The translations under genes and the position numbers were made by a program. Positions 1-64,000 of a stretch of 64,000 nt of DNA are shown one piece after another. Numbering within the stretch: position 1 is the stretch's first letter; every line of letters begins with the position of its first letter. This stretch comes from Pseudomonadota bacterium (GTDB lineage Bacteria > Pseudomonadota > Alphaproteobacteria > Acetobacterales > Acetobacteraceae), in contig JAJZFA010000003.1 of the NCBI GenBank assembly GCA_021805565.1, forward strand, positions 62,001-126,000, in the 5' to 3' direction. The notes under the pieces are model-generated. The model was not told the origin of the DNA and ran no database searches. It saw nothing but the letters and a program-made list of their open reading frames with translations.

Positions 1-1140
1 CGTCGTCATCCAGCCCGCCAGCATAGCAACAATGCCCGCTGGTCCCATCGCCACCGCGAAGCGCAGGAACAACCGCTGGTCGTAAAGCTGCCCGCGCCAG
101 CGAAGCCAGGCGCCCAGAACGCCCAGCAACGCCATCAGCATGCCAAGCCCCACCATGATCCGGAACGTCCAGAACACGATGGCCGAATCAGGCCGGTCGC
201 CGGCCGGAAATTCGTCGAGACCGGGAATTTGGCCGTCCCATGTATGGGTCAGGATCAGGCTGCCAAGATGCGGGACTTCGAGTGCGTACAGAGTCTTCCG
301 GGCGGCCATATCCGGCCAGCCGAACAGGATCAGCGGCACGCTTTCGCCGGGCGCGTTCGACCAATGGCCCTCCATCGCCGCGATCTTGGCGGGCTGGTAT
401 TCCAGCGTGTTGTGGCCATGCTCGTCGCCGGCGAAAATCTGGACTGGCGCCACGATCAGCAGCATCCACATCGCCATGGAGAACATCGTTTTGACGCGCG
501 GATTGTCGCGGTATTTCAGCAGATGCCACGCGCCGGCCGAACCGACGAACAAGGCTGTCGCGAGGTAGGCGGCCAGGCCCATATGCACGAGGCGATAGGG
601 GAACGACGGGTTGAAGATCACCTTCAGCCAGTCGGTCGGTACCACCCGGCCGCCGATTATTTCATAGCCTTGCGGCGTCTGCATCCAACTGTTCGACGCC
701 AGGATCCAGGTCATCGACACCACGGTTCCGGCGGCGACCATCAGCGTGGCGAAGAAGTGCAGGCCCGGCCCAACCTTGGTCCAGCCGAACAGCATCACGC
801 CCAGGAAGCCTGCTTCCAGAAAAAATGCGGTCAACACTTCGTAAGCCAGAAGCGGGCCGGTCACGCCGCCCGCGAAGGTGGAAAAATAGCTCCAGTTAGT
901 GCCGAATTCGTAGGCCATGACCAGGCCGGAGACGACGCCCATGGCGAAATTGACCGCGAAGGCCTTCGACCAGAAGTGGTACAGGTCGAGATAGACCGGG
1001 TCTTTCCGGATCAGCCACAGCCCTTCCAGCACCGCCAGATAGCTTCCCAGACCGATGGTGATGGCCGGAAACACGATATGGAAGGAAATCGTGAAACCGA
1101 ACTGAATGCGGGCCAGCATGACCGGGTCGAGATATGACAT
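1..1140 (-). CDS. cydA: cytochrome bd ubiquinol oxidase subunit I (3' part beyond window start)
   Basis: Reverse-strand translation from ATG at 1140: MSYLDPVMLARIQFGFTISFHIVFPAITIGLGSYLAVLEGLW...; open to the window edge. Not in the ORF track because it has no stop inside the window. Confidence 0.9.
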   Translation of the reverse strand, partial: MSYLDPVMLARIQFGFTISFHIVFPAITIGLGSYLAVLEGLWLIRKDPVYLDLYHFWSKAFAVNFAMGVVSGLVMAYEFGTNWSYFSTFAGGVTGPLLAYEVLTAFFLEAGFLGVMLFGWTKVGPGLHFFATLMVAAGTVVSMTWILASNSWMQTPQGYEIIGGRVVPTDWLKVIFNPSFPYRLVHMGLAAYLATALFVGSAGAWHLLKYRDNPRVKTMFSMAMWMLLIVAPVQIFAGDEHGHNTLEYQPAKIAAMEGHWSNAPGESVPLILFGWPDMAARKTLYALEVPHLGSLILTHTWDGQIPGLDEFPAGDRPDSAIVFWTFRIMVGLGMLMALLGVLGAWLRWRGQLYDQRLFLRFAVAMGPAGIVAMLAGWMTT

Positions 1141-1251
1141 TGCCTTCCTTTACACCCAAATTCACCGCCGCCGCTAACGCGCCGCCATGACGATTCGGTG
1201 CGCGCGCCGGTTATTCAAGACGGGGCGGTCGCTTGGCAGCGCCACCGCGTG

Positions 1252-1941
1252 TCAGGCGATCCGCACGGCGCTGCCCCGGCCGATCTCGAAGCTGAACAAA
1301 CGCTCCTTTCCCAGCAGAAACACCCGCCCGCCGCGCGGAAACAGCCGGTTGATCGCCGGATCGCGGACATCCAGGCCGCCGGTATAGGCGCCGAACGCCG
1401 GCATCATCAGCCGCTTGCCGTCGAACACGAAGCAAGGGCGGCTCACCGGCCCAGTGCGGGCTATGATCGTCGCCTTGGGATGGTGATGCCCCACGATTTC
1501 CCCGGCATCCGCCTTCGGAACCGCCTGATGGCGGAACACCAGCGGCGTGTCCGCGTGGGTGTCCACCCATGCGCCGCCCAGTCCGTTTTGCGGAACCGGA
1601 TCGTGGTTGCCCAGCACCCAGATGAACCGGTGCGCCCGCGTCATCGCGCGCAGCCGGTCTTGCTCGCTGGCCGGCAGCCGGTCCGCCCCCTGCGCATCGT
1701 GGAACGAATCGCCCAGTGCGATCACCGCCGCCGGCGACCAGCGGCGCAGCAGCAGGGCCAGCCGGTCCAGCGTCGCATGGGTATCCCAGGGCGGCAGCAA
1801 CATGCCGCGCCGAGCGAAGGAGGAGCCTTTTTCCAGATGCAGGTCGGATACGATCAGCATCCGTCGGTCCGGCCAGAACAGCGCGCCCATCGGATCGAGC
1901 ATCAGCCGTTCCCCGGCCAAATGGATCGGCGCCGCCGTCAC
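1252..1941 (-). CDS. pdeM: ligase-associated DNA damage response endonuclease PdeM (metallophosphoesterase)
   Basis: Metallophosphoesterase motifs (IVSDLHLEKG, ALGDSFHD, LGNHD, GHHHP); 4-bp overlap with upstream helicase. Confidence 0.85.
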   Translation of the reverse strand: MTAAPIHLAGERLMLDPMGALFWPDRRMLIVSDLHLEKGSSFARRGMLLPPWDTHATLDRLALLLRRWSPAAVIALGDSFHDAQGADRLPASEQDRLRAMTRAHRFIWVLGNHDPVPQNGLGGAWVDTHADTPLVFRHQAVPKADAGEIVGHHHPKATIIARTGPVSRPCFVFDGKRLMMPAFGAYTGGLDVRDPAINRLFPRGGRVFLLGKERLFSFEIGRGSAVRIA

Positions 1942-4418
1942 GAAAACAAATCCGCGTGCCGGACGCGACGCTGGATGCCGGACCGATGGAGAGTTCGGAC
2001 GGCCAGCGGTTCCGCCTGACCGGTGGCCTCCGCGATCATGGCTTCGGCCTCGGCTAGCATGGCATCCTCATCGGTATCCGAACGCACGCTTTCCCGCCCG
2101 ATTTCCAGCAGCACCGGCACCGCCAGCGGCGAAACCCGCGACAGCGCCATATGCACGATACGCCCCTTCGCCCGGGCAAGCATGCCGGCGATGCGACCCA
2201 CATCCAACAGCCCGCTCGCCGCGTCCGCCCTGGTCGCCCGCAGCAGGATATGGTCGGGTTGGTGACGGCGCAGCACCTCATAGATCAGGTCGCTGTTCAC
2301 CGTCACCTGCCGGCGATTCTTGTCCGCCCCCGGCAGGTGACGCTGGATCAGCCCGGCGATCACCGCGACGTTCCGGAATGTGCGCTTCAGCATGGAACTG
2401 TCGGCAAGCCACGATTCCAGGTCGTCGCCCAGCATGTCCTGATCGAACAGCGCGGCCACATCGCGCGGCGGATTGGCCGACCATATGCCCAGCACGTAAT
2501 CGGTGGCGACAAAACCCAGCGGAACGAACCCGGCGCGTTCCATGCGTTTGGTAATCAGCATGCCAAGGGTCTGGTGGGCGTTGCGGCCCTCGAAGCAATA
2601 GGCGACCAGATACCAGCGATCGCCGCGTGGAAACGTTTCCACCAGCAGATCGTCGCGGCCCGGCAACCGAGACACCCCACGCTGCAAATTCAGCCACTCC
2701 CGCACCTGCTCGGGAAACAATTTCCATGTGTCCGGATTTTGCAGCAGCCCCCGCACACCGTCGGCGAGGTTGGTGGTCAGCGGCATGCGTCCGCCCTGGT
2801 AAGCCGGGACCATCGGATCGCCGTCGCCGCCTTCCATACATTCGCATGCCATGTCGCGGATACGAATGAAGCGCAGCAGCCGGCCCGCGAACATGAACGT
2901 ATTGCCCGGACGGAGCATATTGACGAAATATTCCTCGATCTCCCCAAGCGTGGGACCGAACCCGCGCTTGCCCGTCAGTTTCACCTTCAGCACCGGGGCT
3001 TCGACGATGGTGCCGATATTCATCCGAAGCGCGGCAGCAGTGCGAGCGTTGCGAACATGCAGCCGGCCCTCGCTGTCGCGGAACAGTTTCTTCCATTGGT
3101 CGTAGGCTTGCAGCGCATAGCCGCCGTCCTCGGCGAATTGCAGTACGTCGTCGAAATCCCGCCGGGTCAGGGCGGCGTACGGCGCGGCCGAAACGACTTC
3201 GCGGTAGGCGTCGTCCGGTAGGAACGGGGCGGAACAGGCCAGGCACAGCAAATGCTGAGCAAGCACGTCGAGGCCACCAGGGCGGGGCGGGTCGCCGTCC
3301 AGTGCGCGAGCGGCGACACCCAGGATCGCGGCTTCGCATTCCAGGACCTCGAACCGGTTCGCCGGCACCAGGATGGCTTTCGACGCCTCATCCATCCGGT
3401 GATTTGCTCGGCCAACCCGTTGCAGCAGGCGGGATACGCCTTTCGGGGCACCGACCTGAATGACCTGATCGACGCCGCCCCAGTCGATGCCCAGGTCCAG
3501 CGACGACGTGGCGATAACGGCACGCAGGCTGCCGGCGGCCATGGCGGCTTCGACCTTGCGCCGCTGGTCCACCTCCAGCGACCCGTGGTGCAGCGCGATC
3601 GGCAGGGTGGTGTCGTTCAGCTTCCACAGCGCCTGGAACATCAGTTCGGCCTGCGCCCGCGTGTTGACGAAGACGATCGTCATGCCCGCCTGACGGATGT
3701 GCCGGAGTACGTTTGGCGCGGCCTCCAGCCCCATGTGGCCGGACCAGGACAGGCGGCCATCAGGAAGGGCGATAGTTATTTCGGGCGGGGCGCCGTCCGC
3801 GATTTCGATGCGGCGCGACGCGCCGATGAAGGCCTGGATGGCGGCGGGATGCGCGACGGTGGCCGAGAGGCCAACGCGGCGGGCGTTGGGCGCCAGCGTG
3901 GCGAGGCGGGCCATCCCTAGGGCGAGTTGGTCGCCGCGCTTGGTGCCCGCCAGCGCATGGACCTCGTCGATGACGATGCAGGACAGCGTGGCGAAGAAGC
4001 TGGGTGCGCCGGGCAGGGAAATCAGGACCGCGAGGCTTTCCGGCGTGGTGAGCAGGATGTGCGGCGGTTCGGCTTTCTGCCGTGCCCGGCGATTGGCCGG
4101 GGTGTCGCCGGTGCGGGCCTCGATCCTGATGGGAAGGTCCATGTCCTGAACCGGACGGGTCAGGTTGCGGGCTATGTCGGTGGCCAGCGCCTTCAACGGG
4201 CTGACATACAGCGTGTGCAGGCCGGGGCGGGGGTTTTGCGCCAGATCGACCAGACTGGGCAGAAAGCCGGCCAGGGTCTTGCCGCCGCCGGTGGGGGCGA
4301 TCAGCAGGACGCTTTCTCCGGCCTGGGCGGCGTCGAGCATTGCCAGTTGATGGGGGCGCGGTGCCCAGCCCTGGGTGGCGAACCATCGCACGAATTGTTC
4401 GGGTAATGTTCCGGGCAT
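1938..4418 (-). CDS. ligase-associated DNA damage response DEXH-box helicase (Lhr-like)
   Basis: Walker A APTGGGKTLAG, DEVHA box, ATSSLDLGIDWGGVDQVIQVG, QRVGRANHR; likely start at ATG 4418 (MPGTLPEQFVRWF). Confidence 0.88.
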   Translation of the reverse strand: MPGTLPEQFVRWFATQGWAPRPHQLAMLDAAQAGESVLLIAPTGGGKTLAGFLPSLVDLAQNPRPGLHTLYVSPLKALATDIARNLTRPVQDMDLPIRIEARTGDTPANRRARQKAEPPHILLTTPESLAVLISLPGAPSFFATLSCIVIDEVHALAGTKRGDQLALGMARLATLAPNARRVGLSATVAHPAAIQAFIGASRRIEIADGAPPEITIALPDGRLSWSGHMGLEAAPNVLRHIRQAGMTIVFVNTRAQAELMFQALWKLNDTTLPIALHHGSLEVDQRRKVEAAMAAGSLRAVIATSSLDLGIDWGGVDQVIQVGAPKGVSRLLQRVGRANHRMDEASKAILVPANRFEVLECEAAILGVAARALDGDPPRPGGLDVLAQHLLCLACSAPFLPDDAYREVVSAAPYAALTRRDFDDVLQFAEDGGYALQAYDQWKKLFRDSEGRLHVRNARTAAALRMNIGTIVEAPVLKVKLTGKRGFGPTLGEIEEYFVNMLRPGNTFMFAGRLLRFIRIRDMACECMEGGDGDPMVPAYQGGRMPLTTNLADGVRGLLQNPDTWKLFPEQVREWLNLQRGVSRLPGRDDLLVETFPRGDRWYLVAYCFEGRNAHQTLGMLITKRMERAGFVPLGFVATDYVLGIWSANPPRDVAALFDQDMLGDDLESWLADSSMLKRTFRNVAVIAGLIQRHLPGADKNRRQVTVNSDLIYEVLRRHQPDHILLRATRADAASGLLDVGRIAGMLARAKGRIVHMALSRVSPLAVPVLLEIGRESVRSDTDEDAMLAEAEAMIAEATGQAEPLAVRTLHRSGIQRRVRHADLFS

Positions 4419-5077
4419 CGGCGCAGATAAGCACGCGCTGTATGTGCGGGGCAATGATTTGCGAAGATCGGTCGTGGGTTGGGTTGAGGGGCCGTGCAAC
4501 GGTCGGCAAACCGGAGGAAGACGGTGCGTGGCGGGGATGGGCGGTTTGAGGCAAGTCCAAGTTATTGTGGGTTCGCGCACTGTACTCCGACCGGATTTTG
4601 CAGTCGCCACCAAGCCAAAATTCGTTTCCGCCTTAATTTTCAAATCCGGCTGAATCGGGTGTTATCGGAGAATGGAACGGCGCGAACCTGCCATCGAACT
4701 GGCATCGCAGCGCTGGAGGGGCGGATCGCGGAACTGAGCCGCCCGCCGAAAACACCGACAATTCCTCCCAACCTCCGGCCGGGACAGATCGCGCGCGGCG
4801 CGAGAGGCGCCCTGGAGCAAGCCGGGGATTGCCCCAAACCCCGACCGCGTGACCGACCGCAGGCTGGCGGCCTGTCCGGCATGCGCTGCGATATTCCCGG
4901 ACGCATCGCAAACCTCTCGACAGGTCCAGGATCGTATCGAGTTACCGCCGGTTCGTCCCGGTCTGCTTGCGCCGGGAATGAGTCCGCCCGGAGTATGGCC
5001 GCGGGCACTGTAACCGGCTTTGGACGAAGGTTTTGCAGCAGCCTGGCAGGTGTTGGACGTGTTTCCCGACCGCCCTC

Positions 5078-6043
5078 CTACTCGAACCGTCCCAGCCGCA
5101 CCGCCGTATGCCCGCGGCTCGGTCGCAGACTGGGCATGACCAGCAGGCACTCATCGTGCGGCGTTCGAATTTCGACATCGCCGTCAACCGCTATCAACGT
5201 GCCGCGGCGCGCGATTATGTCGCCGCCGCGGAAGGCCTGCACGAACGCGAAGTCCGGCGTCATTGCCGTTACCGCGGTCGTGACCGTCGCCACCCGCGAC
5301 GGCCCCCCGGCCGGAACAGGCGGAAGCGGCGCATCCGGTCCGGCGACGCACAAATGCCGCAACAGCCCGGCTACGCTGGAGCGCATCGTATCGACGGTGG
5401 CCTGCTCCCAGTGCTGCCCCGCCTCGACGAGACACGCGGTATAAGGTGTGTCGTTACGGGCGAACCGCGGGTAGTCGATCATCCGCCGTCCGTTGGCATG
5501 CCCATGATCGGCGACCACCAGCGACGGCGTGCCGATCGCGCGGGCGATGGCCCTGCCCTTGGCCGGCACGCCGCTCAGGATCAGCGCATCCGACGGCCAC
5601 AGCATGGAATGCAGGTCCAGCAGCACATCGGCCGAATCGATAAAGCGACGGATGTCGCGGGCGCGGTCCAATTCGATCGAGTGGCGCGGCCCGTTCAAAA
5701 TCGCCTCGTCCCAGACCCGGTTCATGTCTTCGTCGATAAAGCGCGATGCCGTCGGGCGCAGAGGGTCGAACCGGTCGAATGCCGCCAGATTCAGGAAACA
5801 GAACGACAATTGCCCGCAAGACGGGGTAAGGCCGGCGCGCATAAGGCTGTCCAGCACGATGGCGCCCGCAATCTCATTGCCATGCATCAGCGACAACAAG
5901 GCCACATGCGGGCCAGGACGGTGCGAGTCCCGCGTCGTAACGCCCGCTATCCCGGTATTGCCGTCCCGCCATGGCGACAGGTCCGGCGGGGAAAGCCGGA
6001 CCTTGAACTCGGGCAACGCGGAGGGCGAGGGAAGGAGGACCAT
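5078..6043 (-). CDS. succinylglutamate desuccinylase/aspartoacylase (M14-like) family protein
   Basis: HGNEIAG zinc motif, FIDEDMNR, LLDLHSM; adjacent to argE-like gene on same strand. Confidence 0.75.
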   Translation of the reverse strand: MVLLPSPSALPEFKVRLSPPDLSPWRDGNTGIAGVTTRDSHRPGPHVALLSLMHGNEIAGAIVLDSLMRAGLTPSCGQLSFCFLNLAAFDRFDPLRPTASRFIDEDMNRVWDEAILNGPRHSIELDRARDIRRFIDSADVLLDLHSMLWPSDALILSGVPAKGRAIARAIGTPSLVVADHGHANGRRMIDYPRFARNDTPYTACLVEAGQHWEQATVDTMRSSVAGLLRHLCVAGPDAPLPPVPAGGPSRVATVTTAVTAMTPDFAFVQAFRGGDIIARRGTLIAVDGDVEIRTPHDECLLVMPSLRPSRGHTAVRLGRFE

Positions 6044-6056
6044 CGGTTATGTTGGA

Positions 6057-7235
6057 TCAGATCAGCAGCCGCCCGGCAAGACGCCGGATAAACCGATCGC
6101 AGGACTCCAGTTCCGCCTCCGCGATCCACTCGTCCGGCTGATGGGCCTGGGCGATATCGCCGGGACCGCAGACAATCGTTGGAATGCCGACGCTTTCGAA
6201 CAATCCGCCCTCGGTGCCATAGGCGACCTTGCCCGCGCTGTTGGACCCCAGGGTCTGCTTCACCGCGGTTGCCAGCGGGTGATCGGGCGGCAGCGACATG
6301 CCGGGCAATTCGAGTGCCAGATCGAACACGAAGCCGCAGTCCGGATGCACGGCTTTCATCGCCGGTTCGATGGTGTCCGCCACAAAGGCGCGCAGCCGGT
6401 CCAAATGAAGATACGGCGAATCGCCCGGAATGGGCCGCCATTCCATCGTGAACGCGGCGTGTCCGGGAATGATGTTCAAAATGGTGCCCCCTTCCACCGT
6501 ACCCACATGAACGGTGGTGTGGGGCGGATCGAACCCGTCCAAAAAGGGGCCTTCTTCCGCCAGACGGCGGCCTTCGCGGGCGATCCAGGCAATCGCCTCG
6601 CCGGCACACTGCACGGCATTGACACCTTTCGCCGGTTCGCTGGAATGGCCGGTCAGACCGCGTACCGTCACGTTGACGTTGAGCTTTCCCTTGTGCGCCA
6701 GGATCGGCTTCATGCCCGATGGTTCGCCCACCACGCACAGGTCGGGGCGCAGGCCGGACTGTGCTATGTCCTCGATCAGGCGCCTGGCACCCCAGCAACC
6801 GACCTCTTCGTCGTAGCTGATGAACAAATGCAACGGGCGGACCAGCGGCAGGGCCTGGAAATCCGGCACGGCGGACAGGCAGGCGGCGACGAAACCCTTC
6901 ATGTCGCAACTGCCGCGGGCGAACAGCCTGCCGTCGCGGCGGCGCAGGGCGAACGGGTCGCCGGTCCAGGCCTGGCCATCGACCGGGACGGTATCGACAT
7001 GGCCGCTGAGCGCCAGGCCGCCGGCCGCGACAGGGCCGATGATGGCGTGCAGGTTGGCCTTTTGTCCGTCCGGGCTGGTGCTGACGCGATACGGCACGCC
7101 GAATCCGTCGAGATAATCCCGGATGAACCCGACCAGCGGCAGGTTGGAATTGCGGCTGGTGGTGTCGAACGCCACCAGCTTTTCCAATAGAACGGCAGTC
7201 GTCATGCGGGCGGTAGCGAGTCCGGCGGTTGTCAT
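6057..7235 (-). CDS. argE: acetylornithine deacetylase (M20 family)
   Basis: SGHVDTVPVDGQAWTGDPF, GSCDMKGF, YDEEVGCWGA, VGEPS, GTEGGLF motifs. Confidence 0.85.
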   Translation of the reverse strand: MTTAGLATARMTTAVLLEKLVAFDTTSRNSNLPLVGFIRDYLDGFGVPYRVSTSPDGQKANLHAIIGPVAAGGLALSGHVDTVPVDGQAWTGDPFALRRRDGRLFARGSCDMKGFVAACLSAVPDFQALPLVRPLHLFISYDEEVGCWGARRLIEDIAQSGLRPDLCVVGEPSGMKPILAHKGKLNVNVTVRGLTGHSSEPAKGVNAVQCAGEAIAWIAREGRRLAEEGPFLDGFDPPHTTVHVGTVEGGTILNIIPGHAAFTMEWRPIPGDSPYLHLDRLRAFVADTIEPAMKAVHPDCGFVFDLALELPGMSLPPDHPLATAVKQTLGSNSAGKVAYGTEGGLFESVGIPTIVCGPGDIAQAHQPDEWIAEAELESCDRFIRRLAGRLLI

Positions 7236-7323
7236 CGCTCGATCTTATACCGGCTGGGGCCGGCGGCAACCGGGGAGGATGCCTCCGGCCGGACGATGAC
7301 GGCCTTGCCGACGCCCGGCGGGT

Positions 7324-8169
7324 TTACCGGTCCGCTTTACCCGCCGACAGCTCGCCTGCCAGCGGTGCGTGGTTTAGCAACGCGGCCAGAATGGTACCTC
7401 CCGCTGCATTGCCCAGCAATGTCGGGATAAAGAACCGCGTCAGATAATCGCCGATGGTTGCATGACCGGTGAAGACGCCGAATGCGGCCTCCACCGATCC
7501 GGCGACGATATGCGGAAACTGGCAAATGGCGATAAGATAGGTTAGCAGGATTATAATCAGCGGACGGCTTGTACGCGCGGATGGCAGCAGCCAGACCATC
7601 AGCCCGATCAGCCAGCCTGCCGATCCTCCGGTTATCGCTGTGTGCCAGAATGGGCCCTCCAGCGCATGGCCGGACAGGTCCGCCATGGCCTGCATGGTCG
7701 ATCCGGGAAAAATGCCCGGCTGAGCGGCGATAGCGGCGAAAACCCAGGTGGCGGCGATGTTCGCGGCCAAAACGACGGTCCAGACCCGCAAAGTCAGTAA
7801 AACCGTATGCAGGTTCCGCCGTGTCAGGGCGGGGATCAGCGCGGTCAATGTGGTTTCGGTAAAAAGCTGCTGGCGCCCCAGGATAACGATCAAAAATCCG
7901 ACCGAATAGCCGAAACCGGAAACGAGCGGACGCCATGGCGTGTCGGGCAGACGCGCCTGCACGGTTGCCTGCGCCAGGAATGAAAAGCCGATGGACAGGC
8001 CGGCGGCGATCCCCGACCAGATCAGCCCGTTCAGGGAACGATCGAGTTCTTCCTCGCCCTGCGCCCGGATGATTTCGTGAATGACCAGCGGGCCCATCGG
8101 GGCGCCGGCCGCCGCCTGGCGCTGCTCTTTCCGGTCCAGATGGGGGGAGTTTTCTCCGGCTTCGCTCAT
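7324..8169 (-). CDS. formate/nitrite transporter (FNT) family protein
   Basis: FNT-like membrane protein (GLIWSGIAAGLSIGFSFLAQA, GFLIVILGRQQLFTETTLTALIPAL, PHIVAGSVEAAFG). Start uncertain (8169 or 8238). Confidence 0.75.
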   Translation of the reverse strand: MSEAGENSPHLDRKEQRQAAAGAPMGPLVIHEIIRAQGEEELDRSLNGLIWSGIAAGLSIGFSFLAQATVQARLPDTPWRPLVSGFGYSVGFLIVILGRQQLFTETTLTALIPALTRRNLHTVLLTLRVWTVVLAANIAATWVFAAIAAQPGIFPGSTMQAMADLSGHALEGPFWHTAITGGSAGWLIGLMVWLLPSARTSRPLIIILLTYLIAICQFPHIVAGSVEAAFGVFTGHATIGDYLTRFFIPTLLGNAAGGTILAALLNHAPLAGELSAGKADR

Positions 8170-8345
8170 GATCGCTCGCTTCGGCGTGAAGCGCCTTAAA
8201 CGCGCGATGCGAGCGGCCGTTGAAGCGCGGTGGATCACGTTGACGAAGATGCCGAACCGGTGCTGCCGCCATTACGAACCGTGACCGGAACGGGTAACGG
8301 CGACGATCGGCAAACCATGTCCCAAGCGGAGCGGAACGCCAGATG

Positions 8346-8819
8346 TCACAATCCCAGATCGCTCAGGCCCGGATGATCCGCCGGGCGCGGTGCGCTCCGG
8401 TCCCAAAGAAACAACCGGTTCCCGGCGTCGATAGGCACGTCGTTTATGCTGGCGTGGCGAACCCGCATCAGGCCGAGGGCATCGAATTCCCAGTTTTCAT
8501 TGCCGTACGCCCGGAACCACTGACCCGATTCATCGCGATACTCGTAAGCAAACCGCACCGCGATCCGGTCGCCGCCGAACGCCCACAATTCCTTGATCAG
8601 CCGGTACTCCTGCTCGCGACTCCACTTGCGCGTCAGAAAGGCAACGATTGCCGGGCGGCCCTGCAGGAATTCGCTGCGGTTGCGCCAAACGCTGTCCTGC
8701 GTATAGGCCAGCGCCACGCGCCCAGGGTCGCAACTGTTCCAGCCATCCTCGGCGCCGCGCACTTTCTGGCGCGCGGTTTCAGCGGTGAACGGCGGCAGCG
8801 GCGGACGTTCTGCTAACAT
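8346..8819 (-). CDS. DUF1348 / nuclear transport factor 2-like protein
   Basis: [60 protein letters not shown]. Confidence 0.8.
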
Positions 8820-8831
8820 AATCAGTGTCCT

Positions 8832-10376
8832 TTACCGGTCGATCAAAGAATGGCCGGTCATTTCGGCCGGTTGCGGAACACCCATCAGGTCCAGCAATGT
8901 AGGCGCCAGATCGGCCAGCCGTCCATCGTGGATCGCGGTCGCGCCGCCGCCCATCAGTACCACCGGCACCGGATTCGTGGTGTGCGCGGTATGCGGGCCG
9001 CCGGTTGCCGGGTCTTTCATCAACTCGCAATTGCCATGATCGGCGGTGACCAGCAGCGCCCCACCCTGGCGCTGTATTGCCGCCGCGATGCGGCCGAGGC
9101 CGGTATCCACGGTTTCCACCGCCTTGATCGCCGCCGCCAGCACGCCGGTATGGCCCACCATGTCGGGGTTGGCGAAATTCAGCACGATCAGATCGAACTT
9201 GCCCGACCCGATCGCCGCCACCGCTTTGTCGGTCAGTTCGGACGCGGACATTTCCGGCTGCAAGTCGTAAGTGGCCACCTTGGGCGACGGCACCATGATC
9301 CGTTCCTCGCCCGGAAACAGCGATTCCTGCCCGCCATTCAGAAAATACGTCACATGGGCGAATTTCTCGGTTTCCGCCATCCGCAACTGCGTCCTGCCGG
9401 CGTTGGCAACCACCTCGCCCAAAATATTCGTCAGCTTATCCGGCGCGAACAGCACGCCCAGAAACGGCGCCAGCGCATCCGAATAGCGCGTCATCCCCAC
9501 TGCAGCCGCGAACGTGCGGACATGCGCGCGCGCGAACCCATCGAACGCGGGATCCAGCAGCGCGGCCAGAATTTCGCGCACCCGGTCAGCCCGGAAATTG
9601 AAACAAAGTATCGCGTCGCCGTCATTCATTCCGGCATAATCGCCGATAACCGAAGCAGGAACGAACTCGTCGAATTTTCCGCCGGCATAAGCAGCCGCGA
9701 TCGCCGCTTCGGCCGATACCGCATGCGCCCCCATTCCATCGGCGATGGCGCCATACGCCTGCGAAACCCGGTCCCATCGCTTGTCGCGGTCCATCGCGAA
9801 ATAGCGGCCGACGACGGTCGCGACGGTCACGCCCGGTGGCAGCGCGGCCTGCAGGCGCGTCAGGTCGGCGGCGGCCGATTGCGGCGGCGTGTCGCGGCCG
9901 TCGGTAATCGCATGGACCAACGTCCTGACGCCGGCGGCGTGCAGATAGCCGGCGATGGCCGCTGCATGATCCTGATGCGCATGCACGCCGCCGGGCGAGA
10001 CCAGCCCGATCAGATGGCACGTGCCGCCGGTTTTCCGCAGCGCATCCACCAGCGCGGTGAACGCGGGCGCTCTTGCGATGCTGCCGTCCGCCACCGCGTC
10101 GCCGATTTTAACAAGTTCCTGCTTCACCACGCGCCCGGCACCGATATTCAGGTGTCCGACCTCGGAATTGCCCATCTGGCCGTCCGGCAGTCCGACATCG
10201 CGGCCGGACGTGCGCAGGAACGCATGCGGACCCGCATTCCATAACCCGGAGAAGGTTGGGGTTTTCGCGAGGCGCACGGCATTGTCCGCGCTGTCCTCCC
10301 GCCAGCCGAAGCCGTCCAGGATCGCCAGCATCACCGGTCGGGCCACCATGTTCGCGCGCTTCCTTCTATTTGCCAT
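8832..10376 (-). CDS. gpmI: 2,3-bisphosphoglycerate-independent phosphoglycerate mutase
   Basis: LAILDGFGWREDSADNAV, PDGQMGNSEVGHLNIGAGRVV, ITDGRDTPP, NFANPDMVGHTG, TADHGNCE. Confidence 0.93.
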   Translation of the reverse strand: MANRRKRANMVARPVMLAILDGFGWREDSADNAVRLAKTPTFSGLWNAGPHAFLRTSGRDVGLPDGQMGNSEVGHLNIGAGRVVKQELVKIGDAVADGSIARAPAFTALVDALRKTGGTCHLIGLVSPGGVHAHQDHAAAIAGYLHAAGVRTLVHAITDGRDTPPQSAAADLTRLQAALPPGVTVATVVGRYFAMDRDKRWDRVSQAYGAIADGMGAHAVSAEAAIAAAYAGGKFDEFVPASVIGDYAGMNDGDAILCFNFRADRVREILAALLDPAFDGFARAHVRTFAAAVGMTRYSDALAPFLGVLFAPDKLTNILGEVVANAGRTQLRMAETEKFAHVTYFLNGGQESLFPGEERIMVPSPKVATYDLQPEMSASELTDKAVAAIGSGKFDLIVLNFANPDMVGHTGVLAAAIKAVETVDTGLGRIAAAIQRQGGALLVTADHGNCELMKDPATGGPHTAHTTNPVPVVLMGGGATAIHDGRLADLAPTLLDLMGVPQPAEMTGHSLIDR

Positions 10377-10559
10377 GCGGTCTGTGCGTGCGTAGCGTTC
10401 CCGTCGTCGATGAACAAGCCTTCCGTGCGGCAGCGCCCGCCCCAACATGAGTATCCTGGCGAGCTGGCCGGACTCGACGCGCCTGAAAGCCGGACGCATA
10501 TTTTTCGCACTAACACGGTGCGGCGGCAATCGCGGCGCCACCAACCGCATCGGCCACTA

Positions 10560-11534
10560 ATGCCCCGCCGGCCCGCCGCCCGTATTGCACCGCCGTTGCC
10601 CGTGTCAGGGCCAATCCCCGCCCTGACCGGCGAAGCCGCACGCGCCGCCTTCCTGTCCTGGATGGAGCATGAGCGGCACGCCGCCGCGAACACGATCGAG
10701 GCGTATGGCCACGCCGTGGCCGGTTTTCTGGGCTTTCTCACGCGCCACCTTGGCGGCGAACCCGATCTGGCGGCCTTATCGGCGCTGCGGGCGGCGGATA
10801 TCAGGGCGTGGCTGGCCGCCCTGTCGAATGACGGGCTGGCGGCGTCTTCGCGAGCGCAGCATCTGTCCGCGCTGCGAGCATTCGTGCGCTATCTGGGTCG
10901 CCGGCACGGAGTGGAAATCGCCGCCATACGCCTTGTGTCCACCGCGCGCGTTCACCCTGCCCTGCCGCGCGCGCTGACGATCGAACAGGCCCGCGACGTG
11001 ACGGACAATATCGCGAGCGTCGCGGACGATCCGGCGCTTCAGGCGCGCGATACGGCGTTTTTCTCGCTTCTGTACGGCAGCGGGCTACGCATCGCGGAGG
11101 CACTTGGCCTGAATGTCCGCGATGGCACCTTGCTGCGCACCAATCCAGCGCTGACTGTAATCGGCAAGGGATCGAAAACCCGGATGGTCCCCGTGCTGCC
11201 GGTCGTGCGGGCGGCGATCGGGGCGTGGCTGGCGCTGCATCCGGAGCCGCAACCGGGCAGTCCGCTGTTTCTGGGCGCACGCGGCAAGCGACTGGACCCC
11301 GCCGTGGCGCAAAAAGTGCTGCGGACGTACCGGCGGCTCGCCGGCCTGCCGGAACGGGCTACGCCGCACGCACTGCGGCATTCGTTCGCCACCCATCTGC
11401 TCGCCCGCGGCAGCGATTTGCGTTCGATTCAGGAGCTGTTAGGGCATGCCAGCCTGTCCACGACGCAACGCTATACACAGGTGGACGATACAAGCCTGAT
11501 GGCCGTCTGGCACCGGACGCATCCGCGTGGTTAG
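10560..11534 (+). CDS. xerC: tyrosine recombinase XerC-like
   Basis: Core-binding domain plus catalytic R...HALRHSFATHLL...LGHASLSTTQRYT. Confidence 0.85.
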   Translation: MPRRPAARIAPPLPVSGPIPALTGEAARAAFLSWMEHERHAAANTIEAYGHAVAGFLGFLTRHLGGEPDLAALSALRAADIRAWLAALSNDGLAASSRAQHLSALRAFVRYLGRRHGVEIAAIRLVSTARVHPALPRALTIEQARDVTDNIASVADDPALQARDTAFFSLLYGSGLRIAEALGLNVRDGTLLRTNPALTVIGKGSKTRMVPVLPVVRAAIGAWLALHPEPQPGSPLFLGARGKRLDPAVAQKVLRTYRRLAGLPERATPHALRHSFATHLLARGSDLRSIQELLGHASLSTTQRYTQVDDTSLMAVWHRTHPRG

Positions 11535-11600
11535 GTTCACCCAGCGTCCCCTTACAGGGTTGTCACGTGCCACACACCCCGGGAAGAGGCAAAGTGTGGC

Positions 11601-11942
11601 ATGGCCGAGACTATGACGCCTTCCCGCTCCCTCGCTACGGCCGGCCTGCTGGCAGTGCTTGGCATTCTGCCTTCGGTATCGGCTGGCCCCGTCGCCGCGC
11701 AGGTCAGGCTGGTGCAGGCCGCGCCGGTGGAAATCACCACCGACACGCCCGAATACTGTTTGCAGTTGTTCGGCCGGATCAGCGAACTGATTCGCGTCGC
11801 CACGGCTCCGGTGCCGCACGAAGTCACCGACCTGACAGCCGAGGGCCACAATATGTGCGCGCATGGCCATCCGCGCGGCGGCATCATGCGCCTGCGCAGT
11901 GCGTTGATGATCATGAAGCATGAAGGCGGCGCCTATCGATAG
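11601..11942 (+). CDS. hypothetical secreted protein (113 aa)
   Basis: Probable signal peptide (LATAGLLAVLGILPSVSAGPVAA) and a Cys/His-bearing mature part; sense to flanking genes. Confidence 0.5.
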   Translation: MAETMTPSRSLATAGLLAVLGILPSVSAGPVAAQVRLVQAAPVEITTDTPEYCLQLFGRISELIRVATAPVPHEVTDLTAEGHNMCAHGHPRGGIMRLRSALMIMKHEGGAYR

Positions 11943-12043
11943 TGAATTTCTATCGCGTTACGCGGCGAACCGCTTGTAGTCTCCCCGATGCAGGCTCTTA
12001 ACACCCTGACCGTGTTTAATTATATGTGATTCGGAAGGATGCT

Positions 12044-12511
12044 ATGGCCACTTATGAGGCATGGAACACGGATCGGGCTCACGGCGTGATCGCCGGATTT
12101 ACCGGTGTTCCGGGCGCGTGCCTGCCGGTTTTACACGCTTTGCAGGCGGTGTTCGGCTGTATTCCGCCCGAAGCCGAACCGTTGGTTGCAGCCGCGCTCA
12201 ATCTCAGCCGGGCCGAAGTGCATGGCATCGTCACGTTCTATCATGATTTCCGGCGGTCGGTTCCTGGCCGTCATGTGCTGCTTGTATGCCGAGCGGAGGC
12301 CTGTCAGGCCACCGGCGGCGATGCGGCGGGGGCGCATGTGCGTGCCGCACTGGCAGTGGACTGGCATGGCACATCGGCCGGGGGCGTCACGCTGGAACCA
12401 GTTTTTTGTCTTGGCCTGTGCGCCACCGGCCCGGCGGCACTGCTCGACGGCCAGCCGGTCGGAAGGCTGAATCCCGCCCGTATCGACCGCATGCTGGAGG
12501 CATTGACGTGA
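12044..12511 (+). CDS. fdsG: NAD-dependent formate dehydrogenase gamma subunit (NuoE-like)
   Basis: Thioredoxin-like [2Fe-2S] pattern CRAEACQATGG...CLGLCATGPA; precedes fdsB. Confidence 0.87.
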   Translation: MATYEAWNTDRAHGVIAGFTGVPGACLPVLHALQAVFGCIPPEAEPLVAAALNLSRAEVHGIVTFYHDFRRSVPGRHVLLVCRAEACQATGGDAAGAHVRAALAVDWHGTSAGGVTLEPVFCLGLCATGPAALLDGQPVGRLNPARIDRMLEALT

Positions 12512-14016
12512 CCCGCGTTTTCGTTCCGGCCGACGCCGCCGCGCTGGCCGTGGGCGCCGAGGAGGTGGCGGCGGCACTGGCCGGCCATGCGGACGTGGTT
12601 CGTACCGGATCGCGCGGGTTATTCTGGCTGGAACCGATGATCGAGGTTGAAACGCCGCATGGCCGTATCGCCTACGGTCCGGTGGAAGCGTCCGATGTTC
12701 CTGGTCTGCTGGCGGATGGGCTGCTGACCGGCACCGCGCAACACCTGCGGCTGGGCGTGCCGGAAACAATCCCCTTTCTCGCCCGGCAAACCCGGCTGAC
12801 CTTCGCGCGCTGCGGCATCGCCGATCCGCTTTCGCTCAGCGACTATCGGACCACCGGCGGCATGGCCGGGCTGGAAAAGGCCCGTTCGATCGGTCCGGCC
12901 GCGACGGTGGAAACCGTGCTGCGATCCGGATTGCGCGGCCGCGGCGGTGCCGGCTTTCCGACGGGAATCAAATGGAAAACGGTGGCCGAGGCGAAGGGCG
13001 ATCGCAAGTTCATCGTCTGCAACGCGGATGAGGGCGATTCCGGCACCTATGCGGATCGCATGCTGCTGGAGGGCGACCCGTTCAGCCTGATCGAGGGTAT
13101 GGCGATCGCCGGTTTCGCCGTGGGTGCCACGCAAGGCTATGTCTATACCCGTTCCGAATACCCGCACGGTATCGCCGCTTTCGACAAGGCGCTCGTCATT
13201 GCCAGGGCCGCCGGTGTGCTAGGGGAAGGCTTCGATATCGAACAGCGGGTGGGCGCCGGTGCCTATGTCTGCGGCGAGGAAACCGCGCTGCTGGAAAGCC
13301 TGGAAGGCCGCCGCGGACAGGTGCGCGCCAAGCCGCCGCTGCCCGCGCACAAGGGGCTGTTCGGCTGTCCCACGGCAATCAACAATCTGGTCACGCTTGC
13401 CAGCGTGCCGGCCATTCTGCGCGACGGCGCCGCCGCGTATCAGGCCATCGGCATGGGACGGTCGCGCGGCACGATGCCCATCCAACTGGCCGGCAATGTG
13501 CGCTTCGCCGGTCTGTTCGAAGCCGGGTTCGGCGTCACCCTTGGCGAACTTGTCAACGATATCGGCGGCGGCACGCTGTCCGGCCGGCCAGTGCGCGCGG
13601 TGCAGGTCGGCGGACCGCTGGGGGCCTATTTCCCGCCGGCTTTGTTCGATACGCCGTTCGATTACGAAGCGTTCGCGGCGAAGGACGGGCTGATCGGCCA
13701 TGGCGGCGTGGTGGTGTTCGACGACACCGTCGATATGGCGCAACAGGCCCGCTTCGCGATGGAATTCTGTATCGCCGAATCCTGCGGCAAATGCACCCCC
13801 TGCCGGATTGGGTCGGTACGAGGGGTCGAAACGGTGGACAAAATCCTCGCCGGCACGGATGTCGATGCCAACCTGGCATTGCTGCGCGACCTTTGCCACA
13901 CCATGAAGTTTGGGTCGCTATGCGCACTGGGCGGGTTCATCCCGTACCCGGTCCTCAGCGCGATGAATTTCTTCCCGGAAGATTTTCATCGTGCCCACCG
14001 TCTGGCAGCCGAATAA
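12508..14016 (+). CDS. fdsB: NAD-dependent formate dehydrogenase beta subunit (NuoF-like)
   Basis: GLRGRGGAGFPTGIKW, CNADEGDSGTYADRMLLEGDPF, GAGAYVCGEETALLESLEG, ESCGKCTPCRIG; probable GTG start overlapping the fdsG stop. Confidence 0.92.
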   Translation: MTRVFVPADAAALAVGAEEVAAALAGHADVVRTGSRGLFWLEPMIEVETPHGRIAYGPVEASDVPGLLADGLLTGTAQHLRLGVPETIPFLARQTRLTFARCGIADPLSLSDYRTTGGMAGLEKARSIGPAATVETVLRSGLRGRGGAGFPTGIKWKTVAEAKGDRKFIVCNADEGDSGTYADRMLLEGDPFSLIEGMAIAGFAVGATQGYVYTRSEYPHGIAAFDKALVIARAAGVLGEGFDIEQRVGAGAYVCGEETALLESLEGRRGQVRAKPPLPAHKGLFGCPTAINNLVTLASVPAILRDGAAAYQAIGMGRSRGTMPIQLAGNVRFAGLFEAGFGVTLGELVNDIGGGTLSGRPVRAVQVGGPLGAYFPPALFDTPFDYEAFAAKDGLIGHGGVVVFDDTVDMAQQARFAMEFCIAESCGKCTPCRIGSVRGVETVDKILAGTDVDANLALLRDLCHTMKFGSLCALGGFIPYPVLSAMNFFPEDFHRAHRLAAE

Positions 14017-14032
14017 ACCGAGGATTTTACCG

Positions 14033-16873
14033 ATGACCATGGTTGCGGAAATCGACTACGGCACACCCGTCGTTGCCTCGGACAAGATGGTGACACTGAC
14101 GATCGACGGACGCGACGTGACGGTGCCCGAAGGCACATCGCTGATGCGCGCCGCGATGGAGGCCGGCATCAAGGTTCCAAAGCTGTGCGCGACCGACATG
14201 CTGGACAGTTTCGGCAGTTGTCGGCTGTGCCTGGTGGAGGTCGAGGGCCGCGGCGGCACCCCGGCGTCCTGCACAACGCCGGTCGCGCCCGGCCTGAAGG
14301 TCCATACCGCCAGCGATAACCTGCTCAAACTCCGGCGCGGCGTGATGGAGCTTTACATCTCCGACCATCCGCTCGATTGCCTCACCTGCTCGGCCAACGG
14401 CAACTGCGAACTGCAAACCGCGGCCGGCGAGGTCGGGCTGCGCGATGTTCGTTACGGCTACGAGGGCGAAAACCACCTGGATGCGGTAACCGACGGATCC
14501 AACCCGTATTTCGACTTCGATGCGTCCAAGTGCATCGTCTGCTCCCGATGCGTTCGCGCCTGCGAGGAGGTTCAGGGCACCTTCGCCCTGACCGTCCAGG
14601 GCCGTGGATTTGAATCGAAAATCGCGGCCGGTATGGACGAACCGTTCCTGACCAGCGAATGCGTGTCCTGCGGCGCCTGCGTCCAGGCCTGCCCCACCGC
14701 CACGCTGATGGAAAAATCCGTGGTGGAGATGGGCCAGCCGGAACACTCGGTTATCACGACCTGCGCGTATTGCGGCGTTGGCTGCAACTTCAAGGCGGAG
14801 ATGCGAGGCGACCGGGTGGTGCGGATGGTGCCGTGGAAGGACGGCAAGGCGAACCACGGCCATTCCTGCGTGAAGGGCCGCTTCGCCTGGGGCTACGCGC
14901 AACACCGCGACCGCATCCTGACGCCGATGATCCGCGAGAAGATTTCCGATCCCTGGCGGGAAGTCGGTTGGGATGAGGCGATCGCGCGGGTTGCCTCGGA
15001 ATTCAAGCGCATTCAGGCGAAGGCCGGCAAGGATTCGGTCGGCGTCATCACATCGTCGCGCTGCACGTCGGAAGAAGCCTATCTGGTGCAGAAGCTGACC
15101 CGCACCGCGTTTGGCAACAACAACACCGACACCTGTGCGCGGGTGTGCCATTCGCCGACCGGATACGGGCTGGGCAAAACATTCGGCACGTCGGCTGGCA
15201 CGCAGGATTTCGACAGTATCGAGAATACCGACGTCATGATCGTGATCGGCGCCAACCCGACCGACGGGCATCCGGTGTTTGCCTCGCGCATGAAGAAACG
15301 GCTGCGACAGGGCGCGACGCTGATCGTCATCGACCCCCGGCGGATCGATATGGTGCGCACGCCGCATGTCGAGGCATCGTATCATCTGGCGCTGCGGCCG
15401 GGCACCAACGTCGCCATCTTGACCGCACTCGCACATGTCATCGTGACCGAGGATTTGACCGCGAAGGACTTCATCGCCGAACGGTGCGATACGGAAGCGT
15501 TTGCCGACTGGTCGGCATTTGTTTCGGAACCGAGGCACAGCCCGGAAGCGCTGGAATCCACCACCGGCGTCCCCGCCGGCCTGGTACGCGGCGCGGCGCG
15601 CCTGTTCGCCACGGGGGGTAATGGGGCGATCTATTACGGGCTGGGCGTGACCGAACACAGCCAGGGCAGTACTGCCGTCATGGCGATCGCGAATTTGGCG
15701 ATGGCAACCGGCAATATTGGCCGGCCCGGCGTGGGCGTAAACCCGCTGCGCGGACAGAACAATGTGCAGGGAAGCTGCGACGTGGGCAGTTTTCCGCACG
15801 AACTGCCCGGGTATCGGCATGTCGGCGAACCCGGCGTGCGGGCGATCTATGAAGCCGAATGGGGCGTGAAGATCGACCCGGAACCAGGGTTGCGCATCCC
15901 CAATATGTTCGATGCGGCGATCGAGGGAACTTTCCTCGGCCTGTACGTGCAGGGCGAGGACATCGTGCAGTCCGACCCGGACACGAAACACGTCACCGCC
16001 GGCCTTGCGGCGATGGAATGCGTCGTGGTCCACGATCTGTTTTTGAACGAAACGGCCAATTACGCGCATGTGTTTCTGCCCGGCGCATCGTTTCTGGAAA
16101 AAGACGGCACGTTCATCAACGCCGAACGCCGCATCAACCGGGTGCGCAAGGTCATGGCGCCGCGGGCGGGTCTGGGCGACTGGGAAGCCACCCAGGCGAT
16201 TTCCAACGCCATGGGCTACGCGATGCACTACAATCATCCGTCGGAAATCATGGACGAGATCGCCCGCACGACGCCGACGTTCGCCGGGGTTTCGTTCGCG
16301 AAGCTGGAGCACGGTTCGGTGCAGTGGCCGTGCAATGAATCCGCGCCGGACGGCACGCCTGTCATGCACATCGACGGTTTCGTTCGCGGCAAGGGTAATT
16401 TCGTTGTCACCGAATATGTACCGACCGACGAGAAGACCGGACCGCGCTTCCCGCTGCTGCTGACAACGGGGCGTATCCTGTCGCAATACAATGTCGGCGC
16501 GCAGACCCGCCGCACGGCGAATGTTGTGTGGCACCCCGAGGATTTGCTGGAAATCCACCCGCACGATGCCCAGGAACGCGGCGTGAAAGACGGAGACTGG
16601 GTGCGGCTGCGCAGCCGAGCGGGGGAAACGACGCTGCGGGCGACGGTAACCGAACGGGTGGCGCCGGGAATTGTCTATACGACGTTCCACCACCCGGTGA
16701 CGCAGGCCAACGTCGTCACCACCGATTTTTCGGATTGGGCCACGAACTGTCCGGAATACAAGGTGACGGCGGTGCAGATTTCGCCGTCGAACGGTCCATC
16801 CGGCTGGCAAGTCGAATACCAGGCGCTGTCGGCCGGTAACCGGCGGATCGCAGCGGCGCCGGCCGGTGAATAG
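14033..16873 (+). CDS. fdsA: NAD-dependent formate dehydrogenase alpha subunit (molybdopterin, Cys-type)
   Basis: N-terminal ferredoxin Cys clusters, CAYCGVGCNF, DTCARVCHSPTGYGLG (Cys ligand, no in-frame TGA), HPVFASRMKKRLRQGA, YNVGAQTRRTANV. Confidence 0.93.
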   Translation: MTMVAEIDYGTPVVASDKMVTLTIDGRDVTVPEGTSLMRAAMEAGIKVPKLCATDMLDSFGSCRLCLVEVEGRGGTPASCTTPVAPGLKVHTASDNLLKLRRGVMELYISDHPLDCLTCSANGNCELQTAAGEVGLRDVRYGYEGENHLDAVTDGSNPYFDFDASKCIVCSRCVRACEEVQGTFALTVQGRGFESKIAAGMDEPFLTSECVSCGACVQACPTATLMEKSVVEMGQPEHSVITTCAYCGVGCNFKAEMRGDRVVRMVPWKDGKANHGHSCVKGRFAWGYAQHRDRILTPMIREKISDPWREVGWDEAIARVASEFKRIQAKAGKDSVGVITSSRCTSEEAYLVQKLTRTAFGNNNTDTCARVCHSPTGYGLGKTFGTSAGTQDFDSIENTDVMIVIGANPTDGHPVFASRMKKRLRQGATLIVIDPRRIDMVRTPHVEASYHLALRPGTNVAILTALAHVIVTEDLTAKDFIAERCDTEAFADWSAFVSEPRHSPEALESTTGVPAGLVRGAARLFATGGNGAIYYGLGVTEHSQGSTAVMAIANLAMATGNIGRPGVGVNPLRGQNNVQGSCDVGSFPHELPGYRHVGEPGVRAIYEAEWGVKIDPEPGLRIPNMFDAAIEGTFLGLYVQGEDIVQSDPDTKHVTAGLAAMECVVVHDLFLNETANYAHVFLPGASFLEKDGTFINAERRINRVRKVMAPRAGLGDWEATQAISNAMGYAMHYNHPSEIMDEIARTTPTFAGVSFAKLEHGSVQWPCNESAPDGTPVMHIDGFVRGKGNFVVTEYVPTDEKTGPRFPLLLTTGRILSQYNVGAQTRRTANVVWHPEDLLEIHPHDAQERGVKDGDWVRLRSRAGETTLRATVTERVAPGIVYTTFHHPVTQANVVTTDFSDWATNCPEYKVTAVQISPSNGPSGWQVEYQALSAGNRRIAAAPAGE

Positions 16874-17038
16874 AATGCGCCTCGCACCAACCGGCATAAT
16901 GTATTCTTGTACCGGAAGTCCTTTCGCGTCATGGGCGGTTGATCGTTCCCCGATCGCGACACAGGGGATCGAGCGTGCGTCGGGCACGCGAAAAATCCGG
17001 CGCGTGGCATTGTATCCCGATGCTCACGGGGCGAGGCC

Positions 17039-17857
17039 ATGACCGATCCTGTCGCTGCCGCCCCGACTGTTATATGGCGCGGCGACAGCGTTCGGGACGG
17101 TTCGCGCCTGGTGCCGGCGGAAATCCCGGTCGCGCTGACCTATAACCGCTCCACCCATGCCGTCATGCTGGCGACACCCGCCGACCTACAGGATTTCGCC
17201 CTCGGTTTCAGTTTGTCGGAGGGGATCGCCACCTGCGCCTCCGATGTTCTCGCGCTGGACATTGTCGAAGTGCCGAACGGCATCGAATGCCGCATGGACC
17301 TCGCGTCCGGACGGCTGGATACGCTGACGAAGCGACAGCGCCGGCTGGCCGGACCCAGCGGGTGCGGCCTGTGCGGCCTGGACAGCCTTGCCGCGGCGAT
17401 CCGTCCGTCGCCGCCGGTTCCGCCGGGCCGTGTCTTCGTCCCGGCAGCGATCCAGGATGCCATGCGCGCCATGCAGGCCGGACAAACGATCAATGCCGCC
17501 ACCCATGCCGTTCACGCCGCCGCCTTCTGGACCCCCGAACGCGGTCTGGTCGCGTTGCGCGAGGATGTCGGCCGCCATAACGCGCTGGACAAACTCTCCG
17601 GCGCCCTCGCTCGTGCCGCCGTACCCGTAGCCGACGGTTTGGTTTTGCTGTCCAGCCGGGTCTCCGTCGAAATGGTGCAGAAGGCCGCGACCATGGGGGT
17701 ACCCATCGTCGTTGCTATCTCCGCGCCGACGTCGTTGGCCATCGACGTAGCCAACGCCGCCGGCCTGACCCTGATCGGTGTCGCCCGCGCAGACGGATTC
17801 GAGATATTTACGAATCCAAACCGGATCGATAAAAGAATGACCCGCCATGCCGCATGA
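17039..17857 (+). CDS. fdhD: formate dehydrogenase accessory sulfurtransferase
   Basis: CGLCGLDSL motif, REDVGRHNALDKLSGAL, LLSSRVSVEMVQKAA. Confidence 0.9.
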   Translation: MTDPVAAAPTVIWRGDSVRDGSRLVPAEIPVALTYNRSTHAVMLATPADLQDFALGFSLSEGIATCASDVLALDIVEVPNGIECRMDLASGRLDTLTKRQRRLAGPSGCGLCGLDSLAAAIRPSPPVPPGRVFVPAAIQDAMRAMQAGQTINAATHAVHAAAFWTPERGLVALREDVGRHNALDKLSGALARAAVPVADGLVLLSSRVSVEMVQKAATMGVPIVVAISAPTSLAIDVANAAGLTLIGVARADGFEIFTNPNRIDKRMTRHAA

Positions 17858-18068
17858 CAATCTGGTCTATATGGCCAATCAGATCGGACGCTTCTTCGAG
17901 TCGCAGAAGCGGGAACCGGCCGTCCTGGCAATCGAGGATCACCTGCTGAAATTCTGGGATCCGCGCATGCGCCGGGCGATTGCCGCGAAGCTGGCAGATG
18001 GCGGCACGGACCTGGATCCAGCGGTGAAGGAAGCCGTCGCGAGGTTGGCAAACCGCCAGCACCGCTAA
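17847..18068 (+). CDS. fdsD: formate dehydrogenase delta subunit
   Basis: LVYMANQIGRFFESQKREPAVLAIEDHLLKFWDPRMR; terminal gene of fds cluster. Confidence 0.88.
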   Translation: MPHDNLVYMANQIGRFFESQKREPAVLAIEDHLLKFWDPRMRRAIAAKLADGGTDLDPAVKEAVARLANRQHR

Positions 18069-18175
18069 CGTCCGAGCCGGAAGGAAGGATCGCCGGCGCG
18101 GAGGAACAGCCGGACGGATAACAACAGACGACCGGGTAGGCCAGTCCGTAAAGAGAAAAATCGGGGAAATACAGG

Positions 18176-19789
18176 ATGTCGGATATAATGTTGTTAGATA
18201 GGAATAAAACAGTAGCCGGTCCCGGCTTCAACCGGTGGCTGGTCCCGCCCGCTGCCCTCGCTATTCATCTCAGCATCGGCATGGCCTACGGCTTCTCGGT
18301 GTTCTGGCTGCCGATGACGCGGCTTATCCCGCACACCGACGCGGCGGCCTGCGCCGCACAGGGTTTCATCGCCGGACTGTTCGCCACGACCTGCAACTGG
18401 TCGGTTCCCGCGGTAACCCCGGTGTTTGAGATATTCATCGCCATGCTGGGCATCTCCGCGGCGATCTGGGGTGGCTGGCTGGAACATGCCGGCCCGCGCA
18501 AGGCCGGCCTGATTGCCGCTTTCTGCTGGGGCGGGGGCTTGGTGCTGCTGGGCGCGGCCGTGTCCGTTCATGCGCTGTGGCTGGTCTATCTGGCGTCGGT
18601 CTTGTGCGGAATCGGCCAGGGACTGGGCTATATCACGCCGGTTTCGACGCTGATCAAATGGTTCCCGGATCGCCGCGGCATGGCCACCGGCCTTGCCATC
18701 ATGGGATATGGCGGCGGCGCCATGATCGGCGCGCCGCTCGCGGTCTGGCTGATGGCGCACTTTGCCAGCGGCGGCGTTCCCGGCGTCGCCCAAACGCTGA
18801 TGGCGATGGGCGCGATCTATTTTGTTTTCATGGCGGGCGGTGCATTCGGCTTTCGCGTCTCGCCCGATGGCTGGCAGCCGGCCGGCTGGACGCGCCCGGC
18901 CAACGCCGGCGCCAATGCCATGATCACGCGCGCCAATGTGCTACTGAACACCGCCTGGAAAACCCCGCAGTTCTGGCTGATCTGGGGGGTGCTGTGCCTG
19001 AATGTCACCGCCGGTATCGGCGTGATCTCCATGGCCAGCCCGATGCTACAGGACGTGTTCGGCGCCAAACTGGTCGGGGTCGATACGGTCGCCGCCCTGA
19101 CCGGTGCGCAAAAAGCCGAAATCGCCGCCGCCGCCGCCGGACTTGTCGGCCTGATCAGCCTGTTCAACGCGCTTGGCCGTATCTTCTGGGCCTCGCTCTC
19201 GGACAGGATTGGCCGCAAGACCATGTACTCGTTGATTTTCGTCATCGGCATCGTCGTCTATGGCCTGTTGCCGACGTGGGGACATCTGGGCGTGCCCGCG
19301 CTGTTCGTGCTGTCGGTCTGCATTATTCTGAGCATGTATGGCGGCGGCTTCGCGACCGTGCCCGCTTACCTTGCCGACATCTTCGGCACCCAAATGGTGG
19401 GCGCGATTCACGGGCGCCTGATCACGGCATGGTCGGTCGCCGGGGTCGCCGGTCCCGCCCTGATCGCCGGCCTGCGTCAGTTCCAGATCGATCACGGGGT
19501 CGCCCATAACCTCGTTTACGACATCACGTTGTATGTCATGGCGTTCCTGCTGTTTGGCGGGCTGGTCTGCAATCTGTTCGTTTCGCCGGTGGATGCGAAA
19601 TATCACGCCACGGAAGCGCAACTGGCGCGCGAACGGGCGCTGCGGCGCGAGGAACCGATGGCAGCCGGCGCCCAGATCGCCGCGCGCGGCGAGTTTGGAA
19701 GCCGCGGCCTTCTGGCCTGGCTCGTGGTGGGTATTCCGTTCCTGATCGGCCTTTACATCGTCGGCACCAAGGTCGCGGCGCTGTTTTAG
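18176..19789 (+). CDS. OFA (oxalate/formate antiporter) family MFS transporter
   Basis: 12-TM-like sequence with MFS motifs (GLGYITPVSTLIKWFPDRRGMATGLAIMGYGGGA; SLSDRIGRKTMY). Confidence 0.87.
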   Translation: MSDIMLLDRNKTVAGPGFNRWLVPPAALAIHLSIGMAYGFSVFWLPMTRLIPHTDAAACAAQGFIAGLFATTCNWSVPAVTPVFEIFIAMLGISAAIWGGWLEHAGPRKAGLIAAFCWGGGLVLLGAAVSVHALWLVYLASVLCGIGQGLGYITPVSTLIKWFPDRRGMATGLAIMGYGGGAMIGAPLAVWLMAHFASGGVPGVAQTLMAMGAIYFVFMAGGAFGFRVSPDGWQPAGWTRPANAGANAMITRANVLLNTAWKTPQFWLIWGVLCLNVTAGIGVISMASPMLQDVFGAKLVGVDTVAALTGAQKAEIAAAAAGLVGLISLFNALGRIFWASLSDRIGRKTMYSLIFVIGIVVYGLLPTWGHLGVPALFVLSVCIILSMYGGGFATVPAYLADIFGTQMVGAIHGRLITAWSVAGVAGPALIAGLRQFQIDHGVAHNLVYDITLYVMAFLLFGGLVCNLFVSPVDAKYHATEAQLARERALRREEPMAAGAQIAARGEFGSRGLLAWLVVGIPFLIGLYIVGTKVAALF

Positions 19790-19846
19790 CGCGGCACCGG
19801 CGATATCGGCGCCCGTGTGCGCTGCGATTGCCGGTTAAGCCAAGGC

Positions 19847-20323
19847 TCAGTGCGGTGCGCCGCCCTGGGTCCGTGTGGCATGCGGGCTCAACCAGCCCAT
19901 GGTGGCCGCCGGTTCGCTATCGGTTGTCGGCAGATATGGCTTGATGTCGAGCAGCGCCGTCCCGTCGATGCAGTCTAGATAACGAACTTTCAGCGTGTCC
20001 GGGCCATCGGCTCCGTCAAGGGCGACGACCGACAGCCCGATAGGGTTGGGACGGCAAGGCGCCCGCGTCGAAAACACACCGCGCGGCCGGGAATCGAACG
20101 GCGGCGTGAACCGTAGTGCCGGTTGCGACGCGGACCCGACCCAGTACAGCAGTATCAGATGGGAGAAACCGTCAAGGCTTTCGATCCCGGCGGCGAACGC
20201 GGGAAACAGTTTCACGGTGCAGACCGGCGCCGGGTTGGGTTGCCGGCCATTGCGCGGGCATGCACCGATCGTGTGCCAGGGCGTATGCAATGTACCAATG
20301 GGATGCAGTGAAAAGCCGGTCAA
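19847..20323 (-). CDS. trmO: tRNA (N6-threonylcarbamoyladenosine(37)-N6)-methyltransferase TrmO-like
   Basis: GVFSTRAPCRPNPIGLSVV, LDIKPYLP; probable TTG start. Confidence 0.78.
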   Translation of the reverse strand: MTGFSLHPIGTLHTPWHTIGACPRNGRQPNPAPVCTVKLFPAFAAGIESLDGFSHLILLYWVGSASQPALRFTPPFDSRPRGVFSTRAPCRPNPIGLSVVALDGADGPDTLKVRYLDCIDGTALLDIKPYLPTTDSEPAATMGWLSPHATRTQGGAPH

Positions 20324-20402
20324 AGCGTTATCCTTTCCAATCCGGTCCGGAACCGCCCGGTCATCCTTCCGCCATGACCGGGGCCAGCGCCTCGAGGCCG
20401 GG

Positions 20403-21116
20403 CTAAACTGCCGCGAACTGGCCGCGGCCGAACACTTTATCGAGCGTGACAGCCTCGGCCTTGTCGAACGTCGTGGTGCGCGCGCGCACCGCGTCCACCT
20501 CGGCCAGCGCCTTTTTTACCGCCGGCCGGTCGTCGATGGTTTTCACCCAGCGGGCGATGTTCGGCCATTTCGCCGCGCTGGGGGCGCCCAGCAGCGTTGG
20601 GATCGCCCGCATCCAGGGGAAAGTCGCGATGTCGGCGACCGAATAGTCCGGTCCAGCCAGATAGTCCGCCGTCGCGAGGCGCCGATCGATCACCTCGCAA
20701 ACGCGGTGCGTCTGCGTAAAATAGCGGCTCTTGGAATACTCGTTGCCCGCCGGCGCGAACCGCAGGAAGTGCACATACTGTCCAAACATCGGCCCCAGCG
20801 TGGACATCTGGGTCATCAGCCACTGAATGGCATCGAATTTAGCGACCGGGTCCGGCGGCAGCAGCTTTCCGGTTTTATCCGCCAGATACAGCAGGATCGC
20901 ACCCGATTCGAAGACGGTGTAAGGCTTGCCGCCGGGCCCATCCGGATCGACGATAACCGGCACCTTGGCGTTGGGATTCAGCCGCAGAAACGCTTCGCCG
21001 AACTGCTTGCCGGTGAAGACGTCCACGGGCTCCACTGCGTAGGGCAGCGCCAGTTCCTCCAGGGCGATGTAGATTTTGACGACGTTGGGGCTTCCCATTC
21101 CATACAGGGTAATCAT
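20403..21116 (-). CDS. glutathione S-transferase family protein
   Basis: MITLYGMGSPNVVKIYIALEELALPYAVEPVDVFTGKQF...NPNAKVPVIVDPDG...FESGAILLYLADKTGKLLP; start ATG 21116. Confidence 0.88.
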   Translation of the reverse strand: MITLYGMGSPNVVKIYIALEELALPYAVEPVDVFTGKQFGEAFLRLNPNAKVPVIVDPDGPGGKPYTVFESGAILLYLADKTGKLLPPDPVAKFDAIQWLMTQMSTLGPMFGQYVHFLRFAPAGNEYSKSRYFTQTHRVCEVIDRRLATADYLAGPDYSVADIATFPWMRAIPTLLGAPSAAKWPNIARWVKTIDDRPAVKKALAEVDAVRARTTTFDKAEAVTLDKVFGRGQFAAV

Positions 21117-21317
21117 CGCTGCATTCCTTTTCCCAGGTTCCAAAGTCGTTATCGCACGGCAAGGCACATTCCCGGAAGCCAGACAGGTCCGGTGCCGGAC
21201 GAACCGTCCATGGCTGGAAATTTCCGCCTGCACGGCCTGGCCACCAGTCCCTCGTGCCAGCGATTTTTTTGGCAAGGCCAAATAACTTGACGCCGCTTAC
21301 CGCGTTGTATTGGATAC

Positions 21318-22586
21318 GTGCCAAAAGGGAGGCCAACAATGAACGCACCCGTCCATATCGATCCGACCAGCCCAGCCTATGCCGTGCCGCTGTCCGAGTT
21401 GGACGTTTCCGACCCCAGCATGTACCAGAACGAATCCTGGCATCCGTATTTCGAACGGCTGCGGCGGGAGGACCCCGTCCACCATGTGGCGGGAGGCCCG
21501 TATGGGCCTTACTGGGCCGTGACGAAATATAAGGACATCATGCACTGCGAAGTGAATCATGATACCTTCTCCAGCGAAATCGGCGGTATCCAGATCGAGG
21601 AACCGCCGAAGGAAATGGCGCGTCCCAGCTTCATCCGGATGGATCCGCCGCGCCACGACGATCAGCGCAAAGTAGCCAGCCCGATCGTCGCTCCCGCAAA
21701 TCTGGCAAATATGGAACCGCTGATCCGCGAACGGGCCCAGATGGTGCTGGATGGGCTACCCCGGAATCAAACCTTCGACTGGGTGGCGGAAGTCTCTGTC
21801 AAGCTGACGACGATGATGCTGGCGACATTGTTCGACTTCCCGTTCGAGGAACGCACCAAGCTGACCTATTGGTCCGACGTGGCGATCTGCAATGTCAACG
21901 CCCCGGAATCGCCGGTTCATTCGGAACAAGAACGGTTCGACGAATTGAAGAAAATGGCCGAGTATATCGGCCGTCTTTTCAACGAGCGCCGCGGCCAGCC
22001 GCCGAAATTCGACCTGTTGTCGATGCTGGCGCACGGCGCGGCCACCCGTGACATGCCGCCGCGGGAATTTCTGGCGAATCTAGTCCTGCTGATCGTCGGC
22101 GGCAACGACACGACGCGCAATTCCATGACCGGCGGGGTGCTGGCGCTGAACCAGTTTCCCGATGAATACAGCAAGCTGCAAGCCAACCCCGCGTTGGTTG
22201 ACAGTGCGGTGTCGGAAATCATCCGCTGGCAGACTCCGGTGATCCACATGCGGCGTACCGCATCGCGCGACATCGAACTCGGCGGCAAACAAATCAAGGC
22301 CGGAGACAAGGTCGTGATGTGGTACCTGTCCGGCAATCGCGACCCCGAGGCGATCGAAAACCCCGATAGCTTCATCGTCGATCGCGCCCGTCCGCGCCAG
22401 CATCTATCGTTTGGATTCGGCATCCACCGCTGCGTCGGCAACCGGTTGGCGGAACTGCAACTGAAGATTTTGTTGCAGGAAATGCTGGCGCGGTTCCCCA
22501 AGGTCGAAGTGGTTGGCGACGCGCAGCGCGTCTATTCCAACTTCATCCGCGGCATCCGGTCGATGCCAGTGCGCATTCCCGGCTGA
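21318..22586 (+). CDS. cytochrome P450
   Basis: Heme motif FGFGIHRCVGNRLAELQ, I-helix GGNDTTRN, ExxR in K-helix. Start may be 21339. Confidence 0.93.
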   Translation: MPKGRPTMNAPVHIDPTSPAYAVPLSELDVSDPSMYQNESWHPYFERLRREDPVHHVAGGPYGPYWAVTKYKDIMHCEVNHDTFSSEIGGIQIEEPPKEMARPSFIRMDPPRHDDQRKVASPIVAPANLANMEPLIRERAQMVLDGLPRNQTFDWVAEVSVKLTTMMLATLFDFPFEERTKLTYWSDVAICNVNAPESPVHSEQERFDELKKMAEYIGRLFNERRGQPPKFDLLSMLAHGAATRDMPPREFLANLVLLIVGGNDTTRNSMTGGVLALNQFPDEYSKLQANPALVDSAVSEIIRWQTPVIHMRRTASRDIELGGKQIKAGDKVVMWYLSGNRDPEAIENPDSFIVDRARPRQHLSFGFGIHRCVGNRLAELQLKILLQEMLARFPKVEVVGDAQRVYSNFIRGIRSMPVRIPG

Positions 22587-22726
22587 TTTTCGGTTCCAAC
22601 CGGTTGGAGGGTTTTCGAAGCTGGCACCATCCGCCCGTTGGTGCCAGCCCAGCCGTCCGCCGCGTTGGCCCGGCAGTGGCGCACGGCCACCGTCCGCGCT
22701 AAACCGCGTGCGGAGAGGAACCGCCC

Positions 22727-24157
22727 ATGCCACACAAGCCCCCCCCCACCGCGGCCCTGCTCGGCGCAATCCGGACCGTCGTCGGCGACCGGGGTATGCT
22801 GACCGATCCAACCGATACCGAACCTTATGCCGGGGATTGGCGGCGCCTGTACCAGGGCCGCACCAGCGCCGTCATCCGGCCCGGCACGACGGACGAACTC
22901 GCCGCCGTGATTGGATTATGCGCCGCCGCCGGTACGCCGGTCGTTCCGCAGGGCGGCAACACATCGATGGTCGGTGGCGCCGTCCCGGACGAAAACGGGT
23001 CCGAACTGATCGTCTCCACCGCCAGATTGAACCGTATTCGCGATCTCGATCCAGCCGACATGACGCTGACGGTGGAAGCCGGAGTCACGCTGAAGGCCGC
23101 GCAAACCGCCGCCGCCGAACAAGGCTGCCTGCTGCCGCTGTCGATTTCGTCCGAGGGCACCGCGCAGATCGGCGGCGTGCTGGCGACGAACGCCGGCGGC
23201 AACAACACCGTTCGTTACGGCAACGCCCGCGATCTCGTGCTTGGCCTGGAAGTCGTTTTGCCGGATGGCACGATCTGGAACGGCCTGCGGCGGCTGCGCA
23301 AGGACAACACCGGATACTGCCTGCGGCAATTGTTCACCGGATCGGAAGGCACGCTGGGTATCATCGCCGCCGCTGTGCTGAAACTGGTGCCGCGGCCGAA
23401 AGAAGTCGCCGTCGCCCTGTGCGGCGTGGACTCGCCGGACGCCGCGCTAACCCTGTTCACCCGTTTTCAGACATATGACGCGGCGTCTGTCAGCGCGTTC
23501 GAACTGATGTCCGGCCTCGGTACCGAATTCGTACTGAAACATATCCCTGGTGCTGTCCTGCCGCTGGAGTCCGCCGCGCCGTTCTACGTTCTCGCCGAAC
23601 TGGCCTCGCCCCGCCCCGGCGCCGGCCTGCGCGGCATGCTGGAACAAATCCTGGAACAGGCCCTGACCGACGGCACCATTCTGGACGCGGCCATCGCCGC
23701 ATCCGAGGCCCAGCGCTCGGCCATCTGGCGGTTGCGGGAGGAACATTCCGAGGCACAGAAACGCGAAGGCGCCAGCATCAAGAACGATGTTTCGGTTCCA
23801 GTATCGAAAGTACCCGCTTTCATCCGCCAGGCCACGGCGGCATGCCATGCACTGATGCCGGGCGTCCGCGTGGTTCCGTTCGGCCACATGGGCGACGGCA
23901 ACATTCATTTCAATCTGGAACAGCCCGCCGGATCGGATGCGGCATGGTTTCTGGCGCAGGATCACGCGATCATGGACACCGTCAACGCGGTCGTGCGGGC
24001 ATACGACGGCAGTTTCTCGGCCGAACACGGCATCGGCAAGCTGAAGCCCTATATGATGCCCGATTGGCGCGGCGGTGCCGAACTGGCGCTGATGCAACGG
24101 ATCAAGGCGGCGATCGATCCGGCCGGCATCATGAACCCCGGCAAACTGCTGCCATAG
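22727..24157 (+). CDS. FAD-linked 2-hydroxyacid oxidase/dehydrogenase (GlcD/D2HGDH-like)
   Basis: PQGGNTSMVGGAVP, ATNAGGNNTVRYGNARDLVLGLEVVLPDG, HMGDGNIHFN, SAEHGIGKLK. Confidence 0.88.
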   Translation: MPHKPPPTAALLGAIRTVVGDRGMLTDPTDTEPYAGDWRRLYQGRTSAVIRPGTTDELAAVIGLCAAAGTPVVPQGGNTSMVGGAVPDENGSELIVSTARLNRIRDLDPADMTLTVEAGVTLKAAQTAAAEQGCLLPLSISSEGTAQIGGVLATNAGGNNTVRYGNARDLVLGLEVVLPDGTIWNGLRRLRKDNTGYCLRQLFTGSEGTLGIIAAAVLKLVPRPKEVAVALCGVDSPDAALTLFTRFQTYDAASVSAFELMSGLGTEFVLKHIPGAVLPLESAAPFYVLAELASPRPGAGLRGMLEQILEQALTDGTILDAAIAASEAQRSAIWRLREEHSEAQKREGASIKNDVSVPVSKVPAFIRQATAACHALMPGVRVVPFGHMGDGNIHFNLEQPAGSDAAWFLAQDHAIMDTVNAVVRAYDGSFSAEHGIGKLKPYMMPDWRGGAELALMQRIKAAIDPAGIMNPGKLLP

Positions 24158-24432
24158 CCAGGCTCGATGGCCACGGCCGCAACCGGCCACCGTGGAACAC
24201 ACGCGCGCACAACGGCACCGCGGGCCGTTAACGGTTTATCAACCTTCCAACGGTATCGTTGCCACGACCGAAGGCCCCCCGAAGGCATCGGGTTCATGCG
24301 GGATGGACGAAATTGGCAACGCGCGACTGGACATTCGCATACGGCTCGCAGACCGCCGGTCAGCGGGAGTCCACCGAGCGATGGCCGGCCATCCGGTCGG
24401 ATACCCCGTCACGCCCGCGCGGCCCGCGTGCC

Positions 24433-25158
24433 ATGACCGCGCTGCCGGTTCTGTGCCTGTGTGCCGCCGTGCTGACCGGATGCGGCACGCTCAGCCGCCT
24501 CGCCGAGGTTGGCCGGCCCCCTGAAATGAGCCCGACCGAAGATCCGACCAAAGACCCGAAATGGCGGCCGCTCACCATGCCCTCGCCGGCACCCCATCCG
24601 CCGCCGCCACAGGCGGATTCGCTGTGGCGCTATGGCTCGCGCGCGTTTTTCAAGGATCAGCGGGCGGCTCAGGTCGGCGACATCGTCACCGTTCTGGTCA
24701 ACATGAACGATTCCGCCAATCTGACGAACGACACCACCGCCAGCCGCATCAGCAACGAAACCGCCGGATTGCCAAACCTGTTCGGCTTGGAATCGATCGT
24801 GCCGAAAACAACCACCATGTCCTCGCTGGTATCGGCCAACAGCGTTAACAGCAATATCGGCAGCGGACAAATTCAACGCAACGAAGCCGTCACCCTGCGG
24901 CTTGCCGGAATCATCACCCAGGTTCTTGCCAACGGCAATCTTGTGGTCGCGGCCCGCCAGGAATTCATGGTCAACAGCGAATTGCGCGACCTGCGGGTGA
25001 CCGGGGTTATCCGGCCGCAAGACATTGCTTCCGACAACACCGTGCCGCATGACCGGATGGCGGAGGCGCGCATTTCCTATGGGGGCAGGGGCAACCTGAC
25101 CGACCTTCAGCGCTCGCGATGGGGCCAGCAGATGATGGATATCATGATGCCATTTTAG
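24433..25158 (+). CDS. flgH: flagellar basal body L-ring protein FlgH
   Basis: Lipobox LTGC; SLWRYGSRAFFKDQRAAQVGDIVTVLV, NLVVAARQEFMVNSELRDLRVTGVIRPQDI, GRGNLTDLQRSRWGQQMMDIMMPF. Confidence 0.9.
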   Translation: MTALPVLCLCAAVLTGCGTLSRLAEVGRPPEMSPTEDPTKDPKWRPLTMPSPAPHPPPPQADSLWRYGSRAFFKDQRAAQVGDIVTVLVNMNDSANLTNDTTASRISNETAGLPNLFGLESIVPKTTTMSSLVSANSVNSNIGSGQIQRNEAVTLRLAGIITQVLANGNLVVAARQEFMVNSELRDLRVTGVIRPQDIASDNTVPHDRMAEARISYGGRGNLTDLQRSRWGQQMMDIMMPF

Positions 25159-25261
25159 TGTCTCGTTTCGCGCATGTCGTCATCGTGTACCGGGACGCTC
25201 GTTCTTTGTTGTCAATGTCCTGCCCCTGAAATTGGTAGGCATTTCAGGGGCAGGACACCAG
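25156..25261 (+). repeat. dispersed two-hairpin repeat, family B copy 1
   Basis: Aligns with 55890-55995 (TAGTGTC.CG.TTCGC...CGGGACGCTCG.TC..TGTTGTCA...CCCTGAAA...AGGCATTTCAGGGGCA). Contains a perfect 17-bp inverted repeat TGTCCTGCCCCTGAAAT (25216-25232) / ATTTCAGGGGCAGGACA (25241-25257). Confidence 0.8.
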
Positions 25262-25289
25262 GCATCGGCCGCAACCGGACGCAGCAGAC

Positions 25290-27320
25290 ATGAACGGCCA
25301 AACCCACCGAAACGCCATGAAACGGCCCATGCCCAAACCTGGCAGGCTGACGCCGGCCACACAGGCGGACTTTGCCGCTGCCGTGCGATATCACCAGGCC
25401 GGCAAAGCGCGAGAAGCCGATGCTTTATATCGCCAGGTTCTGGCGGTTCATCCACAGCATGCCGACAGCCTGCACCTGCTGGGGGTTCTGGCACTACAGG
25501 TTGGACGCCCCGATCTCGCCCAGGACCTGATCGGCCGGGCGATCGCGGCCGACGGTACCGTTGCGTTGTACCACACGAACCTTGGGAACGCTTTCAACGC
25601 GCTGGGCAAACCGGATGCATCGATCGCCTGCTATCGCCGGGCGCTTGTCCTCAAGCCTCGATACCCCGAGGCCTGTCATAATCTGGCCACCGCTTTGCTC
25701 GGGCAAAATCAGGCCGGCGAGGCGGCGGCCTGGCTGCGCAAGGCCATCGCGCTCAAACCGGACTTCGCCGAGGCCTACAACGCACTCGGCAACGCACATG
25801 CCGCCCTGAATGAGCCAGAGCAGGCCGTTGCCTGCTATCGCCGGGCAGTCTCTCTCCGGCCATCTTACGCCGACGCGCACAACAACCTGGGTGCCGCCCT
25901 GGCGGAAGCCGGGCAACTGGAAGCAGCGGCCGGCTGTTACCGTCAGGCACTCGGTTTCCAGCCGGACATCGCCGAAGTTCACAACAACCTTGGCGCCGTC
26001 CTGGAGCGCCTGGGTCAGTGCGGCGAAGCGGCCGCCTGCTGGCAGACCGCCATCGCGCTGCGCCCAGACCTGGCCGAAGCGCACGACGGGCTGGGGACGC
26101 TGCTGGCGGATGCCGGGCTGTTGGAACAAGCCGCTGCCTGTTATCGAACAGCGATCTCGCTGCGGCCCGATGTGGCCCGGTCGCATGACAATCTCGGCAC
26201 TGTCATGAAGGCACAGGGGCGGCTGGACGACGCCATCGCCTGCTTCCGAGCGGCGGTCGCGCGGGCACCGGACGCTCCTAATCCGAACTATAATCTCGCC
26301 ATCGCCCTGCTGGCGCTTGGCGACATGGCAGAAGGCTGGCCGGCCTATGAGTGGCGCTGGCGGACGGCCGCCATGGCACCCGTCCGGCGCGATTTCGCCC
26401 AGCCCCAATGGTATGGTCAGGCGGCGAGCCACGTGCATCGAAATACGGCCGGCCGGGAAACCGGGCCAGAGCTGCCGAGCCCTGGTGACACACCCGGTCA
26501 CGGGCCGGCTGGGTCAGGCCCGACGCTGCTGATCCATGCAGAACAGGGCCTGGGCGACACGATCCAATTCTGCCGCTACGTCGCCCTTGCCGCCGCACGC
26601 GGATGGCGCACGATCCTGGAAGTCCAGCCGGCGCTGGTCCGGCTGCTGTCCGGCCTGGCCGGCGCAGACCTGATCGTCGCGCGCGGCGAGCCGTTGCCGC
26701 CGTTCGATGTACACTGTCCGATGCAAAGCCTTCCCTTGGCGCTGGGGACGACACTCGCAACCATCCCTGCTGCCCCGGCGTATCTGTATGCCGATCCTGC
26801 ACAGACGGATGTTTTCCATGCCCGCCTCGCCGCGATGGGCAAACCCGGACTCCGGATCGGCCTGGTCTGGGCGGGCGATCCGGCGATGGTGCGCGACCGT
26901 CAACGCTCATTGCCGCCGGATCGGCTGGCGCCGCTGCTGGCGGTGCCGGGATGCCATTTCGTCAGCCTGCAAAAAGACGCCGGCGGCCGCCTTCCGGGAA
27001 CTGGCCTGACCTGCATCATGGATGAAATGACCGGCCTGACCGACACCGCGGCCCTGATAGCGGCACTGGACCTTGTCATTGCGGCCGATACCGCCGTAGC
27101 CCATCTGGCGGGCGCGCTGGGCAAACCGGTCTGGCTGCTGGACCGTTTCGATCCGGACTGGCGATGGCTGACCGGGCGTCGCCACAGCCCATGGTATCCA
27201 TCGCTTCGCATTTACCGGCAATCGCGGCCGGACGACTGGAATACAGTGATCGCGGCGGTCGCGGCGGACCTGCCCGGCCTGCCCGGATACGAAACCGGGC
27301 AATCCACCCGTCATCGCTGA
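25290..27320 (+). CDS. tetratricopeptide-repeat protein with C-terminal glycosyltransferase-like (GT9/GT41-type) domain
   Basis: Successive 34-aa TPRs (AYNALGNAHAALNEPEQAVACYRRAVSLRPSYADAHNNLGAAL...), then LLIHAEQGLGDTIQFCRYV...GLVWAGDP...DLVIAADTAVAHLAGALGKPVWLL. Confidence 0.85.
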   Translation: MNGQTHRNAMKRPMPKPGRLTPATQADFAAAVRYHQAGKAREADALYRQVLAVHPQHADSLHLLGVLALQVGRPDLAQDLIGRAIAADGTVALYHTNLGNAFNALGKPDASIACYRRALVLKPRYPEACHNLATALLGQNQAGEAAAWLRKAIALKPDFAEAYNALGNAHAALNEPEQAVACYRRAVSLRPSYADAHNNLGAALAEAGQLEAAAGCYRQALGFQPDIAEVHNNLGAVLERLGQCGEAAACWQTAIALRPDLAEAHDGLGTLLADAGLLEQAAACYRTAISLRPDVARSHDNLGTVMKAQGRLDDAIACFRAAVARAPDAPNPNYNLAIALLALGDMAEGWPAYEWRWRTAAMAPVRRDFAQPQWYGQAASHVHRNTAGRETGPELPSPGDTPGHGPAGSGPTLLIHAEQGLGDTIQFCRYVALAAARGWRTILEVQPALVRLLSGLAGADLIVARGEPLPPFDVHCPMQSLPLALGTTLATIPAAPAYLYADPAQTDVFHARLAAMGKPGLRIGLVWAGDPAMVRDRQRSLPPDRLAPLLAVPGCHFVSLQKDAGGRLPGTGLTCIMDEMTGLTDTAALIAALDLVIAADTAVAHLAGALGKPVWLLDRFDPDWRWLTGRRHSPWYPSLRIYRQSRPDDWNTVIAAVAADLPGLPGYETGQSTRHR

Positions 27321-27457
27321 AAACGCCCGTAACTGGCGGCTGGCGCGGCGTGCCCAAATGGGATTTACTCGAGGCCCCGCGCCGCCACACCCGCATCTCA
27401 TGAACTTGGCAACCATACCGGCGCGGAAACAGCATCAACGAGGAAGGGAACAAAGCA

Positions 27458-27766
27458 ATGATCGTATCTGTTATGTATCCGGTTGGCCCAGGCCAAAAAT
27501 TCGACACCGATTATTATATGAAGTCTCATATTCCGCTGGTGAACTCGCTGTTCGGCCCGTTGGGGTTGAAGCACACGCAGGTTCTACAGGGTACCGGTTC
27601 CCCAAGCGGCGATCCGGCCGGCTTTCTGGTTATCGCGCTGCTGGACTTCGAGAGTGCCGGAGCATTCAAGTCGGCGGTCGATGCCCACGGCGCGGCGGTG
27701 TTCGGCGATATTCCCAAGTTCACGGACGTTCAACCGGCGATCCAGTTCAACGATCGGCTGGCCTAG
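27458..27766 (+). CDS. EthD family protein
   Basis: MIVSVMYPVGPGQKFDTDYYMKSHIPLVNSLFGPLGLK...; 102 aa. Confidence 0.85.
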   Translation: MIVSVMYPVGPGQKFDTDYYMKSHIPLVNSLFGPLGLKHTQVLQGTGSPSGDPAGFLVIALLDFESAGAFKSAVDAHGAAVFGDIPKFTDVQPAIQFNDRLA

Positions 27767-27852
27767 CCGCACCGCGACGGCTGGCCCGCGCACGGGGGGC
27801 GATACGGATGGGGGCACGCCAAGATGGCGATGCCCCCGAATGTGTCCAGCCG

Positions 27853-28398
27853 TTACCGGCCACCGCGCGGCAGCATCCTGGCCAGCACCCCGTCGCGCAT
27901 CACGTAACGATGAAACAGCGCGGCAGCAGCATGCAGGCCCGCCACCGCGACGATGATCCAGCCGATAATGGCGTGAATATCCTGCGCCTGATCGGGCAGC
28001 GCATCATTGTTCGGATCGAAGGTTGGAAGGTTGAACTGATTGAAAATGCTGGCGCCTTGCGCCCAGGCCACGAAGAGACCGACCAAAATCATCACCCCGA
28101 GCAGCAGGTACAGACCCCAGTGGGTTGCTTTGGCGAGAATCTGGAGCACGCCCCGGTCGGATGGCGGTAAACGCCGGCCGCCGGTCAGGCGCCACACCAC
28201 CCGGCCAAGCAGGATGGCTGCCAGCAGCACGCCGCCAGTGATATGCAGCGATCGCACATCGACCCGCAGCGGCCCCTTCGGAAACCAGTCGATTGTCTGG
28301 GCACCCAACCACTGGGTCGCCACCAGGATCGCGGTCAACCAGTGAAAGGCGATTGTGGCGGTATCGTAGCGTTTCGCGGATGGCGTAACTGGCTGCAT
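27853..28398 (-). CDS. cytochrome b561
   Basis: RYDTATIAFHWLTAILVATQW, RSLHITGGVLLAAILLGRVVWR, conserved TM histidines. Confidence 0.87.
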   Translation of the reverse strand: MQPVTPSAKRYDTATIAFHWLTAILVATQWLGAQTIDWFPKGPLRVDVRSLHITGGVLLAAILLGRVVWRLTGGRRLPPSDRGVLQILAKATHWGLYLLLGVMILVGLFVAWAQGASIFNQFNLPTFDPNNDALPDQAQDIHAIIGWIIVAVAGLHAAAALFHRYVMRDGVLARMLPRGGR

Positions 28399-28629
28399 GA
28401 CCTGGGTTCCCCGGAAAGACCAGCGACAGACTTAGTCCATGCCGCCCGGTGACCGCCAGTGGGGTATTGCGCCAGGGAAGGCAGCGCCAACATCCGCTCA
28501 TATCTGAAACAAACGCGACACGGGCCGGATTACCGGACGACGTTCGGCTGAACAGGATCGATAAGCACGTTCCCATTCCACCCCAGCCGGCTTAGGCTAT
28601 GCCGACAGCACACACCGGAGGGCTGACAC

Positions 28630-30021
28630 ATGGCATCGCGGGATGGCGCCCTGGCGCGCGCACTGACAGGCTTCGACACCGGCGGATTCCGCGACCGGCT
28701 CGCGGCCCTGGTCGCGATTCCCAGCACGTCGCAGGACCCCGCTCACGCTGGCGACGTACGCCGATATCTGACGGACGCAATCCAGCCGTGGCTGCGCCGT
28801 ATGGGCTTCACGGCGGAAATCCATCCAAATCCGGAACCTGGATTCGGCCCTATCCTATTCGCCGAACGGCTGGAAGGTCCCGATCGCCCCACAATTTTAA
28901 CATACGCACATGGCGACACCGTGCTCGGCCTGGATGAACAGTGGCGCCCCGGCCTATCCCCGTGGACGCTGACCGAGGACGCGGGTCGCTGGTACGGCCG
29001 CGGTTCGGCGGACAACAAAGGCCAGCACGCGCTTAATCTGACCGCGCTGGACGCCGTGCTGGCCGAACGCGACAACGCGCTGGGGTTCAACCTGAAAATG
29101 ATCCTGGAAACCAGCGAGGAACGCGGTTCGGCCGGCTTGCGGGCCTTCGTCGCCGCTCAGGCGGACCGATTGGCGGCCGATGTGCTGATCGCCAGCGACG
29201 GCCCCCGGGCGATGCCGGACCTGCCCACCATCGCCACCGGCACCCGCGGCACCTACCATTTCGATCTGGTGGTATCTTTGCGGCCGGGCGGCGTCCACTC
29301 CGGCCACTGGGGCGGCCTGACAACGGACCCGGCGATCGTCCTGAGCCACGCGCTGGCATCGGCGATGGACCGGCACGGCAAAATTTTGGTACGCGACTGG
29401 CTACCCGCGAACGGCGTGCCGGCGGCGATCCGCGCGGTGCTGAATGGCTGCCAGGCCGGCGGTGGCGGCGAAGCGGCCAGCATCGACCCGGACTGGGGCG
29501 AACCGGGTTTGACACCGGCCGAGAAAATCTATGGCTGGAACAGCTTCATCATACTGGCACTGCTGTCCGGCCAGCCGGCCAACCCGGTTAACGCCGTGGC
29601 CCCGGACGCCCGCGCCCATTGCCAGATACGCTATACGACCGACAGCGATCCAGCCGGCTTCGAGGCGGCCCTGCGCCGGCATCTGGACAGCAACGATTTC
29701 CACGCCGTGCGCATCGAAAACGCCGGTGTCCGCATGCCGGCCAGCCGCACAGATCCTGGCCATCCATGGGTTCGCTGGGCTGCCGCCAGCATGGAAAAAA
29801 CGCTGCACACGCACGTCCAGATCATTCCCAATTCGTCCGGCGGGCTGCCGGGGGATGTGTTTGTGGATTACCTCGGTGTGCCGCTGGTATGGATCCCGCA
29901 CAGCTACAACGGCTGCCAGCAGCATGGCCCCAACGAACACCTGCCGATTGCATCCGCCAGGGAGGGTCTGGCTGCCTTCGCGGGCCTGTGGTGGGACCTG
30001 GGCGAACCGGGCACGCCGTAA
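28630..30021 (+). CDS. M20 family metallopeptidase
   Basis: ILTYAHGDTVLGLDEQW, GRGSADNKGQHALN, ETSEERGSAGL; stop TAA at 30019-30021 coincides with first bases of a family A repeat. Confidence 0.85.
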   Translation: MASRDGALARALTGFDTGGFRDRLAALVAIPSTSQDPAHAGDVRRYLTDAIQPWLRRMGFTAEIHPNPEPGFGPILFAERLEGPDRPTILTYAHGDTVLGLDEQWRPGLSPWTLTEDAGRWYGRGSADNKGQHALNLTALDAVLAERDNALGFNLKMILETSEERGSAGLRAFVAAQADRLAADVLIASDGPRAMPDLPTIATGTRGTYHFDLVVSLRPGGVHSGHWGGLTTDPAIVLSHALASAMDRHGKILVRDWLPANGVPAAIRAVLNGCQAGGGGEAASIDPDWGEPGLTPAEKIYGWNSFIILALLSGQPANPVNAVAPDARAHCQIRYTTDSDPAGFEAALRRHLDSNDFHAVRIENAGVRMPASRTDPGHPWVRWAAASMEKTLHTHVQIIPNSSGGLPGDVFVDYLGVPLVWIPHSYNGCQQHGPNEHLPIASAREGLAAFAGLWWDLGEPGTP

Positions 30022-30136
30022 GGCAACGCTGGCAAATAAGTGCGTCGGCACGCCAGCAAAGTTGCCGTGCAAAACCTGAGCTTGGGGATTGCCCGACGCT
30101 GCCGCTCGTAGCGATTATTGTAGAGCAATTCCTGAG
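30019..30136 (+). repeat. dispersed two-hairpin repeat, family A copy 1
   Basis: TAAGGCAACGCTGGCAAATAAGTGCGTCGGCACGCCAGCAAAGTTGCCGTGCAAAACCTGAGCTT...; aligns with 47108-47225, 63133-63249 and the complement of 61992-62108. Confidence 0.85.
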
Positions 30137-30158
30137 GGCGGCACCGGCACGCCCTGCG

Positions 30159-31202
30159 TCAGCAGACCGAACTGACCCGCTGCACCAGCGCCTTGGCGAA
30201 ATCGCCGGTGGACGCCGAACCGCCCAGATCGCCGGTGCGAATGTTGTCCTGGTTCAGCACCCGGTCGATCGCCGAACGTAACAGGGTCGCGTGGCCGGTC
30301 AGGCCGACATGATCCAGCATCAGCCCAGCGGCCAGCAGCAGCGCCGTCGGGTTCGCCAGGCCCTTGCCGGCGATGTCGGGGGCCGATCCGTGAACAGCCT
30401 CGAAGATCGCGGCTTTTTCGCCGATATTGGCGCCAGGCGCGGCGCCGAGGCCGCCAACCAGGCCGGCGATCAAATCGGACAGAATGTCGCCGAACAGGTT
30501 CGTCGTCACGATTACATCGAATTGCCAGGGATTCAGCACCAACTGCATGGCGCAGGCATCGACGATCCGGTCGTCGCATTCGATCCGGCCGGCATAGTCC
30601 TTGGCGATCTCCCGTCCCGCTTCCAGGAACACGCCGGTCAGCGCCTTCAGGACATTTGCCTTATGAACCAGCGTGACCTTTTTGCGCCCCAGTTTCGCCG
30701 CGTGTTCGAAGGCATAGCGCACGATCCGCCGCGACCCGTCGCGGGTGTTCACGCCAGACGAGATCGCAACGGCGTGCGGGTCGTCGCCGATGGGGATGTA
30801 ATGCTCGAACGCCACGTACAGGCCTTCCAGGTTTTCGCGTATTAGGATCAGATCGATATTGTCGAACCGTCCGCCTGGAACCAGCGTATGGGCCGGGCGC
30901 AAATTGGCGAACAGATGAAATTCTTCCCGCAGGCGCACGTTAACCGACCTGAAGCCGCCACCGACCGGAGTAGTCAGCGGGCCTTTCAGCGCTAGTCCGG
31001 TACGGCGGATGCTGTCCAGCGTGGCGGCCGGCAGCGGGTCCCCGCCCGCCGCGATGCCGGCCAAACCACCGGTTTGGCGATCCCAGGCGAACGGAGCACC
31101 CAGCGCATCGAGCACCTGAACAACCGCTTCCACGATCTCGGGACCGATGCCGTCGCCTGGGATTAGGGTGGCGGGGATTTTATTGGTGGTCTGATTGCTC
31201 AT
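30159..31202 (-). CDS. NAD(P)-dependent isocitrate/isopropylmalate dehydrogenase family protein
   Basis: [75 protein letters not shown]. Confidence 0.87.
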
Positions 31203-31638
31203 GCGCGGTCTCGTCGTCCGGTGTCTGTTGCGAACCGGGTTATAGGCTGGGCCAGGGACGGACGATACAGACCCGAGGCACCGATCCGGCGCCCTTAGGC
31301 ACCGTGGCGCAAAATGGCCGATTTGCAGGGATGCGCCAATGCGCTGGGATTTGCGGGACCATTTGGCGGTGCGATGGGGGACACCGCTCTTCTTGGTTGG
31401 GGCACAACCTACACCGGGTGCAATCTGGCGGGCGCCGCCGTTGAGGTTCGTATCGAGAATTTCACCGGCCCGCCCAGCGCCGCGGCCAGCAATGCAAGCC
31501 GGCCCGGCAAGCCTGGCATCGTCATTCTAACCGCGGTCTTGTAATACCGGGGGCATCGGTGCCGGCGCCGCGGCGGTTCTGCCTGACCGGCGAATTCCGC
31601 ACATTGCGGCAGCCCGCGCCATCCGCCTCCATGGCACA

Positions 31639-32430
31639 TCATCCGATTTCCAGCACCATGCCGTCGTAACCGGCCTCGACACCGGGCGGCAGATTGGCCT
31701 GCATCCAGGCCCAGTCCATCTCGGTCCCCATATGGGTCAGCACGGTGCGGCGCGGCTTTAGCCGGCGGGTCCAGCCAAGGACCTTATCCAGGTCCGCGTG
31801 GGTCCAGTGCGGCCCGTGACGCAGAAAACAGCCCACCACCCAGGTATCCACCCCAGACAGCGCGGCGAACGCATCGTCGTTCAGCTCCACGACATCGGTG
31901 GAATAGGCGAACGGCCCGAACCGCAATCCAAGCGTCTCGACCTTGCCGTGGCTTTGGGCAAACACCCGAACCGCGCAGCCGGCGGCGCCGAAGAGATCGC
32001 CGGGCAGAACGGTCCTTGCTTCCAGAACGGGGCGATAGAAGTGCGGCGGTTCCCAGGGCCGGAACGCATATCCGAACCGCTTCACGATCTCGGCCAGCGT
32101 CTCGGCCGTGGCGAAGGCGGGCAAAGGCCGGTTGGCGATCCGGTTCAGGATGCGGACATCGTCGATCCCCGTGATATGATCCGCATGCGCATGGGTGAAC
32201 AGCACGGCATCGACGCCCGGTATCCGGCAATCCAGCAACTGGTTCCGCATATCCGGCGAGGTATCGACCAACAGCCGCCGGTTTGCGGTGTTTTCGATCA
32301 CGATCGACGATCGCGTCCGGCGGTTCCGCGGCTCCGCCGGATCGCATTCGCCCCAGTTTCCGCTGCCGTCGGCGCCGCCGATCATCGGCACCCCGGCGGA
32401 CCCGCCGGTTCCCAGCAGCGTCACCTTCAT
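31639..32430 (-). CDS. MBL-fold metallohydrolase (PhnP-like)
   Basis: LGTGGSAGVPMIGG, FTHAHADHITGIDDVR; 4-bp overlap with tatD-like gene. Confidence 0.87.
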   Translation of the reverse strand: MKVTLLGTGGSAGVPMIGGADGSGNWGECDPAEPRNRRTRSSIVIENTANRRLLVDTSPDMRNQLLDCRIPGVDAVLFTHAHADHITGIDDVRILNRIANRPLPAFATAETLAEIVKRFGYAFRPWEPPHFYRPVLEARTVLPGDLFGAAGCAVRVFAQSHGKVETLGLRFGPFAYSTDVVELNDDAFAALSGVDTWVVGCFLRHGPHWTHADLDKVLGWTRRLKPRRTVLTHMGTEMDWAWMQANLPPGVEAGYDGMVLEIG

Positions 32431-33203
32431 GCGGCGGCTTTCCGGAACAGGCGGCGGAAATTGTCCGTGGTCAGTTTGGCCAGGGCGTCCGGCGTCATGT
32501 CGCGCACCCCGGCCAATACCGTGGCCGTATGGGCCACCCAGGCCGGTTCGTTGCGCTTGCCGCGAAACGGTACCGGGGCCAGATATGGCGCATCGGTTTC
32601 CACTAAAAGCCGGTCCGGCGGCACGTCTCGGGCGATGTCTCGCAATTCGGCCGACCGGGGAAACGTCAGGATGCCGGAGAAACTGAGATACCCGCCCATC
32701 GCCAGCGCCGCCTCCGCCAGCCGGCGGGTCGAGCTGAAGCAGTGCAGCAGAAAGTCGAACGCCCCTTTTCTGTCGCGCTCATCCTGTAAAATCGACGCGA
32801 TATCGTCGTCGGCATCGCGCGCGTGAATGCACAGAGGCACGCCAGCCAACCGGGCGGCCTGGATGTGGACGCGGAAGTTCTCCGCTTGGATGTCGCGCGG
32901 GGACTTGTCGTAAAAATAATCCAGCCCGGATTCGCCGATCCCGATCACCCTGGGATGCTGGGCCAGGGCCGCCAGGGTCTCCGGCATTGGGATAGGCGCC
33001 TCGGCGGCATGATGCGGATGCACGCCGACGGTGCACCACAGATTGGCGCGCGCCTCGGTCATCGGCGGCAGCCGTCCGGACTGCGCCAGGGTGGTGCCGA
33101 TCGTGACCATCTCGCCCACGCCGGCCGCCTTCGCCCGAGCCAGAACAGCGGGCAGTTCGGTGTCGGTGAAATAGTCCAGGTGGCAGTGGCTATCGATCAG
33201 CAT
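32427..33203 (-). CDS. TatD family hydrolase
   Basis: MLIDSHCHLDYF, VGVHPHHA, IGESGLDYFYD, HARDADDD, LLVETDAPYLAPVPFRGKRNEPAWV. Confidence 0.92.
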   Translation of the reverse strand: MLIDSHCHLDYFTDTELPAVLARAKAAGVGEMVTIGTTLAQSGRLPPMTEARANLWCTVGVHPHHAAEAPIPMPETLAALAQHPRVIGIGESGLDYFYDKSPRDIQAENFRVHIQAARLAGVPLCIHARDADDDIASILQDERDRKGAFDFLLHCFSSTRRLAEAALAMGGYLSFSGILTFPRSAELRDIARDVPPDRLLVETDAPYLAPVPFRGKRNEPAWVAHTATVLAGVRDMTPDALAKLTTDNFRRLFRKAAA

Positions 33204-34738
33204 CAGGCGGCGGGCTCCACATACCTCGGAAATACGCCTTGCGGCAACGGCAACATTTCCCCATCGGCCAACGGATTGGCCAGCGTCGCAAACCCGCGCG
33301 GGCCGGGCGGCACGCCGAGCTGATCCAGCATTCGCTCCATGCTGGCGGGCATGAACGGTTGCAGCAGCGTGGCGACCACGCGGACGGTGTCGATCAGCAC
33401 CCGCAGCACGGCACCCATCCGCGCTTTGTCCGTCTTGTTCAGCGCCCACGGCGCCTGCCGGTCGATATATCCGTTGGCTAATCGTATCGTTTTCCAGATA
33501 TCCTCCAGCCCGTCGTGAAAGGTCTGCCGGTCGATATGTGTACGAACCAGGCCCAGCAGCGCGTCGGCGGCCCCCAGCAGCGCGCTGTCGTCGCCGGTCG
33601 CCGGACCGCGAGGCGGCAGCATACCACCGCAATTCCGGGCGACCAACGACAGCGTCCGCTGCGCCAAGTTGCCCAGATCGTTGGCGAGATCGACGTTGAT
33701 CCGGCTGATGATGGCGGCATGGCTCAACGAACCGTCGGCCCCGAACGGCTTTTCCCGCAGCAGGAAATAGCGAATCTGGTCCAGGCCGAAAATCGCCGCC
33801 AGTTGGCGCGGTTCCACCACGTTGCCAAGGGACTTCGACATCTTTTCGCCATCCATCAGCCACCAGCCGTTGGACGTGACTCGCCTGGGCGGCGGCAATC
33901 CGGCCGCCATGACAAAGGCCGGCCAATAGACCGCATGAAACCGGATGATGTCCTTGCCCACGAAATGCACGTCGGCCGGCCATAAATGCCAGCGAGCGGC
34001 GTTTTCGTCCGGGAAGCCGCAGCCGGTAAGGTAGTTGTTCAGCGCGTCCAGCCAGACATACATGACGTGTCCAGGCGCGTCCGGCACCGGAATGCCCCAG
34101 TTGAACGTGGTCCGGCTGACCGACAGATCGAGCAGCCCGCCCTTGACGAAGCTCATGACTTCGTTGCGGCGCGAACTGGGCGCGATAAAGTCCGGGTTGT
34201 CTTCGTACAGTTGCAATAGCCGGTCCTGCCAGGCGGACAGCCGGAAGAAATACGATGGTTCCTTCACCCATTCCACGGGCGCCCCGCTGGGGGCGACGCG
34301 CGTCCCATCCGGACGCAGGGTCAGTTCCGATTCATCGTAGAATGCTTCATCCCGGATGGCGTACCAGCCTTCGTACTCGCCGAGGTAGATGTCGCCATTG
34401 GCCTCGATCCGTTTCCACAGTTCGGTGCAGGATATCTTGTGACGCTCTTCCGTGGTGCGGATCCAATCGTCGTACGACACGCCCATGGCATCGCTCATTG
34501 CCCTGAAATCGGCGGAAACCCGGTCGGTGAAGGTTTGCGGATCGACACCGGCATCGGCGGCGGCCTTTTCCACTTTCTGGCCGTGTTCGTCCGTGCCGGT
34601 CAGGAAGAACACATCGTAGCCGTCCAGGCGCTTGAACCGGGCCATCGCGTCGGCGGCGATGGAGGTATAGGCATGGCCGATATGCGGGGCCCCGTTCACG
34701 TAATAGATCGGCGTCGAGACGTAGCAGCGTTGGGTCAT
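33203..34738 (-). CDS. metG: methionyl-tRNA synthetase
   Basis: YVSTPIYYVNGAPHIGHAYTSIAADAMARFKRLDGYDVFFLTGTDEHGQK; KMSKSLGN. Confidence 0.96.
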   Translation of the reverse strand: MTQRCYVSTPIYYVNGAPHIGHAYTSIAADAMARFKRLDGYDVFFLTGTDEHGQKVEKAAADAGVDPQTFTDRVSADFRAMSDAMGVSYDDWIRTTEERHKISCTELWKRIEANGDIYLGEYEGWYAIRDEAFYDESELTLRPDGTRVAPSGAPVEWVKEPSYFFRLSAWQDRLLQLYEDNPDFIAPSSRRNEVMSFVKGGLLDLSVSRTTFNWGIPVPDAPGHVMYVWLDALNNYLTGCGFPDENAARWHLWPADVHFVGKDIIRFHAVYWPAFVMAAGLPPPRRVTSNGWWLMDGEKMSKSLGNVVEPRQLAAIFGLDQIRYFLLREKPFGADGSLSHAAIISRINVDLANDLGNLAQRTLSLVARNCGGMLPPRGPATGDDSALLGAADALLGLVRTHIDRQTFHDGLEDIWKTIRLANGYIDRQAPWALNKTDKARMGAVLRVLIDTVRVVATLLQPFMPASMERMLDQLGVPPGPRGFATLANPLADGEMLPLPQGVFPRYVEPAA

Positions 34739-34931
34739 GGGTCTTCTTCAAACGTATCGTGCCGGAGCAACGGGGAGTCGTTCTCCAGGTTCAGGCGCGG
34801 CGTCCGGGTTCGGCATGGTCCAGAACCGTTCCGGCGCCTTATAACGTGCCTGGGCGCCCCGGCCTACCGCGCTGCCAAATCGGTTTGCGCCACGGGCCGG
34901 GGATCGCGGCAAAGTGGACGTCCCGGACCGG

Positions 34932-37900
34932 TTAACGCGACGAGCTTTCGCGATTCTGAGGAAAGGGGCCGATGATTTCAACCGGCGGATGCGGGACGGC
35001 CTCGAAAAGCGGCGTGATCAGTGCGTCGATTGCCGCCCGATGCCCCAGAATATCTTGCTCGCGGGCGAGCGCCGCCCTTTCACCCGCCAACAACGCCCGT
35101 TCGGCCGATGCTGCATCGACTGGACGAAGCGGTATCGGGACAGCGCCTGCGTCCAGCACCTGTAGGGTGTTAGCCCCCTGGGCGCTCAATACGCGCAGCA
35201 GAAAATCGGCAGCCGCATCGTCAGTACCGGCGGCAAGCCGGGCGGCAACGCGCTGTCCAGACACGAACACCTCCCCTTCGCGCCGCAGTGCGGAGCAGCG
35301 GGCCGTTGGACGTTCGATGGTCAGGCCCCATCGCGCGCGGGCGATCCCGAACGCCGCCTGCTGCGTGCCGGGCACAACCGTGGGAGGCGACCGCCAGCCT
35401 TGCGCCAGCCGTTGCCATCCCGACGCGAGCAGGCCGGCAAGTGCTCGGCCTTCGGTTCGTGCCGCGCTGGCGGCTTCGCCAACCGCGCGACCAGTTGCCG
35501 GTTCGGGCACCGGGATTGGTTGATCGGCGTAATCGTTAGGTTGGGACCGGCCGGCGATCGACGTCGCGGCGCGACCAATCATAATCGTTGCCCACGCGCT
35601 GCTGTTGAACAGTCCGGCAAGAAACGGCAAGGGATACAACGGAGACAAAATCTCCATTTCAGAGCGCGGACGACCGACATCTTGTTCACGCTCTGTCAGT
35701 GCGCGATTTCGGACACCGGACAGTGAGTGCCATGGCAGAAACTGGAAAACGGAATGATTGCAGACGAGGTAACCCAGCGGATCGAGTGTACCATCATCAT
35801 GTACCACGCTACCGAATTCGCCGGCCATCAGTTTATCCCGGTCGTACAATTCCGGAAATGTCGGACGGCGGATCAATGCCGGGACGCGGGCCGTGCCGTA
35901 TTCCAGATAGCGAACCCTCATCGCCGCGAAGGGAAAATCCGCCATATCCGCGTTGGGCAGGCGCAAATCCTCGCTACCGATATAGGGCCTCGGATGCGTG
36001 GCGTCCGGCCTGTCCGCGAGGAGGTCATCGAGCCTGAACTGGCCTTTAGCCAATCGTTCGTGCGCGTTCAGGACCATGCCGACCGAAACATAACAGATGT
36101 GCTTTATCGCATGAGCGGTTACGCCCACGGGTACCCGCAAGGCGGGTAGAACCGGCCGGAAAACCTCGGCGCCGTATGCGGTCTGCGAGAGCGTCTGCCG
36201 GCGTTCCGCCATCGGCGGCGCGTCGGCGTGCCACTCGCGCAATGTCATGCCATCGGCGGCTGGCGGCGTGGGGTCGGCGATCAGGATGGTATTGCGTACA
36301 ACAGCATCGGCAAAAATCTTCACGCGCGGTTCGAAGAAATGCACCTCCCGCACCGTAGCGGTTTCCGCCAGATGGCGACGCAACCTGCCGGCGTAAAGAA
36401 CAGTCTCGAGGGCGTTGCTCACGATCATACCAAGCCTGCCGTCCGGGCGACGGAGCAGATGCAGGCCAAGGGCGATGAAAGGAATGAACAGATCCCATTT
36501 CTGCGTCAGGATGCCCATCGGTTCGAGAACGGGGTGGTGTTCGACCTGCCGCCGGTAGCGGAGTAGTCCTTCGGCCCCCTCATCGGCACGGACATAGGGT
36601 GGGTTGCCGACAACCGCGTCGAAGCCGGCAGCGAAGGCGCCAAGCGCCGATTTGGCCTGTTCTTCGTCTGGCAGGTCGTCTGCCTCGGACGGATCGAGGC
36701 CCATTTCCATGATCGCCCGGGCGGCGGGCAGCACGCGAAGCGCATCGGTTGCATAGATGCGAAAACGTTCGAGCCTGCCCGATTCGCCGTGCCGGTGTGC
36801 GTGGGCAACCAAATCCAGCACCTGCACCAGCAGATTGATTTCCGCCAGGGCACAGGCAAAGGGGTTAAGGTCGAACCCAATCAAGCCGTCGCGCAGAGAA
36901 TCCAGCACGGCCTGAACCCGTTCGGGTGGAATTTCCGCGTGGCCCTCGGCACGGGCCTGCGCGCGGTGCGCTTCGACGGCCCGGCGCGCGGCCTCTACCA
37001 AAAAGGCGCCAGAGCCGCAGGCAGGGTCGAGCAAACGCGCGCCAACGGTCGCCGCACCCGACCAACCGACGCGATCCAGGATGAACGCGACAACACTGCG
37101 CGGCGTATAGTACATGCCTTGTTCGTGCTTATGACGCTCGTTTACGAAGCGGCCGTAAATCGTGCCCACGATGTCGCGGTCCATCGCTGACAGGTCGAAG
37201 CCGGCCAGGCGGTGCAAGACGCGAATGACCGTAATCCGGTCTGGCACATACCAATCGAACACGCGGTGATCGTCGAAGAAGTGGGCGTAGGTGGCTTGAG
37301 CGTTCTCATACGCGATTTCCAGCAGGCGTGCCGTGCTGCGGCCCCGGGCGAGGCTGAAGTAATGCGGTTCGACCTTATGGAACCACAGTGCGGCGCCGCC
37401 ATTGGTAAAGACACGCGGTGTCAGCCCTTTGTCTTCCAACACCCGGACCATGAGCATACGGACGACAACAAGATAGGCCGTCTGGGCAAAGTATTCGTCG
37501 CGCACTTTCTCCGGGGCGGCGCCGGTCAAAAGCAATGTTCCTACCGCCGCCTGCCATCGTTCGAAGGCTTCAACAGCCTGAACGCCGGCAAGGTGGCGGT
37601 CACGCGACCGGGTGACATGGCGGCTGTATCGCACCGCGAAAGCACGCGCTTCGGCCGCCGCGCGGGAAAGTGCATCGGCACCGTTGCCGGCACGCCCCGA
37701 AACTTCGACGCGAATCAGGGCGGCGATGCTGTCGATTTCAGTATCCGGCAGATCGCCGCGCATGGCCCGGTACAGGCGTTCGCGCAGGTCGCTCCGGCTT
37801 TCAACCGAAGCGCGCGGCCAAAGCGCCAGCATTCCGTCAGCATGCTGGCTGATAATGTCGTCGGCCGCCGCCGCCGAACCGGGTGCCCGCCTGATCTCCG

Positions 37901-38690
37901 TTCGGAACGTGTCGTTTTCGGCCTGCCGGACAGCAAACTGGACAGCAACATCCTCCCGCAACTCGCCTATCAGCTCCTGAACCACTTGCACCAGATGATC
38001 TGGGGCGTCGTGCGCATCGATCATCGGAATGCGGGTCTGACCGTGCTTCCAGCTAGTTCCGTCGATCCGATGAGGATTGCCCTCCCGGTCGAGCGTTAGA
38101 TCTTCGATCAAACGAGTGGCACCCTCGAACGCCGGCCGGCCATAACGGCGCAAGAGAACAGCCAGCGCGTCACGATTCATCTGCGGCAGCGCATCCCAGC
38201 CGGTTTGGCCGGCGGCCTGTATGTCTTCGCCGCGCCAGAAACGGATAGCGGCGTGCAACGCCACCTGTAGCGTGGCGGCGTTGACGGGACCGGTATCGTC
38301 ATAACCCAGGATGCGTTCGCCGTTGACCAAAAGCCCCCGCGGGCAGCGAAACGCCGCCATATAGCCGCCAAGCTGGGGGTAATGGGATTCGAGACGATGT
38401 TCGGTCGAGGTTTTGTCCTCGACGATGAAACAACACCCCGGAAAATCGCGTATGGTAATCGTAAAATCCGGCCGCAAATTATCCTTGATCGCGTTGTATG
38501 CAATCTCGGCCCCACCATAGCCAAGCGATTCGAGAAGGAGGCGGGTGACGCGGCTATCGATTATATTCGCTTCATCTCCGCCGCGTTCCTTTTCCGGCAG
38601 GGCGAGATAGGCGGTGAGCGAGCCTACCGAGTGGAAATCGTCGCGGGCGAGACGGCCAATGAAAGAGTCCGCAAAGTCCTTGGTCTCCAC
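34932..38690 (-). CDS. Type IIG (Eco57I-like) restriction-modification enzyme / N6-adenine DNA methyltransferase
   Basis: Motif I LLDPACGSGAFLVEA, motif IV GNPPYV, C-terminal TRD-like region; N-terminal RPDFTITIRDFPGCCFIVEDKT fits a PD-(D/E)xK nuclease. GTG start at 38690. Confidence 0.85.
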   Translation of the reverse strand: METKDFADSFIGRLARDDFHSVGSLTAYLALPEKERGGDEANIIDSRVTRLLLESLGYGGAEIAYNAIKDNLRPDFTITIRDFPGCCFIVEDKTSTEHRLESHYPQLGGYMAAFRCPRGLLVNGERILGYDDTGPVNAATLQVALHAAIRFWRGEDIQAAGQTGWDALPQMNRDALAVLLRRYGRPAFEGATRLIEDLTLDREGNPHRIDGTSWKHGQTRIPMIDAHDAPDHLVQVVQELIGELREDVAVQFAVRQAENDTFRTEIRRAPGSAAAADDIISQHADGMLALWPRASVESRSDLRERLYRAMRGDLPDTEIDSIAALIRVEVSGRAGNGADALSRAAAEARAFAVRYSRHVTRSRDRHLAGVQAVEAFERWQAAVGTLLLTGAAPEKVRDEYFAQTAYLVVVRMLMVRVLEDKGLTPRVFTNGGAALWFHKVEPHYFSLARGRSTARLLEIAYENAQATYAHFFDDHRVFDWYVPDRITVIRVLHRLAGFDLSAMDRDIVGTIYGRFVNERHKHEQGMYYTPRSVVAFILDRVGWSGAATVGARLLDPACGSGAFLVEAARRAVEAHRAQARAEGHAEIPPERVQAVLDSLRDGLIGFDLNPFACALAEINLLVQVLDLVAHAHRHGESGRLERFRIYATDALRVLPAARAIMEMGLDPSEADDLPDEEQAKSALGAFAAGFDAVVGNPPYVRADEGAEGLLRYRRQVEHHPVLEPMGILTQKWDLFIPFIALGLHLLRRPDGRLGMIVSNALETVLYAGRLRRHLAETATVREVHFFEPRVKIFADAVVRNTILIADPTPPAADGMTLREWHADAPPMAERRQTLSQTAYGAEVFRPVLPALRVPVGVTAHAIKHICYVSVGMVLNAHERLAKGQFRLDDLLADRPDATHPRPYIGSEDLRLPNADMADFPFAAMRVRYLEYGTARVPALIRRPTFPELYDRDKLMAGEFGSVVHDDGTLDPLGYLVCNHSVFQFLPWHSLSGVRNRALTEREQDVGRPRSEMEILSPLYPLPFLAGLFNSSAWATIMIGRAATSIAGRSQPNDYADQPIPVPEPATGRAVGEAASAARTEGRALAGLLASGWQRLAQGWRSPPTVVPGTQQAAFGIARARWGLTIERPTARCSALRREGEVFVSGQRVAARLAAGTDDAAADFLLRVLSAQGANTLQVLDAGAVPIPLRPVDAASAERALLAGERAALAREQDILGHRAAIDALITPLFEAVPHPPVEIIGPFPQNRESSSR

Positions 38691-38774
38691 GGTTCCCCCT
38701 CAATACCCCGCCACGCCGGCAGTCGAATGCCGCATACATAAGCGGCCGTGCCAGAAATCGCCAGCAGGCCGCCT

Positions 38775-39788
38775 TCATCCCGCGCCGGTCAGCATCCCAA
38801 TGCTCGCGACGATCGCCTGGCGCTTGTCCAGCGCGAACCGTTCGGTCTCCTCCTGCAACCGCGACAATCCCTGCCAAACCTCGCCCCACGCATCCAGCGG
38901 CCGCAATCCCGCCAGCCGCACCTGGCCCGGATCGCCCCTGCCCCGCACGCTGCTGCGCACGGCAGCCGCGACGCCGGCCCGTACCAGATCCATGAACGTC
39001 GAAAACCCTGTATCGCTGCGTCCCAGCAGGTCGGCGATCTCATACCCGCGCGATGCCGGAACAGATGGCAAATCGGCCAGCAGCGTATCGACCAGCGCCG
39101 CGATCTTCAGTCCCTCGTCCTCGGCCAGCATCATCGCCCGTCCGGGCGATCCGTCCGCCACCGCGATCAGCCGCGCCCGTTCGTCCGCGTCCAGGTGGGG
39201 CAGATACCGGGCCAGCAGCGTCGCCATATCCGGGTTAGCCAGGGGCGTCAGGCGCAGGCGGCGGCAGCGGCTGCGAATGGTCGGCAGCAGCCGGCCGGGT
39301 GCCGAACACGCCAGCAGCAGGATCGCCCGTGCCGGCGGCTCCTCCAGGATTTTCAAAATCGCATTGGCGGACGCGGCGTTCATCTCATCGGCGCCATCCA
39401 CAACGACCACGCGCCAACCGCCCTCGGCCGGGGTCAGCGACATAAACCCGTTGATTTCGCGGACTTTATCCACCGGAATTTGGGCCTGCATGCGTTTGGT
39501 CTTGTCGTTGAGCACCCGTTCGACGGTCTTGAGGTCGGCATGGGAATCGGCCGCCACCCGGCGAAACACCGGGTCCGCCGGATCGAGCGCCATCGAGTCG
39601 TCCAGGGGCCGTCCGGCCAGCAGGCGGCGGGCGAAGCGATAGGCCAGCGTGGCTTTGCCAACGCCGTCCGGGCCGGCGATCAGCCATGCGTGATGCATCC
39701 GCCCGGTGCGCATCGCATCCAGAATCGTCGCCTCGGCCTCGGCATGACCGAGCAGAAGCGGATTCGCGCGTGGTTCGGGGGCGGGCAT
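38775..39788 (-). CDS. holB: DNA polymerase III delta' subunit
   Basis: MHHAWLIAGPDGVGKATLAYRFARRLLAG, VVDGADEMNAASANAILKILEEPPARAILLLACSAPGRLLPTIRSRCRRL. Confidence 0.88.
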   Translation of the reverse strand: MPAPEPRANPLLLGHAEAEATILDAMRTGRMHHAWLIAGPDGVGKATLAYRFARRLLAGRPLDDSMALDPADPVFRRVAADSHADLKTVERVLNDKTKRMQAQIPVDKVREINGFMSLTPAEGGWRVVVVDGADEMNAASANAILKILEEPPARAILLLACSAPGRLLPTIRSRCRRLRLTPLANPDMATLLARYLPHLDADERARLIAVADGSPGRAMMLAEDEGLKIAALVDTLLADLPSVPASRGYEIADLLGRSDTGFSTFMDLVRAGVAAAVRSSVRGRGDPGQVRLAGLRPLDAWGEVWQGLSRLQEETERFALDKRQAIVASIGMLTGAG

Positions 39789-39927
39789 GGGGGGACTATA
39801 GCGGGGTTTTTCCCGTCGCGTCAGATCGCCCCGCTGTCGTCCGGGCGGGAGGGGATTGCAACGAAACGGCCGGGCTGTATTGATCCGCCGGCATGACCCA
39901 AACGCTCGGCCAAAACGGACATCGGCG

Positions 39928-40437
39928 ATGCCCAGCCTGAACGACCTCCGCGCCCAGCACGCCAACCTGGAACAGGCGATCGAGGCCCGCCAGCGACTGT
40001 CCGGCCCGGACCATCCCGGCCTGGCCAACGACCTGCGCGACCTGGGACGGCTATCGCACGAGCTCGGCGACTTCGCCGATGCGCAATCGCAACTGCGACG
40101 GGCGCTCGCGCTGCATACCGAGGCCCTGGGCGCGGACCATCCGGAAGCGGCCACCGACATCAATCACCTCGGCCTGATCCTGCACGACCTGGGCGACCTG
40201 GACGGCGCGCAGGCCGCGTTCGAGCGGGCACTGGCGATCGATGAGGCCGCACTGGGCCAGGATCACCCCAGCGTGGGACGCGACGTCAACAATCTGGCGG
40301 GGGTATTGAGGGACATGGGCGACGGCTTCTCGGCGCGGGAGGCGCTGGACTGGGCGCTGGCGATCTACACCAAGGCGCTGGGTCTGGATCATCCGACGAC
40401 CCGGACGGTGGCGCGCAACCGGACCAGCCTGGGCTGA
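39928..40437 (+). CDS. tetratricopeptide-repeat protein (kinesin light chain-like repeats)
   Basis: Repeats of the form ALxLxxxALGxDHPxxAxDxNxLGxxLxDLGDLxxAQxxFERALAI. Confidence 0.75.
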   Translation: MPSLNDLRAQHANLEQAIEARQRLSGPDHPGLANDLRDLGRLSHELGDFADAQSQLRRALALHTEALGADHPEAATDINHLGLILHDLGDLDGAQAAFERALAIDEAALGQDHPSVGRDVNNLAGVLRDMGDGFSAREALDWALAIYTKALGLDHPTTRTVARNRTSLG

Positions 40438-40454
40438 CACGGCGGCCAGGCGGT

Positions 40455-41240
40455 TCAAACCGCCGGCCGGCCGGCCTCGTCATAAGTGTGGCCCATCAAT
40501 TTCAGGCGAAACGGATGCAGCCCGTCATTGGCGTTCAGCGTATAGAATACGGTCGGCTGGCCGGTGCCGCGCGGCTTGTGCTGCCGCGACAGGAACGCGA
40601 ACACATTGCGATCCGCCGACATCGGGTCGTCGCGTAGCGGAAAATTCCAGTGATGTGGCGCCAGCGGACAGGCCACCTTGTCGATCATCAGGCAACTGGG
40701 ATCGACGAAGCCGCCAAACTTCTCGCTGAATACACCCTGACCGGGTCCGACCGACTCCCAGATGTCCACGCATACCGGACGATGAGTCTCGGGATGCACG
40801 AACCAACGTAGCGCGAACGCCCACTCCGCATCGTCCATCGCCCGCCGCATTTGGTAAAGGTGCTTCGGATCCCACCAGTTATCGTCGTCGAGGTAGGCCA
40901 CATAACGCGCGTTGGCGAGGTAGGTCAGAATCGTCCGCAGCGCTCCGCCATCGCCCGGCGGTGTTAGCCCGCCATGGCGCGTGGACGTGGAGTATCCCGG
41001 CCAAAACACCTGAACCACGCAGTTGGACGGACGCGCGGCGCAGACCCGATCGATCAGCGCCAGATCCCCGCGGATCGTGTCGATCCCAATCAGGATATGA
41101 ATCCGGCCCGGGAAATTTTGCGCGAAAACACTCTCCAGCGCCTGCTTCAATCGCGGGCGCAACACCGTTGGGATCACCACGGCAGCGTCCATGGATTGTT
41201 GCATGTCGGAATCGGCGTAGGTCCGGAGGAAGCCCTGCAT
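40455..41240 (-). CDS. glycosyltransferase family 2-like (GT-A) protein
   Basis: AAVVIPTVLRPRLKQALESVFAQNFPGRIHILIGID...ARYVAYLDDDNWWDPKHL. Confidence 0.75.
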   Translation of the reverse strand: MQGFLRTYADSDMQQSMDAAVVIPTVLRPRLKQALESVFAQNFPGRIHILIGIDTIRGDLALIDRVCAARPSNCVVQVFWPGYSTSTRHGGLTPPGDGGALRTILTYLANARYVAYLDDDNWWDPKHLYQMRRAMDDAEWAFALRWFVHPETHRPVCVDIWESVGPGQGVFSEKFGGFVDPSCLMIDKVACPLAPHHWNFPLRDDPMSADRNVFAFLSRQHKPRGTGQPTVFYTLNANDGLHPFRLKLMGHTYDEAGRPAV

Positions 41241-41252
41241 GACGTGGGCTTT

Positions 41253-42212
41253 CTAGCGAGGCAACGAAAGTCGCTTGTCGTCCACCGTGGCGGTGTCGTC
41301 CAGATCGCGCGTGGCCCGCGACCAGCCGATCACCCAGTTCATGGTTTCCGGCCGGAACTCACAAACGGCGAGGTACCGGTCCAGCGTCGATAATGGCCGC
41401 AGCAACGGCAACATCGCCGGATCGCGCGGCCCTTCGCTGACGGTCTCGACAGTGTGGGTCGCGCCGAACCGTTGCGTCAGCATGGGCGTGATCGTGCGGT
41501 CGGCGAAATCATGGCATTCGACGATGGCGTCGCACGCCCGCAGTTCGCCAACCACCGCCTCGGTCAGCAGGTCGCGCTCGCCGCCCTCGCAATCCATTAC
41601 GATCAGCGGGCGCTCCGCCGCGTTGGACCGGACCAGTTCGACCAGCGTCGCGGCGGAACAAAGACCGCCGACGGCGACGCGGTTGCCGGTATCGTTGGCC
41701 GCGGCCGCCTCCCGGCAGATGGTCTGGGCGGCTTCGTCCAGGTCGAACGCGAAAACCCTGGCGCCCGGCAGCCGGCGTGCCAAACCAATCGCGTAATAGC
41801 CTTCCGCGCAGCCGACGTTGATCACCACCCCAGGTTGGCGGCGGATTGCTCGTTCGACAAAGGGAAATAACTCGGATTCATAGCAACGGAGTAATTTTGG
41901 GGCGGCATCGCCATCATGCCACGATGTCTTTGCCAGCAGCCGCATGCCGGCAAACGGGCCGGACAGGACAGTTTCGTTCGACTGTTGCCGCACCAGGGCA
42001 TCGATCTCGGCACGCCGGGCGCGCGCGGCGATGTTCAATATCCGATTGTTCGTGGCTTTGAAAAACGACTCCAAGAGTGCCCCCGCCCCTACCCAGGCAT
42101 TACGATTACGACGCTTTCGCCGGGTCTGAACAGACGCCCGGCAACCGTCCGGGCGTTCAGCGTTCGGCGACCCCGGTTCGGCGGTCCTGCCCACCAGACG
42201 GTAACAGGACAT
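41253..42212 (-). CDS. SAM-dependent (FkbM-like) methyltransferase
   Basis: GVVINVGCAEGYYAIGLARRLPGARVFAFDLD, LIVMDCEGGE; exact start uncertain. Confidence 0.65.
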   Translation of the reverse strand: MSCYRLVGRTAEPGSPNAERPDGCRASVQTRRKRRNRNAWVGAGALLESFFKATNNRILNIAARARRAEIDALVRQQSNETVLSGPFAGMRLLAKTSWHDGDAAPKLLRCYESELFPFVERAIRRQPGVVINVGCAEGYYAIGLARRLPGARVFAFDLDEAAQTICREAAAANDTGNRVAVGGLCSAATLVELVRSNAAERPLIVMDCEGGERDLLTEAVVGELRACDAIVECHDFADRTITPMLTQRFGATHTVETVSEGPRDPAMLPLLRPLSTLDRYLAVCEFRPETMNWVIGWSRATRDLDDTATVDDKRLSLPR

Positions 42213-42270
42213 GATCGGCCTGCCGCCGCGCGGTGCCCGTGGGTCTTTTTTTCATCGTCGTTTTATCGCT

Positions 42271-43497
42271 TCATACGGAACCATGGGCCAGCAAGGCAGT
42301 CACCATGTTCCCGACACCCATGGTTGCGGTCCATCGTTCGGCCGCCGCCGCCGCCCGATCGGCCAGCACATCGAAATCGGCCAGCGCACGCCGCGTGGCA
42401 TCGACGATCCCGGCCGGATCGTAGGTCGCGAACGCTGTCCCAGGGCCGCCATAGGCATCCAGCAGCCGCGACAGCGCGGTCCCGTCCGGCACCACGACCG
42501 GAATTCCGTTCGCCAGTGCCTCGGTCGCCACCGCGGAGTAAGACGCCACGAACCGCGCCGGCTCATACGGGCAGAGGATCAAATCGGATCGGTCCAGAAG
42601 GTCTTGCCACAGCGCCGGACCGGCGACTTCCTCATTCAATGTTATCCGCGATTCCACGGCGGCATGAGCGCGCATTTCCTGCTGAACCGTCGGCATGACA
42701 GCGGGCGCACCGTTATGGATCAGCAGCCCGATGTCCGGCTCGTGCGCCAGCAGCAACCGAGCGATCTGGGGCATTAGATGATAGCCCTTATCGGGACGCT
42801 GATGACCCAGCACCGAAACGACGACCGGGCGCCGGCCGGCTCGCGCAACCGGGGCGGTTTTGGCGAATTGCGGCAGCGGCAGAACCCCGACCGAACGCCC
42901 CAGCAGCACGGCATAGACGGCGGACGCGGACGTATCGAAGGTTGTCAGATGAAACCGAGCCATATCGGCTTCCAGCAGGTGGCTGGCGGCGTGCCGGTAG
43001 AACATGGCCCGCGGGTCGGTGCGGTAATCGCGCGTGCGCAACACGAATTTGCCCGCGTTGTCCCCCGATCCGAATTCCGGATCGACTCCTGGATCGGTGC
43101 CGAATTCCAGCACGACGCGTGGCCGCCGATCCGCCGGCAGCGCCTTCGTCCATTCGATCAGCGCCATGAACTGCGCGGGCTGAGCGGAATTGAGATAGAC
43201 GATATCGTCCGCGCCGATCCCCTGCATCCGGCCCAGATCCTCGGTCGTGGCCCGCACCGATGTCTCGAAGCAGTTCAGCCAGCCACACACCGGGTCGCCG
43301 TCGGTCTGCCAGTATGTATAGGCTCGGAACACCGGGATGGCCTGCAATTCCTGCCGCAGGTCTGGAATAATATCGGTGTGCGACAGCACCACCACCGTTA
43401 CGCCGCGCCGTACCAGTTCGGCCCGGATCGCCCGGCAAGAGTTCGCGTGGTGCCCCAGATTGTCGCGCAGACCGGGGTCCGCGTAGATAACCCGCAT
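42271..43497 (-). CDS. GT-B fold glycosyltransferase
   Basis: GHQRPDKGYHLMPQIARLLLAHEPDIGLLIHNGAPA...DLILCPYEPARFVASYSAVATEALANGIPVVVPDGT; start ATG 43497. Confidence 0.75.
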   Translation of the reverse strand: MRVIYADPGLRDNLGHHANSCRAIRAELVRRGVTVVVLSHTDIIPDLRQELQAIPVFRAYTYWQTDGDPVCGWLNCFETSVRATTEDLGRMQGIGADDIVYLNSAQPAQFMALIEWTKALPADRRPRVVLEFGTDPGVDPEFGSGDNAGKFVLRTRDYRTDPRAMFYRHAASHLLEADMARFHLTTFDTSASAVYAVLLGRSVGVLPLPQFAKTAPVARAGRRPVVVSVLGHQRPDKGYHLMPQIARLLLAHEPDIGLLIHNGAPAVMPTVQQEMRAHAAVESRITLNEEVAGPALWQDLLDRSDLILCPYEPARFVASYSAVATEALANGIPVVVPDGTALSRLLDAYGGPGTAFATYDPAGIVDATRRALADFDVLADRAAAAAERWTATMGVGNMVTALLAHGSV

Positions 43498-43502
43498 TAT
43501 CG

Positions 43503-44573
43503 TTACAGTCCCAGGATCGGTTCGAGCTGAGCGCGTCCTGCGATCAGCCAATCGTGGATGTCGCGCAAGATCGTGTCGATGCCGCGTTGCGGCTGCCATC
43601 CCGTGGCCTGTGTCACCGCGCTGTTATCGCTGACGTAATAGGGTATGTCGGCCGGCCGTGTTACGGCATCGCAACCGATGTCCAGCCGCCGGCCGGTCAG
43701 TTCGGCGCAGTGCCGGGTCAATTCGCGCAACGAAACACTGTTGCCCGCGCCGCCGCCCACGTTGAAAACGGCGCCATCCGACCGCGCCCAATCGGCGGTT
43801 TGCAGCATCGCCAGGGCGAACAAGTCGTCGATATGGAGAATGTCGCGCACCTGCACGCCGTCGCCGCCGAAACCGCTATAAGACAGGGCGCCGCCGAAGA
43901 GATGCCGAACCATCCAGAGCGCGACGAAACCTTGGTCCACTTTACCCATTTGCCAGGGACCGGCGATCACGCCGCAGCGATCGATCGCCGCGCGCAGCCC
44001 ATACATTGCCCGATATTCCTCGATCAGCAACTCCGCCGCGAGTTTGGTCGCGCCATATAACGACCGCGCACCGGTCAGGGGAAATGTCTCCGCGATACCG
44101 GCGGCAGACCAGCCCGGCCCGTTACTTTCGGCCAGCACCAGCCGGTCCCCCTCGCGGACCAGCGGCAGCGCGCGCAGCCCGGCGATGGGATAAACCCGGC
44201 TGCTGGACAAAAACAGCAGATCGCCGCCTGTCCGGCGCGCATGCTCCAGGCAGTTGATCAGACCGGTCAGGTTGGTGTTCACCAAATAATCCGGGCTTTG
44301 CCCATAGCCGGCATGGACGCTGGGTTCGGCCGAACATTCGACGATAAGGTCAGCCGGTCCGGCCGCATCCACATCGTCGCGCATACGCACGTCGCCGTGC
44401 AGGAACGTAACGCCGCCCGCGCGCAGGCGCGGCACGGCCAGTTCGCTGCCACGGCGCTTCAGGTTATCCAGAGCGACGACTTCGGCCGAGGGGAATTCCC
44501 GTTTCCAATTCAGCGCCAGATGGGACCCGACAAACCCGGCCCCGCCCGTGACCAGGATTTTGCGGTAAGCCAT
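43503..44573 (-). CDS. NAD-dependent epimerase/dehydratase (SDR)
   Basis: ILVTGGAGFVGSHLALNW, YGATKLAAELLIEEY, GGVNVGGGAGNSVSL-like sequence (FNVGGGAGNSVSLRELTRHC). Confidence 0.85.
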   Translation of the reverse strand: MAYRKILVTGGAGFVGSHLALNWKREFPSAEVVALDNLKRRGSELAVPRLRAGGVTFLHGDVRMRDDVDAAGPADLIVECSAEPSVHAGYGQSPDYLVNTNLTGLINCLEHARRTGGDLLFLSSSRVYPIAGLRALPLVREGDRLVLAESNGPGWSAAGIAETFPLTGARSLYGATKLAAELLIEEYRAMYGLRAAIDRCGVIAGPWQMGKVDQGFVALWMVRHLFGGALSYSGFGGDGVQVRDILHIDDLFALAMLQTADWARSDGAVFNVGGGAGNSVSLRELTRHCAELTGRRLDIGCDAVTRPADIPYYVSDNSAVTQATGWQPQRGIDTILRDIHDWLIAGRAQLEPILGL

Positions 44574-44576
44574 CGT

Positions 44577-45644
44577 TCAGTCCGTCCCCACTCTGGATCG
44601 CACGCCGTCATGGATGTCGGCCATCAGGCTTTGTATGTCATAGCGATAGTGCCATTCCGGATATTGCGCCTGGAACCTGCCGACATCGCTGATCCACCAG
44701 ATATGGTCGCCGGTCCGGTTGTCGTCGCCATAGACGATGTTCATGGGACGGCCGGTCAACGCCTCCGCCATGGCGATCGCCTCTCGCATCGAGCAGTTGG
44801 AATGGCGGCCGCCGCCGAGGTTGAACACCGCGCCGGAGGTTGGGCGTTGGAAAAAGGCCCAAAACGCCTCCGCCACGTCGCGAACGTGGATGTTGTCGCG
44901 GACTTGCTTCCCCTTGTAACCGAACACCGTATAAGGCCGGTTCGTGACCGCGCAGCGCATCAGATAGGCCAGAAATCCGTGCAGTTGCGCGCCGGAATGG
45001 CCCGGCCCGGTCAGGCAGCCACCGCGAAAACAGGCGGTTCGCATGCCGAAATACCGGCCGTATTCCTGCACCAACACGTCGGCCGCAACCTTGGACGCGC
45101 CGAACAGGCTGTGCAGGCAGGCGTCGATCGGCATGTCCTCGGGGAAGCCGCGTTCGGCCCAGACGTGATCGGGAGATAATTCGAACCGCGTTTCGATCTC
45201 GATCAGAGGCAAGTGGTTGGGACGGTCGCCATAGACCTTGTTTGTGCTCACGAACACAAATACCGCATCCGGCGCATATTTGCGGGTGGCTTCCAGCAAG
45301 GTCTGCGTGCCGTTGGCGTTGATGGTGAAATCGGCAACGGGATCGTTCGCCGCCCAATCATGCGACGGCTGCGCCGCGCAATGGACCACAACAGCGATAT
45401 CCCGGCCGAACCGCGCGAAGATGGCGTTGATGGCGGGGACGTCGCGAATATCGGCGGCATGGTGCGTGTATCCGGGGCGGGTTTCCAGCAGATCGGTCTG
45501 CCAGCGTGTGCTTGCCTCCGGCCCGAAGAACCTGCCGCGCATGTCGTTGTCGATGCCAACGACCGTCAGGCCGTTGTCCATGAACAAACGGGCGGTCTCC
45601 GATCCGACCAGACCGCCTGAACCCGTTATGATCGCTACCGACAC
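44577..45644 (-). CDS. CDP-paratose 2-epimerase-like NAD-dependent epimerase
   Basis: [75 protein letters not shown]; likely GTG start at 45644. Confidence 0.78.
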
Positions 45645-45863
45645 CGCTTTTTGCCTTCCGTCCTCGCCGCGGCGGCGCACCGGCCGTCTCGATCCAAGCC
45701 CGAATCTATTTCATCCGGCGTGGGTTTGCAGCCCATTCGTGCGGGCACAACACGGTATTTTTCACTATATCGCGGCGGCCGGCCACGGTGCGCCCGTGCC
45801 GGGCGGTCTTCCCGTTAGCGCGCGGGTGATGTAAACGGCCCGCCACTGTAAGCCGGAGCCTGA

Positions 45864-46583
45864 ATGACCGCCCCGTTTTCCGCGGCCTCGCTGGGGCCGG
45901 ATACAACCCACGAGTTTGCCCCCCAGGGCGGGACTCCGCTGATCCTGGCACTGCCCAAGGGACGTATTTTGTCGGAATGCGGGCCGTTGCTGGCGCGCGC
46001 GGGCATCGTGCCGTCGCCCGATTATGCCGATGAGGACAGCCGCCGCCTGCGCTTTCCGACCAACGACCCGTCGCTTGACGTGGTGCGCGTGCGTCCGTTC
46101 GATGTCGCCACTTTCGTCGCCTTCGGGGCCGCGCATATCGGCATTTGCGGCGCCGACGTGCTGATGGAGTTCGATTATGCGGAGGTTTACGCCCCTCTGG
46201 ACCTGGGTATCGGCAAATGCCGTGTGTCGGTCGCCGAACCGCGGGAGACTGCCGGGACCGACGATCCATCGCGCTGGTCGCAGGTCCGGGTCGCGTCCAA
46301 ATACCCCAACATCGCGAGGCGCCATTACGCCAACCGGGGCATCCATGCCGAGGTGGTGCATCTGAACGGTGCCATGGAACTGGCGCCGGGCCTGGGCCTG
46401 AGCCGGGTGATCGTCGATCTGGTGCAAACCGGGTCCACGCTGATCGCCAACGGGTTGGTGGAAACCGAGGTAATCGCCGCCGTAACCAGCCGGCTGATCG
46501 TTAACCGGACAGCGCTGAAAACCCAGCCCGAAGCGGTGGGAGCCTGGATCGCCCGGTTCCGCTCGGCATTGGACGCGGCGTGA
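45864..46583 (+). CDS. hisG: ATP phosphoribosyltransferase, short form
   Basis: LILALPKGRILSECGPLLARAGI, DVATFVAFGAAHIGICGADVLME, VASKYPNIARRHYA, LVQTGSTLIANGLVE. Confidence 0.92.
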   Translation: MTAPFSAASLGPDTTHEFAPQGGTPLILALPKGRILSECGPLLARAGIVPSPDYADEDSRRLRFPTNDPSLDVVRVRPFDVATFVAFGAAHIGICGADVLMEFDYAEVYAPLDLGIGKCRVSVAEPRETAGTDDPSRWSQVRVASKYPNIARRHYANRGIHAEVVHLNGAMELAPGLGLSRVIVDLVQTGSTLIANGLVETEVIAAVTSRLIVNRTALKTQPEAVGAWIARFRSALDAA

Positions 46584-47107
46584 CCGCCCAGTAAACCGGA
46601 TCGTTCCGGGGTTCCGGGTGGCAGGATGTTCGCGGTATCAGGCGGACGATCCACCTTCGATGCATGGCTGCGTTATAAATCGCGGTAGGAACGCGCGTTA
46701 TTGCGCCCCCCGCCCGGCCCAAACCGGAGGGGCGGAAATCCCACATAGGGCTCCCATGTGGATGGCCTCTGGGATGCAAAAGCAAAATCGGGAAATCCGG
46801 CGGCTTCGAAACCCATCTGCCGGTTCGGACTTTCCCCATCCTCGGTTCGTTCGATGGTCTGCTCTCTTATCCTGGCATCGACGCGTGGCCGAGGTGGGGA
46901 CCGGCGGAACCCGCCCCGGTCGCCAGGCATTATCGTGGCCCATGGCGTGTAGGCCATCTCATTGTTCAATCGCGGCCGAAGCCACGTGGCGGCTCGGCCG
47001 CCATCGCCGCTTCCAGCAGCGCATGACCGTGCGAAGGGCGGCACGACCGGCCATTATCGCCCCGGCCCCCGCAAGCGCCAGTTCGCCGGCAGGGCCGACG
47101 CGGCGTT

Positions 47108-47225
47108 TAAGGCAACGCTGGCAAATAAATGCGTCGGGACGCCAGAAAATTTGCCCTATAAAACATTAGCTTAGAGCCTGCTCGACGCTGGCGTTTCTAG
47201 CGGTTATTGTCGAGCAAGTCCTAAG
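47108..47225 (+). repeat. dispersed two-hairpin repeat, family A copy 2 (most diverged)
   Basis: TAAGGCAACGCTGGCAAATAAATGCGTCGGGACGCCAGAAAATTTGCC...CTTAGAGCCTGCTCGAC...GTCGAGCAAGTCCTAAG; perfect arms TGCTCGAC/GTCGAGCA and CTTAG/CTAAG. Confidence 0.82.
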
Positions 47226-47357
47226 TTCGGCAATGTACTGCTGCATCGATTTGAAGACCGATCGCGGGCAGGGCTGGCCCGGCCCTCCCCACCCGTTCGC
47301 GGCTTCGCCATCGTCAGGCCCTTGCCCAGCATTCGGGGTGGCCGGCTTGCGGTGGCT

Positions 47358-48020
47358 CTAATCGCGCTCGGCAAGCTGCCTGAACGCCGCCGCCAGCAGT
47401 TCCGCACCCGGATCGGCCAGCCACACCGCGGGATGATCCACAGCCTCGGCGAGTTGCTGGCGGTATTGATCGCGCGGAATTTCAGCGGCGCCAAACCGGG
47501 TTAGATGCGCGGTAACAAACTGCGTATCCAGCAGCCGGAACCCACCCAGCCGCAAGCGGGCGACCAGATGCACCAGCGCGACCTTGGACGCATCGCGGGC
47601 AAAACTGAACATGCTCTCGCCGAAGAACGCGCCACCCAGGACAACGCCGTACAGCCCGCCGACCAGCGTGCCATCCTGCCAGGTCTCGACCGAATGGGCG
47701 TGGCCCATGTGGAATAGATCGGTAAACAGACGCTCGATCCGGGGGTTGATCCAGGTATCGGTCCGGCCGGGCAGCGGCGTGGCACAGCCGGCGATGGTGC
47801 CCGGGAAGTTGCGATCGGCGGTGACGGCGAAACTGCCCCCCAGAACCGTGCGCAGCAGGCGGCGCGGCAGGTGAAACCCGTCCAGCGGCAGAACCCCGCG
47901 CTTGACCGGGTCGAGCCAGAATAGTTTGTCGCCGGCCCGCCCTTCCGCCATCGGGAACAACCCGTGCCGGTAAGCGCGCAACACAAGGTCCGCCGTGACT
48001 TCCACCGAACGCCGGGACAT
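47358..48020 (-). CDS. aat: leucyl/phenylalanyl-tRNA--protein transferase
   Basis: [80 protein letters not shown]. Confidence 0.92.
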
Positions 48021-48065
48021 GATGCTATAGTGCTGCGTTGACCGGCCGATGGGAAGGGCGAACCG

Positions 48066-48473
48066 ATGCTGACGATCCGGCATATCGATCATCTGGTGCT
48101 GCGGGTGACGGACCTGCGGGCCATGATGGACTTCTATAGCGATGTGCTTGGCTGTCCGGTGGAAAAGGTCCAGCCGGACCTGGGGCTGTATCAGTTGCGG
48201 GCGGGCAGCGCGCTGATCGACCTGGTACCCGTCGATGGCAAACTCGGCGCGCAAGGCGGTGCCGCACCCGGTGCCGGGGGCCGCAACGTCGATCATTTCT
48301 GCCTGCGGGTCGAACCGTTCGACGCCGATGCCATTATCGCCCATTTGCGCGCATCCGGCGCCGATCCATCCCCGGTCGCGTCCCGATATGGCGCCGACGG
48401 CCAGGGTCCGTCGATCTACGTGACGGACCCCGAGGGCAACGTCGTCGAACTCAAGGGGCCGCCGGACCCGTAG
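48066..48473 (+). CDS. VOC (glyoxalase) family protein
   Basis: [26 protein letters not shown]...[11 protein letters not shown]...[17 protein letters not shown]. Confidence 0.88.
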
Positions 48474-49242
48474 CACGGGCCGGGGCGCGATCGGCCGGCT
48501 TTACCGATCCAGCCGGTTTGGCGTCCGGCGCAGGCCCGGCCGTCCCATTCGGCGGCAAGATGGTCGCGGACGATGACCCATCCAAGGCCGCCGCGACGGG
48601 CGCGGCAACAGCCGGCATCGCCGCCGGGGCGATCGTGGCGGCATTTCCGGGCGTGCCAGCGGGGCCATCGGCGGGCGCAGCGGTATCCCCGGCCGCACCG
48701 GGCGTGGCGCCGGGTGAGGCCGAACCGGGAGCCGGTCTGGCAGCATCCGCCGGTTTCGGCTGCGCCAAAGGCGGCACTGTGTAATCCGGCACGACACGCG
48801 CCTGGGTTCCCCCGATCACCAGCACGTTTTCTCCCAGCGCAAGCGGGGTCTTGTCGCGCTGCGTCACGCTGACCAGATCGCCGTTCGTCTTGCGGACGAT
48901 ATATTCGAAGGCGGCGGTGTCGGCCGTCATGTGCTCAACCGCCGATCCGCCGAGGCCGCCGACAAGCGCCCCGCCCAGCGACGTGAACGCCGCGGCGGCA
49001 CCCGTGGCAACCTGCGAGCCAACAATTCCGCCGGCCGCCGCACCGGTCACCGTGCCCACCGTACCGGTGGCGCTGACACCCACGGGCCGGACACCCGCAA
49101 TTACCCCCTGCTCGACCTTGTTCGCCTGCTGGGCCGCATTGCTCGCATACGTATTAGGCGAATAGCTCGGTGCGCATCCGGCCAACCCAGCCAGAACCAG
49201 CGCGGAAACCGCAAAACGAACTGTCAAACCGCAACTCTCCAT
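48451..49242 (-). CDS. glycine-zipper outer-membrane lipoprotein (SlyB-like) with Ala/Pro-rich tail
   Basis: Lipobox [45 protein letters not shown], then low-complexity A/P/G C-terminus; start ATG 49242. Confidence 0.75.
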
Positions 49243-49348
49243 CGATTGCGAGCGTGTGGTAGCCGATGATGCCGGGAAAGTCACAGGTCTTTGGCGCATG
49301 GCCGGGCGGACTCTTCACCATGGGCGATTCGCGGACTACCATATCCAA

Positions 49349-51052
49349 ATGACCGAAAATCCTTCCAAACACGGCCTCGCGCGCAATACCGCCAATTATG
49401 GCGACAAGGATTTCGCGCTGTATCTGCGGCGATCCTTCGCCAAATCGATGGGTTATTCGCAAGCCATGCTGGATCGCCCGGTTGTCGGCATCGCCGATAC
49501 CGGATCGGCCTATAACAACTGCCACCGCACCATGCCGGAACTGATCGAGGCGGTGAAACGCGGTGTGCTGGGCGCGGGCGGGCTGCCGATGCCGTTCCCG
49601 ACGATATCGCTGTGCGAGCCGTCGCTGTTTCCCACCTCGATGCACTACCGCAACCTCGCCGCGCTGGACACCGAGGCGATGCTGACGGCGCAGCCGATGG
49701 ACGCGGCGGTGCTGATCGGCGGCTGCGACAAAACCGTGCCGGCCCAGTTGATGGCGGCGGTGTCGGCGGATGTACCGAGCGTGCAACTGGTGACCGGTCC
49801 GATGCTGGCGACCCCGTTTCAGGGGGAACGGCTGTCGGCCTGCACCGATTGCCGCCGATACTGGGCGCAGTATCGCGCGGGCACCGTCAGCGGGGAGCGG
49901 ATCGGCGAACTGGAGGGCCGGCTGGCGACCACCGCCGGAACCTGCGGCGTGATGGGAACCGCATCCACCATGGCCTGCATCGGCGAGGCGCTGGGCATGA
50001 TTCCGCTGGGCCATGGGACCATCCCGGCGGTGCACGCGGACCGGCTGCGCGCGGCGGAAGAAGCCGGAGCGCTAGCCGTGCGCCTGATCGCGAATCCTGT
50101 CCGCCCCAGTCAGATCATAACCGCGCATAGCGTCGAGAACGCGCTGCGCGTGCTGTTGGCGCTGGGCGGGTCCACCAACGCGCTGATCCACCTGACCGCC
50201 ATCGCCGGACGGGCCGGTGTGCCGATCGATTTACGGGCGCTGAACGCATTGTCCGATTCCACCCCGGTTCTGGTCGATCTCAAGCCGACGGGGGACGGCT
50301 ATATGGAGGATTTCCATGCCGCCGGCGGCATGCCGGCGCTGCTGTGGGAACTGCGCGACCTGCTGCATATGGACACGATCGGCGTGACCGGCGGGTCGCT
50401 GGGCGAACGCCTGACAGAGCCCGCATTCGTGGACCGGCGGTATATTCGGGAGCGTTCCAAACCGGTATCGCCGGTGGGCGGAATCGTGTCGTTGTTCGGG
50501 TCCTTGGCGCCGCGCGGTGCGATCCTGAAACGCAGCGCCGCCACCGAATCGCTGTTCGAAACGCAAGCCCGCGCGGTGGTGTTCGACGGGCTGGAAGACC
50601 TCGCCAACCGGATCGACGATCCCGCGCTGGATGTGACCGCGGACGATATCCTGGTGCTGAAAAATGCCGGATCGCTCACCCCGGCCGGGATGCCGGAAGC
50701 TGGCTATCTGCCGATTCCGTCGCGCCTCGCGCGAGCCGGGGTGAAGGACATGGTGCGCATGAGCGATTGCCGCATGTCCGGCACCGCATTCGGCACCATC
50801 GTGCTGCATATTACGCCGGAAGCCGCGGCGGGCGGCCCGTTGGCCCTGGTGGAAAGCGGCGACCGCATACGGCTGTCGGTGAAGGACCGCTCGCTGGATC
50901 TGCTTGTGCCAGAGGCCGAACTGGCGCGGCGGCGGGCCTTGTGGGCGCCGCCGGCTAAACCGAAGCGCGGCTGGGACCGGCTGATCGCCGATCAGGTTCT
51001 GCAGGCGGACGAAGGGTGCGATCTGGCGGTGCTGCGCGCCGGGGGCCAATGA
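49349..51052 (+). CDS. IlvD/Edd family dehydratase
   Basis: IADTGSAYNNCHRTMPEL, GGCDKTVPAQLM, TAGTCGVMGTASTMAC, GGSTNALIHLTAIAGRAG, MSDCRMSGTAFGTIVLHI. Substrate not assignable. Confidence 0.87.
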   Translation: MTENPSKHGLARNTANYGDKDFALYLRRSFAKSMGYSQAMLDRPVVGIADTGSAYNNCHRTMPELIEAVKRGVLGAGGLPMPFPTISLCEPSLFPTSMHYRNLAALDTEAMLTAQPMDAAVLIGGCDKTVPAQLMAAVSADVPSVQLVTGPMLATPFQGERLSACTDCRRYWAQYRAGTVSGERIGELEGRLATTAGTCGVMGTASTMACIGEALGMIPLGHGTIPAVHADRLRAAEEAGALAVRLIANPVRPSQIITAHSVENALRVLLALGGSTNALIHLTAIAGRAGVPIDLRALNALSDSTPVLVDLKPTGDGYMEDFHAAGGMPALLWELRDLLHMDTIGVTGGSLGERLTEPAFVDRRYIRERSKPVSPVGGIVSLFGSLAPRGAILKRSAATESLFETQARAVVFDGLEDLANRIDDPALDVTADDILVLKNAGSLTPAGMPEAGYLPIPSRLARAGVKDMVRMSDCRMSGTAFGTIVLHITPEAAAGGPLALVESGDRIRLSVKDRSLDLLVPEAELARRRALWAPPAKPKRGWDRLIADQVLQADEGCDLAVLRAGGQ

Positions 51053-51117
51053 ACAGCAAGGATCGCGGGCCGGCGAGACCGCGAATAGCCCAACCCGCCG
51101 ATTGACCGGCTTCACAC

Positions 51118-51846
51118 ATGCCAACACAGGAATACCCTGCGATGTTGCTGCGCGACCGAATTTATACGTCGATCCGCGAGTCGATTTTAAGCGGCGAATT
51201 CCTGCCTGGGATCGAACTTCGCGAGCAGTACCTGGCGGAGCGTTTTCGCGTCAGCCGGTCGCCAGTCCGCGATTCCCTGTTGCGGTTGGAGCAGGAAAAT
51301 CTGGTCACCGTGCTTCCCCGCCGGGGTTATCTGGTCAACCCGATATCGATCGCCGACGTGGACAACATGTTCGCGCTACGCCTGCTGATCGAGCCGGCGT
51401 GTGCGGCCGCGGCAGCCCATCGCGACGATACAGCAGCGCGCGGTCTCGACCGCTTCCGCGACTATGCCGGCGATCGCCGGATCCAGGCGGACTTCTGCGA
51501 CCATAATCTGGAATTTCACCGAGCGGTCGCGGACCTGTCGGGCAATTCCCGTCTGGCCCGGGTGGCGCACGATCTGGCGGAGCAATTCGACCGCCTGGTG
51601 CGGATAAGTATCGATCGTCACAGGACAATCGATACGCGTATGCTGACGGAGGAGCACGTTGGTATTATCGATGCAATTCAGGCCCATGACGCTGGCGCCG
51701 CGGCGCGGCTTTCCACGTCGCATGCAATAGGCGGACGAGCGCGGATGATCGGGTTGCTGGGCGAAATCGCTGGCAAGGGGGGCAATCTCCACGGCCGGGA
51801 CCCCGGCGATGGCGGGCAGACGCCGCGGCCGGCGGTGGTTCCATGA
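51118..51846 (+). CDS. GntR (FadR/FCD) family transcriptional regulator
   Basis: Winged-helix IYTSIRESILSGEFLPGIELREQYLAERFRVSRSPVRDSLLRLEQENLVTVLPRRGYLV plus FCD-like C-terminus; start could be 51142. Confidence 0.85.
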   Translation: MPTQEYPAMLLRDRIYTSIRESILSGEFLPGIELREQYLAERFRVSRSPVRDSLLRLEQENLVTVLPRRGYLVNPISIADVDNMFALRLLIEPACAAAAAHRDDTAARGLDRFRDYAGDRRIQADFCDHNLEFHRAVADLSGNSRLARVAHDLAEQFDRLVRISIDRHRTIDTRMLTEEHVGIIDAIQAHDAGAAARLSTSHAIGGRARMIGLLGEIAGKGGNLHGRDPGDGGQTPRPAVVP

Positions 51847-52031
51847 GACGGCGCGGACTCTGTTTACCCACGCTGGATACAATTTGGACGAACACGATTT
51901 TACGGTACGCGGTCGTGTGACCGCCAGCAACCGATGCCGATGCGTTGCGCCAAGTGTGCTCTTGAACCGGATCGTCGCGCGGTTTAATAGCAATGCCGTT
52001 ATGTATGGGCTTCAGGCGAAGGACTTTTCCG

Positions 52032-52193
52032 ATGTGCGGCCGTCTCGCGATCATCCTGTTCAATGTTGCCTTGCTGGCAGCCACGGCCATTTCGCTGTCG
52101 GCCTGCAATACCGCCGCCGGCGCGGGCCAGGATGTCAGCGCCGTCGGGCATGCGGTGACGAATTCCGCCGAGAAGATTAAGTCCGGCCTTTAA
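52032..52193 (+). CDS. entericidin A/B-like small lipoprotein
   Basis: 53-aa peptide with lipobox LSAC (ALLAATAISLSACNTAAGAGQDVSAVGHAVTNSAEKI). Confidence 0.75.
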   Translation: MCGRLAIILFNVALLAATAISLSACNTAAGAGQDVSAVGHAVTNSAEKIKSGL

Positions 52194-52319
52194 ACGCCGG
52201 CCTATTTCGGTTGGATTGCGGCGCCAAATATGGCCTAATCGGTCATTCGGGCGGACGGCGTTATCGTCGTCTCGACGCCCATTTCGTCGGTACCGTCCCA
52301 ACGGCGTGATAAGGCGGGT

Positions 52320-53606
52320 TCACCTGCTCATCGCCGCCAGTGCGATCCGGGCAGCGTGCTGACCGCTGATCCACGCCCCCGCCACGGTTCCGGCGAATCC
52401 CACATGACACGCCTCCCCGGCGAACATCAGGTGCCCGTCGGCGACCGGTTCAGCCAACGCATCCCTGGCCAATGCCGAACCGGGCAGCGCATAGCAATAA
52501 GCGCCGCGCACATACGGATCGGCTTCCCAATGCGTGACCAGCGACGCACCGCCCGCGAACAGCCGGTCCACCCGTCCGCCGAACGCCTGACGCAAATAAG
52601 ACAGCGCGAAATCCACCGCCGCCGCATCGCCCTGCCCCGCCAGATCCCACGCGGCGGACCCGCCGATCCAGCCCTGCACATAATCGCGCCCGAACGGCCA
52701 GCACTGAAACGGCATTAAGGGCGCGCCCTGGCGGTCCAGAATGCGATCGACCGAACAATGCGATGGCAGGTCCAAACGGTCTGGGCCGGTGGCGCGTAGC
52801 GCGACCTTCATCGCCAGGCCCATTGGCAGGGATCCAACGGCATCGGTCACCCGCGCCGGCAACGGCGGATCGAACGCCAGGGTGCCCGCGGCCAGCACGC
52901 CGGTGGAAACAGTGACAATGCAGGCGCCGGCGGTGACCGAACCGCTTGGGGTCTCGACGGCGACCCGGCCGTCCTGCCCGCCCCAGCGCACGCGCGTTAC
53001 CGGCGTGTTCAGCCGGATATCCAGTCCCGAAGTCAGCCGCCGCTGCACGAATGCTCCGATTCCGCCGTCCGGCACCAGATTGCCGCCGCCCAGCGCGTTG
53101 CGCCGCCAGTCCATCGCGCTGAACCGATCCGCATCGGCGGCGCAGATCACCGGACCTTCCCAGGCCTCGACGGTCGCGGCAAAGGGGTCGCCGGGCAACT
53201 GACGCGCGATTTCGGCCAGGGCAACGTCGCCCTGGCTGGCCAATAGCGCATCGGCTGCGGCTTCATACCGGGGCCAGGCGTCATTAAGAGCGGATCGTTC
53301 GGCGGCGGTTGCGAGCCGGCCGCCGGCGAAGGTTCGTTCGCTACGGTATTCGTCCGGCTGCAACAACGTATCGCCGGCGGCGCGGGCGATCCCGGTCAGC
53401 GGGTTGTGTTCGGCGTCGTGAAACCAGACCGCGCCCATGTCGAACCAGACTCCGCCGAGTGCCGCCGGATAATCGGTCCTGGCCCGGCCACCGGAGCGGC
53501 CGGACACTTCCAGGAGAACCGCACGCTTGCCGGCGTCGCGCACCACGGCGGCAGCGGCCAGCCCGGCAACACCCGCGCCGACGATCGCAACGTCGTAGTC
53601 GGCCAT
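52320..53606 (-). CDS. FAD-dependent amine oxidase/oxidoreductase
   Basis: DVAIVGAGVAGLAAAAVVRDAGKRAVLLEVSGRSGGRA, LMFAGEACHVGFAGTVAGAWISG. Confidence 0.87.
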   Translation of the reverse strand: MADYDVAIVGAGVAGLAAAAVVRDAGKRAVLLEVSGRSGGRARTDYPAALGGVWFDMGAVWFHDAEHNPLTGIARAAGDTLLQPDEYRSERTFAGGRLATAAERSALNDAWPRYEAAADALLASQGDVALAEIARQLPGDPFAATVEAWEGPVICAADADRFSAMDWRRNALGGGNLVPDGGIGAFVQRRLTSGLDIRLNTPVTRVRWGGQDGRVAVETPSGSVTAGACIVTVSTGVLAAGTLAFDPPLPARVTDAVGSLPMGLAMKVALRATGPDRLDLPSHCSVDRILDRQGAPLMPFQCWPFGRDYVQGWIGGSAAWDLAGQGDAAAVDFALSYLRQAFGGRVDRLFAGGASLVTHWEADPYVRGAYCYALPGSALARDALAEPVADGHLMFAGEACHVGFAGTVAGAWISGQHAARIALAAMSR

Positions 53607-53637
53607 TCTTTCCTCCTGCCGGTGCTCGCCGCGCCGT

Positions 53638-54543
53638 TCAGCCGGCGACGCGCACAACCTCCGCCGGAGATTGTAGAACCAGCCGGTCGTAATCCCGCAT
53701 CAACGTCTCGGTGATGGTGCCCGGCGTGAACCGGTGCGCCCCGATCTCCCGCACCGCCGTCACTTCCGCCGCTGTTCCGGCCAGAAACACCTCGGTCGCC
53801 GTCGGCAATTCGGCCGGATCGATCGCCCGCTCGATCACCTTCATCTGATTGCGCGTCGCCAGGGCGATGACGGTGCGCCGGGTGATGCCGTTGAGGAAAC
53901 AGTCCGGGTCCGGCGTATGAAGATCGCCGCCGATAACGAAAAAAATGTTCGCCCCTGTCGTTTCCGCCACACGCCCGCGCCAGTCCAGCATCAGCGCGTC
54001 CGCGTAGCCTTCCTGTTCCGCCTTCAGCTTGGCCAGCGAGCCGATCATGTAAAGCCCGGACGCCTTGGCATGCACCGGCGCGGTATCCGGCGGCGGACGG
54101 CGCCACACCGCCTCCCCTACCCTGATCCCCTGCATCCGCTCCGTCCCGAAATAGCTCGGCCACGGCCACGCGCCGATCGCGAGGTGGATCGACGTTCCGG
54201 TCGCCGACACCGCCAGTTGTTCGGACCCGCGCCAGGCGATCGGCCGCACATACCCGTCGGTCAGTCCGTTCGCTGCCAGCACCGCGTTACTGGCCGCATC
54301 GATCTGGTCGGCGGACCACGGAATGTCGAAGCTCAGGATTCGGCCGGAGTTTATCAACCGTTCGGTGTGATCGCGCAGGCGAAAGATATTGCCACCATAC
54401 GCACGCTCACCCTCGAAAACGGCGCTGGCGTAGTGCAAGCCATGCGATAAAACATGCAATCTGGCATCGCGCCAGGGAACCAGGGCTCCGTCGAGCCAAA
54501 TCCAGCCATCCCGGTCGTCGAAAGGAAATAACGTCATGCCCAC
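53638..54543 (-). CDS. ilvE: branched-chain amino acid aminotransferase
   Basis: HVLSHGLHYASAVFEGERAYGG, YVRPIAWRG, KASGLYMIGSLAK, TGANIFFVIGGDL, FLNGITRRTVI; start may be 54537. Confidence 0.9.
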   Translation of the reverse strand: MGMTLFPFDDRDGWIWLDGALVPWRDARLHVLSHGLHYASAVFEGERAYGGNIFRLRDHTERLINSGRILSFDIPWSADQIDAASNAVLAANGLTDGYVRPIAWRGSEQLAVSATGTSIHLAIGAWPWPSYFGTERMQGIRVGEAVWRRPPPDTAPVHAKASGLYMIGSLAKLKAEQEGYADALMLDWRGRVAETTGANIFFVIGGDLHTPDPDCFLNGITRRTVIALATRNQMKVIERAIDPAELPTATEVFLAGTAAEVTAVREIGAHRFTPGTITETLMRDYDRLVLQSPAEVVRVAG

Positions 54544-54640
54544 CTTCTTCGTAATTTTGTTGCTTTCAACCCGGCAACGCTAAAACGCGGACGCAAATTA
54601 AGTCAACATTGCTGACCTATTTCCGGATCGAATATCAGGC

Positions 54641-55189
54641 ATGTCCGACGCAAAACCACGAGCGTGGAAGGCCGGCCGGTTTGTCGCGCCGCCTAAACTG
54701 CCGCCGCCGACGCCGATTGTCGATCTCAGCGATGCGGAGATGCGCGCCGCGCAGGATTTATTATTCTTCGGCTATCGCGATTTCACCGATGTCGCGGATA
54801 AGGTGCTGGAGGAACTGGGGCTGGGCCGCGCGCATCATCGCGCGCTGCATTTCATCGGACGCAATCCGGGCATCAAGGTATCTGGCCTGCTGAAGACCTT
54901 GCGCATCTCCAAGCAGGCCCTCGCGCGGGTGCTGAATGCGCTGGTGGACCAGGGGCTGGTCGGGCAGGCCGCCGGATTCGACGACCGCCGCCTGCGCCTG
55001 CTGACCTTGACGGACAAGGGCCACGCGCTGGAGCAGCACCTGTTCGACGCCCAGCGCGACCGGATCGCCGCGGCCTATCGCGCGGCCGGCCCGCAGGCGG
55101 TGGCGGGATTCCGCACCGTCATGCGGGGGCTGACGGACAAAGGCGCGCGAGCGTATATGGACGGCATCGGCTCCGCGGAGGACACCTGA
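54641..55189 (+). CDS. MarR family transcriptional regulator
   Basis: LGLGRAHHRALHFIGRNPGIKVSGLLKTLRISKQALARVLNALVDQGLVGQAAGFDDRRLRLLTLTDKG. Confidence 0.88.
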   Translation: MSDAKPRAWKAGRFVAPPKLPPPTPIVDLSDAEMRAAQDLLFFGYRDFTDVADKVLEELGLGRAHHRALHFIGRNPGIKVSGLLKTLRISKQALARVLNALVDQGLVGQAAGFDDRRLRLLTLTDKGHALEQHLFDAQRDRIAAAYRAAGPQAVAGFRTVMRGLTDKGARAYMDGIGSAEDT

Positions 55190-55193
55190 CCCG

Positions 55194-55892
55194 ATGGCGG
55201 AAGATTGTCACATTCTGGTCGTCGAGGACGATGCCCGTTTGCGGGAGCGTTTGGCGCGGTATCTGTCTGGTGAGGGGTTCCGGGTGACCGCCGCCGCCGA
55301 TGCGGCCGAGGCGCGAACGCAACTGCGGGCGATCGATCCCGACCTGATCGTGCTGGACGTGATGATGCCGGGCGAAAGCGGCCTGGACCTGACACAGTCG
55401 CTGCGGCTGGGTGCCGGTCACGACATGCCCATTCTGCTGCTGACCGCGCGGGGTGCGCCGGAAGATCGCATCGCCGGGTTCGAGGCCGGGGCCGACGATT
55501 ATCTGGGCAAGCCGTTCGAGCCGCGCGAACTGGTGCTGCGGATCCGTTCACTGTTACGCCGGGCGCCGGCGCCCGTGCCGCATGCACCGGCCGGGCCGGT
55601 GCGAATCGGCGAAGCGACCTTCGACCCCGATCGTGGCGAACTCACAGATGCCAGCGGGCCGGTTCGGCTGACCGGCGGCGAGGCGGCGCTGCTGACCGCG
55701 CTGGCGCGCAAAGCGAACGAGGTGCTGTCTCGCGAAGAAATCGCCGAGGCGCTGGGCATGGACGATTCGGGCGAACGCGCGATCGACGTGCAGGTGGTGC
55801 GCCTGCGCCGCAAGATCGAGGCCGATCCCCGGGAGCCGCGCTTTTTGCACACGGTTCGCGGCCGCGGCTATATCCTTAAACCGGGCGTCTAG
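55194..55892 (+). CDS. OmpR-family two-component response regulator
   Basis: VVEDDARLRERLARYLSGEGF, DLIVLDVMMPGESG, LLTARGAPED, ADDYLGKPFEPREL; winged-helix C-terminal domain. Confidence 0.93.
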   Translation: MAEDCHILVVEDDARLRERLARYLSGEGFRVTAAADAAEARTQLRAIDPDLIVLDVMMPGESGLDLTQSLRLGAGHDMPILLLTARGAPEDRIAGFEAGADDYLGKPFEPRELVLRIRSLLRRAPAPVPHAPAGPVRIGEATFDPDRGELTDASGPVRLTGGEAALLTALARKANEVLSREEIAEALGMDDSGERAIDVQVVRLRRKIEADPREPRFLHTVRGRGYILKPGV

Positions 55893-55995
55893 TGTCCCGG
55901 TTCGCAAATGCCTGCATCCCGCGCCGGGACGCTCGATCCCTGTTGTCAGAGGTTTGCCGGACCCTGAAACGGGCAGGCATTTCAGGGGCAATACA
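55890..55995 (+). repeat. dispersed two-hairpin repeat, family B copy 2
   Basis: Homologous to 25156-25261; stems GTCCCGG (55894-55900)/CCGGGAC (55924-55930) and CCCTGAAA (55962-55969)/TTTCAGGG (55980-55987). Confidence 0.8.
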
Positions 55996-56000
55996 ATAGA

Positions 56001-57335
56001 ATGCGCGCTCGCCTTCCCGCCACGATCGGTTCCCCCTTCAAGCGCCTCATGCCCCGGTCTCTGCTCGGTCGCTCGTTGCTGATCATGCTGGTGCCGCTGA
56101 TCGTGCTGCAGGCCATCGCTCTGCAATTGTTTTACGGCAACCATCTGGGGATCGTATCGCGAAGGCTGTCTGGCGCCATTGCCGGCGAGATCGGCTATAC
56201 CGTTGGACTTTTGCATCAGTTTCCCAGTCCGGCCGACCGCGGATGGGTGTTGCAAATGGCGCGCGAGCAGTTCGAATTGGAGATCAGGCTTGAACCAGGC
56301 GCGATCCTGGAACGCCGTAAATGGGTCAATATTCCTGGCCCGATGGACGACGACCTGGCCGCCGCGCTGACGCAAAAATTCAACGCGCCATTCACCATGG
56401 ACTGGCGATCCGACCCGCAAACCGTACTGATCCGGCTGCAGCTTGCCGACGGCGTGCTGGATGTGCAGGCGCCGCGCAAACGCCTGGCGGTCGGCACGCT
56501 GTTTTTGTTCGTCGGCTGGCTGGTGGGTTCGGCGCTGCTGCTGTTTGCCGTCGCGGCTTTGTTCATGCGCAATCAGGTGCGCGCCATCCGCCGGCTGGCG
56601 CGTTCGGCGGAAGCGTTCGGTATGGGCCGCGACGTGCCGCCGATCCGGCCGGAGGGCGCATCCGAAGTCCGTCAGGCGGCGGCCGCGTTCAACCGCATGC
56701 AGGAACGGATCCGGCGGTTTCTGACCCAGCGCACGGAAATGCTGGCGGGCGTGTCGCACGATTTGCGGACTCCGTTAACCCGGCTACGGCTGGCACTGGC
56801 GATGCTGCCGCACACCGACGAACTACGACAGGATGTCGCCGAAATGACGGCGGATGTGGCGGAAATGGACCGGATGATCGGCGGCTATCTGGCGTTTGCC
56901 CGCGGCGAGGGCACCGAACAGGCCGAACCGGTCAGCTTGTCGGCGATACTGGACGATGTGGCGGCCGGCGCGCGGCGGGCCGGAACGGTGCTGAATCTGA
57001 ACGTACCCGCCGGGTTGACGTTGAAACTGCGCGCCGATGCGATGCGGCGGGCCGTCACCAATCTGGTCGATAACGCCCGCCGTCACGCCAAGCATGTGAC
57101 CCTGGGCGCGGTGGCACAAGGGCGGTCGGTGCTGGTAACGGTGGACGACGACGGGCCTGGCATCCCGGCGGACAAGCGGGAAAGTGTTTTCCGTCCGTTC
57201 GAGAGCGGTTCGTCCGGGGGCACCGGCCTGGGCCTGACCATCGCCCGCGACATCGTGCGCGCGCATGGCGGCGATATCTTGCTGGAGGACAGCCCGATGG
57301 GCGGACTGCGCGCGCGTATCCGGTTGCCGGTATGA
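56001..57335 (+). CDS. EnvZ-like sensor histidine kinase
   Basis: HAMP region then LAGVSHDLRTPLTRLRLALAML, NLVDNARRHA, DDDGPGIP, GGTGLGLTIARDIVRAHGG. Confidence 0.93.
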   Translation: MRARLPATIGSPFKRLMPRSLLGRSLLIMLVPLIVLQAIALQLFYGNHLGIVSRRLSGAIAGEIGYTVGLLHQFPSPADRGWVLQMAREQFELEIRLEPGAILERRKWVNIPGPMDDDLAAALTQKFNAPFTMDWRSDPQTVLIRLQLADGVLDVQAPRKRLAVGTLFLFVGWLVGSALLLFAVAALFMRNQVRAIRRLARSAEAFGMGRDVPPIRPEGASEVRQAAAAFNRMQERIRRFLTQRTEMLAGVSHDLRTPLTRLRLALAMLPHTDELRQDVAEMTADVAEMDRMIGGYLAFARGEGTEQAEPVSLSAILDDVAAGARRAGTVLNLNVPAGLTLKLRADAMRRAVTNLVDNARRHAKHVTLGAVAQGRSVLVTVDDDGPGIPADKRESVFRPFESGSSGGTGLGLTIARDIVRAHGGDILLEDSPMGGLRARIRLPV

Positions 57336-58489
57336 CCGGCATGCAAGCGGCCGGAGTCGCGCAGGCCGCGGCCATCCGGGTGCCGCGCGACACAACCGAA
57401 CGGCTGATCGGGCTGGAACTGCTGCGCTTCGGCGCGGCGCTTGGCGTGCTGGTGTGGCACTATGAGTATTTCCTGTTCGCCGGCCAGGTCCAGACGCCGC
57501 TGGATTGGAACCAACTGCCGTTTCGCTGGCTGTTTGCGCCGTTCTACGTCTATGGGAATCAAGGCGTGGAGCTGTTCTGGTGCATTTCGGGTTTCATTTT
57601 CACCTGGAAGTATGGCGCTGCGATCGGCCGCCGGGCGGTTTCATTCAGACGATTCGTCATGCTGCGGTTCTCGCGGCTCTATCCGTTGCACTTCGCCGCC
57701 CTGCTGTTGGTTTCGCTGTTGCAGTGGATTTATTACGAACGCTACGGGTCGGCGTTCGTTTACCCGTTCAACGATGCCAGGCACTTTGTGCTGAACTTGT
57801 TTTTCGCCAATTGGTGGGGTTTTGAATCGGGCAATTCGTTCAACGGGCCGTCGTGGAGCGTATCGGCCGAGGTGCTGATCTACATCGTGTTTTTCTGGCT
57901 CACCCGGTGGGCGGGCGCGGGGTGGCGGATCGATCTGGCGGCGGTCGCGGTGTTTCCGGCGGCGGCGGCGGCAGCGAAAGCATTGTTTCATCTGAAACTG
58001 GCATTCACCGGTGCCGGGATGTTTTTCTATGTTGGGGCGCTGACGTTCCATGTTTACATCTGGATCGATACGCAAGAGCCGCGGGCACGGGCCCGCCTGC
58101 TGTGGGCTCTTACCGCGCTGGTGGTTGGGTCCATCGCGGCGGTAGCCCTGCATGTGCTGAAAATAGCCGCCGCCAGCGTGACAATTTTTCCTGGCACGCT
58201 GATCCTGGTGCAATGCGTCCTGCGGCCGGAGAATAGGCGTGCCCGGAACTGGCTGACCAATCTGGGGAATTTAACCTATGCGAGCTATATGATTCACTTT
58301 CCGATGCAGCTTATTGCGATGCTGATTCTGGGCGCGCTCGCCATTCCGATCGAATCGCTGATCTATTCGGACTGGTTCATGCTGGTCTATCTGGGATCGG
58401 TGATGACCGCCGCGTTCTTCGTTTTCCACTGGGTGGAGCGGCCGGCGCAGGCGTTCTTGCGCCGGCGCTACGCCGGTCCGGCCAGATAG
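57332..58489 (+). CDS. acyltransferase family 3 (OafA/YrhL-like) membrane protein
   Basis: LIGLELLRFGAALGVLVWHYEYFLF, GVELFWCISGFIFTWKY, FVMLRFSRLYPLHF, SFNGPSWSVSAEVLIYIVF. Confidence 0.88.
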   Translation: MTGMQAAGVAQAAAIRVPRDTTERLIGLELLRFGAALGVLVWHYEYFLFAGQVQTPLDWNQLPFRWLFAPFYVYGNQGVELFWCISGFIFTWKYGAAIGRRAVSFRRFVMLRFSRLYPLHFAALLLVSLLQWIYYERYGSAFVYPFNDARHFVLNLFFANWWGFESGNSFNGPSWSVSAEVLIYIVFFWLTRWAGAGWRIDLAAVAVFPAAAAAAKALFHLKLAFTGAGMFFYVGALTFHVYIWIDTQEPRARARLLWALTALVVGSIAAVALHVLKIAAASVTIFPGTLILVQCVLRPENRRARNWLTNLGNLTYASYMIHFPMQLIAMLILGALAIPIESLIYSDWFMLVYLGSVMTAAFFVFHWVERPAQAFLRRRYAGPAR

Positions 58490-58608
58490 CAGCGCCCGCC
58501 GAACCTGAGCGATGCCGCACCCAGCGCCGACGGCCACCACTCACGCGACACCTCGCCGCGAAACCGGCCGTTGTCGTGACAGCGCAATCCTGTATGATAG
58601 CCGCCGAT

Positions 58609-58692
58609 GCGAGAGTGGCGGAACGGTAGACGCAGTCGGCTCAAAATCGACCGCCTTCGGGCGTGGGGGTTCGAATCCCCCCTCTCGCACCA
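58609..58692 (+). tRNA. tRNA-Leu (anticodon CAA), CCA encoded
   Basis: GCGAGAG...CTCTCGC acceptor, GTCGG-CTCAAAA-TCGAC anticodon arm, GTGGGGGTTCGAATCCCCC T-arm, terminal CCA. Confidence 0.95.
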
Positions 58693-58723
58693 GCCACGGT
58701 TCACGTTCAGGCTTGGAACGCAG

Positions 58724-59134
58724 CTATCCCTGGCGCCAGGGTAGATCATCGGCCTTCCAGCCGGCGACTGAGCCGCGATGACCCTGGCCATCGGGCGGCC
58801 CCTCGAATCCGTCCGCCACGTTAAATACATGCGGAAATCCGGCATCCTGGGCGGCGATGGCGGCGGCCATGCTGCGCGCACCGCTGCGGCAGATGAAATA
58901 AAGTGTATGGTCCGCCGTCAGTCCGGCCTGTTTCAGGTTGCCGGCGAACCCACCGTTGCGCTGCATGGTGGGATAGACCTGCCAGGGAATCAGCACCGTC
59001 TCCTTGCCGGCGGCGGCCAGATCGGGCACGCCCACAAAATTCCACTCCGCGTCGGTGCGGACATCGACCAGGCGGGCATTGGCTTCGGACTTCAGGGCTT
59101 CCCAGGTCTGGGCCGGCGCGACATTCTCGACCAT
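58724..59134 (-). CDS. rhodanese-like domain protein
   Basis: ARLVDVRTDAEWNFVGVPDL, LYFICRSGARSMAAA (Cys active loop CRSGARS). Confidence 0.87.
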   Translation of the reverse strand: MVENVAPAQTWEALKSEANARLVDVRTDAEWNFVGVPDLAAAGKETVLIPWQVYPTMQRNGGFAGNLKQAGLTADHTLYFICRSGARSMAAAIAAQDAGFPHVFNVADGFEGPPDGQGHRGSVAGWKADDLPWRQG

Positions 59135-59166
59135 GATAACGGCTCCGGTTACGAAAAGAGGAACGG

Positions 59167-60186
59167 ATGACCGCCTTCTATCACGGGACCGCCTGGCAAG
59201 ACGATATGGCACAGGCGATCGGCAACACGCCGCTGATCCGGTTGCGCCGGGCGTCGGAAGCAACCGGATGCACGATCCTGGGCAAGGCGGAGTTCATGAA
59301 TCCCGGCGGTTCGGTGAAGGACCGCGCCGGCCTGGCGATTATCGCCGACGCCGAACAGCGCGGCACGCTGCGGGCAGGGGGCACGATCGTGGAGGGTACC
59401 GCCGGCAATACCGGCATCGGCCTGACCCTGGTCGGCAACGCGCGCGGCTATCGCAGCGTGATCGTGATGCCGGAAACCCAGAGCCAGGAAAAAATCGACT
59501 TCCTGCGGATGATCGGCGCCGATCTGCGGCTGGTGCCGGCCAAGCCATATAAGGATTCCGGCAACTACGTTCACGTATCCCGCCGGCTGGCCGAACAGAT
59601 CGCCGCCGAAACCGGCAACGCGATCTGGGCCAATCAGTTCGACAATCTGGCGAACCGGGAAGGCCACCGGATGACGACCGGGCCGGAAATCTGGGACCAG
59701 ACGGGGGGCAAGATCGATGCGTTCACCTGTTCCTGCGGCACCGGAGGCACGCTGGCCGGGGTTTCTCTGGCCTTGAAGGAACGCAATCCGGCGGTTCGCA
59801 TCGTGCTGGCGGACCCGCATGGCAGCGGCTTGTACGGCTGGGTGAAAAGCGGGGATTTGTCTATCGAGGGATCGTCCATCACCGAGGGCATCGGCCAGTC
59901 GCGGGTCCCGGACAATCTGGCCGGCATCGCAATCGACGATGCCGAACGTATCCCGGACGCCGAGGCGCTGGAACAGATTTACGACGTGCTGATCCATGAG
60001 GGGCTGTCGGTGGGTACCTCGGCCGGCATCAACATCGCCGCCGCGATCCGTGTGGCCCGGACGCTGGGTCCTGGCCACACGGTTGCGACGATTTTGTGCG
60101 ACGGCGGGTCGCGATATGCGTCGAAGCTGTTCAATCCGGCCTTCCTGCGGGAGAAGGGATTGCCCATGCCGGCGTGGTTGGCCTGA
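59167..60186 (+). CDS. cysK: cysteine synthase A
   Basis: IGNTPLIRLRRASEATGCTILGKAEFMNPGGSVKDRAGL, EGTAGNTGIGL, FTCSCGTGGTLAGVS. Confidence 0.92.
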   Translation: MTAFYHGTAWQDDMAQAIGNTPLIRLRRASEATGCTILGKAEFMNPGGSVKDRAGLAIIADAEQRGTLRAGGTIVEGTAGNTGIGLTLVGNARGYRSVIVMPETQSQEKIDFLRMIGADLRLVPAKPYKDSGNYVHVSRRLAEQIAAETGNAIWANQFDNLANREGHRMTTGPEIWDQTGGKIDAFTCSCGTGGTLAGVSLALKERNPAVRIVLADPHGSGLYGWVKSGDLSIEGSSITEGIGQSRVPDNLAGIAIDDAERIPDAEALEQIYDVLIHEGLSVGTSAGINIAAAIRVARTLGPGHTVATILCDGGSRYASKLFNPAFLREKGLPMPAWLA

Positions 60187-60269
60187 TCCACGCGGATCGG
60201 ACAACGGCTGGCGGGGCCGATAAACCTGTCATTCCGAAAGTGCCACGCTATGGTTCGCGTCGGCGCGGG

Positions 60270-61385
60270 CTAACTCGCCGGCCGGTGCGAGCCGCGATCC
60301 GAGACCGTCCGGGTAAACCGTTCGGTTTCCGCGGCAATTTGGTCGCCGGCCATCAGCAGATTGCCGCCAATCAGCAGCATGGTATCATCGCCGTAAAAAT
60401 CGAGAATCTCTCCTGTCCGCTCCAGCGTCATCCCGCCTGCCGGCACCGGCAGCGCGGCGCGCATGCCGTCGCCGGTGCCACGTGCCCTGTCGGCGAGGCG
60501 GCCGCAGGTTTCGCGCGCGTAGCCGAACCGGCCGCCGAAACTGGGAAAAATGACCGCATCGGCGCCCATCAGCCGGAACAGGGTGCCGATCAGCAGATCC
60601 GGCGCGATCCGGGCCGCCCCGCCCATGCTGGGATGGGCAAAAAACGCCATATCGGGAAAATCGCGCACCAGTGCCTGCATCGCTGGAAACCCGCAGATCA
60701 TCGGGGCCAGCATCGCGCAATCGAGACCCAGCGACCGCGCCAGCCGCGCCTGCGCCCTCAACGCGTCCAGATCGCCGGTCAGGCTTGGGACATACCGTGT
60801 CGGATGCCCGGTGGACCGTGCCCCGCAGGCCACCGCTTCGGCGCAGGCGGCAACCCGGCCGGCGAAGGGCGAATAGGCCTGGTCGGCCAATCCGTGATCG
60901 TCCTTGATGAAATCCAGCCCACCGAGCGCAAGTTGCCCGGCGAGGTGCGCCAGTTTTTCCGGCGGTAACCCTTGCGGCTTCAGCGCCGACCCGGTCATTG
61001 CCCGCCCGGAGGCGTTCAACCGGGACCGCAGCGCCGCGAGTCCGTGTCGCGGGCCGCCGAACAACCGGACCAGGGAGTCCGGCACCGCGATGTCGTGCAG
61101 CGCCACGTCGTTGTGCAGGGATGTATTGCCGAACACCATGTTCAGCAATTGCCCGGCGTCTTGCCCGGCGGTTGCGATCGCCAAACCGATTCGGACAGCG
61201 AACACACCGTCGCCCACGTCGCCGATGCCTTCGACCGCGCCCACGATGTCCGACAGGACGGTTTCATCGGCGATCGCCGCCAGCGGCATTTCGACGCTCT
61301 GCTCGACCGCGATCCCCCGAGCCCTGGCTTCGATTTCGGTGGCCGGACACCGGACATGATAGGTGACAGTGAAGCGCCCGGTCAT
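60270..61385 (-). CDS. RuBisCO-like protein (Form IV large-subunit homologue)
   Basis: FTVTYHVRCPATEIEARARGIAVEQSVE, NMVFGNTSLHNDVALHDIAVP, GSALKPQGLPPEKLAHLAGQLALGGLDFIKDDHGLADQAYSPFAGRVAACAEAV. KP and DFxKDD motifs present; metal-ligand Glu replaced by His (KDDH). ATG at 61385. Confidence 0.85.
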   Translation of the reverse strand: MTGRFTVTYHVRCPATEIEARARGIAVEQSVEMPLAAIADETVLSDIVGAVEGIGDVGDGVFAVRIGLAIATAGQDAGQLLNMVFGNTSLHNDVALHDIAVPDSLVRLFGGPRHGLAALRSRLNASGRAMTGSALKPQGLPPEKLAHLAGQLALGGLDFIKDDHGLADQAYSPFAGRVAACAEAVACGARSTGHPTRYVPSLTGDLDALRAQARLARSLGLDCAMLAPMICGFPAMQALVRDFPDMAFFAHPSMGGAARIAPDLLIGTLFRLMGADAVIFPSFGGRFGYARETCGRLADRARGTGDGMRAALPVPAGGMTLERTGEILDFYGDDTMLLIGGNLLMAGDQIAAETERFTRTVSDRGSHRPAS

Positions 61386-61704
61386 GGCGATGCGATCGCC
61401 AGGGCATCGACGGCGATGGCGCTTGGCGGCCCCAGCATAACAGGGTTGACATCGATCGCCTGCAAGCCGCTGCCCAGCGATCGCGCGGCGAATTGCAGGC
61501 TTATCGGCAGATCGGCGAACGCCTGGGCGGCACCGGGGTATGTCCGGCGCGGACTGGCCAGCACGCGGCCGAGGCTGCCGTTTGCAAGGGCGGTCCCGGC
61601 GAACGACCGCTTGACTTGCAGCGGGACAGCGACGCCGACGACAGCCACCGCGCGCGGATGAAACAACGCATAAAGTGCCTGCTGCTGGGCGATCTGGGCG
61701 GGCA
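61382..61704 (-). pseudogene. acetate--CoA ligase (NDP/ADP-forming) family remnant with internal deletion
   Basis: N-terminal-like QQALYALFHPRAVAVVGVAVP is followed within ~60 codons by C-terminal-like LQAIDVNPVMLGPPSAIAVDALAI; the middle domains are missing. ATGA overlap with the RuBisCO-like gene. Confidence 0.65.
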
Positions 61705-61879
61705 TCCGGCGGTGGCTCCTGTCCGGTAAGCGGGCGCGCATTTTGTCCATCGCCGGTTGCGATGTCCATCCGGTGGACGGTGGGCCGCCGGATGGCCGAG
61801 GCGGATTGCCTCGCCCCGGCGGCTTCGCGTTTCCAGGCAAGCGCCGTATTCCGGAGCCGATTGAGCAAGCAAGCGAGCC

Positions 61880-61991
61880 ATGAGCGAAGCCGCGCCGGTT
61901 TTGCTGTACGAGATGCGCGGTCACATCCTGATTTTGAGCATCGGCCATCCCGGACGTATGAGCGCTTTGTCGCCCGAACGATCCGATGCCG
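61880..61991 (+). pseudogene. enoyl-CoA hydratase/isomerase N-terminal fragment, truncated by family A repeat copy 3
   Basis: MSEAAPVLLYEMRGHILILSIGHPGRMSALSPERSDA resembles crotonase N-termini; homology stops where the repeat begins (61992). Confidence 0.6.
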
Positions 61992-62108
61992 CTAAGCCCA
62001 TGCGCAACAATTATCGCTTCGGATCGCGGTGTCAGGCATGCCCTAAGCTCATGTTTTGCTCGGCAACTTTGCTGGCGTGCTGACGCACTTATTTGCCAGC
62101 GTTGTCTG
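61992..62108 (-). repeat. dispersed two-hairpin repeat, family A copy 3 (inverted)
   Basis: Reverse complement GACAACGCTGGCAAATAAGTGCGTCAGCACGCCAGCAAAGTTGCCGAGCAAAACATGAGCTTAGGGCATGCC... aligns with the other copies. Confidence 0.83.
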
Positions 62109-62211
62109 ACCTGGGCGTTCGTCGAGGCCGGAGCGGACCCAGAGATGCGGGCGAGCGTGCTTGAAGCCCGTACAGCCGCGCGGATCGGGTGGAGAGGGAT
62201 CGCGCGTCTAT

Positions 62212-62262
62212 CGAAAAACAGAAGCCGGCGAAAAACAGAAGCCGGCGAAAAACAGAAGCCGG
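62212..62262. repeat. three tandem copies of a 17-bp unit (CGAAAAACAGAAGCCGG)
   Basis: Exact triplicate read directly; unit length not divisible by three. Confidence 0.92.
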
Positions 62263-62459
62263 TTTGGCGAGGAGTTTGAGGCAGGCCATTGGAGAAATCC
62301 GGCGCCACGGTTTTGGTCAATCGGATGAAATCTCCAAATTCGCCAAATTTCCTGTTGCGCCGCAGGAACTGGAAGCCCAACATTAACGCAAGTTTATCGT
62401 TAAAATGACGTAGGCTGGTCGGCTCGCGACATTGATCGCGTTGACATATGCTTGCCTGA

Positions 62460-62867
62460 ATGGAGTTGACCGTGAAATATCTACCCCCATTCGAAGCGGT
62501 TGAATCGCTGCTCACGATATCGACCGTCAAGGGCGAGCGGATGGTCAGTTGCACCTATGAAAACATGGTGCAGATGCTGCGGCGAATAATCATTGGGGTT
62601 GAGGTCGATGAAGCCTGGTATCTGGAAACCTACCCCGACATCGCCGAAGCGATCGAAAAAGGGGTTGTCAAATCTGCTCGGTTACATTTCGTAAACGACG
62701 GCTATTTCGAGGGGCGCCTGCCCTTCCCCATTCAGGTCGATGAACGCTATTATCTGGCGACCAATGCAGGTGTGGCCGACTACGTGCGCAAGGGCATGCT
62801 AACCTCCGGTCAGCAGCATTTCGAGGACAACGGCTACAAGGAAGGTCGTCTGCCGTTCGGGTTATAA
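62460..62867 (+). CDS. small protein with two tandem FDxxYYLxxYPDVAxAV...HFxxxGxxEGR-like motifs
   Basis: VDEAWYLETYPDIAEAIEKGVVKSARLHFVNDGYFEGRLPF followed by VDERYYLATNAGVADYVRKGMLTSGQQHFEDNGYKEGRLPF. Confidence 0.65.
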   Translation: MELTVKYLPPFEAVESLLTISTVKGERMVSCTYENMVQMLRRIIIGVEVDEAWYLETYPDIAEAIEKGVVKSARLHFVNDGYFEGRLPFPIQVDERYYLATNAGVADYVRKGMLTSGQQHFEDNGYKEGRLPFGL

Positions 62868-62942
62868 TCCGCTACGGCAGTCCGAGGTATATCGCGTTGG
62901 CGATCGCGACGCTGTCCGCGCCGTTGCCGCCGAACACCCCTA

Positions 62943-63062
62943 GCAGGCTGCTGAGAAACCCCATCGCGAGAAGTTTAGACACAAGATGTAGGTGCATGGA
63001 CCGATTTTTTTGACTATATATGGCAGTCTGGTCGATTGTTTCACCCTTTTTCAGCAGCCCGC
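62943..63062. mobile_element. TIR-bounded, TA-flanked miniature element (MITE/IS end remnant)
   Basis: Left end GCAGGCTGCTGAGAAA (62943-62958); right end TTTTTCAGCAGCCCGC, whose complement is GCGGGCTGCTGAAAAA; 14/16 identity; TA directly outside both ends. Confidence 0.6.
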
Positions 63063-63132
63063 TAACCCGCCCTCACCGCAGCCATCGTGACTATCCCGTA
63101 TAGCAACGATGCCGTTAGGGCAGCACCGGCCA

Positions 63133-63249
63133 TAAGGCGACGCTGGCAAATAAGTGCGTCGGCACGCCAGCAAAGTTGTCTTGCAAAATATGAGCTTACG
63201 GGTTGCTCGACGTTGCCGCTTGTAGCACTTATTTTCGAGCAAGCCCTAG
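63133..63249 (+). repeat. dispersed two-hairpin repeat, family A copy 4
   Basis: TAAGGCGACGCTGGCAAATAAGTGCGTCGGCACGCCAGCAAAGTTGTC...TTGCTCGA...TCGAGCAAGCCCTAG; aligns across its length with copies 1-3. Confidence 0.85.
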
Positions 63250-63743
63250 GTGTGTCAGGGTGCCGACGAAGCGGCCCGCGCAAACAAAGGTTTAGGATCA
63301 TTTCGACGCCGCAGCCCGAAGCGATCATTGCCCGAACAAGCCCCAGCCGCTTCGGTATCGCCCGGTTCGGCTGCTGAATTCCGATCGTCGCCTCCACGAC
63401 TGTTGCCTTTTACTATCGGCTAGGCGCACGCCGCTGAAACGCCCGTCGACCCGTTATCCGCAACCGAGCAATGTGCCCGTCCAGGGCGTATCGATCCGAG
63501 ATACTATCGAAGCCGGTACGTCCGCGCCGGTGCGAGGGGGTTGTCTGCAACCACGTTGACCAGCCTCGCCGACCCGCATTCCAACTATCTGGAACCGAAA
63601 TGGCATCGTGAAAATTGCCAGCCGGTTTGCCGAACCTTGAATTCCCGCCAATGCCGGGTCAGTTTCGAAGATCGGATGGCGCCGGAAACCGGAAAGGGTA
63701 TCCTGATGACAACAGAACGAATGATCCGCATGGTTGCCGCACC

Positions 63744-64000
63744 TTGAAACGAATCTTTCAAAACGACTCGTCCAGGCCTCGGGCGCCCCTGTTCGGCGCA
63801 TGGCCATCGCCGGTTCGGCGGTTGTTCGTGGCGCGCTTCCTCCGCAGTCTGACCCAAGGCTGTCTAGTCGTCGATTTCGCGCTGTATCTTCAGCTTTTGC
63901 ATTGGACAGGCTCAGCGATTGGGGCGCTACTCGGGGGAAGTTTTGTGTTCGGTGCGATACTCAGTCTGGCAGTCGGTCCGGCAAGCGACCGATTTGGCTG
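63744..64000 (+). CDS. MFS transporter N-terminus (continues past window end)
   Basis: FVARFLRSLTQGCLVVDFALYLQLLHWTGSAIGALLGGSFVFGAILSLAVGPASDRFGW; open to window end, probable TTG start, so absent from the ORF track. Confidence 0.65.
   Translation, partial: MKRIFQNDSSRPRAPLFGAWPSPVRRLFVARFLRSLTQGCLVVDFALYLQLLHWTGSAIGALLGGSFVFGAILSLAVGPASDRFG

Follow-up and report, generated by a model that had tools for sequence, protein, structure and literature searches.

The window, by which we mean the whole 64,000-nucleotide stretch analysed here, carries four copies of a dispersed repeat that we term family A, the first of which starts exactly at the TAA stop codon of a gene for an M20-family peptidase (Table 1). 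An earlier note on this DNA had described a four-copy repeat here, and all four copies are present, though with ends about 3 bp away from those it had given; they prove to belong to a far bigger family of about 80 copies in the genome, a number derived from searches. The family A core pattern matches the window four times against 0.31 expected, and no shuffle reached four.

Table 1. Positions of family A copies and of other features in the window
Feature	Position	Strand	Remarks
M20-family peptidase gene	28630..30021	+	Pfam PF01546; TAA stop doubles as left target triplet for copy 1
Family A copy 1 (subfamily A1)	30022..30132	+	111 bp, TNA flanks excluded; in element orientation left flank TAA (30019-30021), right flank TGA (30133-30135)
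Copy 1, M1 hairpin	30022..30066	+	Outer stem, 3-nt AAA bulge, middle stem, AAATAA internal loop, apical stem
Copy 1, M2 palindrome	30085..30132	+	
Family A copy 2	47111..47221	+	Perfect TAA duplication (47108-47110 and 47222-47224)
Family A copy 3 (subfamily A2)	61996..62106	-	In element orientation left flank TCA, right flank TTA
Family A copy 4 (subfamily A1-like)	63136..63246	+	Flanks TAA (63133-63135) and TAG (63247-63249)
Other repeat of about 110 bp, one copy	25156-25270		Hairpin-linker-hairpin
Other repeat of about 110 bp, other copy	55890-55998		Hairpin-linker-hairpin
Short tandem repeat near copy 3	62210-62265		About 3 units

The family A unit and its distribution

Over its length of exactly 111 bp the unit comprises, in order, the 45-nt hairpin M1, an A-rich linker, a fixed TTA and the 48-nt palindrome M2; when 33 copies drawn from several genomes are aligned, they form an ungapped block of 111 columns. 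Following the TNA triplet, the exact M1 reads GGCAACGCTGGC-AAATAA-GTGC-GTCA-GCAC-GCCAGC-AAA-GTTGCC, after which come the linker GTGCAAAACATGAGC, TTA, M2 in the form GG..palindrome..CC, and a TNA triplet again. A separate hairpin thus forms at each end of the unit. The inner hairpin agrees with the description in the earlier note and has a single-stranded DNA fold of -13.9 kcal/mol (z = -4.2). Two subfamilies are set apart by M2, the loop being GCTGCCGCTTGTAGCGATTATT in A1 and ACTGCAATCCGAAGCGATAATT in A2. An integron attC site, the foot of which follows the pattern RYYYAAC/GTTRRRY, was dropped as a candidate, the foot here being GGCAAC/GTTGCC and no cassette being present.

The window's genome (G000; 4.49 Mb in 64 contigs, from an uncultured relative of acetic-acid bacteria) contains 82 sites that match the first 33 nt, i.e. 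the hairpin pattern, with at most three mismatches, against none for a reversed control pattern, and BLAST gave at least 47 family A matches (among 40 candidates scored); the genome search with one copy that the earlier note had suggested thus yielded many further copies. Family A is a short, non-coding unit with fixed ends and many dispersed copies, as is characteristic of a MITE. In a survey of 59 genomes, including the window's own, it was found in five of the 32 other genomes of the same genus (Acetobacteraceae MAGs) and was absent from all 26 genomes outside the genus. Across 85,462 species genomes the exact degenerate pattern matched only three MAGs (338R_metabat_61, Umea_bin-06648 and RH-23may17-181), all titled Acetobacteraceae, and the plasmids, phages and viral contigs that were searched gave no match. 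Eight distinct copies in one congener (G028) lie only 1-4 bases apart, which points to a recent burst in that lineage; within G000 the median pairwise differences are 24 for A1 and 13 for A2, which makes A1 the older subfamily. We found no paper on family A in the literature searched.

Target-site duplication and stop codons

TNA stands on both sides of 46 of the 69 scored copies, and the two flanks are identical in 38 of these 46 (TAA/TAA in 24, TTA/TTA in 12 and TCA/TCA in two), whereas 20,000 shuffles of the flank pairing averaged 20.6 such matches, with 34 as the highest value (p < 5e-5). The TNA flanks of copies in other species match in 17 of 23 cases. Whatever the outer pair, the inner triplet remains TTA; in copy 1 this triplet, immediately 5' of M2, has mutated to TTG. 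The M20 peptidase gene adjoining copy 1 is also present in congeners, where nine orthologues have the same C-terminal residues (..WWDLGE(P/A)GTP or nearly so), and in none is the stop followed by the element. The matching 3-bp flanks and this unoccupied orthologous site together show that family A inserts at TNA with duplication of the 3 bp, and that the moved unit comprises M1, linker, TTA and M2.

On one of the two strands any TNA reads as a stop codon (TAA and TGA directly, TTA and TCA by their complement), so that an insertion at a stop codon keeps the stop intact by way of the duplication, and this offers a straightforward explanation for how such elements can build up at the ends of genes. 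About a quarter of the copies (13 of 57) lie on the stop of a coding-like frame, the background figure for TAA sites in the window being 35 of 429 (p = 0.0016), an excess that loss of within-gene insertions would inflate and that is hence not evidence of active targeting.

Stem covariation between lineages and decay of individual copies

Across the 33 diverse copies 94% of cells pair, and two-sided changes are seen at 13 of the 30 pairs. The middle stem of M1 occurs as GCTGGC/GCCAGC, GCCGAC/GTCGGC and GTCGGC/GCCGAC, its outer stem as GGCAAC/GTTGCC and GGCAGC/GCTGCC, and the arm variants of M2 (GGGATTGCCC, GGGCATGCCC, GGCCCTGTCC, GGGCCTGTTC and GGGCTTGTTC) each have a largely complementary partner. 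The covariation check proposed in the earlier note gave a score of 0.266 against 0.158 in shuffles (reached by none of 500) and 0.05-0.09 in a control with the partner slid; as relatedness is not preserved in the shuffles, more weight belongs to the slid control and to how many distinct lineages there are than to the 0/500. The stems therefore covary strongly between subfamilies and species.

A different picture is obtained for the individual copies in G000. Every pair offers one GU-type and one AC-type change, of which selection at the RNA level would favour the former, and the observed stem changes are at parity (16 GU-type vs 20 AC-type), likewise in M2; recovery by similarity search biases the set of copies, without effect on this ratio. 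The change per site, with subfamily-diagnostic columns left out, is 0.030 in stems, 0.034 in unpaired positions and 0.038 in the linker. The parity, along with a stem rate like that of unpaired and linker positions, indicates that inserted copies decay as ordinary DNA. Structure is thus kept in the source elements, where it would serve mobility, and not at the insertion sites. The selection on structure suggested in the earlier note accordingly holds for the source lineages and fails for individual copies. Its wobble argument fails as well: the stem GGCGAC/GTTGTC of copy 4 is real, but represents two independent one-sided decay changes and no evidence of selection. Pairing may matter during mobilisation, or else template correction might renew it. 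Setting source lineages against decaying copies makes it possible to tell selection for mobility apart from selection acting where a copy sits, two things that are often confused in the description of structured repeats as regulatory RNAs.

Two other accounts of the pairing need to be weighed here. Stable hairpins, stem covariation and the many copies directly 3' of gene ends would all be expected of the RNA-active repeat raised as a possibility in the earlier note, if selection maintained every copy in place as a terminator, mRNA stabiliser, small RNA or riboswitch-like element; the GU/AC parity, with no strand-specific G-U tolerance in individual copies, the similar rates of change in stems and elsewhere, the scattered presence across the genus and the absence from the one orthologous site compared across species render it very unlikely, and an Rfam search with family A gave no match. 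Quasi-palindrome correction, wherein template switching rather than selection changes both arms together, could explain why both M2 arms change together over about 9 pairs, and collapsed palindromes and a flipped M2 loop show that such events occur here. Yet pure correction should erase the unpaired AAATAA and AAA of M1, which are constant in all lineages while the stems change, and we hold this origin of the covariation to be rather improbable.

Candidate mobiliser and other repeats

Members of the IS1031 group prefer TNA as target and produce an exclusive 3-bp repeat, and the terminal inverted repeat of one of them, ISLrh, is GAACCTGTCTAGTATCT (PMC12016507). The TNA target and 3-bp duplication of family A are those of this group (PMC12016507). 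Transposases of the IS5 family that go with TNA duplications occur commonly in the genus: an element of 932 bp in G028 (NCBIfam NF033580), with the end GTGTCTGACCGAAAATTA, is flanked by TTA/TTA, and others have the terminal repeat GAGCCTGTTTGACA with TAA/TAA, GAGTCTGTCCCAAAAG with TTA/TTA and GTGTCTGTCCGGG with TCA/TCA. The terminal repeat GAGCCTGTTTGACA resembles the right end of family A, GGGCCTGTTCAACA, and the right end found in genome G015, GGGCCTGTTCAACATTAATC, has up to 15/24 identity with the IS ends of the genus (p about 2e-4, uncorrected for multiple tests). The match of the left end to IS5-type terminal repeats is weak (9-12/24), and the left and right outer ends are identical at 9-13/24 positions, which is poor for a MITE; the likeness of left and right ends across subfamilies has a joint permutation p of 0.002, single p values being optimistic in view of the many end comparisons made. 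Shared by both ends is GG....G......AATAA..G, so that the AAATAA conserved as unpaired bases in M1 probably belongs to the terminal repeat. BLAST, exact ends and a position weight matrix recovered no convincing IS with both of these ends from five element-bearing genomes and the IS5-type loci searched; these genomes are MAGs broken at repeats, and a multicopy IS could hence be missing from the assemblies.

We propose, with a probability of roughly 70%, that family A is a 111-bp MITE inserting at TNA and moved in trans by a transposase of the IS1031 group of the IS5 family, an assignment of the mobiliser that we infer from the TNA duplication, the type of terminus and the presence of such ISs in the genus. 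The outer ends would be degenerate terminal inverted repeats (left GGCAACGC..AAATAAGTGC, right GG..TG.C..A.AATAATCG), at which a DDE transposase of this group, supplied in trans, would cut. The palindromic ends may matter in transposition, for example as symmetric binding sites for the transposase or as transient hairpins, and such a role would keep only active masters paired.

A composite of two independent insertions, namely M1 and an M2 MITE placed at the TTA of M1, would fit the presence of other tails after M1-like heads (a degraded IS5-like IS at locus L151 and a different palindrome at L277) and of tandem M1 units (63 bp) joined by TTA; however, the outer triplets match (TAA/TAA, TCA/TCA) while the inner one stays TTA, which implies that in most copies the joined form inserted, and we hold the composite origin to be rather improbable. 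Slippage suffices for the tandem M1 units, since CTTAGG is present at both M1 ends when the duplication is TTA. Highly improbable is a further reading, in which a RAYT (Y1 tyrosine transposase) moves REPIN/REP sequences in the form of single-stranded hairpins. It would accommodate the hairpin-linker-hairpin layout, the conservation of unpaired bases beside variable stems, the many copies often adjoining gene ends and the one Y1_Tnp gene in G000, but single-strand Y1 transposition is not expected to leave 3-bp duplications, and these are clear at family A copies. REP and REPIN sequences are defined by GTAG/CGTC tags (PMC3733652), whereas the hairpin foot of family A has neither and its ends are TNA-GG..CC-TNA. 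Furthermore, a search for a RAYT, which the earlier note had advised, gave no Y1_Tnp (PF01797) match in four element-bearing congeners, and the sole RAYT-like gene of G000 is not flanked by family A. Of that note's label "REPIN/MITE", the second half is thus upheld by the 111-bp unit, the TNA duplications, the empty orthologous site and the confinement to one genus, and the first is abandoned.

As a MITE of the IS1031 group, family A would be typical in its TNA target with 3-bp duplication, in its short, non-coding, multicopy unit and in a right end of the G..CCTGTTC type, such ISs being present in the genus; unlike such MITEs, it has left and right ends that are weakly alike, each a separate covarying palindrome, and no autonomous partner was found for it. 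Repeats of the ERIC, RU, RUP and Correia type are small (about 100-150 bp), structured and intergenic, with a transposase presumed to act in trans (PMC10969869). Family A is comparable to these in size class, structure, intergenic location and presumed mobilisation, and differs in its TNA target and in showing no recognised sequence relation to them. Family A is therefore ordinary in kind and unusual for its two covarying hairpin ends: a genus-restricted MITE, on our reading, with an unusually regular terminal structure.

Several copies are rearranged: M2 is collapsed in copies L090, L274 and L283, M1 is fused to the last bases of M2 in L263 and L282, and the M2 loop is flipped in L028, all of which fits palindrome instability. 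Tandem M1 arrays and collapsed copies would have arisen after insertion, through slippage at the palindromes and at the CTTAGG repeats. At L151 (1237-2020, on the same contig, 17 kb past the window) TTA and then a decayed IS5-like element, which ends in TTTAAG, come directly after a degraded M1-like head, with the IS in the usual place of M2; at L277 an M1-like head precedes a different palindrome.

A repeat family commoner than A, termed X, is found at L119:1386-1500 and at about 40 scored places in G028 (L120-L139), with the sequence TA-GAGCGTGATCGCCTGAGGTTGACTTCAACCTCGGGCGTGAATCACCCTCTCAAACAAAGGC-TTA-GACCATGATC..GATCATGGTC-TA and terminal repeats that are clearer than those of A (16/24). 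A left flank shared by copies in G028, considered as part of an autonomous element, was rejected as such since it is family X. Families A and X are unrelated in sequence and share a layout of hairpin, 3-nt 3' bulge, A-rich linker, TTAG and palindrome, so that selection for this architecture may have been convergent or ancient. It is conceivable, though unlikely, that the genus harbours a class of small transposons in which both ends need to form hairpins in order to be moved by a DDE-type transposase, the TNA duplication being ordinary. At L147 (1139-1350 and 2290-2406) an intact IS5-family IS (300 aa transposase, TTA/TTA) lies beside a palindromic repeat of a third kind (ACCAACGGCCTGAAATAATGACTCTTCCATTATTTCAGGCCGTTGGT), which in turn is joined to a head of the X type. 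Within the window, the other repeat of about 110 bp reads TTAGTGTC..GTTGTCA, then a CCCTGAAA..TTTCAGGGG hairpin, and the unit of the tandem repeat near copy 3 is GAAAAACAGAAGCCGGC.
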